Shown: positions 1 to 64,000 of the stretch, in pieces
Layout: each line of letters opens with the position of its first letter
How positions within the stretch are numbered: position 1 is the first letter of the stretch
The notes under the pieces: model-generated
The model's input: only the letters and a program-made list of their open reading frames with translations
What the model was told of the DNA's origin: nothing
Database searches by the model: none
Source of the DNA: Candidatus Woesearchaeota archaeon
GTDB lineage: Archaea; Nanobdellota; Nanobdellia; Woesearchaeales; UBA9642
Reading direction: 5' to 3'
Length of the DNA stretch: 64,000 nucleotides
NCBI GenBank assembly: GCA_026002815.1
Contig: BPGB01000004.1
Coordinates: 1 to 64,000, forward strand
Translations under genes and position numbers: made by a program

Positions 1-1229
1 GTCCATTTCTTCTGTGACTGTTCTTATATATTGTGCGAATTTATCCATTGATTTTCTTATTTTCCATGGCAATCGCTCTACTGCAGGTTCATATATTCTG
101 TCTGAATAGTTTATTGTTAGTGTCATTATTATTGCAGATATTGCTATTATAGCTGCTGCAATGCTTATTAAATCTACTCCGATATTGAATTTTAGGCTTT
201 CTTTCGCCACTAACAATGAAAATTCACCTACTGAGAACATTGCTATGCTTGAGAAGAACATTTTGTCTCCTTTCATGTTTGCGAAAAAATAAACCATTCC
301 TGAGAATGCAGTTATTTTTGTTATAATAACAACAAGTACAAAAACAAGAATTATCATTATGTTTTCAATTATTGAAGCGAAGTTTATTAATGTTCCTATT
401 GCTATGAAAAAGAATGAACTTATTATTATATTATATGGTGAAATGGCATGTTCAAATCCTTTTGCATTAGGTAATGAGGCAACTATTGATCTGCTAAAAA
501 TGCACCTACTGCGGGAGATAAGTGTAGGTAATAAGAAAAGTATGCGAATCCTGCGCACATTGCTAATGCTGTGAATGTGACTATTTCTTCCGAATTGTTT
601 TTCTTTAATACATATTCCAATATTGGTTTTACTAATTTTGTAAATAATACATAAGCAAGTATTAATATGCACATTGATATTATTAATGATTCAATATTTC
701 CTATTAATCCTTTTGTCTTATCCTGAACTCCTGAAAAGAATGTTATGATAAGTACTGCTATTATGTCTTCTATTATTAGTATTGCTATCAATAGTGGGAC
801 TTCTTGCCTATACATCATTCCTTTATTTTCTAGAACCTTAACTATTACAACTGTGCTACCGAATGCTAATATCACTCCTAAGAATAATGCTGCTGTAGTA
901 TTAAATCCTAATAATATTGCTACACTAAATCCTGCAAATGTTAATATTGCACTATTCAGGCACGCTATTATTATTGCTTTTAATCCTATTTTTTTTAATT
1001 TGACCATATCAAATTCTAGTCCTAATACAAATAATATTAGTATTGCTCCAAATTCTATTAGTGATTCCATTAAGTGTTCGTCTTTTATTAATCCTGTTGC
1101 ATGAGGGCCTATTATTGCACCTACTAATAATAATCCCATAAGCATTGGTTGTTTGAATCTTGATGCTAATATTCCGCCAAGAAGCGAAAATCCAAATAAT
1201 ATTCCTAAAGTAATAAGTTCTTGTTCCAT
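1..1229 (-). CDS. Kef-type (CPA2) cation/H+ antiporter, frameshifted and cut by window edge
   Basis: Integral membrane antiporter of the monovalent cation:proton antiporter-2 family (KefB/GerN-like), expected to exchange Na+ or K+ for protons. The first 248 codons (1229 down to about 492) encode the N-terminal helices, including MGLLLVGAIIGPHATGL, FGAILILFVLGLEF and SPAVGAFLA. The frame then meets a stop at 483-485. If one G is restored next to position 491 the protein reads GAFLAGSIVASLP and stays open, with further membrane segments, to position 1: about 409 residues in total and the C-terminus lies outside the window. The exact family motif spans the break, so I read this as a one-base deletion in a single gene. 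It could be a sequencing error, a decayed gene, or recoding. Family call is confident; functionality is not. Confidence 0.85.
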
Positions 1230-1664
1230 ATTCCCAACTTTTTTCCGTTATGGTTTTTTTGATTTTATGATTCTTTCTATTAGTCTTTTGTTTCCTTAAT
1301 CACTTAACTAGTATGGCTTTTTGTATACTAATATGGTTTAATGTATTTAGTTATATATAAATGTTTCGATTTGTGCTTAATTTGTGTTTATCATCAATTT
1401 TTCTTGTTTATTACTGACTTTTTTATACTTTTAATGTAATCATTTATAAGAAGTGAATAATAAAAAGCAAATTTAAATGCTAGCAATGATTATTGACAAT
1501 TAAGTAATAAAATCAAACAATAATCAACTATGATATTATCAAATAAATATATTAATTATTAGGCAATGTATATTAATAAAATATAATAGAATATTATCAA
1601 AAGTACATTTATAGAAAAGTATTTATAAACATTTATAAAGTAGTTATAAATATAATACACCGAT
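1230..1664. other. Divergent intergenic region, 435 bp
   Basis: AT-rich spacer between the leftward antiporter gene and the rightward channel-like gene. It holds several TATA-like boxes close to the rightward gene (TTTATAAA at 1622, 1632 and a related box at 1644). I see no coding sequence or RNA gene in it. Confidence 0.5.
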
Positions 1665-2465
1665 ATGAAAAAAGGACCTTTTCAATTAATAAGAGAGACC
1701 TCTTTTATAAAATTCTTTATAGGATGGATAATATCAATAATAGTGTTTGGTTTAATATATTTTATATTTTTTTTATTCAAAATAACGTCTTTCGGACAAG
1801 AAACATCATCTATTTTTTTAGGATTATTTAACTGTATATATGTTAGCATAACGATAGCATTATTTTATGGAATATACACTATTTCAGGCAACACATTAGT
1901 ACAAAGCATAGTGTATCTACAGGCTTTTCTGAGCTTTATTTTTATTGTAGTTATTGTTGATAAAATAGTTGTGAAGTATATTTATCCTCATTATCATACA
2001 ACGCATTATCAAGATAAGAAGATAAACACTTTAATGTTGATGATGTCCATATTTAGGGGCGATGTAAACAAACTTATACATGTTCATTATAAGAATAAAA
2101 AAATCATTACTATAAAAGATATAGAATCAATAATTGATGGATTATATGTTGTTTTTCTAGATATAGAGAAAATGCTTTCAGAGAGAAATATTCATAGGCA
2201 TAAAATAAAAAAAATACAATATCTAATGCTTATAGATAATATATCGGATTGTCTTACTATGCTGGAGCATTTACTAATCTTTCTTGAGAAAAACAACATT
2301 ACGTGGAGAGACAAAAATACTGAATTTTGGATAAAATATATAATCGAAGCAGCAGAAAAAATAGCTGAAAATATGAAAAAAACGAACCTAAAAACACCAA
2401 GAATACTGATTGCCCTAGAAAATATAACAGAATACTCTGAAAAATTGAAAGAAAAAATATCTTAA
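1665..2465 (+). CDS. Ion-channel-like membrane protein with degenerate pore loop
   Basis: A 266-residue protein with three hydrophobic segments in its first 105 residues (about 18-38, 48-72, 82-103) followed by a soluble helical domain. The segment YVSITIALFYGIYTISG followed by a long helix resembles the pore loop plus second helix of two-TM potassium channels (Ion_trans_2), in which the filter reads TVGYGD. Here only FYG is left, so selectivity for K+ is doubtful. The soluble C-terminal part (about 115-266) is charged and helical; I do not recognise it. The start ATG lies about 33 nt after a TTTATAAA box. The channel relation is inference from a short stretch; it may simply be an unknown membrane protein. 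Confidence 0.5.
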   Translation: MKKGPFQLIRETSFIKFFIGWIISIIVFGLIYFIFFLFKITSFGQETSSIFLGLFNCIYVSITIALFYGIYTISGNTLVQSIVYLQAFLSFIFIVVIVDKIVVKYIYPHYHTTHYQDKKINTLMLMMSIFRGDVNKLIHVHYKNKKIITIKDIESIIDGLYVVFLDIEKMLSERNIHRHKIKKIQYLMLIDNISDCLTMLEHLLIFLEKNNITWRDKNTEFWIKYIIEAAEKIAENMKKTNLKTPRILIALENITEYSEKLKEKIS

Positions 2466-2580
2466 TAAATCTTTATGGAAAAAAAATATAAACAGAAATC
2501 ATCAACATTAGATATACATAAAAAATTAATATATATAAAATAAAAATAAACTAATAAAATAAGAATGATGGGTGATTTTA

Positions 2581-2958
2581 ATGGACAATGATAATCTATT
2601 AATAATATGTAGGGCTTGTGGAAGGAAACAATTAATGCACAATATGAGGCCCGCTCCAGATGGAGAACATATGATTTGTGTTGATTGCGCAAAGAAAGGT
2701 GCGTCTATCAGTTCAGAGATTCCTTTAAGAAAGGCAGTCGAGAATACTCCTTTTAAAAGTCATAAGAAGAAGGAAACAGTAAAATCAGAAAAAATGATAA
2801 AGTACATTTGTACTAATTGTAAGTATAAGTTTTCAAGAAAAGAATCACAGCATGTTGAAAGGTGTCCTTATTGTGGAAAACAAACAATATTGACAGATGA
2901 CCAAATAGATGCAGACACTCTTATAAAAGAATCAGCAAGCAAAAAATATGATTGGTAG
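2581..2958 (+). CDS. Small protein with two zinc ribbons
   Basis: A 125-residue soluble protein with two zinc-binding modules: CRAC...CVDC near residues 9-35 and CTNC...CPYC near residues 75-95, joined by a lysine-rich linker. Paired CxxC modules of this kind normally bind one Zn2+ each and serve in nucleic-acid or protein binding. The ATG at 2581 is preferred to the one at 2572 because it follows a GGTGATTTTA ribosome-binding site like that of other genes in this window. It stands alone, facing serS tail to tail. I cannot name a function. Confidence 0.75.
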   Translation: MDNDNLLIICRACGRKQLMHNMRPAPDGEHMICVDCAKKGASISSEIPLRKAVENTPFKSHKKKETVKSEKMIKYICTNCKYKFSRKESQHVERCPYCGKQTILTDDQIDADTLIKESASKKYDW

Positions 2959-3046
2959 TTTACATTTAATGTTTTTTAATTTTTTTATTAATAGTATATA
3001 TTTTTTATTTATAGCATAATTTTTTATTTATATTATCTATTATCTA

Positions 3047-4342
3047 TTAGTTTGTTATATTTTGTTGCTTTGTTATCTTCTTTATTCCGTACATGTATTT
3101 TTGCAATACTTTAGGAATGTCAATAGAGCCATCCTTATTTTGAAAATTTTCAAGTATGGCAACCATTGCTCTTGAAGTAGCTATAGCCGTATTATTTAGC
3201 GTATGAACAAACTGTTTGTTATTATGCTTATCGGAATATTTAATGTTCAATCTTCTTGCTTGCGCATCTGTTAAATTAGAGCATGATCCAACTTCAAAAT
3301 ATTCTTTTTTTCTTGGAGACCATGCTTCAATATCTACTTGACAATGTTTTAGATCTCCTAAATCTCCAGAACATATTTTAAGCACTCTTATAGGTATTTC
3401 CAGTTCAGTAAATATGTCTACTGTTATGTTTTTCATTTCTTCAAAGAATTTCATGGACTCTTCTGGTTTGCATAGGACTATCATTTCTATTTTGTTGAAT
3501 TGATGCGTTCTGAAAAGCCCTTTTTCATCTATTCCATGGCTTCCTATTTCCTTTCTGAAACACATTGAATAAGAGGTATTTTTTATTGGGAGATTATCTT
3601 CATTTATTACTGTGTTTATGTATCTTCCTATCATTGAATGTTCGCTCGTGCCAATTAGATAAAGTTCTTCCCCATCTATCTTAAATATTTGATTTTTCAT
3701 ATCATGCAAATCAGTAACATTTGTTATTACTTCCTTATTAACCATCAATGGCGTTTCTATATATCTGAATCCTTTTGATACCATTTTATCTATTCCAAAT
3801 CTTATTAGTGCTTGATTGAGAAGTGCTAAGGAGTCTTCTATATAATAAAATCCATTTCCAGAAGTTTTAGCAGAACTATCAAAATCAGCTACTCCTAATA
3901 ATTCAGCTATTTCTACATGACTTTTTACTTCGAAGTCAAATATACGATAATGCCCATATCTAGCTTCTTCAACATTTTCTGATGCGTCTTTTCCTATAGG
4001 CACTGATTCATGTATTATATTAGGTATTTGAAGAAGTGCTAATCTCAACTCTTCTTCTAGCATTAATAACTCGGATTCTGTTTCTTTTATTCTTATAGGT
4101 ATGTTTTTTACCTCTTCAATAAGTTTTTTTATGTCTTTGCCTTCTTTTTTTAATCTATTTATTTCCTCACTTTTGATGTTTCTCTCATGTCTAAGAATGT
4201 CTTTTTTTGATTTTAAATCTCTTATTTTCTTGTCCAGTTCTAATGCTTTATCAACTAATGTGAGTTTTTGGTTTTGAAATTTCTTAAGTATGTTGCTTTT
4301 TATTAATTCTGGATTTTCTCTTAATAATTTTATGTCTATCAT
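3047..4342 (-). CDS. serS: Seryl-tRNA synthetase
   Basis: Charges tRNA-Ser with serine in the cytoplasm. The 431-residue protein has the N-terminal long antiparallel coiled-coil arm that grips the extra arm of tRNA-Ser (about residues 25-105), then the class II catalytic core: motif 2 around GLFRTHQFNKIEM and motif 3 around NTAIATSRAMVAILEN. This is the common SerRS, not the rare methanogen form. Length is normal for the family. Two tRNA-Ser genes with long variable arms (TGA and CGA) are present elsewhere in the window. Convergent with the zinc-ribbon gene. Confidence 0.97.
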   Translation of the reverse strand: MIDIKLLRENPELIKSNILKKFQNQKLTLVDKALELDKKIRDLKSKKDILRHERNIKSEEINRLKKEGKDIKKLIEEVKNIPIRIKETESELLMLEEELRLALLQIPNIIHESVPIGKDASENVEEARYGHYRIFDFEVKSHVEIAELLGVADFDSSAKTSGNGFYYIEDSLALLNQALIRFGIDKMVSKGFRYIETPLMVNKEVITNVTDLHDMKNQIFKIDGEELYLIGTSEHSMIGRYINTVINEDNLPIKNTSYSMCFRKEIGSHGIDEKGLFRTHQFNKIEMIVLCKPEESMKFFEEMKNITVDIFTELEIPIRVLKICSGDLGDLKHCQVDIEAWSPRKKEYFEVGSCSNLTDAQARRLNIKYSDKHNNKQFVHTLNNTAIATSRAMVAILENFQNKDGSIDIPKVLQKYMYGIKKITKQQNITN

Positions 4343-4671
4343 TTTTTTTATTTATTGGTTGTTTTCATTTTATTAGTGTTTATTTTGTTTATTTTTATTT
4401 ACTCACACTTTTTTATTATTTTTGTCTTATTATTTAATCTGTTCATTTATGAATTGGTTTTTATGAATGACTATTAATATATAAAGTTATTTTTTTGTAG
4501 TTTTTTTGTAAGTTTCTTTTTAATTTTTTATTGTTACTTTTGATAACTCTATAACAGAATTGTTTTATGGTCGGAATTTTGTTTTTGTGAATTATTTGTA
4601 AATTTTTTTTATTAAAATAGAAAAATATATAAACCTACTTTCTGATATTCTTTAAAAAAGAGGTGTGGTTA
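4343..4671. promoter_or_regulatory. Divergent intergenic region with TATA box and ribosome-binding site
   Basis: AT-rich 329-bp spacer. A TATA-like box ATATATAAA lies at 4625-4633, about 40 nt before the rightward gene, followed by the ribosome-binding site AGGTG at 4661-4665. This makes the ATG at 4672 a better start than the GTG at 4663, which lies inside the ribosome-binding site. Nothing else seen. Confidence 0.5.
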
Positions 4672-5442
4672 ATGGTTGATGATGATTCTGATTATCAACT
4701 TGTTCCTAGGAAAGAGTTTGAAAAATTAAAAAAGGAAGTTATACAATTAAAAAAAAATCCTTACTCAGAATCCGATACGGGGAGAGATTTACAGCAAAGT
4801 ATCGATAGACTAAATAATACTATTAATAAACTAATTTCTATACTAGAAGATGCACAGCAGGATATAATTGATGAGTATCAGGAAAGCAAACCTATTGAAA
4901 AGTTGAATCAAATACTTGATCAGAATGAAACTATTGCAAAAGCCCTTGTTTCTATAAACGATAAACTTTCAGGAGAGGAAGATTCTAATCCTTTACCAAT
5001 TCCGGATGTCGGTCCAGTAGTTGTGCAAACTCCACAAATACCTCGACCAGGATCGGATTCAAGAGGCAATAATCCACAAAGCAAACCATTTAGTCCGCAA
5101 GGTCAGCCATTTAATCCACAGATAAATGGTCAAATAAATCCTAATCAGATGCAACAATTAAATCAGCAGCAAAGAATGTCTCAGCAAGTATTTCCTCAAT
5201 CACAAATGATGTCCCAACAGGTACCCCCTCAAATTATGCCGCAACAGCCACAACAGCCATCGCAACAATTCAGTTCTTATCAAACGCAGCAACCTAAACC
5301 TCCATCTATGCAGCAATTTTCTCCACTACCTCCTCTTGATAGTCTTGATAGTCTTCCTCCTCTTGAAGGATTAGATAGTCAGCAATTGGATTCAGGCATC
5401 CTTCCTGAGAAGAAAAAGAAGTTTTTAGGATTTATTGGATGA
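4672..5442 (+). CDS. Coiled-coil, Gln/Pro-rich protein of unknown function
   Basis: A 256-residue soluble protein. Residues about 10-100 are charged and predicted helical, with heptad-like leucine/isoleucine spacing. Residues about 115-235 are low-complexity, rich in Gln, Pro, Ser and Met. The C-terminus is a basic and hydrophobic tail (KKKKFLGFIG). No enzyme motif or signal peptide is visible. The next gene begins six bases after its stop codon, so the two are very probably co-transcribed and work together. I do not recognise the family; the domain pattern (helical head, disordered tail, hydrophobic end) suggests a scaffolding or membrane-edge role, which is speculation. Confidence 0.75.
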   Translation: MVDDDSDYQLVPRKEFEKLKKEVIQLKKNPYSESDTGRDLQQSIDRLNNTINKLISILEDAQQDIIDEYQESKPIEKLNQILDQNETIAKALVSINDKLSGEEDSNPLPIPDVGPVVVQTPQIPRPGSDSRGNNPQSKPFSPQGQPFNPQINGQINPNQMQQLNQQQRMSQQVFPQSQMMSQQVPPQIMPQQPQQPSQQFSSYQTQQPKPPSMQQFSPLPPLDSLDSLPPLEGLDSQQLDSGILPEKKKKFLGFIG

Positions 5443-5448
5443 TGTAAA

Positions 5449-5802
5449 ATGTTGGATTTGACAAAAGATTTGTTTGTTCATTTAGCTATTTCTGCGAAAT
5501 CTTTAAAGAGGGATGAGTTAGAGAATAAGTTTAATCCTAGCGTAGCGATTCTTTCACCGCTTGAAAAGACATCATATGAGTCGGTTAAGCCTGTTTTTGT
5601 GAAAAAGGAAAAGAGCATGGAAGAAACCATAGAAGAAGTTGTTGAGAATCCTAAAATAAAAGCTTTGAAAAAAGAATTAGAAGATGTTGAGGAAATTTTT
5701 GAGCGTTTAAAGGAAAGTGGTGAAAATACAGATTTTATTTATCGTATAGAGAATAAAATATCTCAGTTAAAGAGAATGATTGATCAGAAAAGTTATCTTT
5801 AG
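5449..5802 (+). CDS. Small helical protein, partner of the upstream gene
   Basis: A 117-residue soluble protein directly downstream of the Gln/Pro-rich gene (6-bp gap). It has a conserved-looking N-terminus (LDLTKDLFVHLAISAKSLKR), a central variable stretch and a C-terminal amphipathic coiled coil (about residues 63-115) rich in Glu and Lys. No membrane segment, no catalytic motif. Function unknown. Confidence 0.7.
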   Translation: MLDLTKDLFVHLAISAKSLKRDELENKFNPSVAILSPLEKTSYESVKPVFVKKEKSMEETIEEVVENPKIKALKKELEDVEEIFERLKESGENTDFIYRIENKISQLKRMIDQKSYL

Positions 5803-5846
5803 TCTGTTTTTAGTTTGTTTTAAGGTTTTTATATCGCTTTTTCTTA

Positions 5847-6020
5847 CTATATATCTCTACCCATTACTGTTTTTCTGTTATTTGCTTCCGCTCTTTTTAC
5901 TGCATCTTTGATTATTTGTTTTACTTTTTCGTTTAATGCTTCTGTGAAGTCTGCTGAAACATTATATTGTCCGGTTATTTCTTTTATTTTAGATTTAACA
6001 ATTATCCATTTTGATGCCAT
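5847..6020 (-). CDS. Minimal archaeal histone-fold protein (DUF1931-like), 57 residues
   Basis: A 57-residue gene with an excellent ribosome-binding site (AAGGAGG ending 6 nt before the ATG at 6020). The protein starts MASKWIIVKSKIKEI, contains NVSADFTEALNEKVKQII and ends with RAEANNRKTVMGRDI. This order - short first helix, loop, long central helix, then R-A-x-A-N-x-R-K-T-V-x-x-R-D - is the histone fold as found in archaeal histones and DUF1931 proteins, whose last part (RKTVxxxD) precedes the third helix. It probably binds DNA as a dimer. The length is at the lower limit because the protein stops right after the third-helix start. Convergent with the coiled-coil pair. Confidence 0.8.
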   Translation of the reverse strand: MASKWIIVKSKIKEITGQYNVSADFTEALNEKVKQIIKDAVKRAEANNRKTVMGRDI

Positions 6021-6352
6021 TTTTCCTCCTTGTGTTTTTTGTTTCTTTTATTTTTTGTATTGTTATTTTTATTGTTTATTTTTATTATTTTATTGTTATT
6101 CCTATTTTTATAGTTTTTTATAAATATAATTTATAATTACTAAAAAGTAACAAAAATAGAAATCTTTATAAATCATTTCTTACTACTGCATTATTAAGTA
6201 ATATATTATTAAGCAATATATTATTAAGTAATTATATCAGATTTTACTTTAAGTACTAATTAATTTATTTTATTGTCTTATTAATTCAACGCTTAATAAT
6301 TAATTTATTAATAAAATAATAATTGATTTATCTATTAATAAAAAAAGGTGAA
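6021..6352. other. AT-rich spacer with short direct repeats, 332 bp
   Basis: Spacer between the leftward histone-fold gene and a rightward lipoprotein gene. At about 6191-6230 it has three direct copies of a 16-bp unit of the form ATATTATTAAG(T/C)AAT. The ribosome-binding site AGGTG for the downstream gene lies at 6346-6350. No gene seen. Confidence 0.45.
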
Positions 6353-7087
6353 ATGATGAAAAAAGACTTAATTGATAGATTGAAAGAAGGAATATACGCC
6401 TTATTAATATCAGGTTCTACATTATACATTACAGGATGTAATAATGATGTTCCTTCTTATAATCTTCCAGAAACAAAAATTACAGATAAATATGCTGATG
6501 TGAAAAGTGATGAATTAGCAAAACAAATAGATGAAGAATTAAAAAGTATAGAAAAATATAAGGAACAAGTATATAATCCAGCAAGCAGAGACGAATGGAA
6601 TGATTATGTCCAAAAAGCATTAACACAAATTGAAAAAGTCAATAGTTTAGCAATACGTTCATATATAGAGAATAACAACTATTTAGCAAAATATGACAAG
6701 ATTGACAATAAAAGCAAAGATTGGCTAAACAAGAGAGTTCATAATCTACTATACAATTATAATAAATCATTTAATAAATTGTTAAACAAAGTAGACATAG
6801 ATGCATTTGCACAAATAGTTCAAAAAGGAGACTCTCTATCAATATTCGAGTACAATGATGACACTCATCAATTATTAGAATACAGAATAAAATTTCAGGA
6901 AGGGGCAAAGTATGAAGACTATGGAGGCAAATTCATCATAGGAGACAGGGATATATTGTTAGAGGTTTATGAGCATAACTATGGTACTATTTTAAATAAG
7001 AAAAAGCCGCAAATAGAAGCAATATATTTTAAGACAATAGATATCTATGGATCTCAAACATCGCTTAAAAAGCTACTAAAAGAATAA
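6353..7087 (+). CDS. Lipoprotein of unknown function
   Basis: A 244-residue protein. The N-terminus has positive charges (KKDLIDRLK), a hydrophobic stretch and a lipobox-like ITGC, after which the sequence is hydrophilic; this predicts lipid attachment of the cysteine and an outside location. The mature part is mostly helical and charged, with a small beta-rich region near residues 170-230. The start at 6353 follows AGGTGAA. It stands alone, convergent with gltX. Family not recognised. Confidence 0.7.
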   Translation: MMKKDLIDRLKEGIYALLISGSTLYITGCNNDVPSYNLPETKITDKYADVKSDELAKQIDEELKSIEKYKEQVYNPASRDEWNDYVQKALTQIEKVNSLAIRSYIENNNYLAKYDKIDNKSKDWLNKRVHNLLYNYNKSFNKLLNKVDIDAFAQIVQKGDSLSIFEYNDDTHQLLEYRIKFQEGAKYEDYGGKFIIGDRDILLEVYEHNYGTILNKKKPQIEAIYFKTIDIYGSQTSLKKLLKE

Positions 7088-7184
7088 TTAATAAGAGAAT
7101 ATTTTCTATTATTATTTTATTCTATTATTATTTTATTATATTGTTATTTTATTCTATTATTATTGTATATTAATTAAGAACCTT

Positions 7185-8882
7185 TTATTTATGTGTAAAC
7201 CAAAATTTATAGACTTCTTTTTCTCCAGTTTTCTCAATAGAATCCAAACGACAGAATCCGAACCTTTCGAATTGTATTATTTCACCAACTTTTAAATATC
7301 TTATATTATGCTCTGCAACTCCTTTAATCATAGTAGCATCATTCATTAATATTTCTACATCTACATTTCCATATGCTGGGAGAAAGTGCATGATTTTCTT
7401 TCCTTCTCTTTTAAAAATGTCATAGTCTATAGAATCAAATTTGAATACGTTATTTATCTTTCTAAAATTTAAGCAATCCATTAACCTGTATAGTTCTCCC
7501 TCTCTTAAATCTTTAATATCGCTTTTCTGTAATAAGAACTCATTTTCGACTTCTAAATCTCTAAATCCGTATTGTTCATTATTTGGATGTAATCTTATTT
7601 TTAATTTTTGATAGGGTGCATCATGTATAATCACTTTTTCAAAATCATACATCATAAAAAATCTTTTTGCTATTTTGTCTAATATTCTTTTGTTTTGTAT
7701 TATTAAATCATCCCATGTTAAAGTTGATTCTGATTTAGTTATTCCGGTAGATATAACAAAATTTTTTATAGCATCTGGTAAGAATCCTCTTCTTCTTAAA
7801 GCAACAATTGTTGTAAGCCTCGGATCATCCCATCCTATTAATTCTCCATTATTAACTTTTTCTCTTATTTTTCTTCCAGAACTTTCAACACCCTCAAGGT
7901 TGAATCTTGCAAATTCGTAAGTTCTAGTTGGCGTAAGATCCAGAATTTCTTGTATATATCTCTGTAATTCGTTTCTCATTTCGAACTCTTTACTTCTTAA
8001 TCTTATAGTTATTTTAGAATATGAGTCCATTATAGCATTTTGAAAATCATAATTGGGCCATATTCTATATTTATTTTTTAATCTTGCATGAGGTGTATCT
8101 ATTATTCTAAATATAGTTGGATCACGCATTGTAGTATTTTGATGGTTAAGATCTATCTTTAGTCTTAATATTGCTTTGCCCTCTTCATATTTCGGGAATT
8201 CATGCCAGTATTTTATATTTTCTTCAACAGACTGATTTCTGTGAATACACTCTTTTCCTTCACTTCTTGATAGCTTTATATCTTCATCATTACAAAAACA
8301 CATGTAAGCTTTTCCTTTTAGTATTGCTTTTTCCGCATATTCATAGAACATCTCCATGAAATCAGAGGCATATAATAGTTCATCCCATTCAACACCTAAC
8401 CATTTAAAGTTTTCAATCATTATATTATAAAATTTTTCTTCAACAAGATTAGGATTGGTGTCCTCAAATCTTAAAATGAATTTTCCATTATACTTTTTAG
8501 CTAATAAATAATTTAATAAGCAAGCTTTAGCATGTCCTATATGTGGATATTTTTCAGGTCCAGGAGGAAATCCAGTAATTACTGGTTTTGTTGCATCGAT
8601 TTTTAGAAATGCAAAAATATCTCTCTCAATTTTTTCTTTCTCTTTAAACATTTCAGGAAAATCTTTCTCTAATTCTTCTCTTATTTTTTCTTCTCCAAGA
8701 GTATTTATCTCAGATAGTATCTCGTCCATTTCAAATAAAAGTGTTTTCATATATTTCTTTACTTCAGGATATTCAGATATTACTTTAGAAATTACTGCAC
8801 TCTTGTTAGCTATTCCATTATATTTTAAAGCATTAGCTAAAGTATGTTTTCTTATTATTTTCTTTAAATCATCTATTTGCAT
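7185..8882 (-). CDS. gltX: Glutamyl-tRNA synthetase, archaeal type
   Basis: Attaches glutamate to tRNA-Glu and, in archaea, normally also to tRNA-Gln. The 565-residue protein has an archaeal/eukaryotic helical N-terminal extension, the class I HIGH element as PHIGHAKACLLNYL, the acidic RFEDTNP motif, and the archaeal GWDDPRL motif before RRRGFLPDAI. The place of the KMSKS loop reads ESSGRKI. The C-terminal half is the beta-barrel anticodon-binding domain of the GlnRS/archaeal GluRS class. I chose the ATG at 8882 over 8888 because it lies 30 nt after a TTTATAAA box on its strand, the spacing seen at other leaderless genes here. Confidence 0.96.
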   Translation of the reverse strand: MQIDDLKKIIRKHTLANALKYNGIANKSAVISKVISEYPEVKKYMKTLLFEMDEILSEINTLGEEKIREELEKDFPEMFKEKEKIERDIFAFLKIDATKPVITGFPPGPEKYPHIGHAKACLLNYLLAKKYNGKFILRFEDTNPNLVEEKFYNIMIENFKWLGVEWDELLYASDFMEMFYEYAEKAILKGKAYMCFCNDEDIKLSRSEGKECIHRNQSVEENIKYWHEFPKYEEGKAILRLKIDLNHQNTTMRDPTIFRIIDTPHARLKNKYRIWPNYDFQNAIMDSYSKITIRLRSKEFEMRNELQRYIQEILDLTPTRTYEFARFNLEGVESSGRKIREKVNNGELIGWDDPRLTTIVALRRRGFLPDAIKNFVISTGITKSESTLTWDDLIIQNKRILDKIAKRFFMMYDFEKVIIHDAPYQKLKIRLHPNNEQYGFRDLEVENEFLLQKSDIKDLREGELYRLMDCLNFRKINNVFKFDSIDYDIFKREGKKIMHFLPAYGNVDVEILMNDATMIKGVAEHNIRYLKVGEIIQFERFGFCRLDSIEKTGEKEVYKFWFTHK

Positions 8883-8904
8883 AATCATTAAGAATAAGAT
8901 AAGG

Positions 8905-8912
8905 TTTATAAA
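8905..8912. promoter_or_regulatory. Palindromic TATA box shared by gltX and tRNA-Ala
   Basis: TTTATAAA reads the same on both strands. It is 32 nt before the first base of tRNA-Ala on the + strand and 30 nt before the gltX ATG on the - strand. Both distances match those at other genes in this window, so one TATA box may serve two divergent transcripts. Confidence 0.55.
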
Positions 8913-8936
8913 CTTTATTTTGTATACAATATAAAT

Positions 8937-9023
8937 GGGCTGGTAGTAGAATGGTTAATACGCTCCGTTCGCAACGGAGAGACTCCGGGTTCGATACAAA
9001 AAGCGAATATCCCGGCCAGTCCA
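8937..9023 (+). tRNA. tRNA-Ala(CGC) with 14-nt T-loop intron
   Basis: Acceptor stem GGGCTGG/CCAGTCC includes a G3-U70 pair, the alanine identity element. Anticodon arm CTCCG-TTCGCAA-CGGAG gives anticodon CGC. The T-stem CCGGG (8985-8989) and CCCGG (9011-9015) enclose 21 bases instead of 7. Removing 14 bases (8996-9009) restores a T-loop of TTCGATT. The junction folds as a strict bulge-helix-bulge: TTCG pairs with CGAA, with 3-base bulges AT^A and TA^T, so the intron sits at 59/60. Discriminator A, CCA not encoded. Confidence 0.9.
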
Positions 9024-9385
9024 TAAATATTTATCTAAGGATAATTGTTTAAATGATTATGTATCTTTTATATTGTAATCATATAATAATTATTTATTTA
9101 ATGAAATTAACCATCATTAACATTTATTTTATAATTATTTAATTCTACTGATTTGTTAATAATTTAATTCTATTGATGAATAATATTAATAATTGATATC
9201 TAATTGATATCTTATAAGTTATTTAATATTTTATTTAATTTCATTTAATAACTATCATTTAATAATTATCATTTAATAATTATTATTTAATATTTTATAT
9301 CTATTTATTAAATAAATACTATTTACCAATTATGTTTATTACCAAATATGAAAATATTAATAAATAGTCAATTTTTATCAAAAAT
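9024..9385. other. AT-rich spacer with degenerate repeats and a TATA box, 362 bp
   Basis: Almost pure A/T. Around 9240-9300 the unit ATCATTTAATAATT recurs in degenerate copies. A TATA-like TATTAATAAAT starts at 9355, about 29 nt before the downstream ATG, implying a leaderless transcript. No gene seen. Confidence 0.45.
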
Positions 9386-10207
9386 ATGTACGGCATTAAT
9401 TATGATGAGGTTATAGAAATAGCTAAAAAAGCCGGTGAAATACTTGTTAAATATCATGGAAAGAAGGTAGATGTAAAAAATAAAGATCCGAATGGTTATA
9501 GTCCAGTATCAACGGCAGATTTAGAAGCCAATAAGTATATATGTAATGCTCTTGAAAAGTATGGTTTTCAAATTCTTTCTGAGGAATCGGAAAAAAAGGA
9601 TGTAGATCTAAAAAAACCTACTTGGATAATAGATCCTTTGGATGGAACTATAGGATTTCTTAGGAGAAGTATAGATTTCTGCACTATGATAGGATTGCTT
9701 GTAGATACTAAAATTGTTTTTGGAGTGGTTTATGCTCCATTACATGATAAAATTTATTATGCAGCAAAAGGAGAAGGTGCATGGCTTATTAGTAATGGAA
9801 ATAGAAGAAAAATACATGTTTCTAAAACAGACAAATTAAGTCATTCATTAAGAGCGGTAAGGCCTTTTAATAAGCCTAATTTTTTAGATTTTATAATGGA
9901 TGGAAAAATAAAATGCCGAAGTAAAATAATGGGTAGTTTAGGTTTAAGATTATGTTCTGTTGCAGAGGGCGAAATAGATTTTTATATAAACAATTCGTCA
10001 AAACCGAGTAAATGGGATACTGCTGCACCAACAATAATCATTGAAGAAGCAGGAGGCAAAATAACTGATTTCAATAACAAGCCTCTCAATTATATCAAGG
10101 AAGGGCTTCAATGGGATGAATCTTTTGTTGCCTCAAACGGTATTCTACACGATAAAATACTTATGGAAATACCAAAAAATGCATTAGACTTGATGAATAT
10201 GCGATAA
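9386..10207 (+). CDS. suhB: Inositol monophosphatase / fructose-1,6-bisphosphatase family protein
   Basis: Mg2+-dependent sugar-phosphate phosphatase of the IMPase superfamily, 273 residues, the usual length. Visible metal and substrate motifs: the EE pair (LSEESEK), the WIIDPLDGTIGF signature that binds both metals, and the second signature WDTAAPTIIIEEAGGKITDF near the C-terminus. In archaea such enzymes dephosphorylate inositol-1-phosphate and/or fructose-1,6-bisphosphate; the sequence does not tell me which, so the symbol is only the family name. Leaderless start (see spacer upstream). Confidence 0.9.
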   Translation: MYGINYDEVIEIAKKAGEILVKYHGKKVDVKNKDPNGYSPVSTADLEANKYICNALEKYGFQILSEESEKKDVDLKKPTWIIDPLDGTIGFLRRSIDFCTMIGLLVDTKIVFGVVYAPLHDKIYYAAKGEGAWLISNGNRRKIHVSKTDKLSHSLRAVRPFNKPNFLDFIMDGKIKCRSKIMGSLGLRLCSVAEGEIDFYINNSSKPSKWDTAAPTIIIEEAGGKITDFNNKPLNYIKEGLQWDESFVASNGILHDKILMEIPKNALDLMNMR

Positions 10208-10479
10208 ATTGATGCTATTTTTTCATGTTTTTCTTTTCTTATTTCTATATTCTTGTTACTAGCAATATATTAAAAATACTATTTATTCATATTATCAATG
10301 TTAGTAATATCGTTTAAAAATAATATAAAAACAAACAATGTGTAAAAACATAATATTTTTATAACCGTATATATTTTTATAAATAGAACATACAAATAGC
10401 ACATATATTTAGCAGATATATTTTGGCACATAATTTGTAGTTAATTATTAAAATTCATTAATAGTTTTAGGGTGTTTTT

Positions 10480-11115
10480 ATGAAAGCAATAATATTTGAT
10501 TTACAGGGAACACTGGTTGAAAACGGGGTTTTTCCTAGTCCAATTAAGCAAGTAAGGTTTATATTGGGTATAAAGCGAGATTTTCGTGAATATGTTACTT
10601 TGTTTGAATCTGTTTTTATGACTTCAACTCATACAACTCTTTCTGAAGGATTTAAAGCAGTAGCTGATGCATTTAATGTGAAAATCACCCCAGCAATTAA
10701 TGAAAGACTTATTGGAATGTGGAATAAAAATAAGTTATTAAGCAAGCCATTTCCAGAAACAATCGATGTCTTAGAAAAATTAAAAGGAAAATTTGTCCTT
10801 GTATTAGTTGCCAATATTGATTGTTTTGGAAAGGATATAATAACAAAGTTTAACCTTCAGAAGTATTTTAACAAAATATATCTATCTTGCGATATAGGTA
10901 TTCTTAAAACCAATCCAGAGTTTTTCAAAAATATCTTAAACGATATATCATTAAATCCTGAAGATGTTTTAATGGTGGGTGATAGTATAGATTCTGACAT
11001 GACTCCTGCTTCGAAGCTCAATATAAATACAATTTTAATTGATAGACTAAACAGGCAGGATTATCCAAATAAAATAAGAACATTAAACGATTTAACAAAC
11101 ATTTTAAATGTATAA
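10480..11115 (+). CDS. HAD-superfamily hydrolase
   Basis: A 211-residue phosphatase-like protein. Motif I is FDLQGTLVE: the nucleophile Asp is present, but the second Asp of the usual DxD, the general acid/base, is Gln. A lysine follows in the motif III region and motif IV is VGDSIDSDM with two acidic residues. A four-helix cap lies between motifs I and II (about residues 15-95). Ribosome-binding site GGGTG precedes the ATG. Substrate unknown. The Gln at motif I suggests reduced or changed phosphatase chemistry, although some archaeal HAD proteins share it. Confidence 0.85.
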   Translation: MKAIIFDLQGTLVENGVFPSPIKQVRFILGIKRDFREYVTLFESVFMTSTHTTLSEGFKAVADAFNVKITPAINERLIGMWNKNKLLSKPFPETIDVLEKLKGKFVLVLVANIDCFGKDIITKFNLQKYFNKIYLSCDIGILKTNPEFFKNILNDISLNPEDVLMVGDSIDSDMTPASKLNINTILIDRLNRQDYPNKIRTLNDLTNILNV

Positions 11116-11234
11116 GGTTTGAACTTATTTTACAATCAGCATTAATTAATGCATAAAGAATTTTTTTATATGATTAACTCATTATATTAACATAATTTAT
11201 TATATAATTAATTTATTATATAATTATCTTGAAA

Positions 11235-11630
11235 ATGAGTGAATGCATATTTTGTAAAATAATAAAAAAAGAAATCCCATCATACATAATTTATGAGGAT
11301 AAAAAATTTATGGCCTTTCTAGATATACATCCATGGACAGAAGGACATACTTTGCTCATTCCAAAGAAGCATTATGATTATTTGTTCGACATTGAAGAAA
11401 ATGAGTATAATGAATTAATGAACAGAGCAAGATTATTAGCTTTATCAATGAAAGAAATAATGGGCGTAAAAAGAATAGGTGTTGCAGTAGAAGGATTTGA
11501 GGTTTCTCATGTTCATATACATTTAATACCAATGAATTCTCCATCAGATTTTAATCCGAAAAATGCAAAATCCTTTAGCAAAGAAGAACTTCAGCGTACT
11601 CATCAAAAATTAGCGGATTTAAAAATCTAA
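11235..11630 (+). CDS. HIT-family nucleotide hydrolase
   Basis: A 131-residue histidine-triad protein of the Hint branch, which hydrolyses AMP linked to amines or phosphates (for example AMP-lysine or dinucleotides). The catalytic HVHIHLIP motif lies near residue 95 and the N-terminal CIFCKII begins a typical zinc-binding Hint fold. Length is normal. The ATG at 11235 is chosen over an in-frame TTG at 11229. Confidence 0.93.
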   Translation: MSECIFCKIIKKEIPSYIIYEDKKFMAFLDIHPWTEGHTLLIPKKHYDYLFDIEENEYNELMNRARLLALSMKEIMGVKRIGVAVEGFEVSHVHIHLIPMNSPSDFNPKNAKSFSKEELQRTHQKLADLKI

Positions 11631-12015
11631 AAATTATGATAGAATTAAATATTATTGGATTTATTATCGGATTAAATGATATCATCAATTATTGGATTAA
11701 ATAACATTCTGTTGAAAATCGATCTAAAACTCATTTTGCCGGCATCATTTATTTAGAGTTTGTTTTATTATTATTCATTATATTATCATTTTTTATTATT
11801 ATTTATTTCATATTGATTCTTCTATTATTATTCATTCTATTATTCATTCTATTATTATTCATTCTATTATCGATGTTTTCCATATATTTACTGCATTGTA
11901 AAGTCCATTTGTCAAATAAAAAATCTCAAGAAACGCTTGAAATAATCTTTAAGACTTTCCCAACACACTATTAAAAAATAAAAAATTTATAAATTGTCGT
12001 TTCTATTATAATAAA
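11631..12015. promoter_or_regulatory. Spacer with AT repeats and a leaderless promoter, 385 bp
   Basis: About 11815-11865 consists of repeats of CTATTATTATTCATT. A stretch with mixed base content (11890-11970) contains a 5-bp stem (TCAAG/CTTGA) but no recognisable gene. TTTATAAA at 11986-11993 lies 29-30 nt before the next ATG. Confidence 0.5.
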
Positions 12016-12990
12016 ATGAGACTAGCAGAGAACTCAGCAATGGCTGTAGCTATAATTATCTATATAGGAACATTATTATTGTTGTCATTGCTGACTGAAA
12101 CGAGCATATTCATTGTATTTGTAGCTACACTTCCACTTCTACTATATTTAATTTCTTTATTCTATCTTTTGCGCATAGAAGTTGATGCAATATTATTATG
12201 GTTTATGCCATTGATTTTTCCATTAATGTTTCTAATAATTTGGTATACTAAAACATTCAAAATTATTAATTCAACAGACGGCCCAGTTATTACAATAATA
12301 AATATAATCATTTCTTATATTATAAACATATTTGTATTATTAATAATCGGAGTAGGAAAAGAAGCTGAAAGAATAAGAACTAAGAGAGCGACGCTAGTTA
12401 ATGGGCGTCATGTTAATCAAAACATACCACATCATGAAATAAAAAAAGAACTCGAGATAGTAAAGGAAAAGCTTAATAATACGACAAGAGAACTAAAAGA
12501 AGCACATATAAAATTAGATAGCGCAAAGGAAGAATTAGTAGAAGCAAAAAAACTGGTTGTATCAAAAGAAAATCTCAATGTTACTTTGAGAGGAATAGAA
12601 GACAAATGTAAGGCGATAAATTTTGTCATAGGAAGAGTATATTCTGATAAACGAGGGGCTTCTCAAGAAATAAGAGACAAGCTAAAAATAGATTCTGAAT
12701 GGTATAATACTTTTTCAGAAATAAAATCAGATATTGATTCAGAAGCAATTAATAATTCTAAAATAAGAGAGGTATTAAATAAAATATTAGATAAACTATT
12801 ACAATTAGAACAAAAAGAATCTAATGTAATAGAAATAAAAATAGGGACACTTCCAATATATAGGAAGAATGATGACCGAATAATAGATGTCCTCGCGAGA
12901 AACGATAAAGATCCAATAATGGAATATCATGCTGAAGCAAAAGAAATATGTGAAAAAACTCTAAAATACTTAGACTCCCAAGAGGGATAA
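12016..12990 (+). CDS. Membrane protein with cytoplasmic coiled coil, unknown function
   Basis: A 324-residue protein with three or four hydrophobic helices in the first 115 residues (about 10-30, 33-55, 58-78, 92-113), then a soluble part. Residues about 140-185 form a strong coiled coil (KKELEIVKEKLNNTTREL and following heptads); the rest is mixed helix. No enzymatic motif. Leaderless promoter directly upstream. Not recognised; it could be a signalling or envelope-associated protein. Confidence 0.75.
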   Translation: MRLAENSAMAVAIIIYIGTLLLLSLLTETSIFIVFVATLPLLLYLISLFYLLRIEVDAILLWFMPLIFPLMFLIIWYTKTFKIINSTDGPVITIINIIISYIINIFVLLIIGVGKEAERIRTKRATLVNGRHVNQNIPHHEIKKELEIVKEKLNNTTRELKEAHIKLDSAKEELVEAKKLVVSKENLNVTLRGIEDKCKAINFVIGRVYSDKRGASQEIRDKLKIDSEWYNTFSEIKSDIDSEAINNSKIREVLNKILDKLLQLEQKESNVIEIKIGTLPIYRKNDDRIIDVLARNDKDPIMEYHAEAKEICEKTLKYLDSQEG

Positions 12991-13022
12991 AATATTATGG
13001 AAATATATAATGTATGCATAAC

Positions 13023-13031
13023 TTTATAAAT
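13023..13031 (+). promoter_or_regulatory. TATA box of the CAT tRNA
   Basis: TTTATAAAT lies 34 nt before the mature 5' end of the tRNA. The same 34-36 nt spacing occurs at tRNA-Ser(TGA) (box near 13592), tRNA-Lys (near 15230) and tRNA-Glu (near 22861), implying a short 5' leader removed by RNase P. Confidence 0.55.
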
Positions 13032-13056
13032 TATTATTTTTTTCTCATACAATTAT

Positions 13057-13196
13057 GCGGGTGTAACTCAGCCTGGTTAGATTGCCACGCTCATAAACGC
13101 TATTGAGCGATGAGCCTTCGGGCAATGAATTGGGATACGTGGAAGTCGCGAGTTCAAAAGAAGGGCTTGTATCTTCTGAAATTCTCGCCACCCGCA
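13057..13196 (+). tRNA. tRNA with CAT anticodon (elongator Met or Ile2) carrying two introns
   Basis: Acceptor GCGGGTG/CACCCGC and T-stem GCGAG/CTCGC are intact. The anticodon arm is CCACG-CTCATA, then 41 extra bases (13096-13136), then A-CGTGG; anticodon CAT at 13092-13094. CTCA (32-35) pairs with TGGG at the intron end, with bulges TA^A and AT^A: canonical 37/38 site. The T-loop holds 24 extra bases (13159-13182); TTCA pairs with TGAA, with bulges AA^A and AT^T, so the second intron is at 59/60 and the mature loop is TTCAAAT. Whether it is Met or Ile2 cannot be settled by eye. Confidence 0.9.
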
Positions 13197-13203
13197 TTTT
13201 TTA

Positions 13204-13548
13204 TTACTGAAATATTTTCCTTTCTTCTCCATATATTATTCTACACACTTCATTTACTATTTCTTTGAATCTTTCCCTATTAAAGTTCTCTTCAGAAGAA
13301 AAATCCCTATTAATTATCTTAGCAAATTCATCGAGTGCTTCAACCTTTTTCTTGATTTTCTCGTCATAATCATGAATATATTTACTAGGCGGAAATCTTT
13401 GTTCATAAGTTTTAATATGACTATCTTTTATGATTTTTACTACTTGATCTATTTTGTTATTATTAAAGAGCATTATAATAACTACATATTCATTAAAATA
13501 ATCCTGACTTATGCCTGTTTTTGGATGTATTTGAGGTATTTTTTCCAT
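13204..13548 (-). CDS. Hypothetical protein, 114 residues
   Basis: Small soluble protein, mixed alpha/beta at the N-terminus and helical at the C-terminus (from about residue 60), without cysteines that would bind metal. Its stop codon lies seven bases from the 3' end of the CAT tRNA, which is on the other strand. A TATA-like ATTAATAAA is placed about 29 nt before the ATG. Family not recognised. Confidence 0.65.
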   Translation of the reverse strand: MEKIPQIHPKTGISQDYFNEYVVIIMLFNNNKIDQVVKIIKDSHIKTYEQRFPPSKYIHDYDEKIKKKVEALDEFAKIINRDFSSEENFNRERFKEIVNEVCRIIYGEERKIFQ

Positions 13549-13625
13549 TTTGTATAATAAAGACTTTCCATTTTATTAATCTATCTCAAAATTTATAAAT
13601 TAAACTTTTTTTCTTCTATTAATAT

Positions 13626-13707
13626 GCCGGCATGGCACAATCTGGTACTGCGCTGGACTTGAGATCCAGTTCCGAAAGGTTTCCCGGTTCAAATCCGGGT
13701 GCCGGCG
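13626..13707 (+). tRNA. tRNA-Ser(TGA)
   Basis: Acceptor GCCGGCA/TGCCGGC, anticodon arm CTGGA-CTTGAGA-TCCAG (anticodon TGA), long variable arm TTCCGAAAGGTT typical of serine, T-arm CCCGG-TTCAAAT-CCGGG, discriminator G. No intron. Its 3' end is only 17 nt before the next protein gene. Confidence 0.95.
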
Positions 13708-13724
13708 TTCAAAATGATGAAAAA

Positions 13725-14576
13725 ATGAATGCATTTCAGAGAAGTTGGGAAATAACAAAGCTAAGTTTCGATGTGATTAAAAAAGACAAGGAGTTAATAT
13801 TATTTCCAATATTAGGAGGAATATTCTCAATACTTTTTTTATTAGCAATGATATTTCCTTTTTTTATAAATATATTAATGCCTGAAAGCGTATTTGGAAT
13901 ATCTTTATTAATAATGGCATTCATAATATATTTTGGTTTAGTATTCATAGCAACATTTTTTAACGTGTGTGCGGTATATACTATAAAGACGAGATTTGAA
14001 GGCAAAAACGCAACATTTTGGGATAGCATAAAATTCTCAATATCTAAAATAGGACTAATATTTGCATGGTCAATAATTTCTGCAACAATAGGAGTCATTC
14101 TTAGAATATTACAAGATATAGCTGAAAGAATGGGGGATATTGGAGAATTAATAATGAAAATGATGCTATCAGTGATAGGATTAGCATGGAGTTTAGTCAG
14201 CGCATTTGTAATTCCAGGAATGATATATAAAAATATTGGTCCAATAACTGCATTAAAAGACTCAGTTCAAGTATTCAAGAAGACATGGGGAGAAAGCCTA
14301 ATAAGATATTATGGTTTAGGAATAATACAATTTTTAATGATATTAACAGGAATGATAATAACTATTATATTATCGTTATTAACATTAAGTATTCCAATAA
14401 TTTCTTTAATAATAATATTAATAGGCGTTTTATATATTATATTAATAATAGCGTTTTTTAATGTTGCAAATAGTGTTTTTAATACGGCACTATATGTATA
14501 TGCAACAACAGGAAAAGCCCCTAAAGGATACAGGGAAGATATATTAAAACACGCATTTGAAAGAAAGAATAATTGA
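13725..14576 (+). CDS. DUF6159-like polytopic membrane protein
   Basis: A 283-residue protein. It opens with MNAFQRSWEITKLSFDVIKKDKELILFP (I quote it in two parts: MNAFQRSWEITKLSF, then DVIKKDKELILFP), followed by about six hydrophobic helices between residues 27 and 260. This opening is characteristic of the archaeal/bacterial DUF6159 family, whose function is unknown. The frame is open further upstream through the tRNA-Ser gene, but the ATG at 13725 is the sensible start. No TATA box separates it from the tRNA, so tRNA and mRNA are probably made as one transcript. Confidence 0.8.
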   Translation: MNAFQRSWEITKLSFDVIKKDKELILFPILGGIFSILFLLAMIFPFFINILMPESVFGISLLIMAFIIYFGLVFIATFFNVCAVYTIKTRFEGKNATFWDSIKFSISKIGLIFAWSIISATIGVILRILQDIAERMGDIGELIMKMMLSVIGLAWSLVSAFVIPGMIYKNIGPITALKDSVQVFKKTWGESLIRYYGLGIIQFLMILTGMIITIILSLLTLSIPIISLIIILIGVLYIILIIAFFNVANSVFNTALYVYATTGKAPKGYREDILKHAFERKNN

Positions 14577-14620
14577 AAGAAAGAGTGATTTAAAATAATT
14601 TTTTTACAAAGGTGATTTTG

Positions 14621-15226
14621 ATGGAATCAAGGAAAAGCTTATTCTGTATGAATAAAGAAGATTATTTGAGGACAGTTTCAGAACTGATAAGAAAATTATT
14701 AGAAGCAATAGGTGAAAATCCTGAGAGAGAAGGATTAAAAGATACGCCATTAAGAGTCGCAAAAATGTATCGTGAAACATTAAAAGGCTACTGTGAAGAG
14801 GAAAAACCAAAAATCACAGTATTCAATAACGAAGAAGGATACACAGAAATGATAATAGACGAAGGATACTTCTACTCAATGTGTGAACATCATATGGTGC
14901 CATTCTTTGGAAAAGTATTCGTAGCATATATTCCGGATAAAAAAATAATAGGAATATCAAAACTTGCAAGAATAGTAGACCATTTTGCAGCAAGATTACA
15001 AGTGCAAGAAAGATTAACACAACAAATAGCACGGTATTTATGGGAGACCTTAGAACCAAAAGGCGTGGCCGTAGTAATGCATGCAAGACACTTATGCAGG
15101 GAAATGAGAGGAATAAAAAAATTAAACGCGAACATGACAACGTCAGAACTATTAGGAGTATTCAAAGAGGATCCAAAAACAAGAGCGGAGTTTATGGGTA
15201 CAGTTCAAGCAAAATTGAAAGAATAA
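14621..15226 (+). CDS. folE: GTP cyclohydrolase I, bacterial type (IA)
   Basis: Converts GTP to dihydroneopterin triphosphate, the first step to folate, biopterin or queuosine/archaeosine-type deazapurines. The 201-residue protein has the zinc ligands and active-site motifs of the type IA enzyme: CEHHMVPFFGK, IGISKLARIVDHFAARLQ, VQERLTQQIA and HLCREMRG. Start after GGTGATTTTG. Most archaea use the unrelated type IB enzyme (MptA), so this gene was probably acquired from bacteria. No other pterin or queuosine gene is next to it; it is followed by tRNA-Lys. Confidence 0.95.
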   Translation: MESRKSLFCMNKEDYLRTVSELIRKLLEAIGENPEREGLKDTPLRVAKMYRETLKGYCEEEKPKITVFNNEEGYTEMIIDEGYFYSMCEHHMVPFFGKVFVAYIPDKKIIGISKLARIVDHFAARLQVQERLTQQIARYLWETLEPKGVAVVMHARHLCREMRGIKKLNANMTTSELLGVFKEDPKTRAEFMGTVQAKLKE

Positions 15227-15264
15227 ACCTTTTAAATAGATATTTGATTCTGTTCTCTATAATT

Positions 15265-15338
15265 GGGCCATTAGCGCAGCCTGGTAGCGCAGCAGACTCT
15301 TAATCTGTTGGTCGGGAGTTCAAATCTCCCATGGCCCG
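15265..15338 (+). tRNA. tRNA-Lys(CTT)
   Basis: Acceptor GGGCCAT/ATGGCCC, D-arm GCGC...GCGC, anticodon arm GCAGA-CTCTTAA-TCTGT with anticodon CTT, T-arm GGGAG-TTCAAAT-CTCCC, discriminator G. No intron. TATA-like TTTTAAATAG lies about 35 nt upstream, just after the folE stop. Confidence 0.95.
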
Positions 15339-15400
15339 TTCTATAATTTAGATTTCAAAATTGACAATAAATCAATTATTATTCCATCATATTAGTTAAT

Positions 15401-15408
15401 TTTATAAA
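15401..15408 (+). promoter_or_regulatory. TATA box of the ferredoxin gene (leaderless)
   Basis: TTTATAAA begins exactly 29 nt before the ferredoxin ATG, the same distance as at dph5, the YjdF-like gene, the small acidic protein gene and others here, so the mRNA should start at or next to the ATG. Confidence 0.6.
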
Positions 15409-15429
15409 AGAAAAAAATTATAGCATAAT

Positions 15430-15684
15430 ATGGCAATACTAAAAACAGATACAAAAGAAGTAGAATTGCCTGATGGCTCTCCTACAATGAATGCTGCTGA
15501 GGAGTTAGGTGTTCCTTTTGGATGCAGGCAGGGAGTCTGCGGTACATGCAAAGTTGAAGTCGTTGAGGGAATGGAGAATCTTGAGCCAAAAACGGAGAGA
15601 GAAATAGAATTAAATTTATCACCTAACGAGCGTTCAATGTGCCAGTGCAAGATAAAATCAGGTGTTGTTAAAATAAGATTTTAG
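15430..15684 (+). CDS. [2Fe-2S] ferredoxin
   Basis: An 84-residue plant/bacterial-type ferredoxin, a soluble one-electron carrier. The cluster ligands are visible as CRQGVCGTC plus a distal MCQC. Residues LPDGSPTMNAAEELGVPFGC give the beta-grasp fold. It ends 55 bp from the convergent end of the redox operon (15740-20190), whose FNR module lacks its own 2Fe-2S domain, so it may be the partner of that module; that link is inference from position. Confidence 0.93.
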   Translation: MAILKTDTKEVELPDGSPTMNAAEELGVPFGCRQGVCGTCKVEVVEGMENLEPKTEREIELNLSPNERSMCQCKIKSGVVKIRF

Positions 15685-15739
15685 TGCTTTTTTTATAATT
15701 TTTTCTGTACTTTCTTTATGATTTTATATTTAATATATT

Positions 15740-17281
15740 TCATTTAGTAATATCGCATTTTCCTGGTAGGTTCCAATTATCTCTTCTTATGTTTTTAACT
15801 CCTAAATCTTTAGCTATTTTTTCCATCTCTGCAACCATTCCTGGAGGACCACATATCATCCAAGTATAATCTTCTGGCTTATTAACATATTTTAGAATCA
15901 TTTCCTTATTTATTCTTCCTTTTTCTCCTAGCCAGTTAGAATCATACTTTTCTAATGTGTTCATTATATAGATATTGTCTCTGCTTAAATAGTCTAGTTC
16001 TTCTCTGAATATTATGTCGTCATAAGTACAATTCGCATTTAATAATATTATTCTGTTTTTCATATTATTATTTCTTACATGTCTTAGTATGCTTATGAAT
16101 GGCGTTATTCCTGTACCACCAGAAAGCATTAGAATATTTTCTTCTGTATCAATTTTATATGTTTCTCCTAATGGTTTGCTTATTAGAAGTATTTCTCCTA
16201 TTTTAGAATTTATTAATTCTCTACTATATCCACCCATATCTTTTATTGTAAATCTTAAATTATCTTCTTCTGGCGCGCTTGCAATAGTTATTGGTATGTA
16301 TTCTTTATTGTTTATAGTTATACCTTTTCCAATCATTACATATTGTCCAGCTATGAATGAAAATGGTTTCTCTGTAATTATAGTATAAACATCATGTGTT
16401 TCTTTTTTTATGTTTATTATTCTTACTGGATATTTGTCTTTTTTACCTATTATGCTTTTAATTTTTTCTTTGTCAATAACTCTTTTATATAATGGAGTTT
16501 TGTCTTCGTCATATATTCCTATTGATTCTTCGAAAACCTCTTTATCTTTTATATATAGTATTCCTAAAGGCATCTTTTCTGTTTCTAGTGCTTTTGAGAA
16601 TGCCCAACCTTTATTATGCGGGTCGAATTCTTTTTCTAGATAGTATGTGTGTTCATTATACCATTCATAAGTGTTTAATTTGTTGAATGTAACACATGGT
16701 TGTAATATATCAACTAATGCAAATCCTTTATGTGTAATTGCTTTTTTTACTATTTCTTTAGCATGTTCCATATCATTTACGCTTGCTCTTGCAACGAATG
16801 ATGCATCAAGCGATATTGCCACAGCTAATGGATTGAATGGTTCAAGAATAACTCCTGAAATTTGTACAGGCGTTTTCATTCCTTTTAAACTAGTAGGGCT
16901 TGCTTGTCCCTTTGTCAATCCATAAATCATGTTATCATGAACAATAACTGTTATGTTAGGATTTCTCCTTATAGCATGTATGAAGTGATTCCCTCCTTCC
17001 CCATACATATCTCCATCTCCGCTTGTTACTATGACTGTTAATTCAGGATTGCTTGCCTTTATTGCAGTTGCAGGGGGTAATGCTCTTCCATGTAATCCAT
17101 TAAAATAATTAGTATTAAGATATTGTGGAAGTTTTGCTGCTTGTCCAATTCCTGAAACAATAACAACTTTTGTAGGATCGAGAGAAAGTTCATCTAACGC
17201 TTTTTTAACTATGTTTATTATGCTGAAGTTTCCACATCCTGGGCACCATGCAATATCGTTATGATTTATTTCAAAAGGCAT
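15740..17281 (-). CDS. 2-oxoacid:ferredoxin oxidoreductase beta subunit fused to FNR-type flavin reductase
   Basis: A 513-residue two-domain protein. Residues 1-280 are the thiamine-diphosphate beta subunit of a 2-oxoacid oxidoreductase: [19 protein letters not shown], the TPP/Mg motif [25 protein letters not shown]. Cluster cysteines C13, C16 and C196 are present, but the fourth position (of SGIGC in KorB) is Q47, which I recall as typical of one bacterial subfamily. Residues 284-513 are an FAD/NAD(P) reductase of the FNR superfamily: [33 protein letters not shown]. Its ATG overlaps the stop of the upstream fusion gene by one base (TAATG), so both are translated as a coupled pair. Predicted to pass electrons from 2-oxoacid decarboxylation to or from NAD(P)H. 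Confidence 0.9.
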
Positions 17282-20190
17282 TATATCGTCCTCGATATTT
17301 TTTCTACTAGTTCTTCAACACTGAAAGGCAGGCCATTATATTTTAATATTTTCTCGACCTTTATGCCTGTTTCTTTTTTTATTAGATTAGCAAATTGTCC
17401 TGTAGAATTATTTTCTATTACAATAATCTTTCTTGCTTTTTTTAAGTATTGTTCTGTTTTAGGATGTAACGGATAAACTTGCGAGTAATGTAAGTATGAT
17501 ATTTTTTCTCTTTTAATTCCTGTGGATATAATTGTCTCAACAGCCTCTTTAACAGTTCCATAAGTGCTTCCCCAACTTATTATTAAAATATCATAATTTT
17601 CTTCTTCGCCAAAAATTTTTGGAGGTATTGATTCTTCAAGAATAAGCTTGTGTTTTTTCATCCTCTTCTCAACCATTATATTCCGTACATTCATGTTTTC
17701 AGTTATTCTCCCATATTCATCATGTTCATCACTATCTACGCAGACTGTTCCCTCCCCAAATCCAGGTATTCCTCTTGGACTTATTCCATTATCTGTAATA
17801 GAGTATCTCTTGTAATCCTTAGAAGTTTTTATTATGTGATGTTCAACATTTAAGTTATTTAAGTCTATTAGGGGTACATTATTTACAGTGTCGATAAAAT
17901 ATTGATCCGTTAATATAAATACAGGAATTTGATACTTTGCAGCAGCATTAAATGCTTTTTGTGTTAAATATATTCCTTCTATCAGGTTTCCTGGAGCATA
18001 TATTAATCTACAGAATTCCCCATGTCCAGAATATAGTGCAAGATTTAAGTCTTCTTGTGCAGTTCTAGTAGGAAGTCCTGTGGCTGGGCCTGGTCTTTGT
18101 GCGATGTGTATTACTATTGGGGATTCAATCATTCCTGCAAGACTTACACCTTCAGTCATTAGAGCAAAACCTCCTCCTGAAGTGTTTGCAAGTGCCCTCG
18201 CACCAGCATACCATGCACCTATAGCCATATTAATTGCGGAAATTTCATCTTCGGCTTGCTCTACTATTATTCCAAAATCGTTCTTCTTTGAAGCCATATA
18301 AGTTAGAACGCCTGTTGAAGGAGACATAGGATATGCTGATATGAAGTTACAACCACCAGCAATTGCGCCTATACCTATACTTTCTGAGCCATGTAACAGA
18401 ATTTGTTCTTGTACATTTTTATCAGTATTTATATTAAACAACTCTCTTATATAGTTATTATTCCTTAATCTTTGTCCTTCTTCATAGCCCTTATTTGCTG
18501 CTTGAATATTTTGTTCAACTACATTAGAAGGTTTATCGGAAAAACTTTTTCTAATCAATTCATGGAATCGCTCTATTCTAGAATTAAAGATTCCTAATAT
18601 TATTCCAGTAGCTACAGTATTAGCAAATATTTTTGAACCAATATTTGATGCAATATCCATTATTGGGACATCAAAAATTTTTTCATTATTTTCTCCTAAT
18701 ATTTTTTTATCACCTATAATGATTGTTTTTTCAGATATTCTATCTGAAAGATGGTTTATTGCATTTTTGTTTAGGGGGAGTAAAACATCTATCCTGTTAA
18801 TATACCCTTCAATAGGTTTTGAACTTACTCTTATGGTTGTAGAGTTTTCGCCTCCTCTAACTCTAGACATGTATTCTTTAGTCGCAAATATGTTATATCC
18901 TTCGTTTTTAAGTATTTGGGAAAGAAAATTAAAGATTGATTCTATACCTTGTCCGGCCTCTCCACATAGCACTATATTTACTTCTTTGGTTTCTTGATTT
19001 TTTGAATTATGCTCTATGTTATTTTGAATTATTCCTAGTTCTATGTGTTTGCTAATTACTTTTTCAACAACAGAATCCATTAATGAATACTTATTTTCTT
19101 TTAATAGTCCTTTTATTTGTGTTGGTTCAATTAATTCTGCTTTAAAATTATTTGTCAATTGTTTAAATTGTTCAGGTGCATTGCTTCCCCATTCATATGA
19201 TCCTATAAATGTCAATATTTTAGTCTTTGGGTGCAGAGAATTTGCAAGATATAGTATTGATGCAATTTTTGGATGTAAGCCTCCTAAATAAGTTGGGCTC
19301 GCGACAATCAAAGTTGAAGCATCAACTAAATCCATTGCAATTTTTCCAGCATCAACATCAAGAACATTATATTCTTTTACAGTTATTCCTTTTTCAATAA
19401 GTTTTGTTACTAAGTATTTAACCATCCCCTTGGTGCTACCATGCATTGAAATATATACAATAACGACTTCTGGTTTAACTTTTTTTGAAGTCCATTCTTC
19501 ATATAAGGATAAAGGATATTCAGGATTGTTATACATTGGACCATGACTTGGTGCTATTATTTCAATATCTAATTTTCTTATTTTTTCAAGATTTTTTGTT
19601 ATTATATTAGCAAACGGCATCATTATTTCAGAATAATACCTTTTTGCTGGGAGATATATATTTTCATCTGCATATAAATCGCTTGTTGCAATATGCGAAC
19701 CAAAGAAGTCGCAAGTAAAAAGTATTCTATCCTCAATTAGATATGTACACATCGTTTCAGGCCAATGAACCCATGGAGTGAATATAAATTGCAAGGTTTT
19801 GTCCCCTAATGAAAGTTTGTCATAATCGTTCATGATGATGAAATTTGATTCTTCTAAGAAGTGTTCATCCATCAATATTTTTTTGTTCAATTCATTACAT
19901 ACAATTTTACATTCAGGATATTTTTGTAAAACTGCATTTATAGATCCAGAATGATCTTGTTCACCATGGTTCGATATTATATAATCTATCTTCTTTATTG
20001 TTTTTAGATTTTCTAATAGAACATCAGTCATCGTGGGGTCTACTGTGTCTATGAGCGCTGTTTTTTCAGAACCAATAATTAAGTAAGAATTATAGCTTGT
20101 ACCTTCTGGAAGATAAATTATTTCATCAAAGTATTTCCTATCCCAGTCTATTGCTCCAACAGAATAAACATTTTCTGTTATCTTTTTCAT
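17281..20190 (-). CDS. Flavodiiron protein fused to 2-oxoacid oxidoreductase gamma and alpha subunits
   Basis: A 969-residue triple fusion. Residues 1-240: beta-lactamase-fold diiron domain with all ligands visible (H75, E77, D79, H142, D161, H216), the O2/NO-reducing site of flavodiiron proteins. Residues 241-385: flavodoxin-like FMN domain ([33 protein letters not shown]). Residues 403-585: gamma subunit ([23 protein letters not shown]). Residues 595-969: alpha subunit ([44 protein letters not shown]). Start after GAGGTG. The beta subunit follows with a one-base overlap. Together they should make an alpha-beta-gamma 2-oxoacid oxidoreductase physically tethered to an oxygen/NO reductase. No 4Fe-4S ferredoxin (delta) domain is seen. 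Confidence 0.93.
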
Positions 20191-20734
20191 CTACACCTCT
20201 TTTTTATAAGCACAGTATTTCATTGCTTTTTTTATTGAGTATAACTTATTAGCTTAAATAATGCGCATATATTAATTAGTTAATGCATACTATTTATATT
20301 TTACATTGTTTCTTATTTATAAATATTTTTAGAGCGAGTTTTATTTTAAGATTTTTATTAAATGTGCTGTCTTATAGCTTTCTAATTATTTTTTATCTTT
20401 TATTTTTTTATTAATTTTTTTATTTTTTTCTTTTATTGATATGTTTTTTATATTAGGTATATTTATTCATAAATTTTATAAATAGATTGTGTTTCCCATA
20501 AGTATCATATATTTAATGAACCAGATATATTTATATTGATATACTTTAATGTTTTTGATGTATATTTTTGAATAATTGAATATTTTGTTTATAAGGTAGA
20601 CTAAAAGTCTGAAGTGGTAGAATTGCAAATAATAAAAAGCAATACTAAAACAAAGATAGAACTGGAAATAAAAAAGTCATACCATTTAAGAAATAGTGTA
20701 TCAAATAGCGTATCATATAATATTTTTGATAGAA
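20191..20734. other. Divergent intergenic region, 544 bp
   Basis: AT-rich. On the - strand GAGGTG precedes the flavodiiron fusion gene. On the + strand a TATA-like GTTTATAAGG at about 20588-20597 would start a transcript near 20614, leaving a leader of about 120 nt before the transglycosylase ATG. That leader contains a 67-codon GTG frame (20614-20817) that overlaps the next gene; I could not support it as a real protein. Confidence 0.45.
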
Positions 20735-21394
20735 ATGAAAAGGCTAATGAATTTGTTAAAGGACGGAGTATTAGTGACTTTAATCACAAGTTCATTAGCT
20801 GGCAGTCCGAGAAATGAGCCTTCTTTAGAAAATAAATTATTAAACGACCAATTATTTAATAATAAAAAAGAACCAGAATTATATTTAGACAAAATCAATT
20901 CAAGAGCCCTATCATATTCTGAAATAAGAAAATATCTAGACAAAGCATATTCTAAAATAAAAACTCCAGAATACATAAATTTAGCTGTACAACTGGCAAG
21001 AAGCTATGTGGAGAGTAAAGACAATCCGTATGCAGTAAGTAATGCAGGAGCCAGAGGATTATATCAGATAATGGAGGAATCATGGAATGAAGTGATGAAC
21101 GAATACAGTTTTGACCACGCTTTTGATCCATACCTCAATAATATCGCAAGTTTAAAACATATACTTAGAATAGATACTTATTTGAGGCAGAACTATCCAG
21201 GATTTGAAGAATTACCATTAGAGCAAAAACGTGATTTATTAAATGCAGCATATAATGGAGGTCAAGGCAGATTAAAAAGTGTTGGTTGGGATATAAATGC
21301 AATGCCAAAGGAGACAAGAGATTACGTTAAGAAGATGAGAGAGAGGACGCTAGAAGAAGAGATGAAATTATATGGGTTGAATGCTAAAGGTTGA
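20735..21394 (+). CDS. Secreted lytic transglycosylase-like (SLT) protein
   Basis: A 219-residue protein with a basic, hydrophobic N-terminus (MKRLMNLLKDGVLVTLITSS) that looks like a signal peptide, then a goose-lysozyme/SLT domain (about 75-205). The three family motifs are present: catalytic Glu-Ser in YVESKDNP (E93), GLYQIMEESW, and NAAYNGG. Such enzymes cleave the MurNAc-GlcNAc bond of bacterial peptidoglycan. Archaea have no murein, so the target is likely another cell, for example a bacterial neighbour or host, or an own glycan; that is inference. Alternative start at 20747. Confidence 0.85.
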   Translation: MKRLMNLLKDGVLVTLITSSLAGSPRNEPSLENKLLNDQLFNNKKEPELYLDKINSRALSYSEIRKYLDKAYSKIKTPEYINLAVQLARSYVESKDNPYAVSNAGARGLYQIMEESWNEVMNEYSFDHAFDPYLNNIASLKHILRIDTYLRQNYPGFEELPLEQKRDLLNAAYNGGQGRLKSVGWDINAMPKETRDYVKKMRERTLEEEMKLYGLNAKG

Positions 21395-21548
21395 ATGTTC
21401 AATAGAATATTTTTATAAGGCCACTCTTCTAATATGTTAAAACCTGTAATTATGAATATTAATTATTTTATTTATAATTACTTTAATAATTACTTTATAA
21501 TAATCACCTCTTTTTTATAATAATTCAAAATAAAATTCTAAATATTTT

Positions 21549-22808
21549 TTATGTTTTAATATTTAAATGACATGGTTTTTTGTGTTGTTTTCTAAAGAAT
21601 AACATGAATATTCCCCATGCGATAAATAGAGACATGCTGCTTAGTATTATGGGTAGAGTATAATGTATTCCTGAGAAGAATCCTGCAATCAATGCAGGTA
21701 TAGCAAGACCTAATGATTGTAAGGATTGATTTATACCAAGTACTTCACCTTGATTTTCCGGAGCAGTAAGATTTGAAATCAACGCATTATTGTTAGGCAT
21801 CGTTAATCCACTAAATATTGCAATGAACGGCGCTATAAAATAAATCCCCGAATCTTTGGAAGGGAAAAGCATCAAAAATATTACAATAGACAAAAGTAGT
21901 ACAGTGAAAGGGATTATCTGTTCTGGGCAGAACTTCTTTGCAAGAGGACGGACAATTAAACCTTGCGTTAATGCAATACATAATCCGAGGAATGCAAAGA
22001 ACGTGCCTATCTGAGATTCTGAATAACTGAATTTTTCTATTAGGAATACTTGAAAGAATTGCGTATAGAATGAAAATCCAAGTGTAAACATAAAGACAAA
22101 GATGAATAAAACCCTTAATTCTAGAAATGAAAATGCTTTCTTAACATGTCTAAATCCAGTCAAAATACTTATATCAGAATGTTTCTTAATTTGGAGTGTT
22201 TCTTTGAAATTTATTATCAAAACTATTATATTTACAAAACATAGTATTGCTGCAAACCAGAATGGCGTAGCATAATTAAACCATGAAACAATTGATGAAT
22301 CAGCGAGTTTGCCCCCAATGAATGGGCCTATTATGACTCCAAGGCCGAATGCCATACCTATGAGTCCAAATCTCTTGACCTTTTCTTGAGGAGAACTGAT
22401 ATCTGCAATAGCCGATAATACGATTGTTATATTTCCTCCTGTGAATCCATCAATTATTCTAGAGACAAACAATAACCATAATTGATTATTTATAATAGCT
22501 ATTGCAAACAATATGTATCCTGCAAGTGTTCCTGCGAGCGATACTAAAAGAAGTTTTTTTCTTCCGTACCTATCAGATAATGCTCCAAGTATTGGTGCTC
22601 CAAAGAATTGTGCTAATGGGTATGATGCAAGAAGTAATCCTAAAATTATTGTTCTTGTAGCAAAGGAAGTTGATGATGCAAGTATGCTATTTGAAGGATT
22701 GATCAATAATGGTGCAAGAATAGGAATAACTAATCCTATTCCAATCATATCTATCAAGACTATAAAGAATATAGGTAATATGGAAAATTTATTAGAAGGT
22801 TTATTCAT
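21549..22808 (-). CDS. MFS drug-efflux transporter, TetA/DHA1-like
   Basis: A 419-residue, 12-helix major-facilitator protein. The loop 2-3 motif A is seen as GALSDRYGRKKLLL, and the motif region in helix 5 as GMAFGLGVIIGPFIGG, both typical of the DHA1 proton antiporters that include tetracycline exporters. Length is normal. Substrate cannot be told from sequence. The gene stands alone, with its start about 90 bp from tRNA-Glu. Confidence 0.9.
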   Translation of the reverse strand: MNKPSNKFSILPIFFIVLIDMIGIGLVIPILAPLLINPSNSILASSTSFATRTIILGLLLASYPLAQFFGAPILGALSDRYGRKKLLLVSLAGTLAGYILFAIAIINNQLWLLFVSRIIDGFTGGNITIVLSAIADISSPQEKVKRFGLIGMAFGLGVIIGPFIGGKLADSSIVSWFNYATPFWFAAILCFVNIIVLIINFKETLQIKKHSDISILTGFRHVKKAFSFLELRVLFIFVFMFTLGFSFYTQFFQVFLIEKFSYSESQIGTFFAFLGLCIALTQGLIVRPLAKKFCPEQIIPFTVLLLSIVIFLMLFPSKDSGIYFIAPFIAIFSGLTMPNNNALISNLTAPENQGEVLGINQSLQSLGLAIPALIAGFFSGIHYTLPIILSSMSLFIAWGIFMLFFRKQHKKPCHLNIKT

Positions 22809-22896
22809 ACAATTAGCTAACTTGTTGTTTTTATAAATATTATTATACTTTCAAAAATATTTATAAAGAAAGTTCTAATTCTTAAATAGAATTTAT

Positions 22897-22983
22897 GCTC
22901 CTGTAGTGTAGTCCGGACAATCATACAGCCCTCTCAAATCTTGGAGAACGGCTGTGACCCGGGTTCAAATCCCGGCGGGAGCA
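22897..22983 (+). tRNA. tRNA-Glu(CTC) with 12-nt intron
   Basis: Acceptor GCTCCTG/CGGGAGC, anticodon stem CAGCC/GGCTG, T-arm CCGGG-TTCAAAT-CCCGG, discriminator A. The anticodon loop has 19 bases: CTCTCA, 12 extra bases (22937-22948), then C. CTCT (32-35) pairs with GGAG in the intron, giving 3-base bulges CA^A and AA^C: canonical 37/38 intron of only 12 nt. TATA-like box about 36 nt upstream. Confidence 0.92.
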
Positions 22984-23904
22984 TTATAGATAATAAAGTA
23001 CTAAGAAGAAAATTATATATATTAACGGCACTATAATTAGCATGCTATATTCTGTTGTTTTATGTATCTTCTCCACTATCTTTTCTTTTTTACGCTCTTG
23101 GAAATCAAAGATGATAATATTTATAACAAAGCTTACAAGCAGTATCGCATAAGTAAGCATCATGAACTTGTCTGCAAAAGTTAGATATCCTACAGGTGGT
23201 ATCTGATTAGTTATTGATACATGGAACATTACCGAGGCAACTAATGCTGAGCTTATCATTGCTACTCTTGTAGCTATTTTGTCCGGGTCAATGACAAAGC
23301 TGCTTAATGCAACAAGCATTATGAATATTATGGGCAATAATGTTTTTATAAAGGAGTTTAAGAATATTTTTGATATGTTGATGTTGAATGTATACCTTGA
23401 GTATATCTCATCATATATTTCATATTCGTGATCATCAACGGTTACATCCCATCCATCAATATACCATCCAGTGAACAATACTGCATCATCAATCCCCGAT
23501 TGTTCCTTATCAGGAACATACCTCAATTTATCTATGGTATTTTTTTTATCCTCTATTATTATCTGCATTTTTTGCCTATCAAAGGGAAACTTTACAAGGT
23601 CAACCCTGCTATTAAGAGTTGCTTGGATCCTATAGAATTTCTCGTTTGGCTCATCTATTATCTTATCGATGCTTGTTGCCCTTCCATTCATGAATTCAAA
23701 ATTTTCAGGAGAGCATCTATCTTCACATCTCATTGAAAGATAAAAATCAGCAGTGAATGCTCCTGTAGAAGTATCGAATTTTCCAAGGTTAAGAATATAC
23801 AAGCCTACTTTGACATCTTTCGAATTATCCTGTGCGTTAACAAGTGATATGCTTAATAGTAATAAAGGAAATATCAATAATAAGGATAATATTTTTTTGC
23901 CCAT
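22984..23904 (-). CDS. Pentameric ligand-gated ion channel homologue (Cys-loop receptor superfamily)
   Basis: A 306-residue protein with a signal peptide (1-24), a beta-rich extracellular domain (about 30-180) and four membrane helices (about 181-205, 209-233, 242-268, 285-306). This is the layout of GLIC/ELIC channels. The signature FPFDRQ (residues 106-111) matches the (Y/F)PFDxQ of the Pro-loop, and M1 has the conserved proline (LLPIIF). M2, the pore helix, reads ATRVAMISSALVASVMFHVS. Such channels open an ion pore on binding a ligand or proton outside the cell. Its stop codon abuts the tRNA-Glu 3' end on the opposite strand with no gap. Rare in archaea. Start assigned by signal peptide position. 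Confidence 0.85.
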   Translation of the reverse strand: MGKKILSLLLIFPLLLLSISLVNAQDNSKDVKVGLYILNLGKFDTSTGAFTADFYLSMRCEDRCSPENFEFMNGRATSIDKIIDEPNEKFYRIQATLNSRVDLVKFPFDRQKMQIIIEDKKNTIDKLRYVPDKEQSGIDDAVLFTGWYIDGWDVTVDDHEYEIYDEIYSRYTFNINISKIFLNSFIKTLLPIIFIMLVALSSFVIDPDKIATRVAMISSALVASVMFHVSITNQIPPVGYLTFADKFMMLTYAILLVSFVINIIIFDFQERKKEKIVEKIHKTTEYSMLIIVPLIYIIFFLVLYYL

Positions 23905-23992
23905 AATGGAAACAGAGAATATTGCTATTTTTAAAATTTATGGAACTGTCACAGATCTTAATGTTAGTTTTGTTTGAATGTTTCTTTCCCAA

Positions 23993-26593
23993 TTATACTT
24001 CTTTGAATATTTTATATTTATTATTAAACAGTTTTAGATTGTCCATTATTACTATAAACATTATTGCTGTTAATAATGTAAGAATCCATTCATTTAATCC
24101 TATTGGTGTAAGATTTAATACTTTGTTTAATGGCGTGTATATTGCTATTATTGTAAGCAGTATAGATACTATTGATGCGAAAAATAAGTACTTATTTGTT
24201 AATGGGGAGCGTGTCATTACTAATTTTCGGAACGATCTAAAGTTAAAAGCATTAAATACTGCAAATAAAGTCATTAATGTAAATAAAATAGTTCTTGCCT
24301 CAATTATTTCTAAACCAGTCAATTGTATAGCAATATAATATGTTGCTATTGCTCCTAAAGTCATTAATACTCCTGAAGTAAGCAAAAACATCATTATTGG
24401 TTTGGTTATTATTTCTGATTTTCTTCTTGGAGGAATGCTCATTATATCTTTTGCACTCGGATTAAATATTAGACTGATAGCGGTTATTTCATCAGATATG
24501 ATATTCATAAATAATATTTGTATTGCAAGCAATGGAAGAGGGAGATTGAGGAATATAGCTATTGTTATAAGAAATAATTGCGCAATATTTATTGATATTT
24601 GATACGCTGAAAATTTTTGTATGTTCATGAATATTGTTCTACCTTCACTTATTGCTTCAACTATTGTGTAGAATCTATCATCTTTCAATATCATATCTGC
24701 CGCTTCTCTTGATACATCTGTTCCATTTTTTCCCATTGCAATACCTATGTGTGCTTCCTTTAAAGCTGGCGCATCATTTACACCATCACCCGTCATCGCT
24801 ACAACTTCACCATTATTTTTTAATGCGCGTACAATTTTTATTTTATGATCAGGTCTAACTCTTGCAAATACAGATATTTTTTTTGCATTTTTTGAAAGTT
24901 CATCATCGGTCATTTCATCAAGTTCTTTTCCGGTCATAGCATCTCCTTTTAATCCTATTTCTTTTGCTATCGCTTTTGCTGTTTCAATACTATCTCCTGT
25001 TATCATTTTTACTTCTATTCCTGCACTATTGCATAACTCTATTGCTTCTTTAACTTCAGGTCTTGGAGGATCTCTAATTCCGGCGATTCCTAAGAAGATG
25101 AGTTCTTCTTCTTGCATATCATATTTAATTTCCTTGTATGCGAATCCTATTACTCTTAGGGAGTTGCTCGACATCAATTCTGCTTTTTTAACTATTTTTC
25201 TCCTCTCAGAATCCGTTAATTCTTTTATTCCGGAATTTTTTAGTATGTATTTGCATTTTTTTATTAAAATGTCCGTTGCGCCCTTTGTGTACATTTTTTT
25301 GGTGTTTTTTTCTTTAACAATAACACTCATCATCTTACGTTCTGAGCTGAAGGGTTTTTCATCAATTCTAACATGTTCTATGTCTTCCTTATATATTCCT
25401 AGATTTGCACCCATAAGTAATAATGATTTTTCTGTAGAAGAACCGATTATTATTTTTTCATCCTTTTTTTCTATTTTAGCATCATTACATAGTATTGCTG
25501 TTTTAATGATCATATTAAGTACTTTATTGTCTTTTAGGCCAATTTTTTTATCTCTCATGTAGATTCTACCTTGAGAATCTGGAGGTATTTCAAATGTTGT
25601 ATCATCTGCAAAGATTTTACTTACTATCATCTGGCCTGTTGTTATAGTTCCAGTCTTATCAGAACATATTACAGTAGTTTCTCCAAGAGTTTCTATAATC
25701 GACATTCTATTAATTATTGCATTTTTTTTGGCCATTCTATATGCGCCATTTGAAAGAGCAGCAATTAATACTACAGGAAAACCTTCAGGAAATGCAGCGA
25801 TTGATAAAGCTAGAACTACAATTAGAATTTCAATTATTTTATCATAAGTTAATGGGTTGTTGTTTAAAATCATAAATATTCCAGTAATGAAGGACACTAT
25901 TAATGCAAGAGCCACTAATTGTTTTATCAGTTTATTGATCTTTTTTTGTAATGGAAGATCTTTCTCTATTGTTGAAATACTTTGGGCTATGCTTCCAAAT
26001 TTTGTATTCATTCCAGTATGAACTACTCTGGCAACACATTTTCCTTCTATTATGAATGTTCCCATATATACCATGTTTTCCTGAGTGAAAGAATCCTCTG
26101 TTTTCTCAGTAGTTTTGGAGCTCTTTTTGACCTCTTTAGACTCTCCTGTTAAAAGAGATTCATCGACTTTGAGGTCTTTTTCTTCTAGTATTATACAGTC
26201 TGCAGGAACCCTTTCTCCAGTTCTTAGAATAAGTATGTCCCCAGGGACTATATCTTTAGTATCTATTTCTTTTTCTTTATTATCCCTGATAACTAGTGTT
26301 GTTGAAGTAATCATTTGTTTTAAAGCTTCTATAGAACGTTCAGCTTTATATTCTTGAATGAATCCTACGCTTATAACAATAAATATTACCCCAAGAACAA
26401 CATATGCAGTGGTTACTTTTCCAACGATCATAGAAATAATAAATGCGCCAATCATTAGATAAATCACTGGATTAGAAGTAATCTGTCTCAATAAAATATT
26501 TAATGGAGTATTTTTATTGATTTGTCTTATCTCATTTCTTCCATATTGAGATAATAGGTTTTCTGCTTCTTTGTTTGTTAATCCAGTGTACAA
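23993..26593 (-). CDS. P-type cation-transporting ATPase, Ca2+-like (P2A)
   Basis: An 866-residue ion pump with the cation-ATPase N domain (YTGLTNKEAENLLSQYGRN), TGES actuator motif, the phosphorylation site CSDKTGTIT, TGDGVNDAPALK hinge and a six-helix C-terminal domain. Helix 4 carries AAFPEGFPV, close to the PEGLP of SERCA-type Ca2+ pumps; Ca2+ or Mn2+ is the likely substrate. The start is a TTG at 26593, 5 nt after a GGGGTGA ribosome-binding site; no better ATG is available and the N-terminal family domain begins right there. Confidence 0.94.
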   Translation of the reverse strand: MYTGLTNKEAENLLSQYGRNEIRQINKNTPLNILLRQITSNPVIYLMIGAFIISMIVGKVTTAYVVLGVIFIVISVGFIQEYKAERSIEALKQMITSTTLVIRDNKEKEIDTKDIVPGDILILRTGERVPADCIILEEKDLKVDESLLTGESKEVKKSSKTTEKTEDSFTQENMVYMGTFIIEGKCVARVVHTGMNTKFGSIAQSISTIEKDLPLQKKINKLIKQLVALALIVSFITGIFMILNNNPLTYDKIIEILIVVLALSIAAFPEGFPVVLIAALSNGAYRMAKKNAIINRMSIIETLGETTVICSDKTGTITTGQMIVSKIFADDTTFEIPPDSQGRIYMRDKKIGLKDNKVLNMIIKTAILCNDAKIEKKDEKIIIGSSTEKSLLLMGANLGIYKEDIEHVRIDEKPFSSERKMMSVIVKEKNTKKMYTKGATDILIKKCKYILKNSGIKELTDSERRKIVKKAELMSSNSLRVIGFAYKEIKYDMQEEELIFLGIAGIRDPPRPEVKEAIELCNSAGIEVKMITGDSIETAKAIAKEIGLKGDAMTGKELDEMTDDELSKNAKKISVFARVRPDHKIKIVRALKNNGEVVAMTGDGVNDAPALKEAHIGIAMGKNGTDVSREAADMILKDDRFYTIVEAISEGRTIFMNIQKFSAYQISINIAQLFLITIAIFLNLPLPLLAIQILFMNIISDEITAISLIFNPSAKDIMSIPPRRKSEIITKPIMMFLLTSGVLMTLGAIATYYIAIQLTGLEIIEARTILFTLMTLFAVFNAFNFRSFRKLVMTRSPLTNKYLFFASIVSILLTIIAIYTPLNKVLNLTPIGLNEWILTLLTAIMFIVIMDNLKLFNNKYKIFKEV

Positions 26594-26775
26594 AAATTCA
26601 CCCCTTTTCTATATATAGAATAAATATAAGTTTCATTCAATTGATTATTATTTGAATTTTGTTTTGTGGTTTTTTAAATTTTATTATTATCTTTATTTAT
26701 ATCTTTATTTAATATCCTTATTTATTACTGTAATCTATTACTGTGCTGCTTTTTTTTATACTTTTTTAATTTACA

Positions 26776-27336
26776 CTAGGTCTCGTTTCTCATATTTTCA
26801 GAATATATCTCTATTATTAGTTTTAACAAAACTATAAAGAATAGCATAAATTCCTGTTTTTTTAATCCTACATATATTAAGGAACCTAATATTACTGATA
26901 AGGTTGTTAATATTAATTTAGAATATGGCCTAAATGTGAATTCGTGTGGAGATTTGTCTTTTAGGTTTCCGCTTATTTCATCAATTATAAATTTTATACC
27001 ATTAATTAATATTAGTGCGATTATAAAAAATAATATTGTTGATATGCTTTCATAGTTTAGAGTGTTTGATTCCGAAATCCATTTCAAGAAAAACTTAATA
27101 AGCAAATAATATATTATTAAGAATATTCCATAATGAAAAATGAAGAAGGGTATAAATATAATTTTACCAAAAGGGTTTTGACCGCAGGAAGCCATCCTTA
27201 AAACATTAAAGAAACCTATTATAATGTTTTCAGTTAAAAATAACAATATTAATAGGCCAATGCTTTTATAATAATATACTAAAAATAATGCTACAAAAGC
27301 ACTAGTAATTGTTAGTATGTTATTTTTTGTGTCCAT
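26776..27336 (-). CDS. DUF6498-like membrane protein
   Basis: A 186-residue protein with five or six hydrophobic helices. The stretches LTENIIIGFFNVLRM and FFIFHYGIFLIIYYLLI match the shape of DUF6498 proteins, a family of unknown function found in bacteria and archaea. No partner gene adjacent: tRNA-Gly lies behind its start on the other strand. The family call is from memory of its ENxxxGxxNxxRM signature. Confidence 0.7.
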   Translation of the reverse strand: MDTKNNILTITSAFVALFLVYYYKSIGLLILLFLTENIIIGFFNVLRMASCGQNPFGKIIFIPFFIFHYGIFLIIYYLLIKFFLKWISESNTLNYESISTILFFIIALILINGIKFIIDEISGNLKDKSPHEFTFRPYSKLILTTLSVILGSLIYVGLKKQEFMLFFIVLLKLIIEIYSENMRNET

Positions 27337-27506
27337 ACAAAAATACCTGTAGCAACAAATATATAAAATTAATCAATTTTTTTGCTTTAAACAACACTTA
27401 TAATTTTAATATTTATTATATTAATTAATATTTTTATTATATTAATATTTTTTTAAAATAGTATTATGGTGTTTTGTTATATAGTGTTTTGTTATGGTGT
27501 TTTATT

Positions 27507-27601
27507 GCGACTGTAGTATAGTGGTAGAATGCGACCCTCCCAAGGTCGTGACCCGGGTTCGAAATCCAATAGTTTGATTGACGAAAGTCCCGGCAGTCGC
27601 A
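27507..27601 (+). tRNA. tRNA-Gly(CCC) with 24-nt T-loop intron
   Basis: Acceptor GCGACTG/CAGTCGC, anticodon arm CGACC-CTCCCAA-GGTCG with anticodon CCC (27539-27541), no intron there. T-stem CCGGG (27553-27557) and CCCGG (27589-27593) enclose 31 bases. Removing 24 bases (27564-27587) leaves the loop TTCGAAT. TTCG pairs with CGAA, with 3-base bulges AA^A and AG^T, and the intron closes with a TCCAAT/ATTGA helix (one bulged C): a full bulge-helix-bulge at 59/60. Discriminator A. Three bases separate it from the next tRNA. Confidence 0.92.
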
Positions 27602-27604
27602 TAT

Positions 27605-27698
27605 GCCCAGATCGCATAACCTGGTATTGCGTCGGTCTCGAATCGTTGAAAGAAAACCGATGCCGAAAGGCTTCCCGGTTCAAATCCGGGTCTGGGCG
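27605..27698 (+). tRNA. tRNA-Ser(CGA) with 12-nt anticodon-loop intron
   Basis: Acceptor GCCCAGA/TCTGGGC, anticodon stem TCGGT/ACCGA, long variable arm TGCCGAAAGGC, T-arm CCCGG-TTCAAAT-CCGGG, discriminator G (serine). The loop is CTCGAA, 12 extra bases (27643-27654), then A, giving anticodon CGA. The splice motif is not a perfect 3-4-3 form; TCGA can pair with TTGA of the intron, so it looks relaxed. Exact boundaries may shift by a base or two within the A runs. Probably one transcript with tRNA-Gly. Confidence 0.88.
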
Positions 27699-27873
27699 TT
27701 TTTTATTATTTTTTATTATCTTTTTTATTATTTTTTATTATTTATTATATATTTTTATTATATATTTTATGTGATGAATTTATTATTATGTGATGAATTT
27801 ATTGTATGATATTATACTGTATTTATATTATTCATTTATTTCATTATGTGCTAATTACTTTACTATGTGTTAT

Positions 27874-29556
27874 TTATTTTATTATGCGGTATATTATTGA
27901 TGTAACCTCATGCATTTTAAGCATATTATTATGAAGCAGAGAAGTAGTTGTGCAATTGCCATCTATGTAGTATGTTTTTTTTACTTGATAATCCAGTTGT
28001 GCATTTTTAACTAGAACAACTCCGTCGCTGTCCTCATTCTGCATTTCACATCCTCTGCCTATTATAAGATATGTTTCAGGCATAGAATAATTTTGATTTA
28101 ATTTTCTAATAAATTCAGAATCTTGATGCATTTCATCGCATTCTAAATCGTTTCCAAAGATCTTACAAATACCATGAACCCTATCATTGATTCCTTTATT
28201 AGGGGTGCCTATCATTATGAATTTATTTATATCTTCAGGACCATATTCTTGTATATATCTCCTTACAACTAAACCCCCCATTGAGTGTGCAATAATATCG
28301 ACTTTTTTGCTTCCTGTTTTTTCTTTGATATCCTCAATAATATTTTTTAACCTATTAGCATAAATTTCTATGCTTTCATTTTTTGATTCTAAGAAGTTAT
28401 TTCCTAAAAGAACGTTATTATAACTTACATAATATGTTGGTTTAAATATTGAATTGAACATAATTGTGCTGTTTTTATCAAAAATATATACTTTTAATGG
28501 ATCCCAAATTCCGAAAGAAATATAGTTCTTAGATTCCATTTCATTTTCTAAAAAATTGAATATTTCAGTGTTTTGATATGCGGAATTTTTTTGATTAAAA
28601 GAATGACCATGAAGCATTATTATAGGATATTTTTTATTAATACCGCACTCTTCACAATTTCCATATAAACAGCATTTTTGCAATGGTTTATTAATTGAAA
28701 CAATGTCTGGCGTCTCATTAAATCCTGGCAGTTGTTGTTCTTTAACAATATATTCATCTAAGGAGATTTTTTCTTCTTTTCTATTACAATAAAAAGATAT
28801 ATTAATCATAGTTTTTACTAAGGGTTCAAAATCTAGAAAATAATACATATACTTTGTTTGGTTTGAACTGCGATTATTGTCAAATATGAAATTATTAATA
28901 ACAATATAATGTCCTGTTTCATTTTCAACCTCAGAGATATTTACTTCCGATATATTTAATTCTGTCAATAAAATATTCTTGTACTTGTTTATTTTATCCT
29001 TTACAATTATTTCATAATCTATAATAGTTTCACCATAATTCATATTTGAGCTATTTAAACTTTTAGATAGATTTTCCAATAAATAATACATAAAGATTTT
29101 TTCTTCAAAAGAAATGTTGTTTAAGGAATAATTATTTATCGAATTATTATTTATCGAATTATTATACATTACACCATCCCTTAGTCTATTATTATAAGTT
29201 AAGTTTCTCGCGGTTAAAAAATTTTCCATAATATATTTATGTATTTCACATCTCTGACTCATGTCTGCTAAACTAGAAAGATTAAGATAAATATGTGTAG
29301 TATTACAATCAAGTATGAGGCAAGAAAGTTTGTCTAATAAATAAATGTCCACATAGTCTCCTTTTGTTTCTAAAACTTTTTTCTCAAATATATTAAATGT
29401 TTCCTCTATGTTTTTCTGTTCCAATAACGCATCTCTTAAGAGTGCATCATAATTTTCTAGTTTATTCATTTTTAAGGTATTAATGTTTATTAAAGAAAGG
29501 CTTGTAATTGCATATTCCTTAAAATCTTCTATGTTGCCTGGAAAATATTTTATCAT
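27874..29556 (-). CDS. Lipase/esterase (alpha/beta hydrolase) domain, third piece of a split surface protein
   Basis: 560 codons with a PGAP1/lipase-like alpha/beta hydrolase domain in the C-terminal half. The oxyanion region is IIMLHGHSFNQ, the nucleophile elbow is IIAHSMGGLVV, then MIGTPNKG; a candidate catalytic Asp lies in EDSDGVVLV and a His in TTSLLHNN. The N-terminal half is a helical, Asn-rich extracellular region. This piece has no signal or membrane anchor of its own. Upstream of its ATG the same frame can be read as SAEKIIK, joining naturally to the end of the preceding piece if one base is skipped. I think pieces 27874-29556, 29576-29917 and 29901-30533 are one gene. Confidence 0.8.
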   Translation of the reverse strand: MIKYFPGNIEDFKEYAITSLSLININTLKMNKLENYDALLRDALLEQKNIEETFNIFEKKVLETKGDYVDIYLLDKLSCLILDCNTTHIYLNLSSLADMSQRCEIHKYIMENFLTARNLTYNNRLRDGVMYNNSINNNSINNYSLNNISFEEKIFMYYLLENLSKSLNSSNMNYGETIIDYEIIVKDKINKYKNILLTELNISEVNISEVENETGHYIVINNFIFDNNRSSNQTKYMYYFLDFEPLVKTMINISFYCNRKEEKISLDEYIVKEQQLPGFNETPDIVSINKPLQKCCLYGNCEECGINKKYPIIMLHGHSFNQKNSAYQNTEIFNFLENEMESKNYISFGIWDPLKVYIFDKNSTIMFNSIFKPTYYVSYNNVLLGNNFLESKNESIEIYANRLKNIIEDIKEKTGSKKVDIIAHSMGGLVVRRYIQEYGPEDINKFIMIGTPNKGINDRVHGICKIFGNDLECDEMHQDSEFIRKLNQNYSMPETYLIIGRGCEMQNEDSDGVVLVKNAQLDYQVKKTYYIDGNCTTTSLLHNNMLKMHEVTSIIYRIIK

Positions 29557-29575
29557 TTTGATTATTTTTTCTGCG

Positions 29576-29917
29576 CTATTTTATGTTGTTTTTATGTATT
29601 TTTGCTATGGTGTTATGTTTTTCTACTGTTTGATATGTTTCATTAACAAGTTTTGAAGTATTTATCAACAATTCTTGGCTTAGTTCATAATTTTTTAATA
29701 AAATATCATAGGAAGTCTTATAGTAATCGTCATTCCAGTAATCTATTATTTTTTTTGACTCTTCCCTTAAGATACCAGCATATGTGTTATATTTAATCGC
29801 GTCCTCTTTTAAGTTATACGGAAAATTAATTTGCGAAGTTTCTTTGCTATATAGAATGACTGTCGTATTGTCTATGTTCAATTGTGAAAAAGCAACATTC
29901 TTAGAGAAGGGAATCAT
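29576..29917 (-). CDS. Middle piece of the split surface lipase
   Basis: 113 codons, helical and Asn/Lys-rich, without any motif of its own. Its frame is +1 relative to the upstream piece, which it overlaps by 17 bases, and a further +1 shift would connect it with the lipase piece 20 bases downstream. The ends of the three pieces run into each other without loss of sequence, which argues for frameshifts in a single gene of about 890 codons, not three independent genes. Confidence 0.55.
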   Translation of the reverse strand: MIPFSKNVAFSQLNIDNTTVILYSKETSQINFPYNLKEDAIKYNTYAGILREESKKIIDYWNDDYYKTSYDILLKNYELSQELLINTSKLVNETYQTVEKHNTIAKIHKNNIK

Positions 29918-30533
29918 ATAACAATAATGTTTGGTTTATTATAACTTCTTCCTCTTCAGAAGGTTTATGATTTATTATAAGCGTGCTTTTTCTAACATAG
30001 GAGTTGTTATTTGCTGGACACTTCTTTGTAGGAATGTTCTGACACTTTATTTCATATTGATATATCGATTGCCCATATCCTCTTGGCGCTTCAATAGTAT
30101 AAGAAAGTTCTTTACTCTTGCTATTATAAAAATAGAATGAATCGTTGATAAGGTTGTTTTTATTAATGTCCTTTGTTATATCGACTATTTTTTCATCACA
30201 AAATGCTTTGCATAACCAGTAGTTATTCATATTAATTGTAATTTCAAAATCATATTTATCTCCACTATTAAGAAGTGTTGTTTCGTACAGTTTATTAGTT
30301 TCTAAGATTATTTCTTCACCTATCATCAAATTGATTTTCCTATATCCATAAGCGATAGAAATGACGAGTGATATTATCAAAAACAGCACTATTGTTTTTT
30401 TTATTTTTTTACCTGTTATTTTATTACTTTTTATTATATTATCTGATAGTTTGTTATTTGTTAATGTATTATTTTTTATTTTGTTATCCATTATTTTATT
30501 TATTATTTTATTATTGATTTTTTTATCGTTCAT
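29901..30533 (-). CDS. N-terminal membrane-anchor piece of the split surface lipase
   Basis: 210 codons. Residues 1-47 are a low-complexity Asn/Lys/Ile repeat (IMDNKIKNN, TNNKLSDNII) facing the cytoplasm, residues about 48-66 a single hydrophobic helix (TIVLFLIISLVISIAYGY), and the rest a beta-rich extracellular part with two cysteine pairs (CKAFC, CQNIPTKKC). The anchor would place the lipase domain of the third piece outside the cell. The repeat-like N-terminus makes the exact start uncertain. Confidence 0.6.
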   Translation of the reverse strand: MNDKKINNKIINKIMDNKIKNNTLTNNKLSDNIIKSNKITGKKIKKTIVLFLIISLVISIAYGYRKINLMIGEEIILETNKLYETTLLNSGDKYDFEITINMNNYWLCKAFCDEKIVDITKDINKNNLINDSFYFYNSKSKELSYTIEAPRGYGQSIYQYEIKCQNIPTKKCPANNNSYVRKSTLIINHKPSEEEEVIINQTLLLYDSLL

Positions 30534-31075
30534 TTTATTATTATTTTGTGATTTTATTTTGTGATTTATGATTTTACTTCTGCTTTTTTTATTTATTATT
30601 ATTACTTTTTATTTATTATTAGTATTTATATATTAAATATTAATACTTATATATTAAATTAATACTTATATATTAAATACTTATATATTAATTACTTCAT
30701 GATTGTCTTTAATAATAAAAAGACTATTCTTTGTAAAATAATAAAACATCAAAGTATGTAAATTATCGCACATATTCTATTTATCACTTTTATATATAAA
30801 TTATGTCTATGTACATTATAAATTCTGAATAATAAAATAAGTATTAAAATAATAAGGTATATTATTAGTTATATTATTAATTTATTATTATTTAAATTTA
30901 TCATTAGTTATATTATTAATTTATTATTCTTTTTTATAGTATCATCTCTTAAAATTTCTTAAATATCTGTTATCTAGCAATACTAAGAATATTTCAGGTA
31001 TCTTTCAATCAAATATTTACTTTCAATAATATGTTTATCATAAACATTATAAATATATTCAATTTATTTCTTTAC
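30534..31075. repeat. AT-rich divergent spacer with several direct repeats, 542 bp
   Basis: About 30630-30690 has three to four copies of AATACTTATATATTAAAT. A 26-bp sequence beginning ATTAGTTATATTATTAATT occurs at 30864-30889 and again at 30903-30928. At 31047-31054 TTATAAAT lies 29 nt before the next ATG (31076). No gene or RNA seen. Confidence 0.55.
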
Positions 31076-31702
31076 ATGACTAATCTACACATAATAAGGA
31101 GAAACACTTTCATAGTCGGAGCATTAATACAATTAATTCTTCTTTTATATGCGGTATTTTTTAATCAAAAATTTATAATGGATGGAATATTCAGTCTTGT
31201 AGCTATAGGCTTGTTTTATATTATAGAACAAAGATATCCCTTAAATCCAATAATAATATTCTTTGGTTTTATACCATTGTATTTTCATAATGTTGGTGTT
31301 TTGTTCGGGTTTTTTGGATTAAAAATATTTGGTTTAGGATATGATAAGTGGGCACATTTTATAAACAGCAGTATAGTCACAATTGTTTTATTTTATATAT
31401 TAATAGCGCATTCAAAGGAAAGAATAATCAAACACATACTAATTGCATTCTTGATTATGTTAGGTTTTAATTTATTACATGAGGTTAATGAATTTATTGG
31501 AACAAGATATTTAGGTATTTATTCAGAAAGTTTATTCAGTGTTGGTGATGCATTAGCTCCTTCAGGGTCTGATCTTCAAGTATATGATGCATGGTGGGAT
31601 ATGATATTTGATATATTTGGCGGATTATTTGCGATGATTTTTCTTTTAATTACGCGTTTGCTGGAAAATACTCATGAAAGAGATTATTTCAGAAATTCTT
31701 AG
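31076..31702 (+). CDS. YjdF-like (DUF2238) membrane protein
   Basis: A 208-residue protein with six hydrophobic helices and the family signatures GYDKWAHFINSS, GFNLLHEVNEFIG and YDAWWDMIFDIFGG. The conserved charged and aromatic residues inside the membrane parts suggest an enzyme or carrier, but the role of DUF2238 is unknown. The frame is open from 31031, but 31076 is chosen because the TATA box at 31047 places the transcript start there. Confidence 0.82.
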   Translation: MTNLHIIRRNTFIVGALIQLILLLYAVFFNQKFIMDGIFSLVAIGLFYIIEQRYPLNPIIIFFGFIPLYFHNVGVLFGFFGLKIFGLGYDKWAHFINSSIVTIVLFYILIAHSKERIIKHILIAFLIMLGFNLLHEVNEFIGTRYLGIYSESLFSVGDALAPSGSDLQVYDAWWDMIFDIFGGLFAMIFLLITRLLENTHERDYFRNS

Positions 31703-31717
31703 AAAATTTCAAGAAAA

Positions 31718-31779
31718 AGTATGCTGTTATTAATAAAGAGTATGGTGTCATTAATAAAGAGTATGCTATTATTAATATG
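31718..31779. repeat. 21-bp tandem repeat, three copies
   Basis: The unit AGTATGCTGTTATTAATAAAG is 21 bases, so I give it as AGTATGCTGTT plus ATTAATAAAG. It is repeated at 31718-31738, 31739-31759 and, partly, 31760-31779, with a few substitutions, just after the YjdF-like gene. Role unknown; a slipped-strand duplication is the simplest reading. Confidence 0.7.
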
Positions 31780-31907
31780 ATTAGCCCCAATCGTAAAATG
31801 GTTTGTCTCTCGAAAAAACTTGGACTTACCATGTAAATCTTTTTCAATATCCCATAAACCATTAGATTTATAAATAGTTATTATTTCCTTTGCTTATACC
31901 CATTAGG

Positions 31908-31935
31908 CATTCAACAAATTCTTTAATGTTGAATG
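31908..31935 (+). promoter_or_regulatory. Leader hairpin of the ribosomal stalk operon
   Basis: CATTCAACA (31908-31916) and TGTTGAATG (31927-31935) form a perfect 9-bp stem with a 10-base loop. A TATA box TTTATAAAT lies near 31866, so the hairpin falls in the 5' leader between the transcript start and the ribosome-binding site GGAGGG (31952-31957). Protein L1 is known to regulate its own mRNA in archaea and bacteria; this stem is a candidate target, by position only. Confidence 0.5.
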
Positions 31936-31961
31936 TTTAACTACGTTAGTAGGAGGGAAAA

Positions 31962-32618
31962 ATGGATAAGAAACAAGCATTAGAAGTTGTAACGCAATTG
32001 AGGCAAAGTTCTCCAAAGAGGAACTTCATTCAGGCAGTTGATTTAATAGTTAATTTGCAAGATTTAGATTTTAAAAAACCAGATCATCAAATTGATTTTT
32101 ATGTAGTTCTTCCTCACGGTACAGGAAAGAAAAAAAGAATCGCTGCCTTTGTAGATGTAGATATGATTGATGAAGCTAAAAGTGTTTGTGATACAGTTAT
32201 TTCTTTAACACAATTTGACGATTATGCAAAAGACAAAAAGAAGATAAAAAAATTAGCTAAGAATCACGATTATTTTATTGCCCAGTCAACAATAATGAGT
32301 AAAATCGCTTCAACATTCGGAAGAATACTTGGTCCTAGGAACAAGATGCCAAATCCTAAAGCAGGATGTGTTGTTGCGTCAAAATCAAACATAAAACCAG
32401 TATATGATAGACTTCAAAAAACCATTAGGGTGTTAGCAAGAAATAAACCTTTAGTGCAATTATGCATTGCTAGGGAAGATATGAGCGATGAACAAATAGC
32501 TGATAACTTATACTTTGTTTATGATCAATTAATTCATCACTTGCCTAAAGAAAAGAATAATATAAAAAGCATATTTATAAAAACAACAATGGGTAAGGCA
32601 GTGAAGGTGGAGGTATGA
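31962..32618 (+). CDS. rpl1: Ribosomal protein L1
   Basis: Large-subunit protein of the L1 stalk, which helps release of deacylated tRNA from the E site. The 218-residue protein has the archaeal L1 pattern, with FGRILGPRNKMPNPKAG as the signature. First gene of the L1-L10-L12 operon with a strong GGAGGG site; the L11 gene that often precedes it is not here. In archaea L1 also represses translation of this operon. Confidence 0.97.
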   Translation: MDKKQALEVVTQLRQSSPKRNFIQAVDLIVNLQDLDFKKPDHQIDFYVVLPHGTGKKKRIAAFVDVDMIDEAKSVCDTVISLTQFDDYAKDKKKIKKLAKNHDYFIAQSTIMSKIASTFGRILGPRNKMPNPKAGCVVASKSNIKPVYDRLQKTIRVLARNKPLVQLCIAREDMSDEQIADNLYFVYDQLIHHLPKEKNNIKSIFIKTTMGKAVKVEV

Positions 32619-33493
32619 ACATGACAGATAAAAAATCCACCATAAGAAAGACGAGTCATATTCCAGAATCAAAAAAGAAAGTAGTTGATGAAATAAAATC
32701 CCTTTTAAAGGAATACCCGATAGTTGCTATAATCAACTTGGAGAATCTTCCAGCTAAGCAATTACAAGTTATGAAGGGTAAATTAAGAAAAGATGCAGTA
32801 ATACGAATGGCAAAAAAGAACCTTATAAAAGAGGCCTTCAAGGAATCAGAAAAACCTAATATAGAAAAAATGATTGAATACCTTTCAGGAATGCCTGCAC
32901 TATTATTTACGAGGGAAAATCCGTTCAAACTTTTTAAGATATTAAAGAATAGCAAGAGTAATGCACCAATAAAGCCTGGTCAGGTTACTCCTAAAGATAT
33001 AATCATACCCAAAGGACCAACACCTTTTGCTCCCGGACCAATAATTGGAGAACTTGGAATGTTGAAAATTAAAGCAGGTATAGAAGCGGGCAAGGTAGCA
33101 ATAAAGGAAGATGCACATGTAGCTAAGAAAGGAGATGTAATAAAATCACAATTAGCATCATTACTTTTAAGGTTAGGAATAGAACCTATGGAAATAGGTC
33201 TTGATTTGATTGCTGTTTATGAGAATGGCGAAGTATTAACTAAGGATATACTCGACATAGATGAAGAGGCATTTATAATGAAGATACAATCTGCAGCAAG
33301 AGAATCAATGAGTCTAGCAATAGAAGTAGCTTATACTAGTAAAGACACTATAGAATTACTAATACAGAAATCATTCAATGATGCAAAAACTATTGCAATC
33401 GAGAGAGACATACTTGCAGACTTAGTAATAACTCAAATATTAGCAAAGGCAAGTGTTCAGGCAGAGTCTTTGAAAAAAACTGCAAATTTGTAA
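32615..33493 (+). CDS. rpl10: Ribosomal protein L10 (P0), without the C-terminal tail
   Basis: Base of the ribosomal stalk, binding 23S rRNA and several copies of L12. The 292-residue protein shows the N-terminal L10 domain (VAIINLENLPAKQLQVMKGKLR), the archaeal insertion (PGPIIGELGMLKIKAGIEAG) and C-terminal helices that hold L12. Most archaeal L10 proteins are near 330-340 residues and end in an acidic hinge plus a hydrophobic GLF-type tail; here the protein stops at SLKKTANL, so that tail is missing. The ATG at 32615 overlaps the L1 stop (ATGA); ATG 32621 is an alternative. Confidence 0.95.
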   Translation: MNMTDKKSTIRKTSHIPESKKKVVDEIKSLLKEYPIVAIINLENLPAKQLQVMKGKLRKDAVIRMAKKNLIKEAFKESEKPNIEKMIEYLSGMPALLFTRENPFKLFKILKNSKSNAPIKPGQVTPKDIIIPKGPTPFAPGPIIGELGMLKIKAGIEAGKVAIKEDAHVAKKGDVIKSQLASLLLRLGIEPMEIGLDLIAVYENGEVLTKDILDIDEEAFIMKIQSAARESMSLAIEVAYTSKDTIELLIQKSFNDAKTIAIERDILADLVITQILAKASVQAESLKKTANL

Positions 33494-33532
33494 AAAAATA
33501 AATAGTTAAAATAATATTTATAGGAGGTTAAA

Positions 33533-33841
33533 ATGGAATATGTATATGCGGCAATGTTATTGCATAAGGCAGGTAAAAAAATAGATGAGAATTCAGTGAA
33601 AAAAGTCTTGGAGGCAGCAGGAGTGACTGTTGATGAGGGCAGAGTACGCGCATTAGTTGCAGCATTAGAAGGTGTGAATATTGATGAGGCAATAAAAAAT
33701 GCCACAATAATGGCTGCACCAGTCGCATCAGCACCATCAGCACATACAGAGAGCAAGACAGAAGCAAAGAAAGAAGAGAAAAAAGAAGATAAGCAAGCAG
33801 AAGAACAATCCGCAGCCGGTCTTAGTGCATTGTTCGGTTAA
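33533..33841 (+). CDS. rpl12: Ribosomal protein L12 (P1), archaeal
   Basis: Stalk protein that recruits and activates translation factors. 102 residues: N-terminal dimer domain ([20 protein letters not shown]), alanine-rich then Lys/Glu-rich hinge, and the factor-binding tail GLSALFG. Ribosome-binding site GGAGG lies 8 nt before the ATG. Last gene of the stalk operon. Confidence 0.97.
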
Positions 33842-33909
33842 TTTTTTAATATTATATTTTTATAATTTTTATACATTTTTATAATTTTTAGAATATTTTT
33901 GAGGTAAGA

Positions 33910-34797
33910 ATGCTGAGTGAATCAGAGATAGAAAAGTTAATGAATGAAATTAATTCTTTAAAATCAGAGGTAAAAGATTTAAGAACAAAATTAAATGGAT
34001 TAGATAGAAAAAAAGAAGATTTGTTCAGAGAAAAAAGAAAAATCGGGTCAGATATATATTCTAGAATAAAAAACGCTAAAGATAATAAGATAAAAAGGGA
34101 TTCTTTAACTGGTGTTATAAAAAATACCAAGCTAACAAAGGAAGAAATAGATTCTAGAATCATCATTCTAGAGCAGGAAATAAAAAAATTAAAGGAAGAA
34201 AAAAGAAAATTTCTAGAGAAGGCAGGTGTTGATGATCCTATAAAGTTAAAGAAAAGCATAAAGGCATTAGAATTTAAAATAGAGACAGAAGGTTTAAGTT
34301 TTGAAAAAGAGAAAGAATTAATGAAGGTTTTACAAAGAATGAAGAAGCAATATGATAGTGTGCATTCTGTTAACGATATAAACAAGCAGTTAGATATAAA
34401 ATATAAAGAATTAAGAGATTTACGACACCAACTTGAACTGACTAAGAAAATAGTCCAAGTTTCAGCTAAAGAAAGTCAGAAACATCATATAGAACTTATA
34501 GAATCAAATAAGGAAATAGACGATTTAAGAAGTAAAGAATCAGAATTAGAAAAACAGATTTCTTCTATAAAAAAAGAGATGCATGCAATAATAGAAATTC
34601 TGGATTCTAAAAACGCAAAAATAGAAGAGATAAAAAAGATACTTCATGAAAACAATGTTAAACTAAAAGAAGATTTTGAAAAGCAAAAACAAGAGATGCT
34701 TAAACATAAGGATGAAGAAGTCAAAGAAAAATTGAAGTCTGGAAAAAAACTAACAACAGAAGATCTTCTAATACTTCAAAGAACTATGAAAAACTAA
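33910..34797 (+). CDS. Long coiled-coil protein (COG1340-like)
   Basis: A 295-residue protein that is nearly all coiled coil, with alternating Lys, Glu and Leu heptads from residue 5 to 270 and a short C-terminal motif (SGKKLTTEDLLILQ). Length and tail agree with the archaeal COG1340 family, whose function is unknown though often near ribosome or translation genes. Ribosome-binding site GAGGTAAG. It lies 68 bp after rpl12, with a T-rich gap that may end the stalk transcript. Confidence 0.8.
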   Translation: MLSESEIEKLMNEINSLKSEVKDLRTKLNGLDRKKEDLFREKRKIGSDIYSRIKNAKDNKIKRDSLTGVIKNTKLTKEEIDSRIIILEQEIKKLKEEKRKFLEKAGVDDPIKLKKSIKALEFKIETEGLSFEKEKELMKVLQRMKKQYDSVHSVNDINKQLDIKYKELRDLRHQLELTKKIVQVSAKESQKHHIELIESNKEIDDLRSKESELEKQISSIKKEMHAIIEILDSKNAKIEEIKKILHENNVKLKEDFEKQKQEMLKHKDEEVKEKLKSGKKLTTEDLLILQRTMKN

Positions 34798-34841
34798 TTT
34801 TTATGAGTATTCTTTTATTTTTATTATCTTATTCTATTAAC

Positions 34842-34849
34842 TTTATAAA
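34842..34849 (+). promoter_or_regulatory. TATA box of dph5 (leaderless)
   Basis: TTTATAAA begins 29 nt before the dph5 ATG at 34871. This supports that ATG over the earlier in-frame ATG at 34853, which would fall upstream of the transcript start. Confidence 0.6.
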
Positions 34850-34870
34850 CTCTTGCTTATTACTCTTAAT

Positions 34871-35626
34871 ATGACTTTATACTTAATAGGAATAGGACTA
34901 AATGATGAGAAAGATATAACATTAAAAGGTCTTGAAGCTGTTAAAAAATGTAAATATGTATACCTTGAATCTTATACTTCAATCCTTCAGGTGCCAGTTA
35001 TTAAATTGGAAGAGTTTTATGGTAAAAAAATAATTTTAGCAGATAGATTAATGGTTGAAAAACGTACCAATGATATTCTTGCTGATGCAAAGGAAAATGA
35101 TGTAGCATTCCTTGTAATCGGGGATATTTTTGGAGCAACAACACATATAGATCTTGTTTTAAGAGCAAAAGCATTAGGGATAAATTGTGAATTTATACAT
35201 AATGCATCGATAATGAATGCTATTGGAGTTGTTGGGCTTGAATTATACAAGTTTGGCAAGACAACATCTATACCTTTTCCTGAAAAGGGCTTCAAGCCAG
35301 AAACATATTATGATGTTATTAAAATGAATAAGGAAATGGGTTTACATACTCTTGTATTGCTTGATTTGCGTCCAGTTGAACAGAGGTTCGTTACAGTAAA
35401 TTTGGGGATTCAGTATTTGCTTGAAATTGCATCTACTCGTGGTGATGGCGTATTTGATGAGAATACAATGGTGGTTGGTTGTGCAAGAATCGGTGGAGAT
35501 TTTCACATAAAATATGGAAAGGCAAAAGATCTTCTGACTCATGACTTTGGAAAACCCTTGCATTGCTTGATTATCCCAGGAAAACTTCACTTCATCGAAG
35601 AAGAAGCCTTGAAACAATGGGAATAA
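34871..35626 (+). CDS. dph5: Diphthine synthase
   Basis: S-adenosylmethionine-dependent methyltransferase that trimethylates the modified histidine of elongation factor 2, a step to diphthamide. 251 residues with the family start MTLYLIGIGLNDEKDITLKG, then GDIFGATTHIDL, FIHNASIMNAIG and a C-terminal IPGKLHFIEEEAL. Found only in archaea and eukaryotes. Monocistronic, leaderless. Confidence 0.97.
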   Translation: MTLYLIGIGLNDEKDITLKGLEAVKKCKYVYLESYTSILQVPVIKLEEFYGKKIILADRLMVEKRTNDILADAKENDVAFLVIGDIFGATTHIDLVLRAKALGINCEFIHNASIMNAIGVVGLELYKFGKTTSIPFPEKGFKPETYYDVIKMNKEMGLHTLVLLDLRPVEQRFVTVNLGIQYLLEIASTRGDGVFDENTMVVGCARIGGDFHIKYGKAKDLLTHDFGKPLHCLIIPGKLHFIEEEALKQWE

Positions 35627-35805
35627 AATTCATATGGTATCAAAATCATAATATCAATATAAAATCCATACCTTTATAAGCTAAACATATATTCTATGCA
35701 TAAGTAAGGGGTTTTTACACATGAGTATATACCGAGAATAATTATATTGATGATATATTGAAGTCGATATCTACTTCTAGAGTAAAGATTCCTAAGGAGG
35801 AAAAA

Positions 35806-35967
35806 ATGGAGCGAAATTTTAGGTCGGGGTTAAGATCCTTTGGACCAAGAGAAATGCATAAGGCAACTTGCTCAGATTGTGGCAAAGATACAGAGGTACC
35901 TTTTAAGCCAACAGAGGGCAAGCCCGTTTATTGCAGAGAATGTTACCAGAAGCATAAGAGATTCTAA
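35806..35967 (+). CDS. Small CxxC zinc-binding protein
   Basis: A 53-residue protein with one zinc ribbon: ATCSDCGKDTEVPFKPTEG, then PVYCRECYQKH. The pattern CxxCG-x(3)-EVPFxP-x(5)-PVYCRxCY is a common small archaeal/bacterial family with unknown role, perhaps RNA binding. The start at 35806 has a perfect AAGGAGG 6 nt upstream. A TATA-like TTTATAAG lies near 35673, giving a leader of about 105 nt, long for this organism. Confidence 0.85.
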   Translation: MERNFRSGLRSFGPREMHKATCSDCGKDTEVPFKPTEGKPVYCRECYQKHKRF

Positions 35968-36093
35968 GTTTTTTAATGTCTTATATTTCTGTAAATTTTT
36001 TTTACATTATTTACATTCTGTATATTTTTTATATTTTTTATTTTCTTATTTTTTTATAATGGTTCGTTCTTTTTTCATAAAATTTATATATTA

Positions 36094-36144
36094 GTTGATT
36101 TTACGCCTTATTTGTTGATTTAAAATCAACCAAATTTATTTTGG
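36094..36144. promoter_or_regulatory. Candidate operator of the grpE-dnaK-dnaJ region
   Basis: GTTGATTT occurs at 36094 and again at 36114, where it forms a near-perfect palindrome with AAATCAAC (36114-36130, 8-bp arms around one base). A second, shorter dyad CCAAA/TTTGG follows at 36130-36144. A TATA-like TTATATATTA lies just before (about 36084-36093). Placement around a probable transcript start suggests a repressor site, for instance for heat-shock control. The rest of the 338-bp spacer (35968-36305) holds no gene. Confidence 0.45.
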
Positions 36145-36305
36145 TTTTGAACCGTGATTGTTGCTTTAAGTTTTAAATATTAGGTATTATAATTACTGCG
36201 AGATTAATGATTAATGTTCATAAATTAATATTATTTATAATTTATTAAATTATTAAAGTTTTATTAATAGTACAAGAGCTATTACTTTATAATTAGGTGG
36301 TTTTT

Positions 36306-36953
36306 ATGAAAAAAAAGCAGGAATATCAAGAAACAAAACAAGAAATCAAAGAATCATTAACAGAAAAATTATCAGAGAATGAGGAATCAAACATTGAAGA
36401 CATAAAATACAAAGAAGTTAAGAATTCAAATAAGGATATTGCTGATTCAGGTTTAAATACTGAAAAGATTACAAAAGAGCAATACGATGAGTTAATAAAT
36501 ACACTAAAACGATTACAAGCAGAATTTGAGAACTATAAGAAAAGACAAGAAAAGGAAAATGTACAATTAATAAAAAATGCCAATGCAGGATTAGTGAAAA
36601 GCTTATTACCTGTACTTGACAGCTTTGAATTAGCAATAAAAAATAGCAACGGCAATAATGAAGAGATCATCAAATTTAAGAAAGGTCTCGAAATGATTTA
36701 TGCTCAGTTTTTTAGTATATTGAAAGAACAAGGATTGCATGTTATAGAAACAAAAGGACAAAAGTTTGATCCATATAAGCATGAAGTCTTATTAGTGAAA
36801 GAATCAGAAGAAGAGGATGATTTAATACTTGAAGAATTTCAGAAAGGATACATGTTTAATGATATTGTTTTAAGGCATTCGAAAGTCATGATATCAAAAA
36901 ATAACTCTAGAAACCAAGAAATGTTGAATCAAGAAATAAGCAATAATTCATAA
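36306..36953 (+). CDS. grpE: Nucleotide exchange factor GrpE
   Basis: Releases ADP from DnaK. A 215-residue protein with a charged, disordered head (1-60), a long helix (YDELINTLKRLQAEFENYKKR) and the C-terminal beta domain (KGYMFNDIVLRHSKVMIS). Start at 36306 after GGTGGTTTTT. First gene of a chaperone block; two small genes lie between it and dnaK. The DnaK system is patchy in archaea and came from bacteria. Confidence 0.95.
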   Translation: MKKKQEYQETKQEIKESLTEKLSENEESNIEDIKYKEVKNSNKDIADSGLNTEKITKEQYDELINTLKRLQAEFENYKKRQEKENVQLIKNANAGLVKSLLPVLDSFELAIKNSNGNNEEIIKFKKGLEMIYAQFFSILKEQGLHVIETKGQKFDPYKHEVLLVKESEEEDDLILEEFQKGYMFNDIVLRHSKVMISKNNSRNQEMLNQEISNNS

Positions 36954-37015
36954 AATAAGATAATACAGCTATTAAAATAGAATAAAACATTAAAAAAACA
37001 AATGAAATGGTTAAA

Positions 37016-37303
37016 ATGAATGATTCAAAACAAACATACTATCTAACCTCTGAGGCAATTTTGAAGTACTTTATGAGTAATTCGGAACACATAGAAACTT
37101 TAATATTATGTAAGGGCACAGAGATAAATATAGCAACCACAGATTTCAACTTATATGAAGCATTAGGAAGCATTGAAAACAGGGATAATTTTAGTTTAAG
37201 TAAGCTAATAAAATTTTTGGAAGTAGTCAAAATAGAGCCAGCACCAAAAAAAATATTGACTCATGAAAGAGTAGAAGAGTTAAGAAAATTGTCAAAAATA
37301 TAG
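37016..37303 (+). CDS. Hypothetical protein in the chaperone cluster
   Basis: A 95-residue soluble alpha/beta protein. Visible: YYLTSEAILKYFMSNSEHIE, LCKGTEINIATTDFNLYEALG and a helical end (KILTHERVEELRKLSKI). The middle part has a shape reminiscent of PIN-domain C-terminal halves, but the acidic catalytic set is not complete, so I do not assign it. It lies 62 bp after grpE in the same direction. Confidence 0.65.
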   Translation: MNDSKQTYYLTSEAILKYFMSNSEHIETLILCKGTEINIATTDFNLYEALGSIENRDNFSLSKLIKFLEVVKIEPAPKKILTHERVEELRKLSKI

Positions 37304-37341
37304 ATTAGATAGGTGGAGGTTAGATATTGGAGGAATAAAAA

Positions 37342-37710
37342 ATGGGAGAAGAAGACACTGTGAATAAAATAAATTTTTCAATAAATGATGGTGAATCTTT
37401 TTTTGCTAACGAAATGAGCATAACATTCGGTCCTGCCCAGTTCGCATTAGATTTTAAAAACATAAGTCCAAGAGTTGATATGCGAAACCAAGATGGTTCA
37501 AAGACTTTTGTAATGAAGCATAATGTAATACTAGTAGAACCTTTTCAAATTAAACAGTTTGCAAAAGTATTGAATGATGCAATATCAAGATATGAAATGG
37601 AATATGGAAATATAGAACCTCCACAAGCCATAAAAAAAGCAGAACAAGAACTGCAAAGGTTATCAAAACAAGAGTCAATAAGTCATGACGTACCAAGTTA
37701 TTTTGGGTAA
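37342..37710 (+). CDS. DUF3467-like protein
   Basis: A 122-residue protein that fits DUF3467: FFANEMSITFGPAQFALDF, a central beta strand region (FVMKHNVILVEPFQIKQFAK) and the typical end of domain DAISRYEMEYGNIEPP. Function unknown; many members are encoded near chaperone or redox genes. GGAGG precedes the ATG. It probably belongs to the grpE transcript. Confidence 0.8.
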   Translation: MGEEDTVNKINFSINDGESFFANEMSITFGPAQFALDFKNISPRVDMRNQDGSKTFVMKHNVILVEPFQIKQFAKVLNDAISRYEMEYGNIEPPQAIKKAEQELQRLSKQESISHDVPSYFG

Positions 37711-37863
37711 TTTAATTTTGGGTAGTTTAATTTTGGATAATTTAATAATATGCCTTCAATGTTTAAACTCAATATATATTAATTTTTAATATTTATAAAT
37801 ACTGCATAAATATTTTTGTATCATTTTTTTATTACATGTCATTTTTTATTACATAAATCAAAG

Positions 37864-37908
37864 GTTTATTGATCACAATTTTATCAATAAAGATTTATCA
37901 ATAAAGAT
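37864..37908. promoter_or_regulatory. Repeated motif upstream of dnaK
   Basis: TTATCAATAAAGAT is directly repeated at 37881-37894 and 37895-37908. The inverted form TTTATTGAT lies just before, at 37864-37872. Three copies of one 9-mer (ATCAATAAA), two direct and one inverted, within 45 bp before dnaK suggest a regulator-binding cluster. The site is different from the one before grpE. Confidence 0.45.
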
Positions 37909-37958
37909 TTACAAAAAAAGTATTTAAGCAAATAAAATGAATTAAATCGGAGGTTAAA

Positions 37959-39803
37959 ATGGGAAAAATCATAGGCATTGATTTAGGAACATCAAATAGT
38001 GCGGCAGCAGTCCTTGAAGGAGGAAAGCCAAAGATAATACCTTCAGCAGAAGGAATGACTATGTATGGAAAGGCTTTCCCTAGCGTTGTTGCTTTTACTA
38101 AGCAAGGCGAATTACTTGTCGGAGAACCAGCCAGAAGACAGGCAGTAAGCAACCCAGAGGGAACAGTAATAGCTGCTAAGAGAAAAATGGGAACAAACCA
38201 TAAATATAAAATACATGGAAAGGAATATACTCCACAACAAATTTCTGCATTCATACTTCAAAAAATAAAAAGAGATGCAGAAGCATTCTTAGGAGAGAAA
38301 GTAGATAAAGCCGTAATAACTGTTCCCGCATATTTCGATGATAATCAAAGACAGGCAACAAAGGATGCAGGAACTATCGCAGGGTTAGAAGTGGTAAGAA
38401 TAATCAATGAGCCGACAGCAGCAGCTTTAAGTTATGGATTGGATAAAACACACGCACATAAAGTCCTAGTATTTGATCTTGGCGGAGGAACATTAGATGT
38501 AACAATAATGGAATTTGAAGATGGCGTTTTTGAGGTAAAAAGCACTTCTGGAGATACACAATTGGGAGGAACAGACATGGATGCTGCATTAGTAGATTAT
38601 TTAGTAAAGGAGTTTAAAAAAGCAGAAGGAATAGACCTCTCAAAAGATAAGGTAGCAATGCAAAGACTTTCAGAAGCTGCAGAAAAAGCAAAGATAGAAC
38701 TATCTACAGTATTAGATACTGAAATAAATTTGCCATTCATAACAGCAAATCAGGATGGGCCAAAACATTTCAATATGAAACTAACACGAGCAAAGTTAGA
38801 ACAAATTGTTGAACCCATAATAAAAAGATGTAAGCATCCTATAGAGCAAGCGCTTTCAGATGCAAAGATTTCTGTTAATGACATAGACAAAATAATATTA
38901 GTTGGTGGACCAACAAGGATGCCAATAGTGCAAAGATTTGTAGAAGAAGTTACTGGAAAGAAAGTAGAAAGAGGAGTAGATCCAATGGAATGTGTTGCGT
39001 TAGGTGCAGCGATTCAAGGTGGTGTTTTAGCAGGAGAAGTTAAAGACGTATTATTACTTGACGTAACTCCATTAAGTTTAGGAATTGAAACTCTTGGCGG
39101 AGTATTCACTAAGTTGATAGAAAGAAACACCACTATACCAACAAAGAAGTCACAAATATTCTCAACAGCAACTGACAATCAAAGTGCGGTAACGATACAT
39201 GTATTACAGGGAGAAAGACCTATGGCATCAGATAATAAGAGCTTGGGAAGATTTGATCTTATAGGAATACCTCCGGCTCCAAGAGGGATACCTCAAATAG
39301 AAGTAACTTTTGATATAGATGCTAATGGAATAGTTCATGTAACAGCAAAAGATTTAGGTACAGGAAAGGAGCAAGGAATAAGAATAACCGCTTCTCAAAA
39401 ATTATCAGATGAAGAGATAGAACGAATGAGAAAAGAGGCAGAATTACATGCAGAAGAAGATAAAAAGAAGAGAGAAGAAATAGAAATAATTAATCAAGCT
39501 GATGCGTTGATTTATACTTCTGAGAAATTATTCGAGGATATGAAAGGAAAAGTATCAGACTCTAAGATTGATTCGGTAAAGAAAGAGATTGATGAATTAA
39601 AGAAGTTGCTTGAGCAGAAGAACATTTCAGAAATAAAATCAAAGATGGACCAAATAAATAAGAAAGTTCAAGAGTTAAGCGTTGAATTATATGAGAAAGT
39701 TTCTAAAGCCAAAGAGTCTGTATCAGAAGAGAATACAGACAATAAAAATTCAGATAATGTAGTTGATGCAGAATACACTGAAAAAGAAGATAAGAAGAAA
39801 TAG
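37959..39803 (+). CDS. dnaK: Chaperone DnaK (Hsp70)
   Basis: ATP-dependent folding chaperone, 614 residues, normal length. Nucleotide domain from [15 protein letters not shown], with [14 protein letters not shown] and VGGPTRMP; linker [20 protein letters not shown]; substrate domain and a charged helical lid ending EEDKKK. Good GGAGG site. Works with GrpE and DnaJ encoded beside it. Confidence 0.98.
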
Positions 39804-39924
39804 ATTAAAAATATGCTCTATAAGAGTTTTTTATTAATTTTTTTTATTTTTATTATTAGAAAAAAAGAAGCAATATGAGTATAAAACTGTTATAAGCAGA
39901 CAATTGTTCAACAGAAGGTTTCAA

Positions 39925-41010
39925 ATGGGAGAGAAAGATTATTATAAGATACTTGGTGTTGATAGGAATGCTTCTAAGGAAGAGATAAAGTCGGCATATA
40001 AGAGGCTGGCTAAACAGTATCATCCTGATGTAAACAAGTCACCAGATGCAGCAGAAAAGTTTAAAGAAATAAATGAAGCTGCTTCAGTTCTTGGGGATGA
40101 TGTAAAAAGAGAGCAATATGATAAATATGGTTCTGATTTTGAAAGAAGGTATCATTCTGATTTCTCGAGAGATTTTTCAGGATTCGATTTTGAGGATATG
40201 GATTTTGGAGATTTATTTGAAATGTTTTTTGGAGGAGGCTATTCTGGAAGAACAAGAAGGTCTCGTGGAAGAGATATGCGTTATGATATAGAGATAAATC
40301 TTGAAGAGGCGGCTACTGGTGTTAAGAAAGAGATAAAATTAGAGAAGCCCGAAACCTGCTCAGAATGTAATGGTCGTGGTGGCGATGATTATGAAATATG
40401 TAATGACTGTAATGGAAGGGGTGTCAAGAGAGTAACACAAAGAACTCCTTTTGGAATATTCCAATCAACAGTAACCTGTAAGAAGTGTTCTGGGAGGGGA
40501 GAGATAATAAAAAATGTTTGTTCAGCATGTGATGGTGAAGGGATAATTCATAAGAAGAAAACAATAGAAGTTAATATTCCGGCAGGAGTTGATACTGGTT
40601 CTCAGTTAAGATTAAAAGGAGAAGGCGAAGCCGTTAAGAATGGTGCTTCAGGAGACCTGTATGTTGTAATACATGTTGTTCCACATAAATATTTTGAGAG
40701 AGACGGAGATGATATAATATTAGAGGTCCCAATAACGATAAGTCAAGCAATACTTGGAGATACTATAGAGATACCTACCTTAGATGGAAAAGTTGAATTA
40801 AAAATACCTAGAGGAACACAACCTGAAACAATTCTAAGATTAAGGGGAAAAGGAATAAAGCACTTGAATAGGCCTGGTTCAGGTGATCAATTAGTTAGAG
40901 TAAAAGTTCAAATACCCGAAAAACTCACTAAGAAGCAGGAAGATTTGATAAAGGAATTTGCGTCCATAGAAAAACCTAAGAATATCTTTGAGAAATTATT
41001 TAAGAAATAA
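39925..41010 (+). CDS. dnaJ: Chaperone DnaJ (Hsp40)
   Basis: Co-chaperone that delivers substrates to DnaK and triggers its ATPase. 361 residues: J domain with KQYHPDVNK, a Gly/Phe/Asp-rich linker ([20 protein letters not shown]), four zinc-binding repeats ([32 protein letters not shown]) and the C-terminal substrate domain. The ATG at 39925 begins the J domain; an in-frame ATG at 39904 would add seven residues. Confidence 0.97.
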
Positions 41011-41019
41011 TTCTAAAGG

Positions 41020-41049
41020 TAATCATCAATTAGTGATTATTATTTTTTT
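41020..41049 (+). terminator. Possible terminator after dnaJ
   Basis: A 6-bp stem TAATCA/TGATTA (41020-41025, 41034-41039) followed by a run of seven T (41043-41049). In archaea T-runs alone end transcription, so the stem may not matter. Confidence 0.4.
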
Positions 41050-41186
41050 AAATTTTTTACTCATTTTATTTACTAAAATTCCCCTCTAAAACATTTATTT
41101 TTCACTTTATAATAGAAAATAATAGAAAACTTTAAATACTAAATGCATTTATGTAATCATAAAATTATATGGTAGGGTGATTTAAC

Positions 41187-42386
41187 ATGAAGATTGCATA
41201 CATATTAGGCTTTTTTGCTATTGTTCTGTTATTGACAGCTTGTCAGCCATCAGTTAATACGGTTCCTAATGTTACATTAGAAGGAGCCATGATAACGACT
41301 GGAAATCAAACCATTAATCAGACTCCAGAGTTGAAAATTAATGATTCTGAAGATTATGGCAATGTAAGTTATATAATAACTGGAACAGAAGGGGATTTAA
41401 TAAAGCTTGAGTTAAAAGCAGTAGATCCTGATGGGGATAAATTAACATATACTTACGATAGGCCTTTTAATGACAATGGTTTATGGCAAACAAAAGAAGG
41501 TGATGCAGGAAAATATTTAGTAAAGGTAACTGTTTCAGATGGAAAATCAGATAGTTCAGCAGATGTACTAGTCATAGTAAAACCAAGCAATAAGGCACCA
41601 ATAATAGATTGTTTAGATGATATAAGAGTTAAAGAAGGAGAAACTGTAGAGCTTAAATGTAACTTCTTTGACAAAGAAAATGATCCTTTAGTAATTGAAT
41701 ACTCTGGTTGGATGACATCACCAGTATATACTACTAATTATGATTCAGCAGGAAAACATAAGGTATTTGTTACGGTTTCAGATGGATTCCACAATGTTAC
41801 AAAAACAATCAATGTAATAGTAGATAATGTTGACAGGGCACCAATATTTGAAGAGAAACTAAAAGACTTGGTAGTTCTTGAAACAGATATAGTAACTTTA
41901 AAGCCAAAAGTTATGGACCCTGATGGAGATACAATAAAATTGACATATTCCGAACCATTCAACAGCAATGGTGTTTGGAAGACAAAAATCGGTGATGCAG
42001 GAACATATCCGATATCTGTAGTTGCATCTTCAGGTTCATTAACTACAAAGGAAACATTCACATTAACAGTAAAGATGTTAAATACTGCTCCAGTAATGAA
42101 GACTATTTCAAATATAACTATTGAAGAGGGAGACACTATAATATTGAAACCGGATGTAGCAGATAGGGAAGACGATGTTATAACAATAAAATATACTGGT
42201 TGGATGAAAAGTTCAACATATACAACAACATATGATGATGCATATCCAAAAGGATGTGACAAAGTAGGGTGTTCAGCAACTTATAAAGTAACAGTAACCG
42301 CATCAGATGGTCAATACAATGTGTCTCAAGACGTATATATAACCGTAAAGGATAAGAATAGGCCGCCACAGTTTGTATGGCCATAA
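41187..42386 (+). CDS. Lipoprotein with four cadherin/PKD-like repeats in an A-B-A-B order
   Basis: A 399-residue surface protein. The N-terminus MKIAYILGFFAIVLLLTAC is a lipoprotein signal with lipobox LTAC. Then come four beta-sandwich repeats of about 85 residues. Repeats 1 and 3 share DPDGD...LTY...PFN-x-NG-x-W and GDAGxY; repeats 2 and 4 share D-x-E-x-D...Y-x-GWM-x-S and YTT-x-YD. So an ancestral A-B pair was duplicated. DPDGD-type acidic loops would bind Ca2+. Repeat 4 has a two-cysteine insertion (KGCDKVGCS). Likely adhesin or surface scaffold. Single gene with its own promoter. Confidence 0.85.
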   Translation: MKIAYILGFFAIVLLLTACQPSVNTVPNVTLEGAMITTGNQTINQTPELKINDSEDYGNVSYIITGTEGDLIKLELKAVDPDGDKLTYTYDRPFNDNGLWQTKEGDAGKYLVKVTVSDGKSDSSADVLVIVKPSNKAPIIDCLDDIRVKEGETVELKCNFFDKENDPLVIEYSGWMTSPVYTTNYDSAGKHKVFVTVSDGFHNVTKTINVIVDNVDRAPIFEEKLKDLVVLETDIVTLKPKVMDPDGDTIKLTYSEPFNSNGVWKTKIGDAGTYPISVVASSGSLTTKETFTLTVKMLNTAPVMKTISNITIEEGDTIILKPDVADREDDVITIKYTGWMKSSTYTTTYDDAYPKGCDKVGCSATYKVTVTASDGQYNVSQDVYITVKDKNRPPQFVWP

Positions 42387-42628
42387 TTTTTTTATATTTT
42401 AATGTTCTATATTTTATTATATTTTTTATTATATTTCTATTTTATTAAATTTATATTAAATATAATTTTATCTTAAGTATGTTATTTTTTAATAATGATT
42501 TTTTACTTCATGTATTATTATTTACTTCACGTATTATTATTTTATTATGTGTATTATGTTTTTTGCATTATTAATTCTTTAACAACCTTTTAATTAACTT
42601 TAAATAATTCTAATTAATACTCTTTCAT

Positions 42629-43234
42629 ATGAATAAGTCTGAAAAGTTAGAAGAGGTACGATTAAGTATTATTAAAGAAATGGTTTGTCCATTAAAAGAT
42701 AGTGCAAGAAATCTTGTATTTGGGAAGGGCAACCCAGATGCAAAAATAATGTTCATAGGAGAAGCGCCAGGAGAGAAAGAAGACGAATTAGGAATGCCGT
42801 TCGTTGGTGCAGCAGGAAGAGAACTAGATAAATTGTTAAATATTATCGGTTTGACTATTGATGATGTATATATAGCTAATATTCTTAAATACCGTCCACC
42901 TAATAATAGGGATCCTACAAAAGAAGAAATATATAGACACACCCCTTATTTGATAGAGCAAATTAAAATAATAAATCCTAAAATAATATGTACCTTAGGA
43001 AATTATGCTACAAAATTTATTCTTGCATCGTTTAATGTTGAAAAAATGAAGACTATTCCAGGCATAACAAAACTACATGGAAAATTAAAGGAGATACAAA
43101 TAGGTAGTAATATTGTTAAAGTAATACCGTTATATCATCCAGCTGCAATGTTATACAATCCTGTTTTAAGAACTATTATAGAAAAGGATTTTATTGAAAT
43201 TAAAGAAATTTTAGAAATTGATAAGGTGTCGTAA
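42629..43234 (+). CDS. Family-4-type uracil-DNA glycosylase, apparently without the Fe-S cluster
   Basis: Base-excision-repair enzyme that removes uracil from DNA. The 201-residue protein has the family-4 active-site motif [22 protein letters not shown], the [11 protein letters not shown] segment and the catalytic HPAAMLYNP. Classical members bind a [4Fe-4S] cluster with four cysteines. Here only C20 is kept: the partner of the CxxC is E17, the KCRPP cysteine is Tyr (KYRPP) and the CxPYL cysteine is His (HTPYL). The fold call is strong; loss of the cluster is read directly. TTTAAATA lies 30 nt before the ATG. Confidence 0.92.
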
Positions 43235-43394
43235 TAATATTTTACATGTTAATAATGCTTTTTTAACTTTTATAATCTTTTTTATTACATTTTATAATGT
43301 TTCATTAAATAATTTTTACTTATTATTTGTATGATTGATGTATCATTAAATGATAACAAAGATTTAAATAGTTCTTTTATAGATTATAAAAATA

Positions 43395-44417
43395 ATGATT
43401 TATTATTTATACGCAAATAGGAACAAGTATTATTCTGGAAAAGAAGATAGTTATATTAACTTAACAAGTAAATTATCGATAAATCCTAAAAAAATAAGCA
43501 GTAATAGTAATAAGGAATTATTGTGTCTTTTTATTATTTCTCCTTCTGAAAATGAATCAAAAAAAATAGCAGAGGATTTTAATTTTGAAGAGAAGTATAT
43601 ATTAAATTTTAAAAACGAATCAAGATCTGTAAGGTATTCTTTCAATCCACTGGTTTTTTGCATGACGGACTATATTAGGGAAAACGAAAATAAAATACAT
43701 ATTACACGTCTTCTTATGATTATTAAAGAAAATATATTGTGTATAATTTCTTCTGAAAGATCTAATTATTTTGAAGAACTTTTTTCTAGAGTGATAGAAC
43801 GTGCAAAAAAGAGAAAGATAAAGTCAGAAACTTATATCTTGTATGAATTCCTTCATCAAGATACTAAAGAAAATTATGAGGTTATAGAAAGATTAGATGA
43901 TAAACTTGAAGATTTGCAAAGAAAGGTAATATTCTCAAATGAAGATGAGAAAAGAATACTTCAAGAAATAATGTCGCATAAGAAATATCTAATAAAGATG
44001 AGCAAGAGACTATGGTCTTCTTCAAAAATAATCTTTACTATAAAAAAGGAACTTACAACATTAAAATTAACAAAAGAGGAACAATCATTATTAGATGATA
44101 TTTATGATACTTTAGTTCATCAAATAGATTTAATAGAGACACAAAAGGAGACTGTTACCGATATTTTGGAAATATATACAACAACTCTAAATAATAAACT
44201 CGCAGTGATAAGCAATAATCTTAATGTGGTTATGAAAAAAATGGCTGCATTAACTTTAATAATAATGGTACCGACGCTTATTGCAAGTACATATGGAATG
44301 AATTTTAAAAATATGCCAGAACTTGAATGGTATTATGGTTATCCTTTTGCTATTGGATTAATGATTATTACGGCATATTTGACCTATAAGATGTTTCACA
44401 AAAAAGGATGGATATAA
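43395..44417 (+). CDS. corA: CorA-like Mg2+/divalent cation channel
   Basis: A 340-residue member of the CorA family. A cytoplasmic alpha/beta funnel domain (1-180) and a long helix lead to two C-terminal membrane helices (about 280-300, 312-332). The signature YGMNFKNMP stands between them; the family GMN motif forms the selectivity filter. Length is normal. Its own promoter (TTTAAATA near 43363) gives an almost leaderless mRNA. Confidence 0.92.
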   Translation: MIYYLYANRNKYYSGKEDSYINLTSKLSINPKKISSNSNKELLCLFIISPSENESKKIAEDFNFEEKYILNFKNESRSVRYSFNPLVFCMTDYIRENENKIHITRLLMIIKENILCIISSERSNYFEELFSRVIERAKKRKIKSETYILYEFLHQDTKENYEVIERLDDKLEDLQRKVIFSNEDEKRILQEIMSHKKYLIKMSKRLWSSSKIIFTIKKELTTLKLTKEEQSLLDDIYDTLVHQIDLIETQKETVTDILEIYTTTLNNKLAVISNNLNVVMKKMAALTLIIMVPTLIASTYGMNFKNMPELEWYYGYPFAIGLMIITAYLTYKMFHKKGWI

Positions 44418-44614
44418 GTTACTTTAATTTTAAGCTGATTTAATTTTTATATTTAATTATAATATCTACATTTTATATATTCTCATATTAAATTTATATA
44501 CTTATTTTTTATATATCAGTTTCTATATATTATTTTTATATCCTTTTATAATAGAGAAAATTTAAAAATGAAAACTTTTTTTATAATATTAGATTAGTTT
44601 CAAAAGGTGATAAA

Positions 44615-44845
44615 ATGAGAATGATAGGATTAAATGCGATGTTTGTTACGATATTAGCAAGTTTTTTTTTAATAATTATGGGATTATTATATTTTATGTT
44701 CACTTTATGGATAGTTAAGGTTGGTGCATCTTTTATATTGCCAGAAATGTGGAAGTCCGGAGATATACATGGTAGTTATGTTGTTCTAGCAGCAGCACTT
44801 GTAAGTGCAGGTTCAATGATAGCATCAGCATTACAGAGGGCATAA
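44615..44845 (+). CDS. Small two-helix membrane protein
   Basis: A 76-residue protein with two hydrophobic helices (about 9-36 and 54-72) and a short loop (PEMWKSGDIHGS). Good GGTGATAAA ribosome-binding site at the ATG. Not recognised. The gene stands alone between corA and the leftward Lrp pair. Confidence 0.7.
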   Translation: MRMIGLNAMFVTILASFFLIIMGLLYFMFTLWIVKVGASFILPEMWKSGDIHGSYVVLAAALVSAGSMIASALQRA

Positions 44846-44905
44846 TCTTAAAGATATTAAATAATAGGTTTAAATTTATTTAATAGTATTTTATATTATT
44901 ACTTA

Positions 44906-45517
44906 TTAATTATATTCTATTATATTTCCGTTAATTAGTGTAATGTCTTTGTTTGTGTATTCTTTATTTGTCCATATGTAATTTTTTTCTGAAGCTTTAT
45001 TGTTTGGTTTAAATCTTTTATATGAATCAATGTGACTGTAATCGAATATTACTGGCTTGAATGTATAGGTTACTATTCCTTCTGATAATCTATCAGATTC
45101 TGGCTGATAATAATGCAATTTTCTTTTTATGTCATATACGAATTTTTCTTCTGGCCTGAAAAATATCATCCTTTTTAATTCTTCATCGGTATAATTCTTC
45201 AAGGACAGCCTTTTTTCTGCTTTATAATAATGTTTAGGCGCTGCTGCTCTGAAAAAATTTTTTCCATCCTTATAAATTATGAATCCTACATTATTATTTT
45301 GGAATTTATCTTTAGTATAGTTTATTGCGCTATGGTATATTGGGATGAGAGTGTTTGTTTTTTTTCCTTTACCAACTAGAAAACCTTGGTCTACAAGCAA
45401 TAAGATTCCATCGTCTAGTTTGATGTAGTTTGCTATTATTCCCTGATACGGTTTGCTTTTTTTCGGTTCAACAATAGAATAGTTTTTTTCCAGCTTAGAT
45501 ATTAGGTAGTCCAGCAT
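44906..45517 (-). CDS. Hypothetical protein in an operon with an Lrp-type regulator
   Basis: A 203-residue soluble alpha/beta protein rich in Tyr and Lys. The ATG at 45517 has a GGGTG site seven bases upstream and comes one base after the regulator's stop codon, so the two genes are co-transcribed and the product may act in the same response. Segments such as YQGIIANYIKLDDGILLLVD and NVGFIIYKDGKNFFRAA suggest beta sheets. No motif that I can name. Confidence 0.7.
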   Translation of the reverse strand: MLDYLISKLEKNYSIVEPKKSKPYQGIIANYIKLDDGILLLVDQGFLVGKGKKTNTLIPIYHSAINYTKDKFQNNNVGFIIYKDGKNFFRAAAPKHYYKAEKRLSLKNYTDEELKRMIFFRPEEKFVYDIKRKLHYYQPESDRLSEGIVTYTFKPVIFDYSHIDSYKRFKPNNKASEKNYIWTNKEYTNKDITLINGNIIEYN

Positions 45518-45518
45518 T

Positions 45519-45998
45519 TTACACCCTTTCCGCAAAAAGCAATTCAGCGTGTGTTTTATCTGATAAAAAATCTTCTCTCTTTATGTCTTCAAGTATAAAC
45601 ATTTCTTGCTTTGTTTCTATATTAAATTTTTCTATCGCATCATTAAATCTTTGGAAATCATTCATATCTTTAAATATTGCTTCAACTAGGAAGTCAAATC
45701 CATTATTAACTTTAAATACAGAATTTATATTTTCGTTTTTTATTAGAAAATCTTTGAATTCATCCCTGTTTTCTCTTTTTACTTTAAATAAAATATTTAC
45801 TTTTATATCAAATCCTATCTTTTTAAAATCTATCAAAGTTGTATGTTTTCTTATCAATTCTTTTTCATATTCCTTCAACCTATCAAATATTGTACTTACA
45901 GGTATTGAAGTGAGTCTGCTTATTTTTGTTAAATTCTCTCTTGCGTTATTTCTAAAGAAGGTCATTAACAGTATGTCTTTTTTTGTCTGAAAACGCAT
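45519..45998 (-). CDS. Lrp/AsnC-type transcriptional regulator
   Basis: A 159-residue DNA-binding protein: N-terminal helix-turn-helix (ENLTKISRLTSIPVSTIFDR) and a C-terminal region with the beta-alpha-beta ligand domain pattern (NILFKVKRENRDEFKDFLI, GFDFLVEAIF). The ATG at 45998 follows a GGGGGGTG site and replaces a GTG at 46007. The gene faces a 529-codon gene across a 260-bp region with repeated palindromic elements, likely its own operators. Confidence 0.85.
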   Translation of the reverse strand: MRFQTKKDILLMTFFRNNARENLTKISRLTSIPVSTIFDRLKEYEKELIRKHTTLIDFKKIGFDIKVNILFKVKRENRDEFKDFLIKNENINSVFKVNNGFDFLVEAIFKDMNDFQRFNDAIEKFNIETKQEMFILEDIKREDFLSDKTHAELLFAERV

Positions 45999-46119
45999 TC
46001 GAAACACCCCCCAACATTTTATTTTTACATTCTCAAAAAAAGTTTTATTATACGCTATTATTAAAAAATATTTAAGTAAGAAAAGTGATTCAAAAATATA
46101 ATATTTGTCTACGCATAAT

Positions 46120-46211
46120 TTCTGAATGCTTCAGAAAAAATTTGAAGCAGAATAAAAAAAAGCATAAAATAAGCGTTTTTTTTCTTTTTTTGAAGCAAAA
46201 AATTCTGAAGC
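46120..46211. promoter_or_regulatory. Cluster of palindromic and repeated elements between divergent genes
   Basis: TTCTGAA-TGC-TTCAGAA (46120-46136) is a perfect 7-3-7 palindrome. Related half sites follow: TTTGAAGC at 46141 and 46189, and TTCTGAAGC at 46203-46211. Four copies of TGAAGC/GCTTCA within 92 bp, between an Lrp gene and a divergent gene whose TATA box lies at 46249, is the usual look of Lrp-type operators. Confidence 0.6.
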
Positions 46212-46248
46212 ATAATTAATGTTTATATTTTTAAATAACAGCATAACC

Positions 46249-46256
46249 TTTAAATA
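46249..46256 (+). promoter_or_regulatory. TATA box of the 525-residue protein gene
   Basis: TTTAAATA begins 29 nt before the ATG at 46278 and 17 nt before the ATG at 46266. The fixed 29-nt distance at other leaderless genes here favours 46278 as the true start. Confidence 0.55.
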
Positions 46257-46277
46257 TTCTTAACTATGAGTAGTATT

Positions 46278-47855
46278 ATGAAAGATATAGAATCGGAAAT
46301 ATTGAACAAATTTCGAAATGAGCCAAAAGAATATGATACAACAGAATTGGCAAAGGCAATATTTCCCGAATATGCGAATATAGAGCGATTAATTAACAGT
46401 CCAGATAAAAATCTTAGGAATGAAGGTAAAAAACAAAAATTTCAACTACATAGAAAGCTATTATATTACCTAAATAAACTAGTGGATGAACATATATTAG
46501 TGGTTTCAAAAATAAAAGAAAAAGGAGAAAAAGTATTTGTACTTGCGATTGATGAAGGAAACATAGTTATAGAAAAAGGTTATAAAAAAATAACTATAAC
46601 AAAACCTGCGGCTGTTTCTAACTATATAGAGAAATATGAGAAAGAAGGATTGATGAAAAAATTTGATGAACAAACATGGATAAGCAGGCTAAATGCAATA
46701 ATGATAGAATGTTCAGTCGTATCATTAGAAAAATCAAATATGTTGCTAAGAGAATTATTCAATAGTGTAAATGATGTGGTTGCATTTAATGATTTTCAGA
46801 GATACACTCGCTCAGATTATGAATCATTCTTGCAAAAAATTTCTCAAATATCATTAGACTTAGATAAAACAGTAACTTTAATAATAAATTTTGAAGATAT
46901 AGATCTTAAATTATTTAAGAGTTTCATAACAAAATATGCTCTTATAGCTTCTAAAAGGATAAATTTAATATTCAACATAAACTCTCGTGATTTGCAAAGG
47001 CATTCAGAAATATTTGAACATATAATAAGAGAATTCTCAGAGAGGAAAATAAAAATAAACATAAAAAACAAAGATTTATACATTGCACCTTCAATAATGG
47101 GTCGTTCAGGGATGTATACTTTTGATGACCAAGAATATTTAGTTTACACTAAATCAATAAAAGGAAGAGTAATAGGTTTATCATGCAGTCAATCAAGCAT
47201 AGCTCTCAATATGAATAAGTTTTTTGAAATTTATAATTCTGATTCTGAATTTAGAAGAGCAATTATTAATGCTGCAAAAGTTTTACTATTGGCAAACGCC
47301 GTTCAGAGAAGAAAAAACAACGAGTATTTTAGAGGAATAAATAATCAAAACACTCCTTATTCTGCAGATTTCTATAGGTTTAGTAAGAATTATATAAGAT
47401 TATGGAATTATGATTGGCATAAGGATTTAAAGAATAATAAAGAAATGATATCGTTGCTGAATAGCACAAAAGAAGTAGTTGAGAATTTCTGTATTTCAGA
47501 GGAAACGATATTTAAGAGTTGTGGAATACCTATAAGGTTTAGAATTGCTCTTAGTTCTGCATTCAGAAATTTTGATGTAAAATTTATGGGTGAAAGAGAG
47601 TATAGAAAAACTACAGTTAATGGAATAAATGATTATTATTCAGGGGAAATTAAGGATTTTATAATAGCTAGAGAGAAAATTTTCGAGATATTCGATGGTT
47701 GTGACAGATTACGATTATTTAGGGGCAGCGATTTTTCTACTGATGAAGTATTAAGAGAAATGCTGTTTTTGCTAAATAATTATAAAATACCTTTTTTTAC
47801 CTATGATTTTAGTCAATTAAGAGGAACAGTAAAACTTACAAATTTTTTTGCTTAA
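46278..47855 (+). CDS. Large protein with N-terminal winged-helix-like region, unknown function
   Basis: A 525-residue soluble protein. Residues about 1-95 are helical with a beta pair and look like a winged helix (EILNKFRNEPKEYDTTELA, LHRKLLYYLNKLVDEHILVV, VFVLAIDEGNIVIEKGY). The remaining 430 residues are mixed alpha/beta with a helix-rich core (about 265-310). No catalytic motif, zinc site or membrane helix that I recognise. It is followed after 85 bp by the thymidylate-synthase-like gene, and its promoter carries the candidate Lrp sites. The pairing suggests a nucleotide-related or regulatory job, but that is only inference. Confidence 0.7.
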   Translation: MKDIESEILNKFRNEPKEYDTTELAKAIFPEYANIERLINSPDKNLRNEGKKQKFQLHRKLLYYLNKLVDEHILVVSKIKEKGEKVFVLAIDEGNIVIEKGYKKITITKPAAVSNYIEKYEKEGLMKKFDEQTWISRLNAIMIECSVVSLEKSNMLLRELFNSVNDVVAFNDFQRYTRSDYESFLQKISQISLDLDKTVTLIINFEDIDLKLFKSFITKYALIASKRINLIFNINSRDLQRHSEIFEHIIREFSERKIKINIKNKDLYIAPSIMGRSGMYTFDDQEYLVYTKSIKGRVIGLSCSQSSIALNMNKFFEIYNSDSEFRRAIINAAKVLLLANAVQRRKNNEYFRGINNQNTPYSADFYRFSKNYIRLWNYDWHKDLKNNKEMISLLNSTKEVVENFCISEETIFKSCGIPIRFRIALSSAFRNFDVKFMGEREYRKTTVNGINDYYSGEIKDFIIAREKIFEIFDGCDRLRLFRGSDFSTDEVLREMLFLLNNYKIPFFTYDFSQLRGTVKLTNFFA

Positions 47856-47940
47856 TAGATAAAAGTATTGAATAGAAAATATTAAGAAATATTAGGAAAT
47901 ATTAAAAATAAATATTAAAAATCTTCAAGAAAGAGAAAAA

Positions 47941-48606
47941 ATGGAAATTCATGAACAATTTGTTTATAATGCATGGATAAAATCTTTAAAATATATACTA
48001 GATAATGGTACAGATTTTATAGACAGAGATAAAAGAAATTGCAGAGAGATATTAAATTTGGTTATAATAATAGATAATCCCGAGGAAGATTATGAAAAAC
48101 CAATAGATGAAATGCAAAATTTTGACTGGATATATCCTAGTAAAGAAGAATTAGAGTCAATAATGTTACATAAAGAGAATATGTCGGGATATGATTATAG
48201 TTATGGTCCTAGAATATTTAATTTTAGAGGCGTTGATCAAATAAACAATTTTATAATACCTTTATTAAAGAGCGATCCGACTAGTAGAAGAGCAGTAATT
48301 TCTTTATTTGATCCATCTACTGACTCGAATGTAATGTCAAAGAATATACCGAGTTTATTATACATCTATTTTAAAATAAAAAATGAAAAGTTAGACCTAA
48401 CTTGTAGCATAAGAAGTAACGATTTATTCATTGGATGGCCAGGTAATATTTATCAAATAGTACTATTACAAAGATATGTTTCTCACTTATTAGGAATAAA
48501 GACCGGTTCTTTAACAACGATTTCCGGTTCTGCACACATATTTCATGAGCATTTCGAAATTATTGAGGAATTATTGAAACGGAAAAATTCTCAAAATATT
48601 TTATGA
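47941..48606 (+). CDS. Thymidylate-synthase-like protein lacking the catalytic cysteine
   Basis: A 221-residue protein with the thymidylate synthase fold: YSYGPRIFNF, SRRAVISLFDPS (the phosphate-binding Arg pair), CSIRSNDLFIGWPGNIYQ and GSAHIFHEH. In ThyA and the dUMP/dCMP hydroxymethylases the nucleophile is the Cys of a PC dipeptide at the position that here reads NIPSLLYIYF, i.e. Ser138. The enzyme therefore probably does not do standard methylation of dUMP. It may be a nucleotide-binding protein or catalyse something else. Shorter than bacterial ThyA (264) but similar to archaeal forms. Lies after the 525-residue gene, perhaps in one transcript. Confidence 0.8.
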   Translation: MEIHEQFVYNAWIKSLKYILDNGTDFIDRDKRNCREILNLVIIIDNPEEDYEKPIDEMQNFDWIYPSKEELESIMLHKENMSGYDYSYGPRIFNFRGVDQINNFIIPLLKSDPTSRRAVISLFDPSTDSNVMSKNIPSLLYIYFKIKNEKLDLTCSIRSNDLFIGWPGNIYQIVLLQRYVSHLLGIKTGSLTTISGSAHIFHEHFEIIEELLKRKNSQNIL

Positions 48607-48771
48607 TGAATGTTAATTAGTATTATTCACTTATAAATTTATATTATAATATTATATTGATATTATGTCATATTATATTATTGATATTATTTCTAGTTTA
48701 TACTTATGTCTAAATAATACTGTATCTAAATTATCAAAAAATTTATAAATACTGCATGTAAAATTTATTTT

Positions 48772-48936
48772 ATGACAATCGAAGATTATGAAGAGGATAT
48801 AAACGATGATTTTGAGGAAGACCCTGAATCTCTTAGGGACAACGATGAAATAGATGACGCAGAAGAAGCATTTATGGAAGGATATGAGGAAGAATTTGAG
48901 GAAGATGAAGAAGAACCTGAACTAGAAGAGGAGTAA
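48772..48936 (+). CDS. Small, strongly acidic protein, 54 residues
   Basis: Short gene with a clear leaderless promoter: TTTATAAAT starts 30 nt before the ATG. The product is over half Asp and Glu, with a hydrophobic core motif AEEAFMEGYEEEF and an acidic tail ending EPELEEE. No Lys except none seen, one Arg. The motif AFM-x-GYEE makes a random frame unlikely. Possible roles are a basic-protein chaperone or a nucleoprotein partner; unknown. Confidence 0.75.
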   Translation: MTIEDYEEDINDDFEEDPESLRDNDEIDDAEEAFMEGYEEEFEEDEEEPELEEE

Positions 48937-49017
48937 TATATTTTTTATACTATTTTTTTCTATGAGACCTTCTATCAAGATAATTAATCTGAAAAACTCT
49001 TAATATTATTATTAAAT

Positions 49018-49293
49018 TTATTCTAAACCGAAACTGTCTGTAAATTCTGAAATTAATTTATACTTATTCAGATAATCAAAACCTTTTTGTGTAAGAGAAT
49101 AAGTTTTACCGTTTTTATCTATGTTTAATACTATAAAATCCTTATTTATTAACTCTTTTAAATATGTCTCCATCATTTGATGAGATAAGTTTGATTTGTA
49201 AAGTATATGGGTAGGCTTAATACGGTTATTTTTGTCATGAATAGCCTTTAATATATCATAAATTATTTGTAATTTATCTCTTTTTTTTGCCAT
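49018..49293 (-). CDS. Winged-helix DNA-binding protein (HTH_45-like)
   Basis: A 91-residue archaeal regulator: KLQIIYDILKAIHD, a recognition helix region (THILYKSNLSHQMMETYLKE) and a wing (FIVLNIDKNGKTYSLTQKG) ending with a dimerisation helix. The pattern fits the archaeal ArnR1/HTH_45 group. It overlaps the 3' end of the membrane-protein gene upstream by 20 bp, so both are translated from one mRNA. Confidence 0.85.
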   Translation of the reverse strand: MAKKRDKLQIIYDILKAIHDKNNRIKPTHILYKSNLSHQMMETYLKELINKDFIVLNIDKNGKTYSLTQKGFDYLNKYKLISEFTDSFGLE

Positions 49294-49951
49294 GTTTAAT
49301 CATCATAAACAAATTAATTAATATTATTATATAAGCTATAAATTCTAAAATATGTCCTATAACGTAGTATATTTCGTAGTCTACTGAAAAAAACAAATAT
49401 AAAACCCCCAATAGAAGAAAAATCATAGATAAAAGAACCATGAATGTATGCATTGTTTTATGTCTCAAATAATTTATAAAATAGTTAATGACTATAAAAA
49501 CCAGCAATATTGCTGAAAGCATATAAAAAAGCATGAGTTTATTCCAACTGAATAGTATAGAGGTAATAATTACTGCGATTAGTAAGAATGCTATTTTTAT
49601 GTTATCTACTTTAAACTGTATATATGCTAGTATTATTAATCCCATTATAAAGAAAAGTGCATGTAAGTATAGTCCAAATAAATTGAGAAGCGCGGCATCA
49701 CGAAGATTTATTAAAGAAACAACATCATTATCAAGTTTATATAATATAATGATGTTGAGTATTGATTGTATTAAATAAGATAAAAAGATAAATATAAATG
49801 CTGTACTGAATAGTTTTGCAGATTCTTTTTCTGTTAATTTGTAAACTTTAAATGCGTAATAACTAACTATTAAAGTTATTACTGCAAAAATAATTTCTAA
49901 TATTATGCTATAGTTTAAAAACCATTTTGGACTTATGAATACATACCCCAT
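49274..49951 (-). CDS. Seven-helix membrane protein paired with a winged-helix regulator
   Basis: A 225-residue protein with seven hydrophobic helices and a basic C-terminus (MIKHGKKKR). No motif beyond the helices. Because its end overlaps the start of a winged-helix regulator, the two may form a membrane sensor plus cytoplasmic DNA-binding unit, an arrangement known from archaeal membrane-tethered regulators; this is inference from gene order. Confidence 0.7.
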   Translation of the reverse strand: MGYVFISPKWFLNYSIILEIIFAVITLIVSYYAFKVYKLTEKESAKLFSTAFIFIFLSYLIQSILNIIILYKLDNDVVSLINLRDAALLNLFGLYLHALFFIMGLIILAYIQFKVDNIKIAFLLIAVIITSILFSWNKLMLFYMLSAILLVFIVINYFINYLRHKTMHTFMVLLSMIFLLLGVLYLFFSVDYEIYYVIGHILEFIAYIIILINLFMMIKHGKKKR

Positions 49952-50296
49952 ATTACTTAAGATAAAAAATTCATTTTTAAACTTTGTGGAATTATATTAA
50001 AGAATATCATTTAATAACCAATATATAAGCAATAAGCTATATTAAATAGTTGGCTTGAAAATACTCTTAAAACCCCACGCATTCAAGCCAACATATATTA
50101 AATCATCTTAATATATAAAATATATTAAATCGGATAAATCATATTTTAAGCATTAAAGTCATTATTACGCATAACTCATTATTAAAATTACAAATATAAA
50201 AAAATAAAAGATAATAACTAAAATAATGAATAAAAATATAGCATATTAATTAATACTTTATTATAAAATATAATTAAAATATAATATAAAGTACTA
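49952..50296. other. Spacer with a long perfect inverted repeat, 345 bp
   Basis: GTTGGCTTGAA (50049-50059) and TTCAAGCCAAC (50082-50092) form an 11-bp perfect stem with a 22-base loop that includes AACCCCACGC. It is the only G/C-containing island in an otherwise A/T spacer behind thrS. It has no T-run directly after it and resembles neither tRNA nor C/D-box RNA. It may be a structured small RNA, a processing signal or a protein site. Confidence 0.5.
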
Positions 50297-52213
50297 TTAA
50301 AAATCAAATGTTAAATTTCTATTTTTTATGTTTTCGAGAATTTTATTTAAGAAATCTTCATTAGATATTCCAAATTTTACTTTCCCATCTAAATTTCTAA
50401 CAGCTAAAGTATTATTTTGGATTTCCTTATCACCTATTGTTATCATTAAGGGTATTTTTTTAATCTGTGAATCTCTAACTTTTTTAGGAGTAGATTCAGT
50501 TCTTGAATCAATTTCTACTCTTAAACCTTTTGATTCCCATATATTCTTTAAATTTTTACAATATTCAATATGCCTATCTGCAATAGGTAAGAATACAGCA
50601 TGAACGGGCGATAACCATAAAGGAAATCTTCCAGCGAAATGTTCTATTATTATTCCAAAAAATCGTTCCAAAGATCCTAGAATCGCTCTATGTATAACAA
50701 CAGGAGTTTTTCTTTGTCCATCTATATCATCATAATGTAATTCAAATCTTTGAGGCATTTGGAAGTCAAGCTGTATTGTTGCAAGTTGCCATTGTCTTCC
50801 GAGAGCATCTTTTACTTTTACATCTATTTTCGGACCATAAAATGCTCCATCTCCCTCATTAATTTTATAATCTAATCCGGCCAGTTTTAGTGCATTTATT
50901 AAATTATTTTCTGCTATGTCCCAAGTTTCTTTTTCACCTAAAAAATGTTCTGGTCTAGTAGATAAATGTATTTCATCAATTTTTAAATTAAATATCTTAT
51001 ATATCTTTTTGATTTTTTCTAATAAAGCAATTATTTCCTGTTCTATTTGTTCTTTAGTTACGAATATATGCGTATCGTCTTGTGATAAGCTTCTTACTCT
51101 TACTAATCCTGTTAATGTTCCTGACTTTTCATTTCTATACAAAGTTGTTGTTTCTGCAATTCTATAAGGAAGATCTTTATAGGAGAAAGTCCCCTTCTTA
51201 AATATTAACATGTGTGCAGGACAATTCATTGGCTTAATTCCTATATCAATATTATCTTCAGCATGATGCATATGGAACATGTCGTCTTTATAATGTTCCC
51301 AATGACCTGATTTCTTCCATAATTCTGCATTCAAAATTTGAGGAGTTCTAACTTCATTATACCCGGGACCATATGATTCTTCTCTTACAAATTTTAATAG
51401 TTCAATAAGGACAGTCATTCCTTTAGGAAGAAAAAAAGGCATTCCAGGAGCATATTCATGAACCATAAACAGCTCCATTTCCTTTCCTATTTTTCTATGA
51501 TCTCTCTTTTCAGCTTCCTCAAGAATTTTTAAGTATTCGTCAAGTTCTTTCTTGGTATTGAATGCGACACCATATATTCTTTGTAGTTGTTTATTATTTG
51601 CATTTCCCCTCCAATATGCTCCAGCAACTTTTGTGAGTTTCCATGCTCTTAATCTTGAGGTTCTTGGAACGTGAGGACCTCTGCATAAATCTAAGAATTC
51701 TCCCTGCCTGTAAATGCTTACTTTTTCATTCATCTCTTCAATTAATTCAATCTTATACTTGTTTGATGCAAAAATCTTAAGTGCTTCATTTTTAGTTATT
51801 TCTTCTCTTGTTATCTCTAAGTCTTCATTAACTATATTATTCATTTCCTGTTCTATAATACTTAAATCCTCTGGTTTAAAGGTTTTTTCAGAGTCAACAT
51901 CATAATAGAAACCATTTTCAACAACTGGGCCTATTGTTAATTTTGTATTAGGAAAGAGACGTAGAATTGCCTGAGCCATTAAGTGTGCACAGGAGTGTCT
52001 TATAACTTCTAATCCCTCTGGTTCTTTTCCTGTCAATATTTCGATGTTAGAATCCTCATTTATTTTAAAAGAAAGATCAACGATCCTTCCGTTTACTTTT
52101 GCTGCTACGGCATCCTTTGCTAATCTTGGAGAAACTCTTTCTGCAATAGACATACAAGTTGTGCCTTTTTCAAAATTATCTTTACTACCATCAGGAAAAG
52201 TTATTATTATCAT
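50297..52213 (-). CDS. thrS: Threonyl-tRNA synthetase, bacterial type
   Basis: Charges tRNA-Thr. The 638-residue protein has the complete bacterial layout: TGS domain (IIITFPDGSKDNFEKGT), N2 editing domain with HSCAHLMAQA, then class II core with motif 2 (TLYRNEKSG, VRSLSQDDTHIF), the zinc ligands in MNCPAHM, DDTH and VIHRAILGS, and an anticodon-binding domain. Archaeal ThrRS normally carries a different, D-Tyr-deacylase-like editing domain, so this gene was probably taken from bacteria. TTTAAATT on its strand lies about 28 nt before the ATG. Confidence 0.97.
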   Translation of the reverse strand: MIIITFPDGSKDNFEKGTTCMSIAERVSPRLAKDAVAAKVNGRIVDLSFKINEDSNIEILTGKEPEGLEVIRHSCAHLMAQAILRLFPNTKLTIGPVVENGFYYDVDSEKTFKPEDLSIIEQEMNNIVNEDLEITREEITKNEALKIFASNKYKIELIEEMNEKVSIYRQGEFLDLCRGPHVPRTSRLRAWKLTKVAGAYWRGNANNKQLQRIYGVAFNTKKELDEYLKILEEAEKRDHRKIGKEMELFMVHEYAPGMPFFLPKGMTVLIELLKFVREESYGPGYNEVRTPQILNAELWKKSGHWEHYKDDMFHMHHAEDNIDIGIKPMNCPAHMLIFKKGTFSYKDLPYRIAETTTLYRNEKSGTLTGLVRVRSLSQDDTHIFVTKEQIEQEIIALLEKIKKIYKIFNLKIDEIHLSTRPEHFLGEKETWDIAENNLINALKLAGLDYKINEGDGAFYGPKIDVKVKDALGRQWQLATIQLDFQMPQRFELHYDDIDGQRKTPVVIHRAILGSLERFFGIIIEHFAGRFPLWLSPVHAVFLPIADRHIEYCKNLKNIWESKGLRVEIDSRTESTPKKVRDSQIKKIPLMITIGDKEIQNNTLAVRNLDGKVKFGISNEDFLNKILENIKNRNLTFDF

Positions 52214-52331
52214 TCTTTTCTGAATGGGATATTAATTTAAAAATGTTATTAAATAATATTGATTAGTTTTTTATATCTTCATTTATCTTTATTAAATTCT
52301 CATAAAAAATAACTTATAGAAACCAATAGGT

Positions 52332-52529
52332 TTATCTTTTATCAACTTTATACATGAATGTGTTTCTTTTTCCTGTATTCTTGTACTTTATAATATTAGT
52401 TTTTCTTAATTTCTTAAGTGACATGGTAACGCTTCCTATGGATACTTTAAGTTTTTCAGAAATTTCTCTAGATGTAAACCATTTCCCCTTATTTTTGCAT
52501 AAAAAGTCGTATACTTCTTGTTGTCCCAT
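52332..52529 (-). CDS. Small winged-helix DNA-binding protein
   Basis: A 65-residue HTH protein: QEVYDFLCKNKGKWFTSREI, SEKLKVSIGSVTMSLKKLRK and a short wing. Typical archaeal small regulators of the MarR/GntR-like winged-helix type. Ribosome-binding site GGGGGT. Last of three tiny leftward genes. Confidence 0.82.
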   Translation of the reverse strand: MGQQEVYDFLCKNKGKWFTSREISEKLKVSIGSVTMSLKKLRKTNIIKYKNTGKRNTFMYKVDKR

Positions 52530-52665
52530 TATAATTACCCCCTTGAATAGTGTAAATAATTTAAAGTATTTAATTTTTTTCTTTTCACTCCTAAGTTATA
52601 CCTTATTTAAAAATATTCATTTATAAATAAACTTTTATTATTTATAAATGAATTATACATACTTC

Positions 52666-52842
52666 TTAAAGAATTATTAATCCTATTATTAGAATTATTA
52701 ATCCTATACCTATAGCACTCCATGCAATAATCATATCAGTAGTTAGATTCTTAAAATATTTTATTGTATTTTCTATGAAAATATTTATTTTATCAGAAAT
52801 TTCTTTAAAATTTATTGATGTAGCCATTTTATCATAGCTCAT
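52666..52842 (-). CDS. Tiny membrane protein, 53-58 residues
   Basis: Small frame with a helical, charged head (TSINFKEISDKINIFIENTI) and a C-terminal hydrophobic anchor (AWSAIGIGLIILIIGLIIL). Start could be 52842 (58 residues) or 52827 (53 residues). Placed 14 bp after a zinc-ribbon gene in the same direction. Tail-anchored architecture with Trp at the membrane edge supports a real protein. Function unknown. Confidence 0.65.
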   Translation of the reverse strand: MSYDKMATSINFKEISDKINIFIENTIKYFKNLTTDMIIAWSAIGIGLIILIIGLIIL

Positions 52843-52856
52843 AAAAGAGCATGTAC

Positions 52857-52991
52857 TTAGTTATTAACACCTATTGCTTTTGTTGTTGTATAATTACAAT
52901 GAGGGCATTTCCATTCTTGGAATGTTGAATTTCCAGAATTTAATTTAATTCCTTTTTTTAATTCAGTTTTACATTTTGGGCAGATTTCCAT
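52857..52991 (-). CDS. Tiny zinc-ribbon protein, 44 residues
   Basis: MEICPKCKTEL at the start and WKCPHCNYTTTKAIG at the end give one complete CxxC/CxxC zinc ribbon, resembling short ribbons of transcription or ribosome proteins. GGTGAATGTT precedes the ATG, the usual ribosome-binding form here. Forms a compact group with the following membrane and winged-helix genes. Confidence 0.78.
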   Translation of the reverse strand: MEICPKCKTELKKGIKLNSGNSTFQEWKCPHCNYTTTKAIGVNN

Positions 52992-53335
52992 AACATTCAC
53001 CTTTTTATAATTTGCCTTATGATTATTTTAATTTTATTTTCTAACATGTTATCTTTTTTATCTTTTACTTTTTTTTATTCTTTTCTATTATGATTGTTCT
53101 GTTATTATTCTTTCCTATTTAATCAATTATTCTTATCCTTTAAATATTTTGTTTATTATTTGCATAAGATTACTGAAAAACACCCGAAAAACACCCTATT
53201 ATATTTATACTCTTATTATATCTATTATATTTTTATTAATTTATATGTATATACTAATGTATATTATATTTATTTATATTATACTTATTTATATGAAATA
53301 TAATCTGTTTAATAAATCGTAAATTTACCATATAC
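52992..53335. other. AT-rich spacer, 344 bp
   Basis: Tail of the DRG GTPase gene to the right and start of the zinc-ribbon gene to the left. GAAAAACACCC is tandemly repeated twice at about 53173-53194. Otherwise simple AT sequence with no gene. Confidence 0.45.
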
Positions 53336-54430
53336 TTATCTTAAATGAATCTCCAGAATATCTTTGTCCTCTAATTTATGATCTAGCATTAATTTTTGTC
53401 CTGGAAACTTTGAACTTCTTCCCCATATTCTACAAAATTTGAATTTAGAAATAAAATCTTTATGAAGTTTATTGCAAACATCCTTAACCGTATATCCTCT
53501 ACGTATTATCAGAGGGACATCCAAGTCGGGTTCTTTTCCAGGCTCTTTCAAATAGATTCTTATAAGATTGAGATTTTCAAATATTAATTCTTTGAGGTGT
53601 TCAATGTAAATTTTATCTTTTGCAGAAATCGCTAAATCAGCCTTTAGATTTTTAACAACTTTTTTTATTTGCTCTTCTGTTGCTAAATCAATCTTGTTTA
53701 TTATTGTTAATGCAGGGATATATTTTTTATTCCCTTCAATTACGTCTATTAGTTCATCGACATCAATGTCGCTTCTGATAATGATGTCTGCATTTATTAT
53801 CTTGAATTCTTTAAGAACGATTTTAATTGTTTCTATATCTATCTTTGTTAATTTGATTGTAGAGGCTATTCTTAAACCTCCTGTTGTTGTTTTAACAATT
53901 TTAACGTCTGGAGATTTCTTGTTTATTCTTATATTTGCATCGTATATCTCTTTTAATAACGCCGGATAATGTTCGGGCTGATTTACATCTATGATTATTA
54001 GAGCGAGATCTGCACCCCTCATTACACTTAATACTTCTTTTCCTCTACCAACTCCTGAAGCTGCACCGCTTACTATTCCAGGCACGTCAAGTATTTGTAT
54101 TTTTGCGTCATTATAATTCATAATTCCTGGAATAACTTTTAGAGTTGTAAATGCGTATTCAGCAGTTTTGGATTCAGCGTTGGTTAAATCATTTAATAGA
54201 GTTGATTTGCCGACAGAAGGGAATCCTATGAGGATAACTGTTCCATCTCCGGTCTTTCTTACATCGTAGCCCTCGCTTTTTTTTGTTCCTGAACCTCTCA
54301 ATGATTCTTTTTCTTTTAATCGAGCTAATTTTGCCTTCATTAAGCCGATAGCGTATTGCGTACTTTTATTGTATTTAGTATTAGCAATCTTTTCTTCTAA
54401 CTCCCTTATTTCTTCGCTATAATCCGGCAT
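53336..54430 (-). CDS. drg: DRG/Obg-family GTPase with TGS domain
   Basis: A 364-residue translation-linked GTPase of the archaeal/eukaryotic developmentally regulated GTP-binding group. N-terminal helical region (EIRELEEKIANTKYNKST), G1 GFPSVGKST, G2/G3 FTTLKVIPG and DVPGIVSGAASGVGRGKEVL, G4 NKID, the inserted S5D2L domain, and a C-terminal TGS domain (IRRGYTVKDVCNKLHKDF). Length fits. A TATA-like box is 29 nt before the ATG on the - strand. Confidence 0.96.
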   Translation of the reverse strand: MPDYSEEIRELEEKIANTKYNKSTQYAIGLMKAKLARLKEKESLRGSGTKKSEGYDVRKTGDGTVILIGFPSVGKSTLLNDLTNAESKTAEYAFTTLKVIPGIMNYNDAKIQILDVPGIVSGAASGVGRGKEVLSVMRGADLALIIIDVNQPEHYPALLKEIYDANIRINKKSPDVKIVKTTTGGLRIASTIKLTKIDIETIKIVLKEFKIINADIIIRSDIDVDELIDVIEGNKKYIPALTIINKIDLATEEQIKKVVKNLKADLAISAKDKIYIEHLKELIFENLNLIRIYLKEPGKEPDLDVPLIIRRGYTVKDVCNKLHKDFISKFKFCRIWGRSSKFPGQKLMLDHKLEDKDILEIHLR

Positions 54431-54652
54431 ATTATTGTTAAAATGTGTTTCTTATAAAAAATTTATGTTTATTATTTTAGTTTGCTTATAATTTTATTTT
54501 TATAGTTCTTTAAATGCCTGTAATTCTTTAATTGAGATGTATAATTATTCATTTTAAAAGGAACTATAAAAGAACAATCAAATGTATCAAAGAACATTGA
54601 ACTAATAAAAAAATAATAAAATTTAAATACTATATATACAGCTTTTTAATTT

Positions 54653-55525
54653 ATGAAAAAGAGGCTTAATACATTAATCTTTTTTTTAGTCATTATATTA
54701 ATTTTGAATATTAGTTTTTCAAGTGCGACCCTGGTATGTGGACAACCACCTAATAGTTTAATGGGGTTTGGAATGGTTTCTTTTTTCGGCGGATTAAATT
54801 ATACATGCAACAACGTTCCTGATAATTTTTGTCCAGAGGATTATGAGGATTATAATAATAGTAACATATATGCTAGTTGTGAAAGGTGTCTTGATCCGGA
54901 CTGTACAGGTAATGTTTCTGGAAGGGTCCTCTCAGAGTCTGGGACTCCTTTATCGAGAGCAGTAGTTAAGGCTCTTCCATTACGATACAATTTATCTGCT
55001 CCAAGCATGGAAAAATCTGTTCTTACTGATGTAAATGGTAACTTTTTATTAAACGACGTAGTTACTGGAAAATATTATTTTAGTGCCTCACATGAGGGTT
55101 ATGATACGCAACTAATTGAAGTTGCTGTAAAAAGAAACAATCTCACTTCAGGTGTTGTTTTCAATCTTATTAACGGAACCTGTTTTGAGGATTGTACTAA
55201 CAGTTATGGAAGATGTAAAGCAGAATGTGATGGTTTAGTTTTTAATAATGGCGGATTATGTAGATTTTCAACTGCATATTCTATAAATGCATCTTTATTG
55301 TGTAATGATCGATTAAAAGGTACAGAGGTTATTGTTCCTGGAACAGCAAACGGTACTCATGCAATGTTCATTGATTGTTGTGAGGGTGTCCCTTATTGGA
55401 AGTATTATTCTAGTGCATATATTAGTACTTCCATAAACGATCTTATTAAGATAGAGAAGCTGGTTAAATATAATGATCAACCTGTTAAAGTAATAGTTGC
55501 ATATTGGCCTCCCAATTATAAGTAA
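54653..55525 (+). CDS. Secreted cysteine-rich protein with a carboxypeptidase-regulatory-like domain
   Basis: A 290-residue exported protein. Signal peptide (MKKRLNTLIFFLVIILILN and following), then a Cys-rich part (CNNVPDNFCPEDY, CERCLDPDC), a beta-sandwich CarboxypepD_reg-like domain (about 87-170: VSGRVLSESGTPLSRAVV, DVNGNFLLNDVVTGKYY) and a second Cys-rich part (CFEDCTNSYGRCKAECD). Contains many N-glycosylation sequons. First gene of the region leading into the pilus locus; probably a surface structural or adhesion component. Confidence 0.8.
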   Translation: MKKRLNTLIFFLVIILILNISFSSATLVCGQPPNSLMGFGMVSFFGGLNYTCNNVPDNFCPEDYEDYNNSNIYASCERCLDPDCTGNVSGRVLSESGTPLSRAVVKALPLRYNLSAPSMEKSVLTDVNGNFLLNDVVTGKYYFSASHEGYDTQLIEVAVKRNNLTSGVVFNLINGTCFEDCTNSYGRCKAECDGLVFNNGGLCRFSTAYSINASLLCNDRLKGTEVIVPGTANGTHAMFIDCCEGVPYWKYYSSAYISTSINDLIKIEKLVKYNDQPVKVIVAYWPPNYK

Positions 55526-55927
55526 ATTATAATAAATACATTATTAGCTTTTTTAGGATTTTTTCTATAGAATATATTGACTTTATAGAATATATTGATT
55601 CTTATTATTCTTTTGTATCTTTTCAATTATTTTTTTTTAATTATTCTTTTGTATTTAATTTGTTGATTTTTTTTAATCATTAATTTTGTATTACTTGTTT
55701 TTTTTAATTAATCACATTTTTTTGTTAAGATTTTTACTTATTGGACTTTTGAGTTATTTTTCTTGAACCTTAATATATTTATTAAACTTTTTAAAGTATG
55801 AATTAAATAAACATTTATATTTTGAAACATATTTATATTTTTTATATTTTAGAAAATACTTAATTTATGATTGTCCTAAAAAGTTATGATTGTCTAAAAT
55901 AATATATTAAAAGAGAAATATACTAAA
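55526..55927. repeat. AT-rich spacer with two pairs of direct repeats, 402 bp
   Basis: TATAGAATATATTGA occurs at 55566-55580 and 55584-55598, spaced by 18 bp. TTATGATTGTC occurs near 55866 and 55884, again 18 bp apart. Similar spacing of about two helical turns may mean regulator sites for the pilus genes. No gene seen. Confidence 0.45.
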
Positions 55928-56503
55928 ATGTTCAAAAAAAGAGGGTATAGGAATAATAGAATGCTTAAGAAAGGGTATTTCTTCATTCTTGATGCTTTTA
56001 TAGCAGCAACAGTAATAGCGGTTAGTTTGGCTGTTATATTGAATTCGGATGTAACCATCTCACAAAGATCCAAAGACTTTCAAATTGATGAAGTAACTTC
56101 TTTTTTATTGAGTAATAAGCTTGAAGATATTGATAATGCGTATGTAAAAGAGCTTATATCAAATCGTACAATAACTAATCCTAGAAATACTTTAATGGAA
56201 CAAATTGACTTGTTTTATTACACTGCAAAATATGTATGCACAAGTAATCCTTGTTCTGAAAAAAATTATAATTTATCCCGTGATTTATTGAAAAACGTTA
56301 CAGAAAACTTAATATCTCAAAAATATGGTTATGATTACGTAATAATTGATGGATCACAAAAGTATACTGTATATAATAGATCTTCAGATACCAAGTCAAA
56401 AAGCAATTTTCGGGTTATTACTAAAAGAATATCCTATGTTAAATATAATACAACACATACTTTTTTACCTCATATAGTTGAATTTTCAGTTTGGTTGAAA
56501 TAA
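55928..56503 (+). CDS. Pilin-like/minor pilus protein
   Basis: A 191-residue protein with a short basic head followed by one hydrophobic helix (GYFFILDAFIAATVIAVSLA) and a soluble outside part with two cysteines and several NxT sequons. The head-helix-domain layout with an acidic residue early in the helix is that of archaeal minor pilins. The alternative start at 55961 would give a six-residue-shorter basic leader before the helix. Overlaps the frame of the next gene, whose ATG is 30 bp after its stop. Confidence 0.7.
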   Translation: MFKKRGYRNNRMLKKGYFFILDAFIAATVIAVSLAVILNSDVTISQRSKDFQIDEVTSFLLSNKLEDIDNAYVKELISNRTITNPRNTLMEQIDLFYYTAKYVCTSNPCSEKNYNLSRDLLKNVTENLISQKYGYDYVIIDGSQKYTVYNRSSDTKSKSNFRVITKRISYVKYNTTHTFLPHIVEFSVWLK

Positions 56504-56532
56504 TAAAAAATAATCAAAAAGCGGATGAGATA

Positions 56533-57513
56533 ATGAAAGGAAAAAAAGCAATACTTATGACCATTACTGCCCTATTATTGTCAGCGTTGTTTTTCGTAGT
56601 TTTCAGTAAAGAAAGCAGTATTCCGGTGTATTATTCTTCTCAACCAATTAAAACAAGAGTCTTAGTGTTAGACGAATATGTTAAGACCATTCCAAAAATA
56701 GCAGGTGATTCATTGGATATTTCAACTAGGGATGCTTTAAATTCATTGTATATCGATTATTCAAAATCAGGAGTTTTTCCATCAGAACAATTATTTTATC
56801 AAAATTTGAAAAATTGTATAATTTGCGGAAAAAAAGACTCTTGTCAAGCAGGATTATCTGATTGTGTAGCAATGAACTCTACAGATATGATGAGCATTCT
56901 TTCATTGGTTGCAAATTTATCATATAATCATCTTAATGTTAATACTGATTTTAAGATATATAATTTATATGTTTCTCAGAATTATCCTTTTGATGTTGAT
57001 GTAGTTATTGATTTGGAGTATAATGTTTATGATTCTTACTTAGATATAACTTGGAAAAGAAGAGATAATATTAGTAAAGTTGTTTCTATTATTGGTTTGA
57101 AAGATCCTTTGACAGGAATAAATACAATGAATATGTTTGAGAAGCAGGTTATTCCAAGCGATATTTGTGCATATAATGAAACATGTTGGAATTTTGTAAA
57201 TGCTCAAAAGTTTTTTGAAGAACAAACATTTACTTATTCTCCAGTAGGCACTTCCTTTCTTTCGAGATATTGGAATAGTACTAATCCATCAACATGTTGT
57301 GGTATCGAATCTTTTGTGAATATATCTGATAGCAGAAACATTTCATTCTTGGATCATTATTATTTTTCCGGAAGGTATTATTGTACAGGAATCGCTATAC
57401 CTGGGGAGAAAAAGATATTATCTTATCCGAGTATATCTAGTTATTTTAAGCTTGACGAGTACACTGCTGGTAGGTATGGAATGTCCGATCAAGGTATTGT
57501 TATGTGTGGATAG
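56533..57513 (+). CDS. Membrane-anchored extracellular protein of the pilus locus
   Basis: A 326-residue protein: MKGKKAILMTITALLLSALFF is an N-terminal anchor, the rest is outside, with about 12 cysteines, aromatic residues and many NxS/T sequons (for example NSTDMM, NETC, NISDSRNIS). ATG 56533 is preferred to a TTG at 56491. Same orientation and close to the preceding pilin-like gene, so probably in one operon. Not recognised beyond the layout. Confidence 0.7.
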   Translation: MKGKKAILMTITALLLSALFFVVFSKESSIPVYYSSQPIKTRVLVLDEYVKTIPKIAGDSLDISTRDALNSLYIDYSKSGVFPSEQLFYQNLKNCIICGKKDSCQAGLSDCVAMNSTDMMSILSLVANLSYNHLNVNTDFKIYNLYVSQNYPFDVDVVIDLEYNVYDSYLDITWKRRDNISKVVSIIGLKDPLTGINTMNMFEKQVIPSDICAYNETCWNFVNAQKFFEEQTFTYSPVGTSFLSRYWNSTNPSTCCGIESFVNISDSRNISFLDHYYFSGRYYCTGIAIPGEKKILSYPSISSYFKLDEYTAGRYGMSDQGIVMCG

Positions 57514-57815
57514 TTTATTATAATAGGTAAATATTAAATTTAAGATATTAAAAATGTGAGTAAATTGATTTATTAAATACTAAAAGTCTAAAAGTTAAAC
57601 ATTTACTTATTGAATTATTAGTAAATACTTAAAATTAAAACTTAAACATTAAAAAACATATCGATAAATACTTACGCAATAATCTTAAATAATCGCTTAA
57701 ATAATTAAATATTGAGCAACGGTTAATAAATATTTATTTATTGATGTCACTAAAGAATGCTCAATAAACTTTTTATAGTGTGTTCCGGATTTAACTTATT
57801 GGGGCTTTAGGATTT
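57514..57815. promoter_or_regulatory. Spacer with promoter of the pilus ATPase operon, 302 bp
   Basis: AT-rich with degenerate repeats of AATACTTA-type. CTTTTTATAG near 57768 is a TATA-like box about 45 nt before the next ATG. No gene. Confidence 0.4.
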
Positions 57816-58271
57816 ATGTCAGATGAAGTAGTAAGAACCGGGGTGGATGAATTACTTGATTTACTTAAGAATAATAGTAAGATTGCATTAGTTGATGTTG
57901 CAAGGAAATTAGGTATTTCTTTAGATGTACTTCAGGCATGGGTCGATTTTTTAGTCGAAGAAAGAATATTAGGAATAGAATATAAGTTCACAACACCTTA
58001 CATATATTTGAATAAGCCTTTAGAAGAACAAAAAGTGGTTTCAAATAAAAATGAGGGTCCGATAGATTTAACTTATTTTAAAAAACAATTTTGGGAAAAA
58101 GCAAAAAATAATAATATTCCTGAATCAAGGATAGCTGATTTATGGAAGAATCACTTACTACAAGAACTAGAATTAAAGAAAAAATACTTTTTTTATGAAG
58201 CCCAAACCAGGAAAATATTAAATATAGAACAACTTTGGGAGGAGTATCAAAGGAGTCTTTTATCAATTTAG
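57816..58271 (+). CDS. Winged-helix-like protein of the pilus locus
   Basis: A 151-residue protein with an N-terminal helix-turn-helix (VDELLDLLKNNSKIALVDVA, RKLGISLDVLQAWVDFLVEE) and a helical C-terminal part. Proteins of this kind precede the secretion ATPase in archaeal pilus loci of DPANN. Ten bases separate it from the next gene. Confidence 0.7.
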   Translation: MSDEVVRTGVDELLDLLKNNSKIALVDVARKLGISLDVLQAWVDFLVEERILGIEYKFTTPYIYLNKPLEEQKVVSNKNEGPIDLTYFKKQFWEKAKNNNIPESRIADLWKNHLLQELELKKKYFFYEAQTRKILNIEQLWEEYQRSLLSI

Positions 58272-58280
58272 AGGTGAGGA

Positions 58281-59813
58281 ATGGAATTAGATGTATTTCT
58301 TGAGAAAGATATAATAAGGTTTTTGGAAGAGAAAAGAGACAAGAAATTAACCAGCGGAGTTGTTGATAGGGAAGAGGATTACGGATTATACATAACTAAA
58401 GATTATATTAAAGAGGTTTCATTAGCATTAGATAAAGACGAGATATCAGAAGCGCAAAGATTGTTCGATGAACTTAAAGCACATTATGATACTCTGCCAA
58501 AAGGAAGTTTAGAAGCAAAAAAAGTATACTCAATATTGGAACAAATTTATTCAAAAATAAACGCATACACACAATTAAAAGGATCTTCATTTTTTATGAA
58601 ATCATTTAATGATGCTCTTGACAAAGGATTTCAAGGTTCTATACCTCAAAAAATACATCAAACAACAACAAAAATAGACAAGAAAATAGATAATTTAGAT
58701 CAAAAACTTACTTCTTTCGGCAAGGATGTTAGGGAATTAAAAAATAAGTTAATAGAAGATAGTCAAAGGGAAAGCACCTTTTATCTCACTAATCCTAAAA
58801 TAAACATACTCCCTCCTAATGCGCCCAATATAAAAAAAGATATTTCAAAACATGTTGTTACTTCACAACATAATAAGAATAGTGCAAGTAATATAAATAA
58901 TTTAAATACACATAATTTAAGAAGTAATAATACACATAACATAACTAATGAAAATAATATGATGCCTAAGGAAAATAAAGAAATAGGGCATAAGATAAGC
59001 GAGACAGATAAGTCAAAAATTAATAAAGACACCAATATAGAAAATAAAACCACAGAAGAAAATAAAACCACAGAAAATAAAAAAGTAATATATAAAAACG
59101 CGTTATCTCAAAAAAATTTCTTAAAGCATGAAAAGAAAGAAGACCATAAAATAAGAATATATAAAATACCAAAATATTCAATCTTGAAAAGAAAGGATTT
59201 GTCTAGAAAAAAACAAGAAAACAATTCTATTAAAATAGAAAATTCAGATATTAATGATGTTAATGTGAATCAAAAAAACATTAATGTTAAAGAAAAAGAT
59301 TCTGATACTAAAGGTTATGATAATAATATATTTTTATCAACAATAAAAGATAAAAATGAAAGACCTAATAGTAAAAATTATCAAGCTATCTTTGAAGAAA
59401 AACATTCTCCAGAAAAAAACAATAAAATAGAAGATTCAAACAATAATTCTGAATTCTTTTTTGATAGTCCTTTTCAAATAAAAAAAGAAAAACCTTTAGA
59501 AAAACCTTTAGAAAATAATGAGCATAATGATTATAAAAAAGTTGAGCAATCAAAAGTAGTAGAACCTCATAAAAAATCAGAAGAAAAAAAAGAAGATTTA
59601 GAATCAAAAAAAGATAAAACAATTGAAGATTATGAGCAAGTTTATCTAGATGCATTAAGAGAAATGCACCTTAAAAACTATGATGCTGCTTCGAAATTAT
59701 TTAAGAAAGTTTTAACCCTAAAACCAACACATAAGGCATCATTAATAAGATTAAAACAGTGCGAGGAGGAGATGCATAATGCCAGATTATTATCAAAATC
59801 AACAAATAGTTAA
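58281..59813 (+). CDS. Long low-complexity protein with C-terminal TPR
   Basis: A 510-residue soluble protein. Residues 1-110 helical; about 130-160 coiled coil (KIDKKIDNLDQKLTSFGKDV); 180-440 is disordered, dominated by Asn, Lys and Glu with short repeats (ENKTTE); 450-505 is a tetratricopeptide-like pair (AALREMHLKNYDAASKLF-type: DALREMHLKNYDAASKLFK, VLTLKPTHKASLIRLKQ). Likely an adaptor of the secretion ATPase, whose ATG lies 35 bp inside the end of this gene. Confidence 0.75.
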   Translation: MELDVFLEKDIIRFLEEKRDKKLTSGVVDREEDYGLYITKDYIKEVSLALDKDEISEAQRLFDELKAHYDTLPKGSLEAKKVYSILEQIYSKINAYTQLKGSSFFMKSFNDALDKGFQGSIPQKIHQTTTKIDKKIDNLDQKLTSFGKDVRELKNKLIEDSQRESTFYLTNPKINILPPNAPNIKKDISKHVVTSQHNKNSASNINNLNTHNLRSNNTHNITNENNMMPKENKEIGHKISETDKSKINKDTNIENKTTEENKTTENKKVIYKNALSQKNFLKHEKKEDHKIRIYKIPKYSILKRKDLSRKKQENNSIKIENSDINDVNVNQKNINVKEKDSDTKGYDNNIFLSTIKDKNERPNSKNYQAIFEEKHSPEKNNKIEDSNNNSEFFFDSPFQIKKEKPLEKPLENNEHNDYKKVEQSKVVEPHKKSEEKKEDLESKKDKTIEDYEQVYLDALREMHLKNYDAASKLFKKVLTLKPTHKASLIRLKQCEEEMHNARLLSKSTNS

Positions 59814-61275
59814 TCAGCAAAAAAAAAGTGTGACACCTGAAATAAGTTTGGATAGGTATAAAATAAAAATAAACGACATAGTTGTTGATATAAATATTGT
59901 AATGAGAGAGGATGAAGCAACACCTAAATATATTGTAAGTTTGACAAACATTTCTGATACTACAAAAATAATCCTTGAAAAAATAAGGCAGGAGTTTATT
60001 TCTAGAATCGATATAAAAGAGCTTGAAAACATAGATGAATCTGTTGATATTAGGGATAAGTTTCAAGCAGAGATACGCTCTCTTATAACAAGATATTTTC
60101 CTAGTGCAAATGAGCAAACTACGAATATGCTTGTAAATTATATTATACAAGAAAACCTTGGTTTAGGAAAGATAGAGATATTGCTTAAAGACGTTTTTTT
60201 AGAAGAAATAGTTATAAATAATCATAATGAACCGGTTTGGGTATATCATAAGAAACATGGTTGGCTTATTACTAATATAAAGTTAGTTACCGAGTCTAAA
60301 ATAAGACATTATGCAACAATGATTGGAAGAGATGTTGGAAAAGAGATAACCACTTTAAATCCGTTAATGGACGCGCACTTAAAAACAGGAGACAGAGTAA
60401 ACGCAACTTTATATCCGATATCAAGTAAAGGAAATACAATAACAATAAGAAAATTCTCCACAGACCCATGGACTATTACTAAATTTATAAGAGATAAAAC
60501 CATATCTGTTGAAGCTGCAGCTTTCATATGGTTTGCGGTCCAGAATGAATTAAGCATACTCGTTGCTGGAGGTACTGGTTCAGGTAAAACTTCTATGCTT
60601 AATGTTTTGAGTAATTTTTTCCCACCAAATCAAAGAATAATCAGTATTGAAGATACTAGAGAATTAGTTCTTCCGATGAATCTTCATTGGGTTCCAATGG
60701 AAACTAGGTTACCTAACCCTGAAGGTAAGGGAGAGATAACAATGCTTGACTTGTTGGTTAATTCATTAAGAATGAGGCCTGATAGGATACTAGTAGGAGA
60801 AATAAGAAGGCAGAGAGAAGCTCAAGTACTGCTTGAAGCAATGCATACAGGTCATTCAGTATATGCAACAATACATGCAAATAATGCTGAGGAAGTTGTT
60901 GTGAGGCTGACAAATCCGCCCATAGACATTCCAAAGCCCATGATAAGCAGCCTCTCTTTAATACTTGTTCAATCTAGGAATAGGAGAACAGGTAAAAGGA
61001 GAACTCTGCAATTAGCAGAGGTCACTCCTACTGGTGATGCAAAAGTAATATATCAACTCAATGTTGCAAAGGATTCACTAGAAAAAGTTTCTAATTCGGA
61101 ATACGTATTAGAGAAATTGAAATTATATACAGGATGGAACGAGGCAGAGATAAATAATGATCTTCAGCAAAAGATAAAGATACTTAACTGGATGTTAGCA
61201 AATAATATAGAAGATGTTAATCAAATTGGATTGATAATGGCAAAATATTATATTGGAAAATTAGTTTTGTATTAG
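59779..61275 (+). CDS. Type IV pilus/secretion ATPase (TadA/PilB/FlaI family)
   Basis: Hexameric motor that powers pilus assembly. 498 residues: N-terminal domain, Walker A AGGTGSGKTSML (263-274), Walker B-like DRILVGEIRRQREAQVLLEA, His-box region GHSVYATIHANNAEEV. The start has a GAGGAG site and lies inside the preceding gene, an overlap typical of translational coupling. Works with the two membrane platform proteins downstream. Confidence 0.95.
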   Translation: MPDYYQNQQIVNQQKKSVTPEISLDRYKIKINDIVVDINIVMREDEATPKYIVSLTNISDTTKIILEKIRQEFISRIDIKELENIDESVDIRDKFQAEIRSLITRYFPSANEQTTNMLVNYIIQENLGLGKIEILLKDVFLEEIVINNHNEPVWVYHKKHGWLITNIKLVTESKIRHYATMIGRDVGKEITTLNPLMDAHLKTGDRVNATLYPISSKGNTITIRKFSTDPWTITKFIRDKTISVEAAAFIWFAVQNELSILVAGGTGSGKTSMLNVLSNFFPPNQRIISIEDTRELVLPMNLHWVPMETRLPNPEGKGEITMLDLLVNSLRMRPDRILVGEIRRQREAQVLLEAMHTGHSVYATIHANNAEEVVVRLTNPPIDIPKPMISSLSLILVQSRNRRTGKRRTLQLAEVTPTGDAKVIYQLNVAKDSLEKVSNSEYVLEKLKLYTGWNEAEINNDLQQKIKILNWMLANNIEDVNQIGLIMAKYYIGKLVLY

Positions 61276-61411
61276 GACCTAATAGAATTAGTATTAATAT
61301 AATAATCTTCATATAATAAAGAAATAATTTTTAAGTAATAAACAGTTAAATACCTAAACTTTTCAAATAACAATAGTATCAAATAACAATATTATTCAGT
61401 AAAGGTGAAAT

Positions 61412-62221
61412 ATGTCATTTTATAGGGTTATAGCTTCAAGTTTTCCGGATTTAAAAACAAAAATGAGAAGTGCCGGAATCTTAGGCACTCCAGAGTTATA
61501 TGTAGAGCAATCTTTCAAAGGGGCGTTTTTTCTTTCATTAGGATTTTCTATACTTATTTTTTTCTTATCCCTAAAGTTTTCGGTTAGCTTATTATTGCCT
61601 TTTTTTGTTTTCATATTTTTATTTACTATGTTTTTTTTTCTTAATATGAAGCGTGTTGATGTTAAAATAATTAATAGAGCGAGAGAAATAGATAAAGATG
61701 TTTTATTTGCGGGAAGGTTTTTACTAGTAAAATTGAATTCTGGGAAGCCTTTACTGAACTCAATAATTGATGCCTCTAATAGTTATGGTGTCGCAAGTAA
61801 ATATTTCAAAGAAATAGTTAGAGATATAGAGTTAGGAACACCAATGGAACAGGCACTCGAAAATGCATATAAGTCTACTCCATCAAAAAAATTCAAAAAA
61901 ATATTATTTCAAATAAGCAATTCTTTGAAGATTGGTGTTGATGTAACCGCCCCTTTAGAAGCAACTTTGGATGAAATAACACAAGAGCAACTTCTTGAGA
62001 TACAACGTTATGGTAAGAAATTAAATTCAATAGTCATGTTTTATATGCTTATCGCAATAGTTGTTCCATCACTTGGGATAACTTTGTTTAGTATAATTGC
62101 TTCATTGGTTGCTTTGAATATTGATATGGGTGTTTTTTCATTTGTATTAGGGTTGCTTTTTATAGTTCAAATAATGTTTATTGCAGTATTTAAGTCTATA
62201 AGACCAAATCTTAATATTTAA
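61412..62221 (+). CDS. Pilus assembly platform protein, TadC/FlaJ-like (T2SSF domain), first copy
   Basis: A 269-residue membrane protein with two hydrophobic helices near the start (about 34-48 and 50-72) and two at the end (about 208-230, 238-258). The cytoplasmic loop between them (GRFLLVKLNSGKPLLNSIID, DIELGTPMEQALENAY, LKIGVDVTAPLEATLDEI) is one T2SSF domain. GGTGA site before the ATG. It would sit under the ATPase and draw pilin subunits into the fibre. Confidence 0.88.
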   Translation: MSFYRVIASSFPDLKTKMRSAGILGTPELYVEQSFKGAFFLSLGFSILIFFLSLKFSVSLLLPFFVFIFLFTMFFFLNMKRVDVKIINRAREIDKDVLFAGRFLLVKLNSGKPLLNSIIDASNSYGVASKYFKEIVRDIELGTPMEQALENAYKSTPSKKFKKILFQISNSLKIGVDVTAPLEATLDEITQEQLLEIQRYGKKLNSIVMFYMLIAIVVPSLGITLFSIIASLVALNIDMGVFSFVLGLLFIVQIMFIAVFKSIRPNLNI

Positions 62222-62360
62222 TTATTATCATTTAATGTTTAAATTGTACTTTATATGTTTTATATTAAAAATTCAAATATATATTAAAAACAGCATCATT
62301 TTGAAATTTAAAGTGTTTATTAAAGATATGATTAAAATGTCATAAAAAAGGTGTTAATTA

Positions 62361-63371
62361 ATGAAAATATTCGCTAAAGAATTCGGAAAAGCATTCATAT
62401 TTAAGAAAATAAGGCCTGATTTAAAAAGATTCTTTATGAAAGCAGGCTATGATGATGTTCCTTATGAATTGTTTGGTTACTTATTCTATATGACATTAGT
62501 TATAACTTTTTTTGTTCATATGATATTTATATATCCTAGAGTTCAAAGTTATTCGAGTTTGACAATTGTTTTGGTAACTTTCCTAAGTTGGGTTATAATA
62601 CCATTAACTATTTTGAGTCTGATAATAGTTTACTTATATTTTGATCTTACCATAAAAATATTCAAGAGAACAAAGGAAATAGAAACTATACTACCTGAGT
62701 ATTTGCAAGTAGTTTCTTCTAATCTTAAGGGAGGATTGTCCTTTGAGAGGTCTTTGTGGAATGCAATAAATCCAGAATTTAGCATAGTTGCTAAAGAGAT
62801 TGCTATTGTTTCTAAAAAAGTTATGACAGGAAATGATTTAACAGAGGCATTATTGGAATTCACAGAAAAGTATGATAGTCCATTGCTAAAAAGAAGTTTC
62901 GGACTAATAATTGGCGAGGTAGAGAGTGGAGGTCAAATAGCATTCATAGTTGATAAGGTAATAGAAAATATAAGGAAAACAAGGATCTTAAAAGAAGAGA
63001 TGGCTGCTTCAACATTAACTTACATGATATTTATTGGTGCCATAGTAATATTAATCGCTCCAGGATTATTTGCACTATCTTTTCATTTATTAAATATAAT
63101 GAGCGGTTTCAGTGCGCAAGTTTCATTAAATGCGGCCCAAAGTTTACCTGTAAATCTAGGAGGCGGAAGTTTAAATCTTAACGATTATAGAACATTTTCA
63201 ATTCTTAGTCTTTTAATAATCGCTTTTTTTAGTTCCATACTAATAAGCGTTATACAAACAGGAGATGTAAGAGGCGGATTAAAGTATATTCCTGCTTTTA
63301 TGATTTCATCGCTATTTTTTTACTTTTTATTCACTATCGCATTAGGAGGAATTTTTGGAGGAATCGTTTAG
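62361..63371 (+). CDS. Pilus assembly platform protein, TadC/FlaJ-like (T2SSF domain), second copy
   Basis: A 336-residue homologue: helices near 37-57 and 67-93, a T2SSF cytoplasmic loop (LQVVSSNLKGGLSFERSLWN, KKVMTGNDLTEALLEF, FGLIIGEVESGGQIAFIVDK), and three C-terminal helices with a glycine-rich end (FGGIV). Two separate T2SSF genes after one ATPase is the TadB/TadC-like arrangement of many archaeal pili. GGTG site at 62350. Confidence 0.9.
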   Translation: MKIFAKEFGKAFIFKKIRPDLKRFFMKAGYDDVPYELFGYLFYMTLVITFFVHMIFIYPRVQSYSSLTIVLVTFLSWVIIPLTILSLIIVYLYFDLTIKIFKRTKEIETILPEYLQVVSSNLKGGLSFERSLWNAINPEFSIVAKEIAIVSKKVMTGNDLTEALLEFTEKYDSPLLKRSFGLIIGEVESGGQIAFIVDKVIENIRKTRILKEEMAASTLTYMIFIGAIVILIAPGLFALSFHLLNIMSGFSAQVSLNAAQSLPVNLGGGSLNLNDYRTFSILSLLIIAFFSSILISVIQTGDVRGGLKYIPAFMISSLFFYFLFTIALGGIFGGIV

Positions 63372-63530
63372 GTATTTATAGTTAAATTTATAAAAAACAT
63401 TATTGCACTACTCTAATAATATCAAAAAGCGTTTCATGATATAATATAAATTTTATACTACAATATAACTTTTCATAATATAATATCCTATTTCATATTA
63501 TTAATTAGTTAAAAGTTGTTGTTCATTAAA

Positions 63531-63615
63531 AAGATATATTAAATTAAAAGATATATTGAATTAAAGGATATATTGAATTAAAGGATATATTGAATTAAAG
63601 GATATATTGAATTTG
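63531..63615. repeat. Five tandem copies of a 17-bp unit before a prepilin gene
   Basis: The unit AGGATATATTGAATTAA is repeated without gaps at 63531, 63548, 63565, 63582 and 63599; the first copies differ by one or two bases and the last ends TTG. The array stops 20 bp before the prepilin ATG, so it lies in its promoter or leader. Copy-number change could alter expression. Confidence 0.85.
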
Positions 63616-63635
63616 TAAAGGTATAAAAAAAAGAG

Positions 63636-64000
63636 ATGATTAAAATTTTATTATTAAACGGAAAAAGAATTAATATAGAGGGTATTAAAGGAAAGAGAAG
63701 TCAGGCTGCACTAGAATTCATGACGACTTATGGATGGGCAATAATGATAATTATGCTATCAATAGCTACAATATCTTATTTTGGATTCATAAAGCCGCAA
63801 AGTGTCCTTCCTGACAAGTGCATATTTAGTAATGGAATGATTTGTCAGGATTCATTAATAACCTCTTCTTCCTTAAATTTAAGCATCATAAACGGTCTTG
63901 GTAGAACTGTATATAATGTTCAGGCAGTTATTGATGGTGATAGTGGCAAATGTACTGTAGATGGTCTCGATTTTGCAACTGTGAGTCCGGATTCTGCAAT
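63636..64000 (+). CDS. Archaeal type IV prepilin, class III signal peptide (partial)
   Basis: 121 codons are visible before the window ends. The leader has the class III signature GKRSQAALEFMTTYGWAIMI: basic residues, then QAALEF with Glu five residues into the hydrophobic helix, as required by prepilin peptidase (cleavage before SQAAL or QAALE). The mature part starts beta-rich with a CIFSNGMIC cysteine pair. Last visible gene of the pilus locus; its C-terminus lies outside the window. Confidence 0.9.
   Translation, partial: MIKILLLNGKRINIEGIKGKRSQAALEFMTTYGWAIMIIMLSIATISYFGFIKPQSVLPDKCIFSNGMICQDSLITSSSLNLSIINGLGRTVYNVQAVIDGDSGKCTVDGLDFATVSPDSA

Follow-up and report, generated by a model that had tools for sequence, protein, structure and literature searches.

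In archaeal box C/D guides the methylation target lies opposite the base five positions upstream of box D or D', and a symmetrical ribonucleoprotein with two domains, C/D and C'/D', has been described as essential (PMC6770171). In Pyrococcus, four C/D sRNAs target nucleotide (nt) 34 of exactly tRNA-Leu(CAA), tRNA-Leu(UAA), tRNA-Met, and tRNA-Trp; the one for tRNA-Trp is that tRNA's own intron, for which action in trans has been reported (PMC7994747). Cm34 is thought to keep tRNA-Met off AUA and tRNA-Trp off UGA (PMC7668247). For N. equitans, the passages of PMC3491384 that concern the elongator tRNA-Met intron describe a stable RNA derived from it and propose that it is a C/D sRNA. Noncanonical introns, alone or beside a canonical one, are already known from archaeal tRNAs (PMC4090602, PMC8450103), and archaeal regulators made of L7Ae and a kink-turn are known as well, according to the relevant part of PMC6298567. 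Here we describe a twice-interrupted tRNA gene whose anticodon intron carries a predicted guide and kink-turn aimed at C34 of the same tRNA.

The gene, with anticodon CAT, spans positions 13057 to 13196 of the window, by which we mean the whole stretch of 64,000 nucleotides that was analyzed. Contig C4, which begins with the window, belongs to a 1.70-Mb genome (G000) that is 82% complete and has its closest relatives among Woesearchaeota. The features of the locus are as follows.

13023 to 13031, plus strand: TATA-like element TTTATAAAT, 26 to 34 bases upstream of the tRNA; putative promoter, from its position only
13057 to 13095, plus strand: exon 1 of tRNA-Met(CAT), nt 1 to 37, with C34 at 13092 (sequence; ARAGORN on the spliced form)
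13090 to 13093, plus strand: CTCA, nt 32 to 35, which can pair with the guide (13104 to 13107) or, alternatively, with the BHB strand (13131 to 13134) (pairing counts, folding)
13096 to 13136, plus strand: intron 1, 41 nt, position 37/38 (sequence; position conserved in relatives)
13103 to 13109, plus strand: guide TTGAGCG, of which 13104 to 13109 are complementary to tRNA nt 30 to 35 (alignment, pair counts)
13105, plus strand: G, the fifth base upstream of the D-like box, opposite C34 (register test on Trp/Leu relatives)
13110 to 13113, plus strand: box D-like (D') AUGA of the predicted kink-turn (alignment A1)
13114 to 13123, plus strand: kink-turn stem and loop, GCC-UUCG-GGC (compensatory changes in 53 sequences)
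13124 to 13130, plus strand: 3-nt bulge AAU and box C-like GAAU, the latter in predicted tandem G-A pairs with D' (alignment)
13131 to 13134, plus strand: TGGG, 3' strand of the anticodon BHB helix (sequence, pair counts, folding)
13137 to 13158, plus strand: exon 2, nt 38 to 59 (ARAGORN on the spliced form)
13159 to 13182, plus strand: intron 2, 24 nt, T-loop position 59/60, BHB helix 13153 to 13156 with 13177 to 13180 (sequence, folding, relatives)
13183 to 13196, plus strand: exon 3, nt 60 to 73 (ARAGORN on the spliced form)
13197 to 13202, plus strand: run of six Ts immediately 3' of the tRNA, likely a terminator (sequence)

The first-pass annotation of this DNA had described a CAT tRNA interrupted by two introns, one of 41 nt at 37/38 and one of 24 nt at 59/60, and its coordinates, lengths, and helices are correct. 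CTCA pairs with TGGG in the anticodon bulge-helix-bulge (BHB) motif and TTCA with TGAA in the T-loop motif, each with 3-nt bulges (3-4-3). When the anticodon arm and its intron are folded in isolation, the CTCA:TGGG BHB structure has the minimum energy, and folding of the T arm gives both the outer and the inner helix (z of -2.95). Both junctions are able to form BHB motifs, and the view that maturation takes two BHB-type splicing events in one tRNA also holds. The same annotation expected that removal of both introns would leave a standard tRNA, and the spliced sequence is indeed a 75-nt cloverleaf that ARAGORN calls as tRNA-Met(cat). ARAGORN finds no tRNA in the unspliced gene or in the form that lacks intron 1 alone, and it calls the form that lacks intron 2 alone once an anticodon-loop intron is permitted. 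The intron arrangement accounts for the failure of standard scanners on such tRNAs; ARAGORN and Rfam scans of the window both missed the gene at 13057 to 13196. Position 11-24 of the D stem has mismatched C and U in this genus (G000, G002, and G003) and a C-G pair in other relatives. Elsewhere in the window, two adjacent fusion ORFs lie on the minus strand at 15740 to 20190; one encodes metallo-beta-lactamase (ODP)-flavodoxin-POR gamma-POR alpha (969 aa) and the other POR beta-FAD/NAD reductase (513 aa).

Both introns are kept at the same positions in G002, in which the 59/60 intron is 28 nt long and differs in sequence, with an identical TTCA:TGAA helix. G003 has intron 1 and lacks intron 2, and its T loop, TTCAAAT, is exactly what splicing predicts for the window gene. 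A 59/60 intron is present in 13 of 53 related elongator tRNA-Met genes. The T-loop intron is an ordinary noncanonical BHB intron that is gained and lost between species. The window holds a second 59/60 case, a tRNA-Gly(CCC) gene (27507 to 27601, plus strand) with a 24-nt T-loop intron (27564 to 27587, helix TTCG:CGAA), which ARAGORN misreads as a 69-nt tRNA. In genome G015, the T-loop introns of elongator tRNA-Met (L036) and tRNA-Trp (L216) have sequence in common (CAGCNGGTTACGCTC...), a likeness that suggests intron copying between tRNA genes; such copying has reportedly been described for Thermoproteales. In some relatives (L066, L069, L188, L192, L194, and L195) the elongator tRNA-Met gene has, besides the guide intron, a short extra insertion on the 5' side of the anticodon stem (~30/31).

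The first-pass annotation further supposed that these junctions call for a heteromeric splicing endonuclease, and the gene content does not bear this out. In each of 16 genomes (this one and 15 relatives, several of them complete) there is exactly one EndA gene (PF01974) above the Pfam cutoff and no second, structural subunit. Among solved structures, EndA of this genome is closest to the catalytic subunit of N. equitans. The beta subunit of that species is itself detectable from this EndA (E of 8e-17), so that a similar beta subunit should have been found here. Judged from these gene counts, a heteromeric EndA is not indicated, with a very divergent partner possible. The strict 3-4-3 motifs of the window gene suit a homomeric enzyme; the BHB motifs of some relatives are looser than this.

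Intron 1 is more than a spacer. Within it lie a guide and a kink-turn, both conserved and directed at C34; these had been overlooked when the intron was described as holding two small hairpins. One of these, GCC/GGC (13114 to 13116 with 13121 to 13123), is the conserved kink-turn stem; the other, CGCT/AGCG (13098 to 13101 with 13106 to 13109), overlaps the guide and is not seen in relatives. Nearly all intron-bearing orthologues examined have the arrangement TTGAGYG-ATGA-[short stem-loop]-NATGA at a variable distance from the exon, and 53 distinct elongator tRNA-Met introns have TGAGY-NNGA-stem-NATGA in common. The D-like box is NNGA in 53/53, mostly AUGA with CUGA in a minority, and the C-like box is mostly AUGAUU or AUGACU. 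The order of D-like NNGA, stem, three-base bulge, and GA, with potential tandem G-A pairs, is that of a predicted kink-turn. Its stem contains GC, AU, CG, UA, and GU pairs among the 53 sequences and is lengthened to eight pairs in G002. Guide and kink-turn together take up about 25 to 30 nt, with a guide duplex of only 5 to 7 bp.

Given the alignment alone, RNAalifold finds two helices involving the intron, namely, the kink-turn stem and a hairpin of exon nt 31 to 35 with TGAGY just before the D-like box. For the 53 introns, 94.1% of cells are paired and 62 are double changed, compared with 18.8 in shuffles (0/500), and the covariation score is 0.329, compared with at most 0.074 for slid structures. 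All of nt 31 to 35 pair with the guide in 53/53 introns, a set partly picked by a search for TGAG, so that only nt 30, 31, and 36 are free tests of pairing. Exon nt 31 and its guide partner are Watson-Crick in 71/71 sequences, spanning G-C, A-U, and C-G, and two further members of the class have U-A; nt 34 pairs with the guide in 71/71. Introns that have lost the outermost pair, at nt 30, tend to have gained one at nt 36 (Fisher P of 5e-8, with relatedness ignored).

The intron has been lost from elongator tRNA-Met in G001, G005, and G006, and in G004 it has no guide. A strict pattern for a replacement guide acting in trans (GATGA..ATGAGNNCTGA), too strict to be conclusive, gave no match in G001, G004, G005, G006, G024, or G039. 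One locus in G001, which has no intron in elongator tRNA-Met, could be a stand-alone C/D sRNA with a CTTGAG guide (L213, G001:C1:34913-34989, minus strand), and it could target nt 34 of tRNA-Leu(CAA). An Rfam search at a low threshold returned no meaningful family, the best match being a Tetrahymena C/D snoRNA (13.9 bits, E of 1.7), and no outer box C or D was found in the intron. A recurrent CTGAG near the 3' end of the intron, considered as an outer box, proved to be the BHB strand plus the closing C. An intron-internal helix that sequesters the guide was rejected as a general switch, as the mean longest helix is 4.1, compared with 3.3 in shuffles, which is a weak enrichment; such a helix is strong in only one clade, which has longer linkers.

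Guide and kink-turn also occur in other tRNAs. Model R1, a covariance model built on the elongator tRNA-Met intron with the guide pairing left out of its structure, matches 128 of 279 genomes of the phylum, and its second matches in the same genomes are introns of tRNA-Leu(CAA), tRNA-Leu(UAA), and tRNA-Trp(CCA) with the same architecture. In these introns the guide is changed to suit its own tRNA, with A opposite U34 in Leu(UAA) and G opposite C35 in Trp; across the tRNAs all four bases occur at nt 31 (G, A, C, and U), with C, U, G, and A, respectively, opposite them. A second model (R2), built from 18 Trp/Leu-type introns, matches 118 of 145 genomes of the order. Both models were trained on guide-bearing sequences, so these match counts lean towards the motif, and the sequences are related to one another. 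The genome studied here has a second case with the same guide and kink-turn, a tRNA-Trp(CCA) gene (G000:C1:202299-202365, minus strand; L211). Its tRNA-Leu(UAA) gene (G000:C7:4937-5087) has a D-arm insertion and an anticodon intron and has no guide motif. Pattern matches in named genomes fall in archaeal tRNA genes in 39 of 40 cases, nearly all on records titled Woesearchaeota or Nanoarchaeota.

The register of the guide is strict. We examined 90 R2 loci, of which 81 could be parsed by the kink-turn alone, leaving the guide unused; several of the other nine plainly have the same motif with a shorter stem. At 70 of the 81 loci nt 34 lies opposite the fifth base upstream of D' with nt 31 to 35 all paired, while other offsets account for 0 to 2 of 81 each, a result that bears on register and not on frequency because R2 is guide trained. 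As a control in two genomes, guide and kink-turn occur in 5/5 Met, Trp, and Leu tRNAs with introns and in 0/22 other intron-bearing tRNAs.

We estimate a probability of about 0.84 that the anticodon intron is a guide for 2'-O-methylation of C34 of its own tRNA, within an elongator tRNA-Met gene with two spliced introns. This sequence-based reading draws on the five-base rule, the nt-34 targets in Pyrococcus, the N. equitans parallel, and the genes for Nop5 and fibrillarin, which are adjacent in this genome. (A second fibrillarin gene with a partial Nop domain lies at a contig start, G000:C18:1-873, and is either an extra copy or contamination.) The guide would pair with anticodon-loop nt 31 to 35, either before splicing or in trans as the excised intron; the hairpin next to it would form a kink-turn to which L7Ae presumably binds, and Nop5-fibrillarin would then methylate C34, five positions from the D-like box. 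Because the guide helix and the BHB helix share the exon bases CTCA, methylation and splicing must follow one another in a set order. The simplest would be for methylation to come first, with the excised intron acting in trans equally allowed by the sequence. EndA would then cut both BHB motifs, and Cm34 would keep the tRNA on AUG rather than AUA. A broader proposal is that single-kink-turn intron guides are complete archaeal methylation guides, against the two-domain rule, and that in four tRNAs they form a cis-acting bistable checkpoint, with nt-34 methylation before splicing, across the order; we hold this tentatively, at slightly short of even odds. Two introns might also join in one ribonucleoprotein, or the BHB region might replace the second domain.

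That the guide helix competes with the BHB helix for one set of exon bases would also be expected if kink-turn and guide pairing served as an L7Ae-bound switch that controls folding and splicing, with no methylation. The known L7Ae-kink-turn regulators are in line with such a switch, as is one clade in which the guide region also pairs with the 3' part of the intron over 6 to 10 bp. This explanation is nevertheless unlikely, because it predicts neither the strict five-base register nor the exact choice of tRNAs with known nt-34 guides (PMC7994747), both of which methylation predicts.

With regard to the identity of the tRNA, the anticodon CAU would also fit tRNA-Ile2, in which C34 becomes agmatidine. 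The initiator is a separate gene (AGCGGGG, G000:C4:117806), and apart from it just one other CAU gene was found in this genome, in a phage-like tRNA array. The array (G000:C2:163510-184000) is dense and bacterial-like, with an HNH-like ORF nearby, and looks like phage or a contaminant binned with the genome. Since the third CAT gene is on this phage-like contig, and since a listing of CAT tRNAs in G015 did not detect a tRNA-Ile2, such listing does not eliminate Ile2. We consider Ile2 quite improbable on other grounds: in the relevant passages of PMC3491384 the C/D-like intron RNA of N. equitans belongs to elongator tRNA-Met, and a guide for nt 34 is consistent with Cm34. By this parallel and by the guide, rather than by elimination, the gene is very probably elongator tRNA-Met.

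That the intron is a plain BHB intron, with the TGAG repeat and hairpin as by-products of splice-motif folding, is very improbable. Strands complementary to CTCA, such as TGAG and TGGG, are required for the BHB in any case, and the splicing structure is itself supported by the alignment. However, the BHB helix is kept at 83%, compared with 96% for the guide helix, whose pairs are thus the more strictly kept (with nt 31 free of the TGAG selection). Nor does plain splicing account for another complement, separate from the first and at a constant distance from a kink-turn that covaries, for the covariation seen at nt 31 across four types of tRNA, or for the absence of guide and kink-turn from the 22 other intron-bearing tRNAs. 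Finally, an unspliced pseudogene with chance insertions, for which the failure of standard scanners is the only argument, is hardly credible given the complementary splice helices, the clean spliced cloverleaf, the conservation of the introns in G002, and the plausible promoter and terminator signals.

A self-directed C34 guide bears on why archaea retain introns in tRNA-Met and tRNA-Trp, as the intron would carry the tool for modifying the wobble base. At its small size, the element makes the two-domain requirement for archaeal guides testable, and it suggests that archaea with small genomes may fold guide RNAs into the genes they serve.

Compared with box C/D RNAs in general, the Met and Trp/Leu introns have a kink-turn with tandem G-A pairs and a 3-nt bulge (predicted from sequence, as is its geometry) and a guide upstream of D/D' with the target opposite the fifth base. 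Their boxes depart from the consensus (D, CUGA; C, RUGAUGA), and inspection of both intron sets found no second kink-turn. Because these two defining features of archaeal C/D sRNAs are lacking, we class the element as a C/D guide variant. Against the open-licence literature, the single hairpin-closed kink-turn and its spread to four tRNAs across the order look new.

With the noncanonical and multiple archaeal tRNA introns described previously (PMC4090602, PMC8450103), the window gene shares the 59/60 position, the BHB junctions, and the presence of a canonical and a noncanonical intron in one gene. Most reports of those introns come from Crenarchaeota, Nanoarchaeota, and Thaumarchaeota, with enzymes of two subunits, whereas here the host is a woesearchaeote with one detectable EndA. 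The 66-nt intron of N. equitans elongator tRNA-Met likewise has box C- and D-like motifs and yields a stable RNA, and it is described under Nanoarchaeota, a group name that many of the records in our set also bear (PMC3491384). The relevant passages of that report present a possible C/D RNA and name no target, whereas here there are a C34 target, a register, and covariation, together with a single hairpin-closed kink-turn and the spread over the order and four tRNAs. The intron C/D RNA of euryarchaeal pre-tRNA-Trp (sR50; H. volcanii and Pyrococcus) guides ribose methylation at nt 34 of its own tRNA, and Trp is also in the present set; it has two sites, Cm34 and Um39 (PMC7994747), compared with one kink-turn and one guide here, in Met and two Leu tRNAs as well. 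The stand-alone nt-34 C/D sRNAs, that is, the four Pyrococcus guides (PMC7994747) and Haloferax sR-tMet, have the same target nucleotides and tRNAs as the introns described here. In contrast, they are encoded by separate genes and act in trans, while in the present tRNAs the guide lies inside the intron of its own target.

Follow-up and report, generated by a model that had tools for sequence, protein, structure and literature searches.

A new flavodiiron protein (FDP) architecture, in which the FDP core continues in the same chain into the gamma and alpha domains of a 2-oxoacid:ferredoxin oxidoreductase (OFOR), is encoded by a Candidatus Woesearchaeota archaeon. The window, i.e., the whole stretch of 64,000 nucleotides analyzed (contig BPGB01000004.1, assembly GCA_026002815.1), harbors it as one of two overlapping genes, the other of which encodes the OFOR beta subunit fused to a FAD/NAD(P) reductase (FNR). 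The system is best read as a reductase of O2 (or NO) that comprises several domains and receives its electrons both from 2-oxoacid and from NAD(P)H, an interpretation to which we give roughly an even chance of being correct. The initial annotation knew of no description of this arrangement, and none was found in the open-access literature searched.

Domain architecture and known relatives

Gene 1 (17281-20190, minus strand) is a single uninterrupted 969-aa ORF, consisting of an FDP core followed by OFOR gamma-alpha, and gene 2 (15740-17281, minus strand) an uninterrupted 513-aa ORF for OFOR beta and FNR; a single base (TAATG at 17281) is shared by the two. The domain order in both genes was established from matches to Pfam, NCBIfam and PDB, and the coordinates, frames and order initially proposed (diiron-FMN-gamma-alpha and beta-FNR) were confirmed. 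Identities in the following list refer to the locus L015 of a second Woesearchaeal MAG (G054).

19471..20190, minus strand: metallo-beta-lactamase-type diiron domain of the FDP, residues 1-240; Pfam ODP/Lactamase_B match 33-217; 55% identical in L015
19036..19470, minus strand: flavodoxin (FMN) domain of the FDP, residues 241-385; phosphate loop YISMHGST; 40% identical in L015
18985..19035, minus strand: linker from FDP to gamma, residues 386-402; 12% identity to L015; pLDDT <50 at 389-399 in the structure model
18457..18984, minus strand: OFOR gamma domain, residues 403-578; PF01558 POR 104.6 bits, match 412-570
17290..18411, minus strand: OFOR alpha domain, residues 594-967; PF01855 182.4 bits; POR_N 608-840; motifs YPMSP and RPGPATG
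16439..17281, minus strand: OFOR beta domain, residues 1-281 of the 513-aa protein; TPP site; TPP_enzyme_C and PFO_beta_C
15767..16432, minus strand: FNR-like FAD/NAD(P)H reductase domain, residues 284-505; motifs GGTGITP and CGPPGM; PF00175 NAD_binding_1 74.9 bits, 385-486
15430..15684, plus strand: plant-type [2Fe-2S] ferredoxin, 84 aa, convergent with the beta-FNR gene; PF00111 48.9 bits; CX4CX2C at 32-40

Gene 1 shows the features of an FDP, namely the diiron ligands (H75, E77, D79, (H80), H142, D161, H216), a full set as the initial annotation had claimed, and directly behind them a flavodoxin domain with an FMN loop. Of 76 aligned rows, among which the window counts twice, 74 contain the ligand string HEDHHDH; the two rows without it (L119, L118) are contig-edge fragments. 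In the flavodoxin part (match about 243-375), Flavodoxin_1/_5 stayed under the Pfam cut-off, and the PDB matches to FDPs extend across it. The gamma-alpha part matched TIGR03710 OAFO_sf with 643 bits (residues 403-965). Matches to solved structures reached E = 1.7e-64 for the FDP and 4e-76 for the OFOR, and are therefore not attributable to chance. Rubredoxin, NROR or flavin-reductase domains had no Pfam match in gene 1, which features POR and POR_N instead.

FDPs are divided into classes A-H, with class F combining the FDP with a short rubredoxin and an NADH:rubredoxin oxidoreductase (PMC6033852, PMC9364112) and providing a precedent as a standalone NADH:O2 reductase (PMC6033852). The extra modules given in the legend of Fig. 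1 of that review are Rd, RdS, NROR and FlvR, and the legend names no OFOR (PMC6033852). Measured against the classes as outlined in the cited passages, the window protein likewise possesses an FDP core with full diiron ligands, C-terminal extra redox domains and a donor on board, but adds OFOR gamma-alpha and a second beta-FNR chain and contains no rubredoxin domain. It thus lacks the rubredoxin, NROR or flavin-reductase-type domains of classes B-H, including the short rubredoxin and NROR that follow the class F core.

The beta domain of gene 2 scored 480 bits against NCBIfam NF008821/PRK11869 ('2-oxoacid ferredoxin oxidoreductase subunit beta', cut-off 438), from which it differs by also carrying the FNR. 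It contains just three Cys (13, 16, 196), and Gln occupies position 47, the site of the usual third cluster ligand, the third and fourth ligands being assigned from alignment. The four-Cys set for a proximal [4Fe-4S] cluster is consequently incomplete. The initial annotation had rightly recognized the TPP, FMN-loop and FAD/NAD(P) motifs but overlooked this exchange. The gamma-alpha chain together with a TPP-binding beta chain corresponds to the (alpha-beta)2-type layout. In the cited parts of the literature on two-subunit OFORs (Sulfolobus StOFOR, PMC5020499; PDB 5b46/5b48, 6n2n), the gamma-alpha chain, the TPP beta with one proximal cluster and the CPGC motif are the same, the CXGC pair serving as cluster ligand in OFOR beta (PMC5020499), and Pfam detected no Fer4-type domain in either window chain, unlike in three-cluster OFORs, whose ferredoxin domain houses two more [4Fe-4S] clusters. 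Differences from this type are the Gln in place of one cluster Cys, the FDP N-terminal to gamma-alpha and the FNR C-terminal to beta.

In the FNR domain, FAD_binding_8 remained under its cut-off (20.2 bits, cut-off 22); PDB matches were NADH-cytochrome b5 reductases and FNRs, and both the FAD- and the NAD(P)-binding domain were counted as present. The best NCBIfam matches were Hcr/BenC-type NADH reductases (76-77 bits). Nevertheless, the domain is far under their equivalog cut-offs, joined to OFOR beta and likely to have the FDP as its acceptor. Hcr features the FNR followed by [2Fe-2S], an order also found in L015. The ferredoxin encoded beside gene 2 has the pattern C-x4-C-x2-C...C (C32, C37, C40, C71/C73).

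Recurrence among Woesearchaea

The search for the FDP-gamma-alpha architecture in other genomes, as suggested initially, revealed it once more: L015 has the same two genes with 40-67% identity per domain. Its gene 1 counterpart is a continuous 976-aa ORF, 52% identical to the window, its beta domain is 67% identical, and its second gene encodes beta, FNR and [2Fe-2S] in one chain. An assembly chimera of adjacent genes, which the initial annotation had named as a refutation, might be suspected because the window stems from a draft assembly in 26 contigs, for which contamination is estimated at 5.8%. However, an independent MAG carries the same fusion, so that no assembly join is assumed, and the G+C content of the stretch (about 31%) is inside the range of the window; this explanation is effectively refuted. 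The FMN phosphate loop of L015 reads YITMHGDV where the window has YISMHGST, and FMN binding is therefore less sure in L015.

The fusion is rare. Within the order, it was detected in 2 of 352 genomes, and a phylum sample of 371 genomes yielded it once (G054 not being among the matches of that sample). It was not found in the three congeners examined, and was present at one of the best 80 contig loci listed, among which the records of the window genome itself may be absent. A widespread distribution was rejected on these counts. In other Woesearchaea, the FNR gene adjoins or is near that of the FDP; its surroundings at L126 include genes for FUR, Rbr and SOR. The class F domain set occurs in proteins encoded elsewhere in the order (L296, L297).

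A third archaeon (G040) features an FDP apparently joined across a gap to the FNR, with the same ferredoxin convergent beside the FNR, and no match for OFOR. The FNR thus seems to serve the FDP. This bears on another conceivable function of the fused genes, that of a self-protecting 2-oxoacid:NAD(P)+ oxidoreductase, in which electrons would pass from OFOR through [2Fe-2S] and FNR to NAD(P)+ while the FDP burns off the O2 harmful to OFOR. Eukaryotic pyruvate:NADP+ oxidoreductase is a model for such a reaction, NAD(P)+ is reducible by the low-potential electrons of 2-oxoacids, and beta continues directly into FNR, followed in L015 by [2Fe-2S]. In view of the apparent FDP-FNR-ferredoxin set of G040, and as no FNR was fused to beta at bacterial loci of the related OFOR subfamily near FDP, Rbr or SOR genes, we consider this function unlikely, though the most serious of the alternatives.

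The phylogenetic trees placed the parts in similar company. Window and L015 were sisters in the gamma-alpha tree (support 93/87; L038, which was masked, duplicates and loci lacking either domain left out), window, L015 and G040 formed a clade in the FNR tree (support 99/98; without L100 (G145) and the partial L005, L007 and L012), and the same three grouped together in a quick FDP tree (SH-aLRT 85; loci fetched twice dropped). These groupings fit a shared history of the FDP, OFOR and FNR parts. The predicted structure (pTM 0.62) displayed no confident domain packing; its poor confidence in the FDP says little, since only L015 was aligned beside the window there. Of the initial claim of tethering, the tether itself is real and recurs, but the direct cluster-to-FMN hop finds no backing in the low-confidence linker and packing, and the [2Fe-2S] gene had been missed. 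The [2Fe-2S] protein is the more likely electron carrier between the modules. The uncertain packing and the separate [2Fe-2S] gene of the window would also suit a fusion that merely sets stoichiometry and co-expression, with the modules acting separately via diffusible ferredoxin. Still, in L015 even the ferredoxin forms part of the fusion, and the FDP, OFOR and FNR parts have close relatives in common, which makes such a loose association quite improbable.

The Gln-bearing OFOR subfamily and its neighbors

The exchange of the third cluster Cys for Gln (CCQC signature, Q-type) is the hallmark of a subfamily of OFORs close to NCBIfam PRK11869, whose bacterial carriers include Fusibacter and Proteocatella. 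An FDP driven by NAD(P)H only, with OFOR degenerate after ligand loss and retained as passenger or structural part, would account for the Gln and for G040 apparently managing without OFOR. However, the bacterial subfamily retains CCQC throughout, its other three Cys do not vary, and beta is strongly conserved in L015, so that degeneration appears very improbable.

In a first bacterial set, oxygen-stress genes were found near 11 of 26 Q-type and none of 26 ordinary OFOR loci (p = 2.6e-4), the stress-gene references being drawn from loci other than those counted. The count was repeated in new genomes, a Planctomycetota set, with 5 of 11 Q-type against 1 of 29 ordinary loci (p = 0.0036). FDP genes were near 5/26 and 3/11 Q-type loci, and near 0/26 and 0/29 ordinary ones, whereas 21 of the 37 Q-type loci had none of the sought stress genes on the stretch examined. 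All neighbors described at Q-type and control loci are those among the matches listed. Controls of the first set were 26 loci from 19 of 24 genomes, with one further short match (G542:C13) left out; the 29 Planctomycetota controls were hand-picked from a longer list, 7 from genomes with Q-type loci and the other 22 from the high end of the list, with some skipped. A wider reference set additionally matched the Q-type loci L227 and L228 and the control L180, which the final references do not. The L180 match is a flavin-reductase/rubredoxin-type protein, and the neighbor at L227 (= L039) is a rubrerythrin by Pfam. By its beta L039 is Q-type, and in the gamma-alpha tree it lies outside the main Q-type clade, across the midpoint root.

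Perhaps the three-Cys cluster is a [3Fe-4S] cluster or includes a further ligand, for which alpha Cys614 might be the replacement; this residue was present in 26/26 Q-type rows and also in 17/26 C-type rows. Two-subunit OFORs are described as relatively oxygen-tolerant in a generally O2-sensitive enzyme family in the cited part of PMC5020499. We tentatively propose, as possible albeit rather doubtful, that Q-type OFORs represent a dedicated oxygen-hardened branch whose three-Cys cluster survives O2 and by which anaerobes would power the detoxification of O2, NO and peroxide directly from keto acids, the archaeal FDP-OFOR-FNR-ferredoxin being the fully welded form.

Proposed electron path and its implications

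In the reductase favored here, the diiron site of the FDP core would turn O2 into water (or NO into N2O) with electrons supplied by the FMN of the same core. NAD(P)H electrons would enter at the FAD of the FNR domain and continue to the small [2Fe-2S] protein, and those of the 2-oxoacid at the TPP/Fe-S site of the stress-type OFOR (gamma-alpha and beta), probably also passing through the [2Fe-2S] protein docked at the usual ferredoxin site. As FDPs and (alpha-beta)2 OFORs both function as twofold dimers, an A2B2 assembly plus ferredoxin is likely. Assembly, electron path, substrate and the choice of O2 rather than NO are all inferred.

A flow of electrons from 2-oxoacids and/or NAD(P)H to O2 or NO is favored by the neighborhoods of the bacterial subfamily, the apparent FDP-FNR of G040 without OFOR, and the result for rubredoxin (PF00301), which had no match above cut-off in the window genome (G000), G054 and G040, an absence that is weak for G000 because this genome is only about 82% complete. 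Rubrerythrin-family matches, which may include rubredoxin-like parts, exist in G000 and G054. Counted against the reductase were these matches, the L180 control match, the rarity of the fusion, the predicted three-Cys cluster, which need not be able to pass electrons, the L015 loop, the low-confidence packing and the 21/37 Q-type loci without stress genes. SOR (PF01880) had one match in G054 and none in G000 and G040. An O2-linked ATP gain via ADP-forming acyl-CoA synthetase was considered and dropped, since none of the three genomes yielded a match to PF13607 at E <= 0.001.

A comparable design, by analogy only and with unrelated proteins, is the [FeFe]-hydrogenase-rubrerythrin chimera CperHydR, in which a catabolic oxidoreductase is joined to a detoxifying diiron protein and which reportedly reduces H2O2 with H2 (cited part of PMC11926857). 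The consulted passages of a study on oxygen scavenging in Scalindua name FDPs and rubrerythrins and no OFOR (PMC13253579).

The incorporation of an OFOR with altered cluster site into oxygen defence makes the O2 tolerance of OFORs testable, and a role is suggested for the PRK11869-like OFOR family of several bacterial phyla, for which the name of the model gives no function beyond OFOR. Usually, FDPs are supplied by rubredoxin, NAD(P)H reductases or F420. A built-in keto-acid donor, if true, would give fermenting cells a novel means of removing O2 or NO and of sustaining their central metabolism in micro-oxic places.

Domain layout and recurrence of the fused genes

The initial annotation described two overlapping genes, encoding diiron-FMN-gamma-alpha and beta-FAD/NAD(P) reductase with all diiron ligands visible, and this was borne out by the open reading frames, their TAATG overlap, domain and PDB matches, and the full diiron ligand set of gene 1. 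In the product of this gene, residues 4-354 strongly match the flavodiiron protein (FDP) 1ycf (E 1.7e-64) and residues 400-967 the 2-oxoacid:ferredoxin oxidoreductase (OFOR) 6n2n_A (E 4e-76). The genome is a 1.70-Mb draft of 26 contigs (82% complete, 5.8% contamination).

Genes of the FDP-OFOR system in the window
17281-20190 (-): gene 1, 969 aa; diiron domain, FMN domain, 17-residue linker, OFOR gamma, OFOR alpha
15740-17281 (-): gene 2, 513 aa; OFOR beta, then FAD/NAD(P) reductase (FNR)
15430-15684 (+): plant-type [2Fe-2S] ferredoxin gene, convergent with gene 2 and 55 bases from its end

The proposed search for the FDP-gamma-alpha architecture uncovered a second case in another MAG of the same order (Candidatus Woesearchaeota ZodW_maxbin.125, G054), whose locus L015 holds a 976-aa FDP-gamma-alpha and a 635-aa beta-FNR-[2Fe-2S] reading frame. 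These are the only two fusions among 352 genomes of the order; a phylum sample of 371 genomes yielded only the window's own, and three congeners examined gave no match at E <= 1e-20. Identities between L015 and the window reach 55% (diiron), 40% (FMN), 50% (gamma), 59% (alpha), 67% (beta), 43% (FNR), and 65% (ferredoxin), with 12% in the linker; the FMN loops differ. Kept domains flanking an unconserved linker would be the pattern expected from selection on a real fusion. The ferredoxin, a neighboring gene in the window and a fused domain in L015, is thereby marked as part of the system.

An SLT-type lytic transglycosylase adjoining the FDP-OFOR genes (20696-21394 (+)) in an archaeon perhaps reflects a host-contact function or horizontal gain. 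The 306-aa product of 22984-23904 (-) resembles Cys-loop (pentameric) ligand-gated ion channels, surprising for an archaeon of this kind, with ligand-binding (24.2/26 bits) and membrane parts (23.0/28.1 bits) both just under the Pfam cut-off. Two tRNA-like genes called by ARAGORN (22896-22984 and 27604-27699 (+)) have anticodons of four bases (ctca and cgaa) and are perhaps intron-containing tRNAs or misreads under the bacterial setting.

The reductase partner and the history of the fusion

In a third archaeon (G040), one contig ends within the diiron domain of an FDP, which shares 71% identity with that of the window, and another starts with the matching FMN domain (55%) leading directly into an FNR domain (53%); the FDP breaks at both contig ends, so that the FDP-FNR joint is inferred across the gap. 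A convergent ferredoxin of the window's kind is also present (67% identity). No OFOR part lies between the FMN and FNR domains, a search with gene 1 (E <= 0.001) returned the two FDP pieces only, and OFOR beta was not found (E <= 1e-15). FNR genes also lie next to or near FDP genes in other Woesearchaea (L100, L126, L127), at L126 within a cluster of FUR, rubrerythrin, and superoxide reductase (SOR). Because of this G040 arrangement and these neighbors, FNR is most simply the NAD(P)H reductase of the FDP.

Gene row of L126 (ferritin-like and nitroreductase-like labels by eye from sequence only)
6723-11794, one strand: FUR, rubrerythrin, rubrerythrin-like, ferritin-like, FNR, superoxide reductase, nitroreductase-like, FDP

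In genome G018 (L243, 1989-2741 and 3835-4140 (-)), an FNR gene and a [2Fe-2S] gene, both of the kind found in the window, share a strand at a distance of about 1 kb; the stretch examined around them gave no FDP match.

In a quick FDP tree (no bootstrap), window and G040 are sisters (SH-aLRT 95) with L015 beside them (85), and all three form one FNR clade (99/98). The gamma-alpha tree unites window and L015 (93/87) within a clade (100/100) of bacterial Q-type OFORs, which carry Gln at the third cluster-Cys position (the Q-type row L039 falls outside), apart from the sampled Woesearchaeal OFORs. The simplest history would be one fused system with later loss of OFOR on the G040 line; alternatively, two separate gains may have occurred.

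Q-type OFORs and their oxygen-defense neighbors

The single cluster of Sulfolobus OFOR is ligated by a CXGC loop (Cys12-Cys15), according to part of PMC5020499. The window's beta subunit contains exactly three Cys, each at a ligand position, and Gln at position 47, aligned with the third Cys. The third and fourth cluster Cys of the Sulfolobus enzyme are presumed, partly from alignment with 5b48. Among 46 aligned beta rows (including two duplicates), the third position is Gln in 26 and Cys in 20, the other three Cys being invariant. In a later set, 25 Q loci were CCQC (the 26th is a half gene), with 25 CCCC controls and one partial; in Planctomycetota, 11 CCQC loci stood against 29 CCCC controls. 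All five Q-type betas scored against NCBIfam were nearest to PRK11869, three over the cut-off and two narrowly under. The carboxylate-binding Arg (R699) is retained by alignment, and the YPITP Thr is Ser in 19/26 Q-type rows.

At the bacterial loci L022, L024, L025, L032, and L036, Q-type OFORs were observed to neighbor genes for FUR/PerR-like proteins, peroxiredoxin, FDP, rubrerythrin, SOR, SOD, ferritin, and Hcp (L032 may rank high owing to its FDP). This was examined over stretches of about 6 kb, shorter where a contig ended, with Woesearchaeal loci and the window's FDP as references. The controls were 26 ordinary OFOR loci, drawn from the genomes that carry the Q-type loci (19/24 have one). 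In this first set, which was the source of the idea, stress genes lay near 11/26 Q-type and 0/26 ordinary loci (Fisher p 2.6e-4), and near 6/21 Q-type loci without the five that prompted the idea (p 0.005). Rubrerythrin/ferritin-like genes carried the signal (10 vs. 0, p 7e-4); FDP (5 vs. 0, p 0.05), SOR (4 vs. 0, p 0.11), and FUR (2 vs. 0) fell short of significance alone. A second set, of 199 further Planctomycetota genomes (L016 belongs to this phylum), added 11 Q loci. Stress genes lay near 5 of them vs. 1/29 controls hand-picked from among the matches listed (p 0.0036); FDP occurred at three Q loci and no control (p 0.017), rubrerythrin-like genes at two and one (not significant). Pooled over loci that are related by descent and not independent, stress genes accompany 16/37 Q-type loci vs. 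1/55 controls (p 5e-7) and FDP 8/37 vs. 0/55 (p 4e-4), while 21/37 Q loci have none of the stress genes sought nearby. Pfam confirmed all five sampled rubrerythrin-like/SOR neighbors and two FDPs.

Electron donors and relation to known flavodiiron proteins

According to part of PMC6033852, the electrons of FDPs generally come from rubredoxin, a reductase dependent on NADH/FAD, or a coenzyme of methanogens. No rubredoxin (PF00301) scored over the cut-off in the window's genome, G054, or G040, which makes a built-in donor plausible; rubrerythrin-family matches did so in the first two. Two candidates are on board, FNR-[2Fe-2S] and OFOR. The former resembles class F FDPs in principle and has the domain order of Hcr-like reductases. 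A docking model of StOFOR in PMC5020499 seats ferredoxin in a pocket, with 14 A between the clusters of the two proteins; by analogy, the [2Fe-2S] protein would be the natural occupant in the window system.

With two built-in donors beside an FDP and rubredoxin not found, the favored reading of these sequences is that electrons from 2-oxoacids would enter via OFOR and those from NAD(P)H via FNR-[2Fe-2S], both converging on the FMN of the FDP and passing to O2 or NO. The initial annotation left the route open between O2/NO and NAD(P); the first is preferred here, and the main rival is reverse use, in which 2-oxoacid electrons would reduce NAD(P)+ while the FDP serves as guard. For chain A, the structure prediction shows good OFOR confidence, and with pTM 0.62 and a low-confidence linker it speaks neither for nor against direct cluster-to-FMN transfer.

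In the described FDP classes A-H, the additional modules are of the rubredoxin, NROR, or flavin-reductase kind (PMC6033852 and PMC9364112, both in part). Compared via these class descriptions, the window's FDP differs by its fusion to OFOR gamma-alpha. Class F is described mainly from Firmicutes (PMC6033852); FDPs with its set of domains are also encoded in G336 and G334, both from the window's order.

Class F-like FDPs
L296, 401-2989 (-): 862 aa; ODP, flavodoxin, short rubredoxin, NROR
L297, 1722-4334 (-): 870 aa; ODP, flavodoxin, short rubredoxin, NROR

The nearest working analog is a hydrogenase-rubrerythrin chimera (PMC11926857, in part). In line with the initial annotation, which knew of no description of this arrangement, none of an FDP-OFOR enzyme was found in the open-access literature searched. 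The system joins known protein families in an architecture that is new and recurs; in addition, a role open to testing is proposed for an OFOR subfamily.
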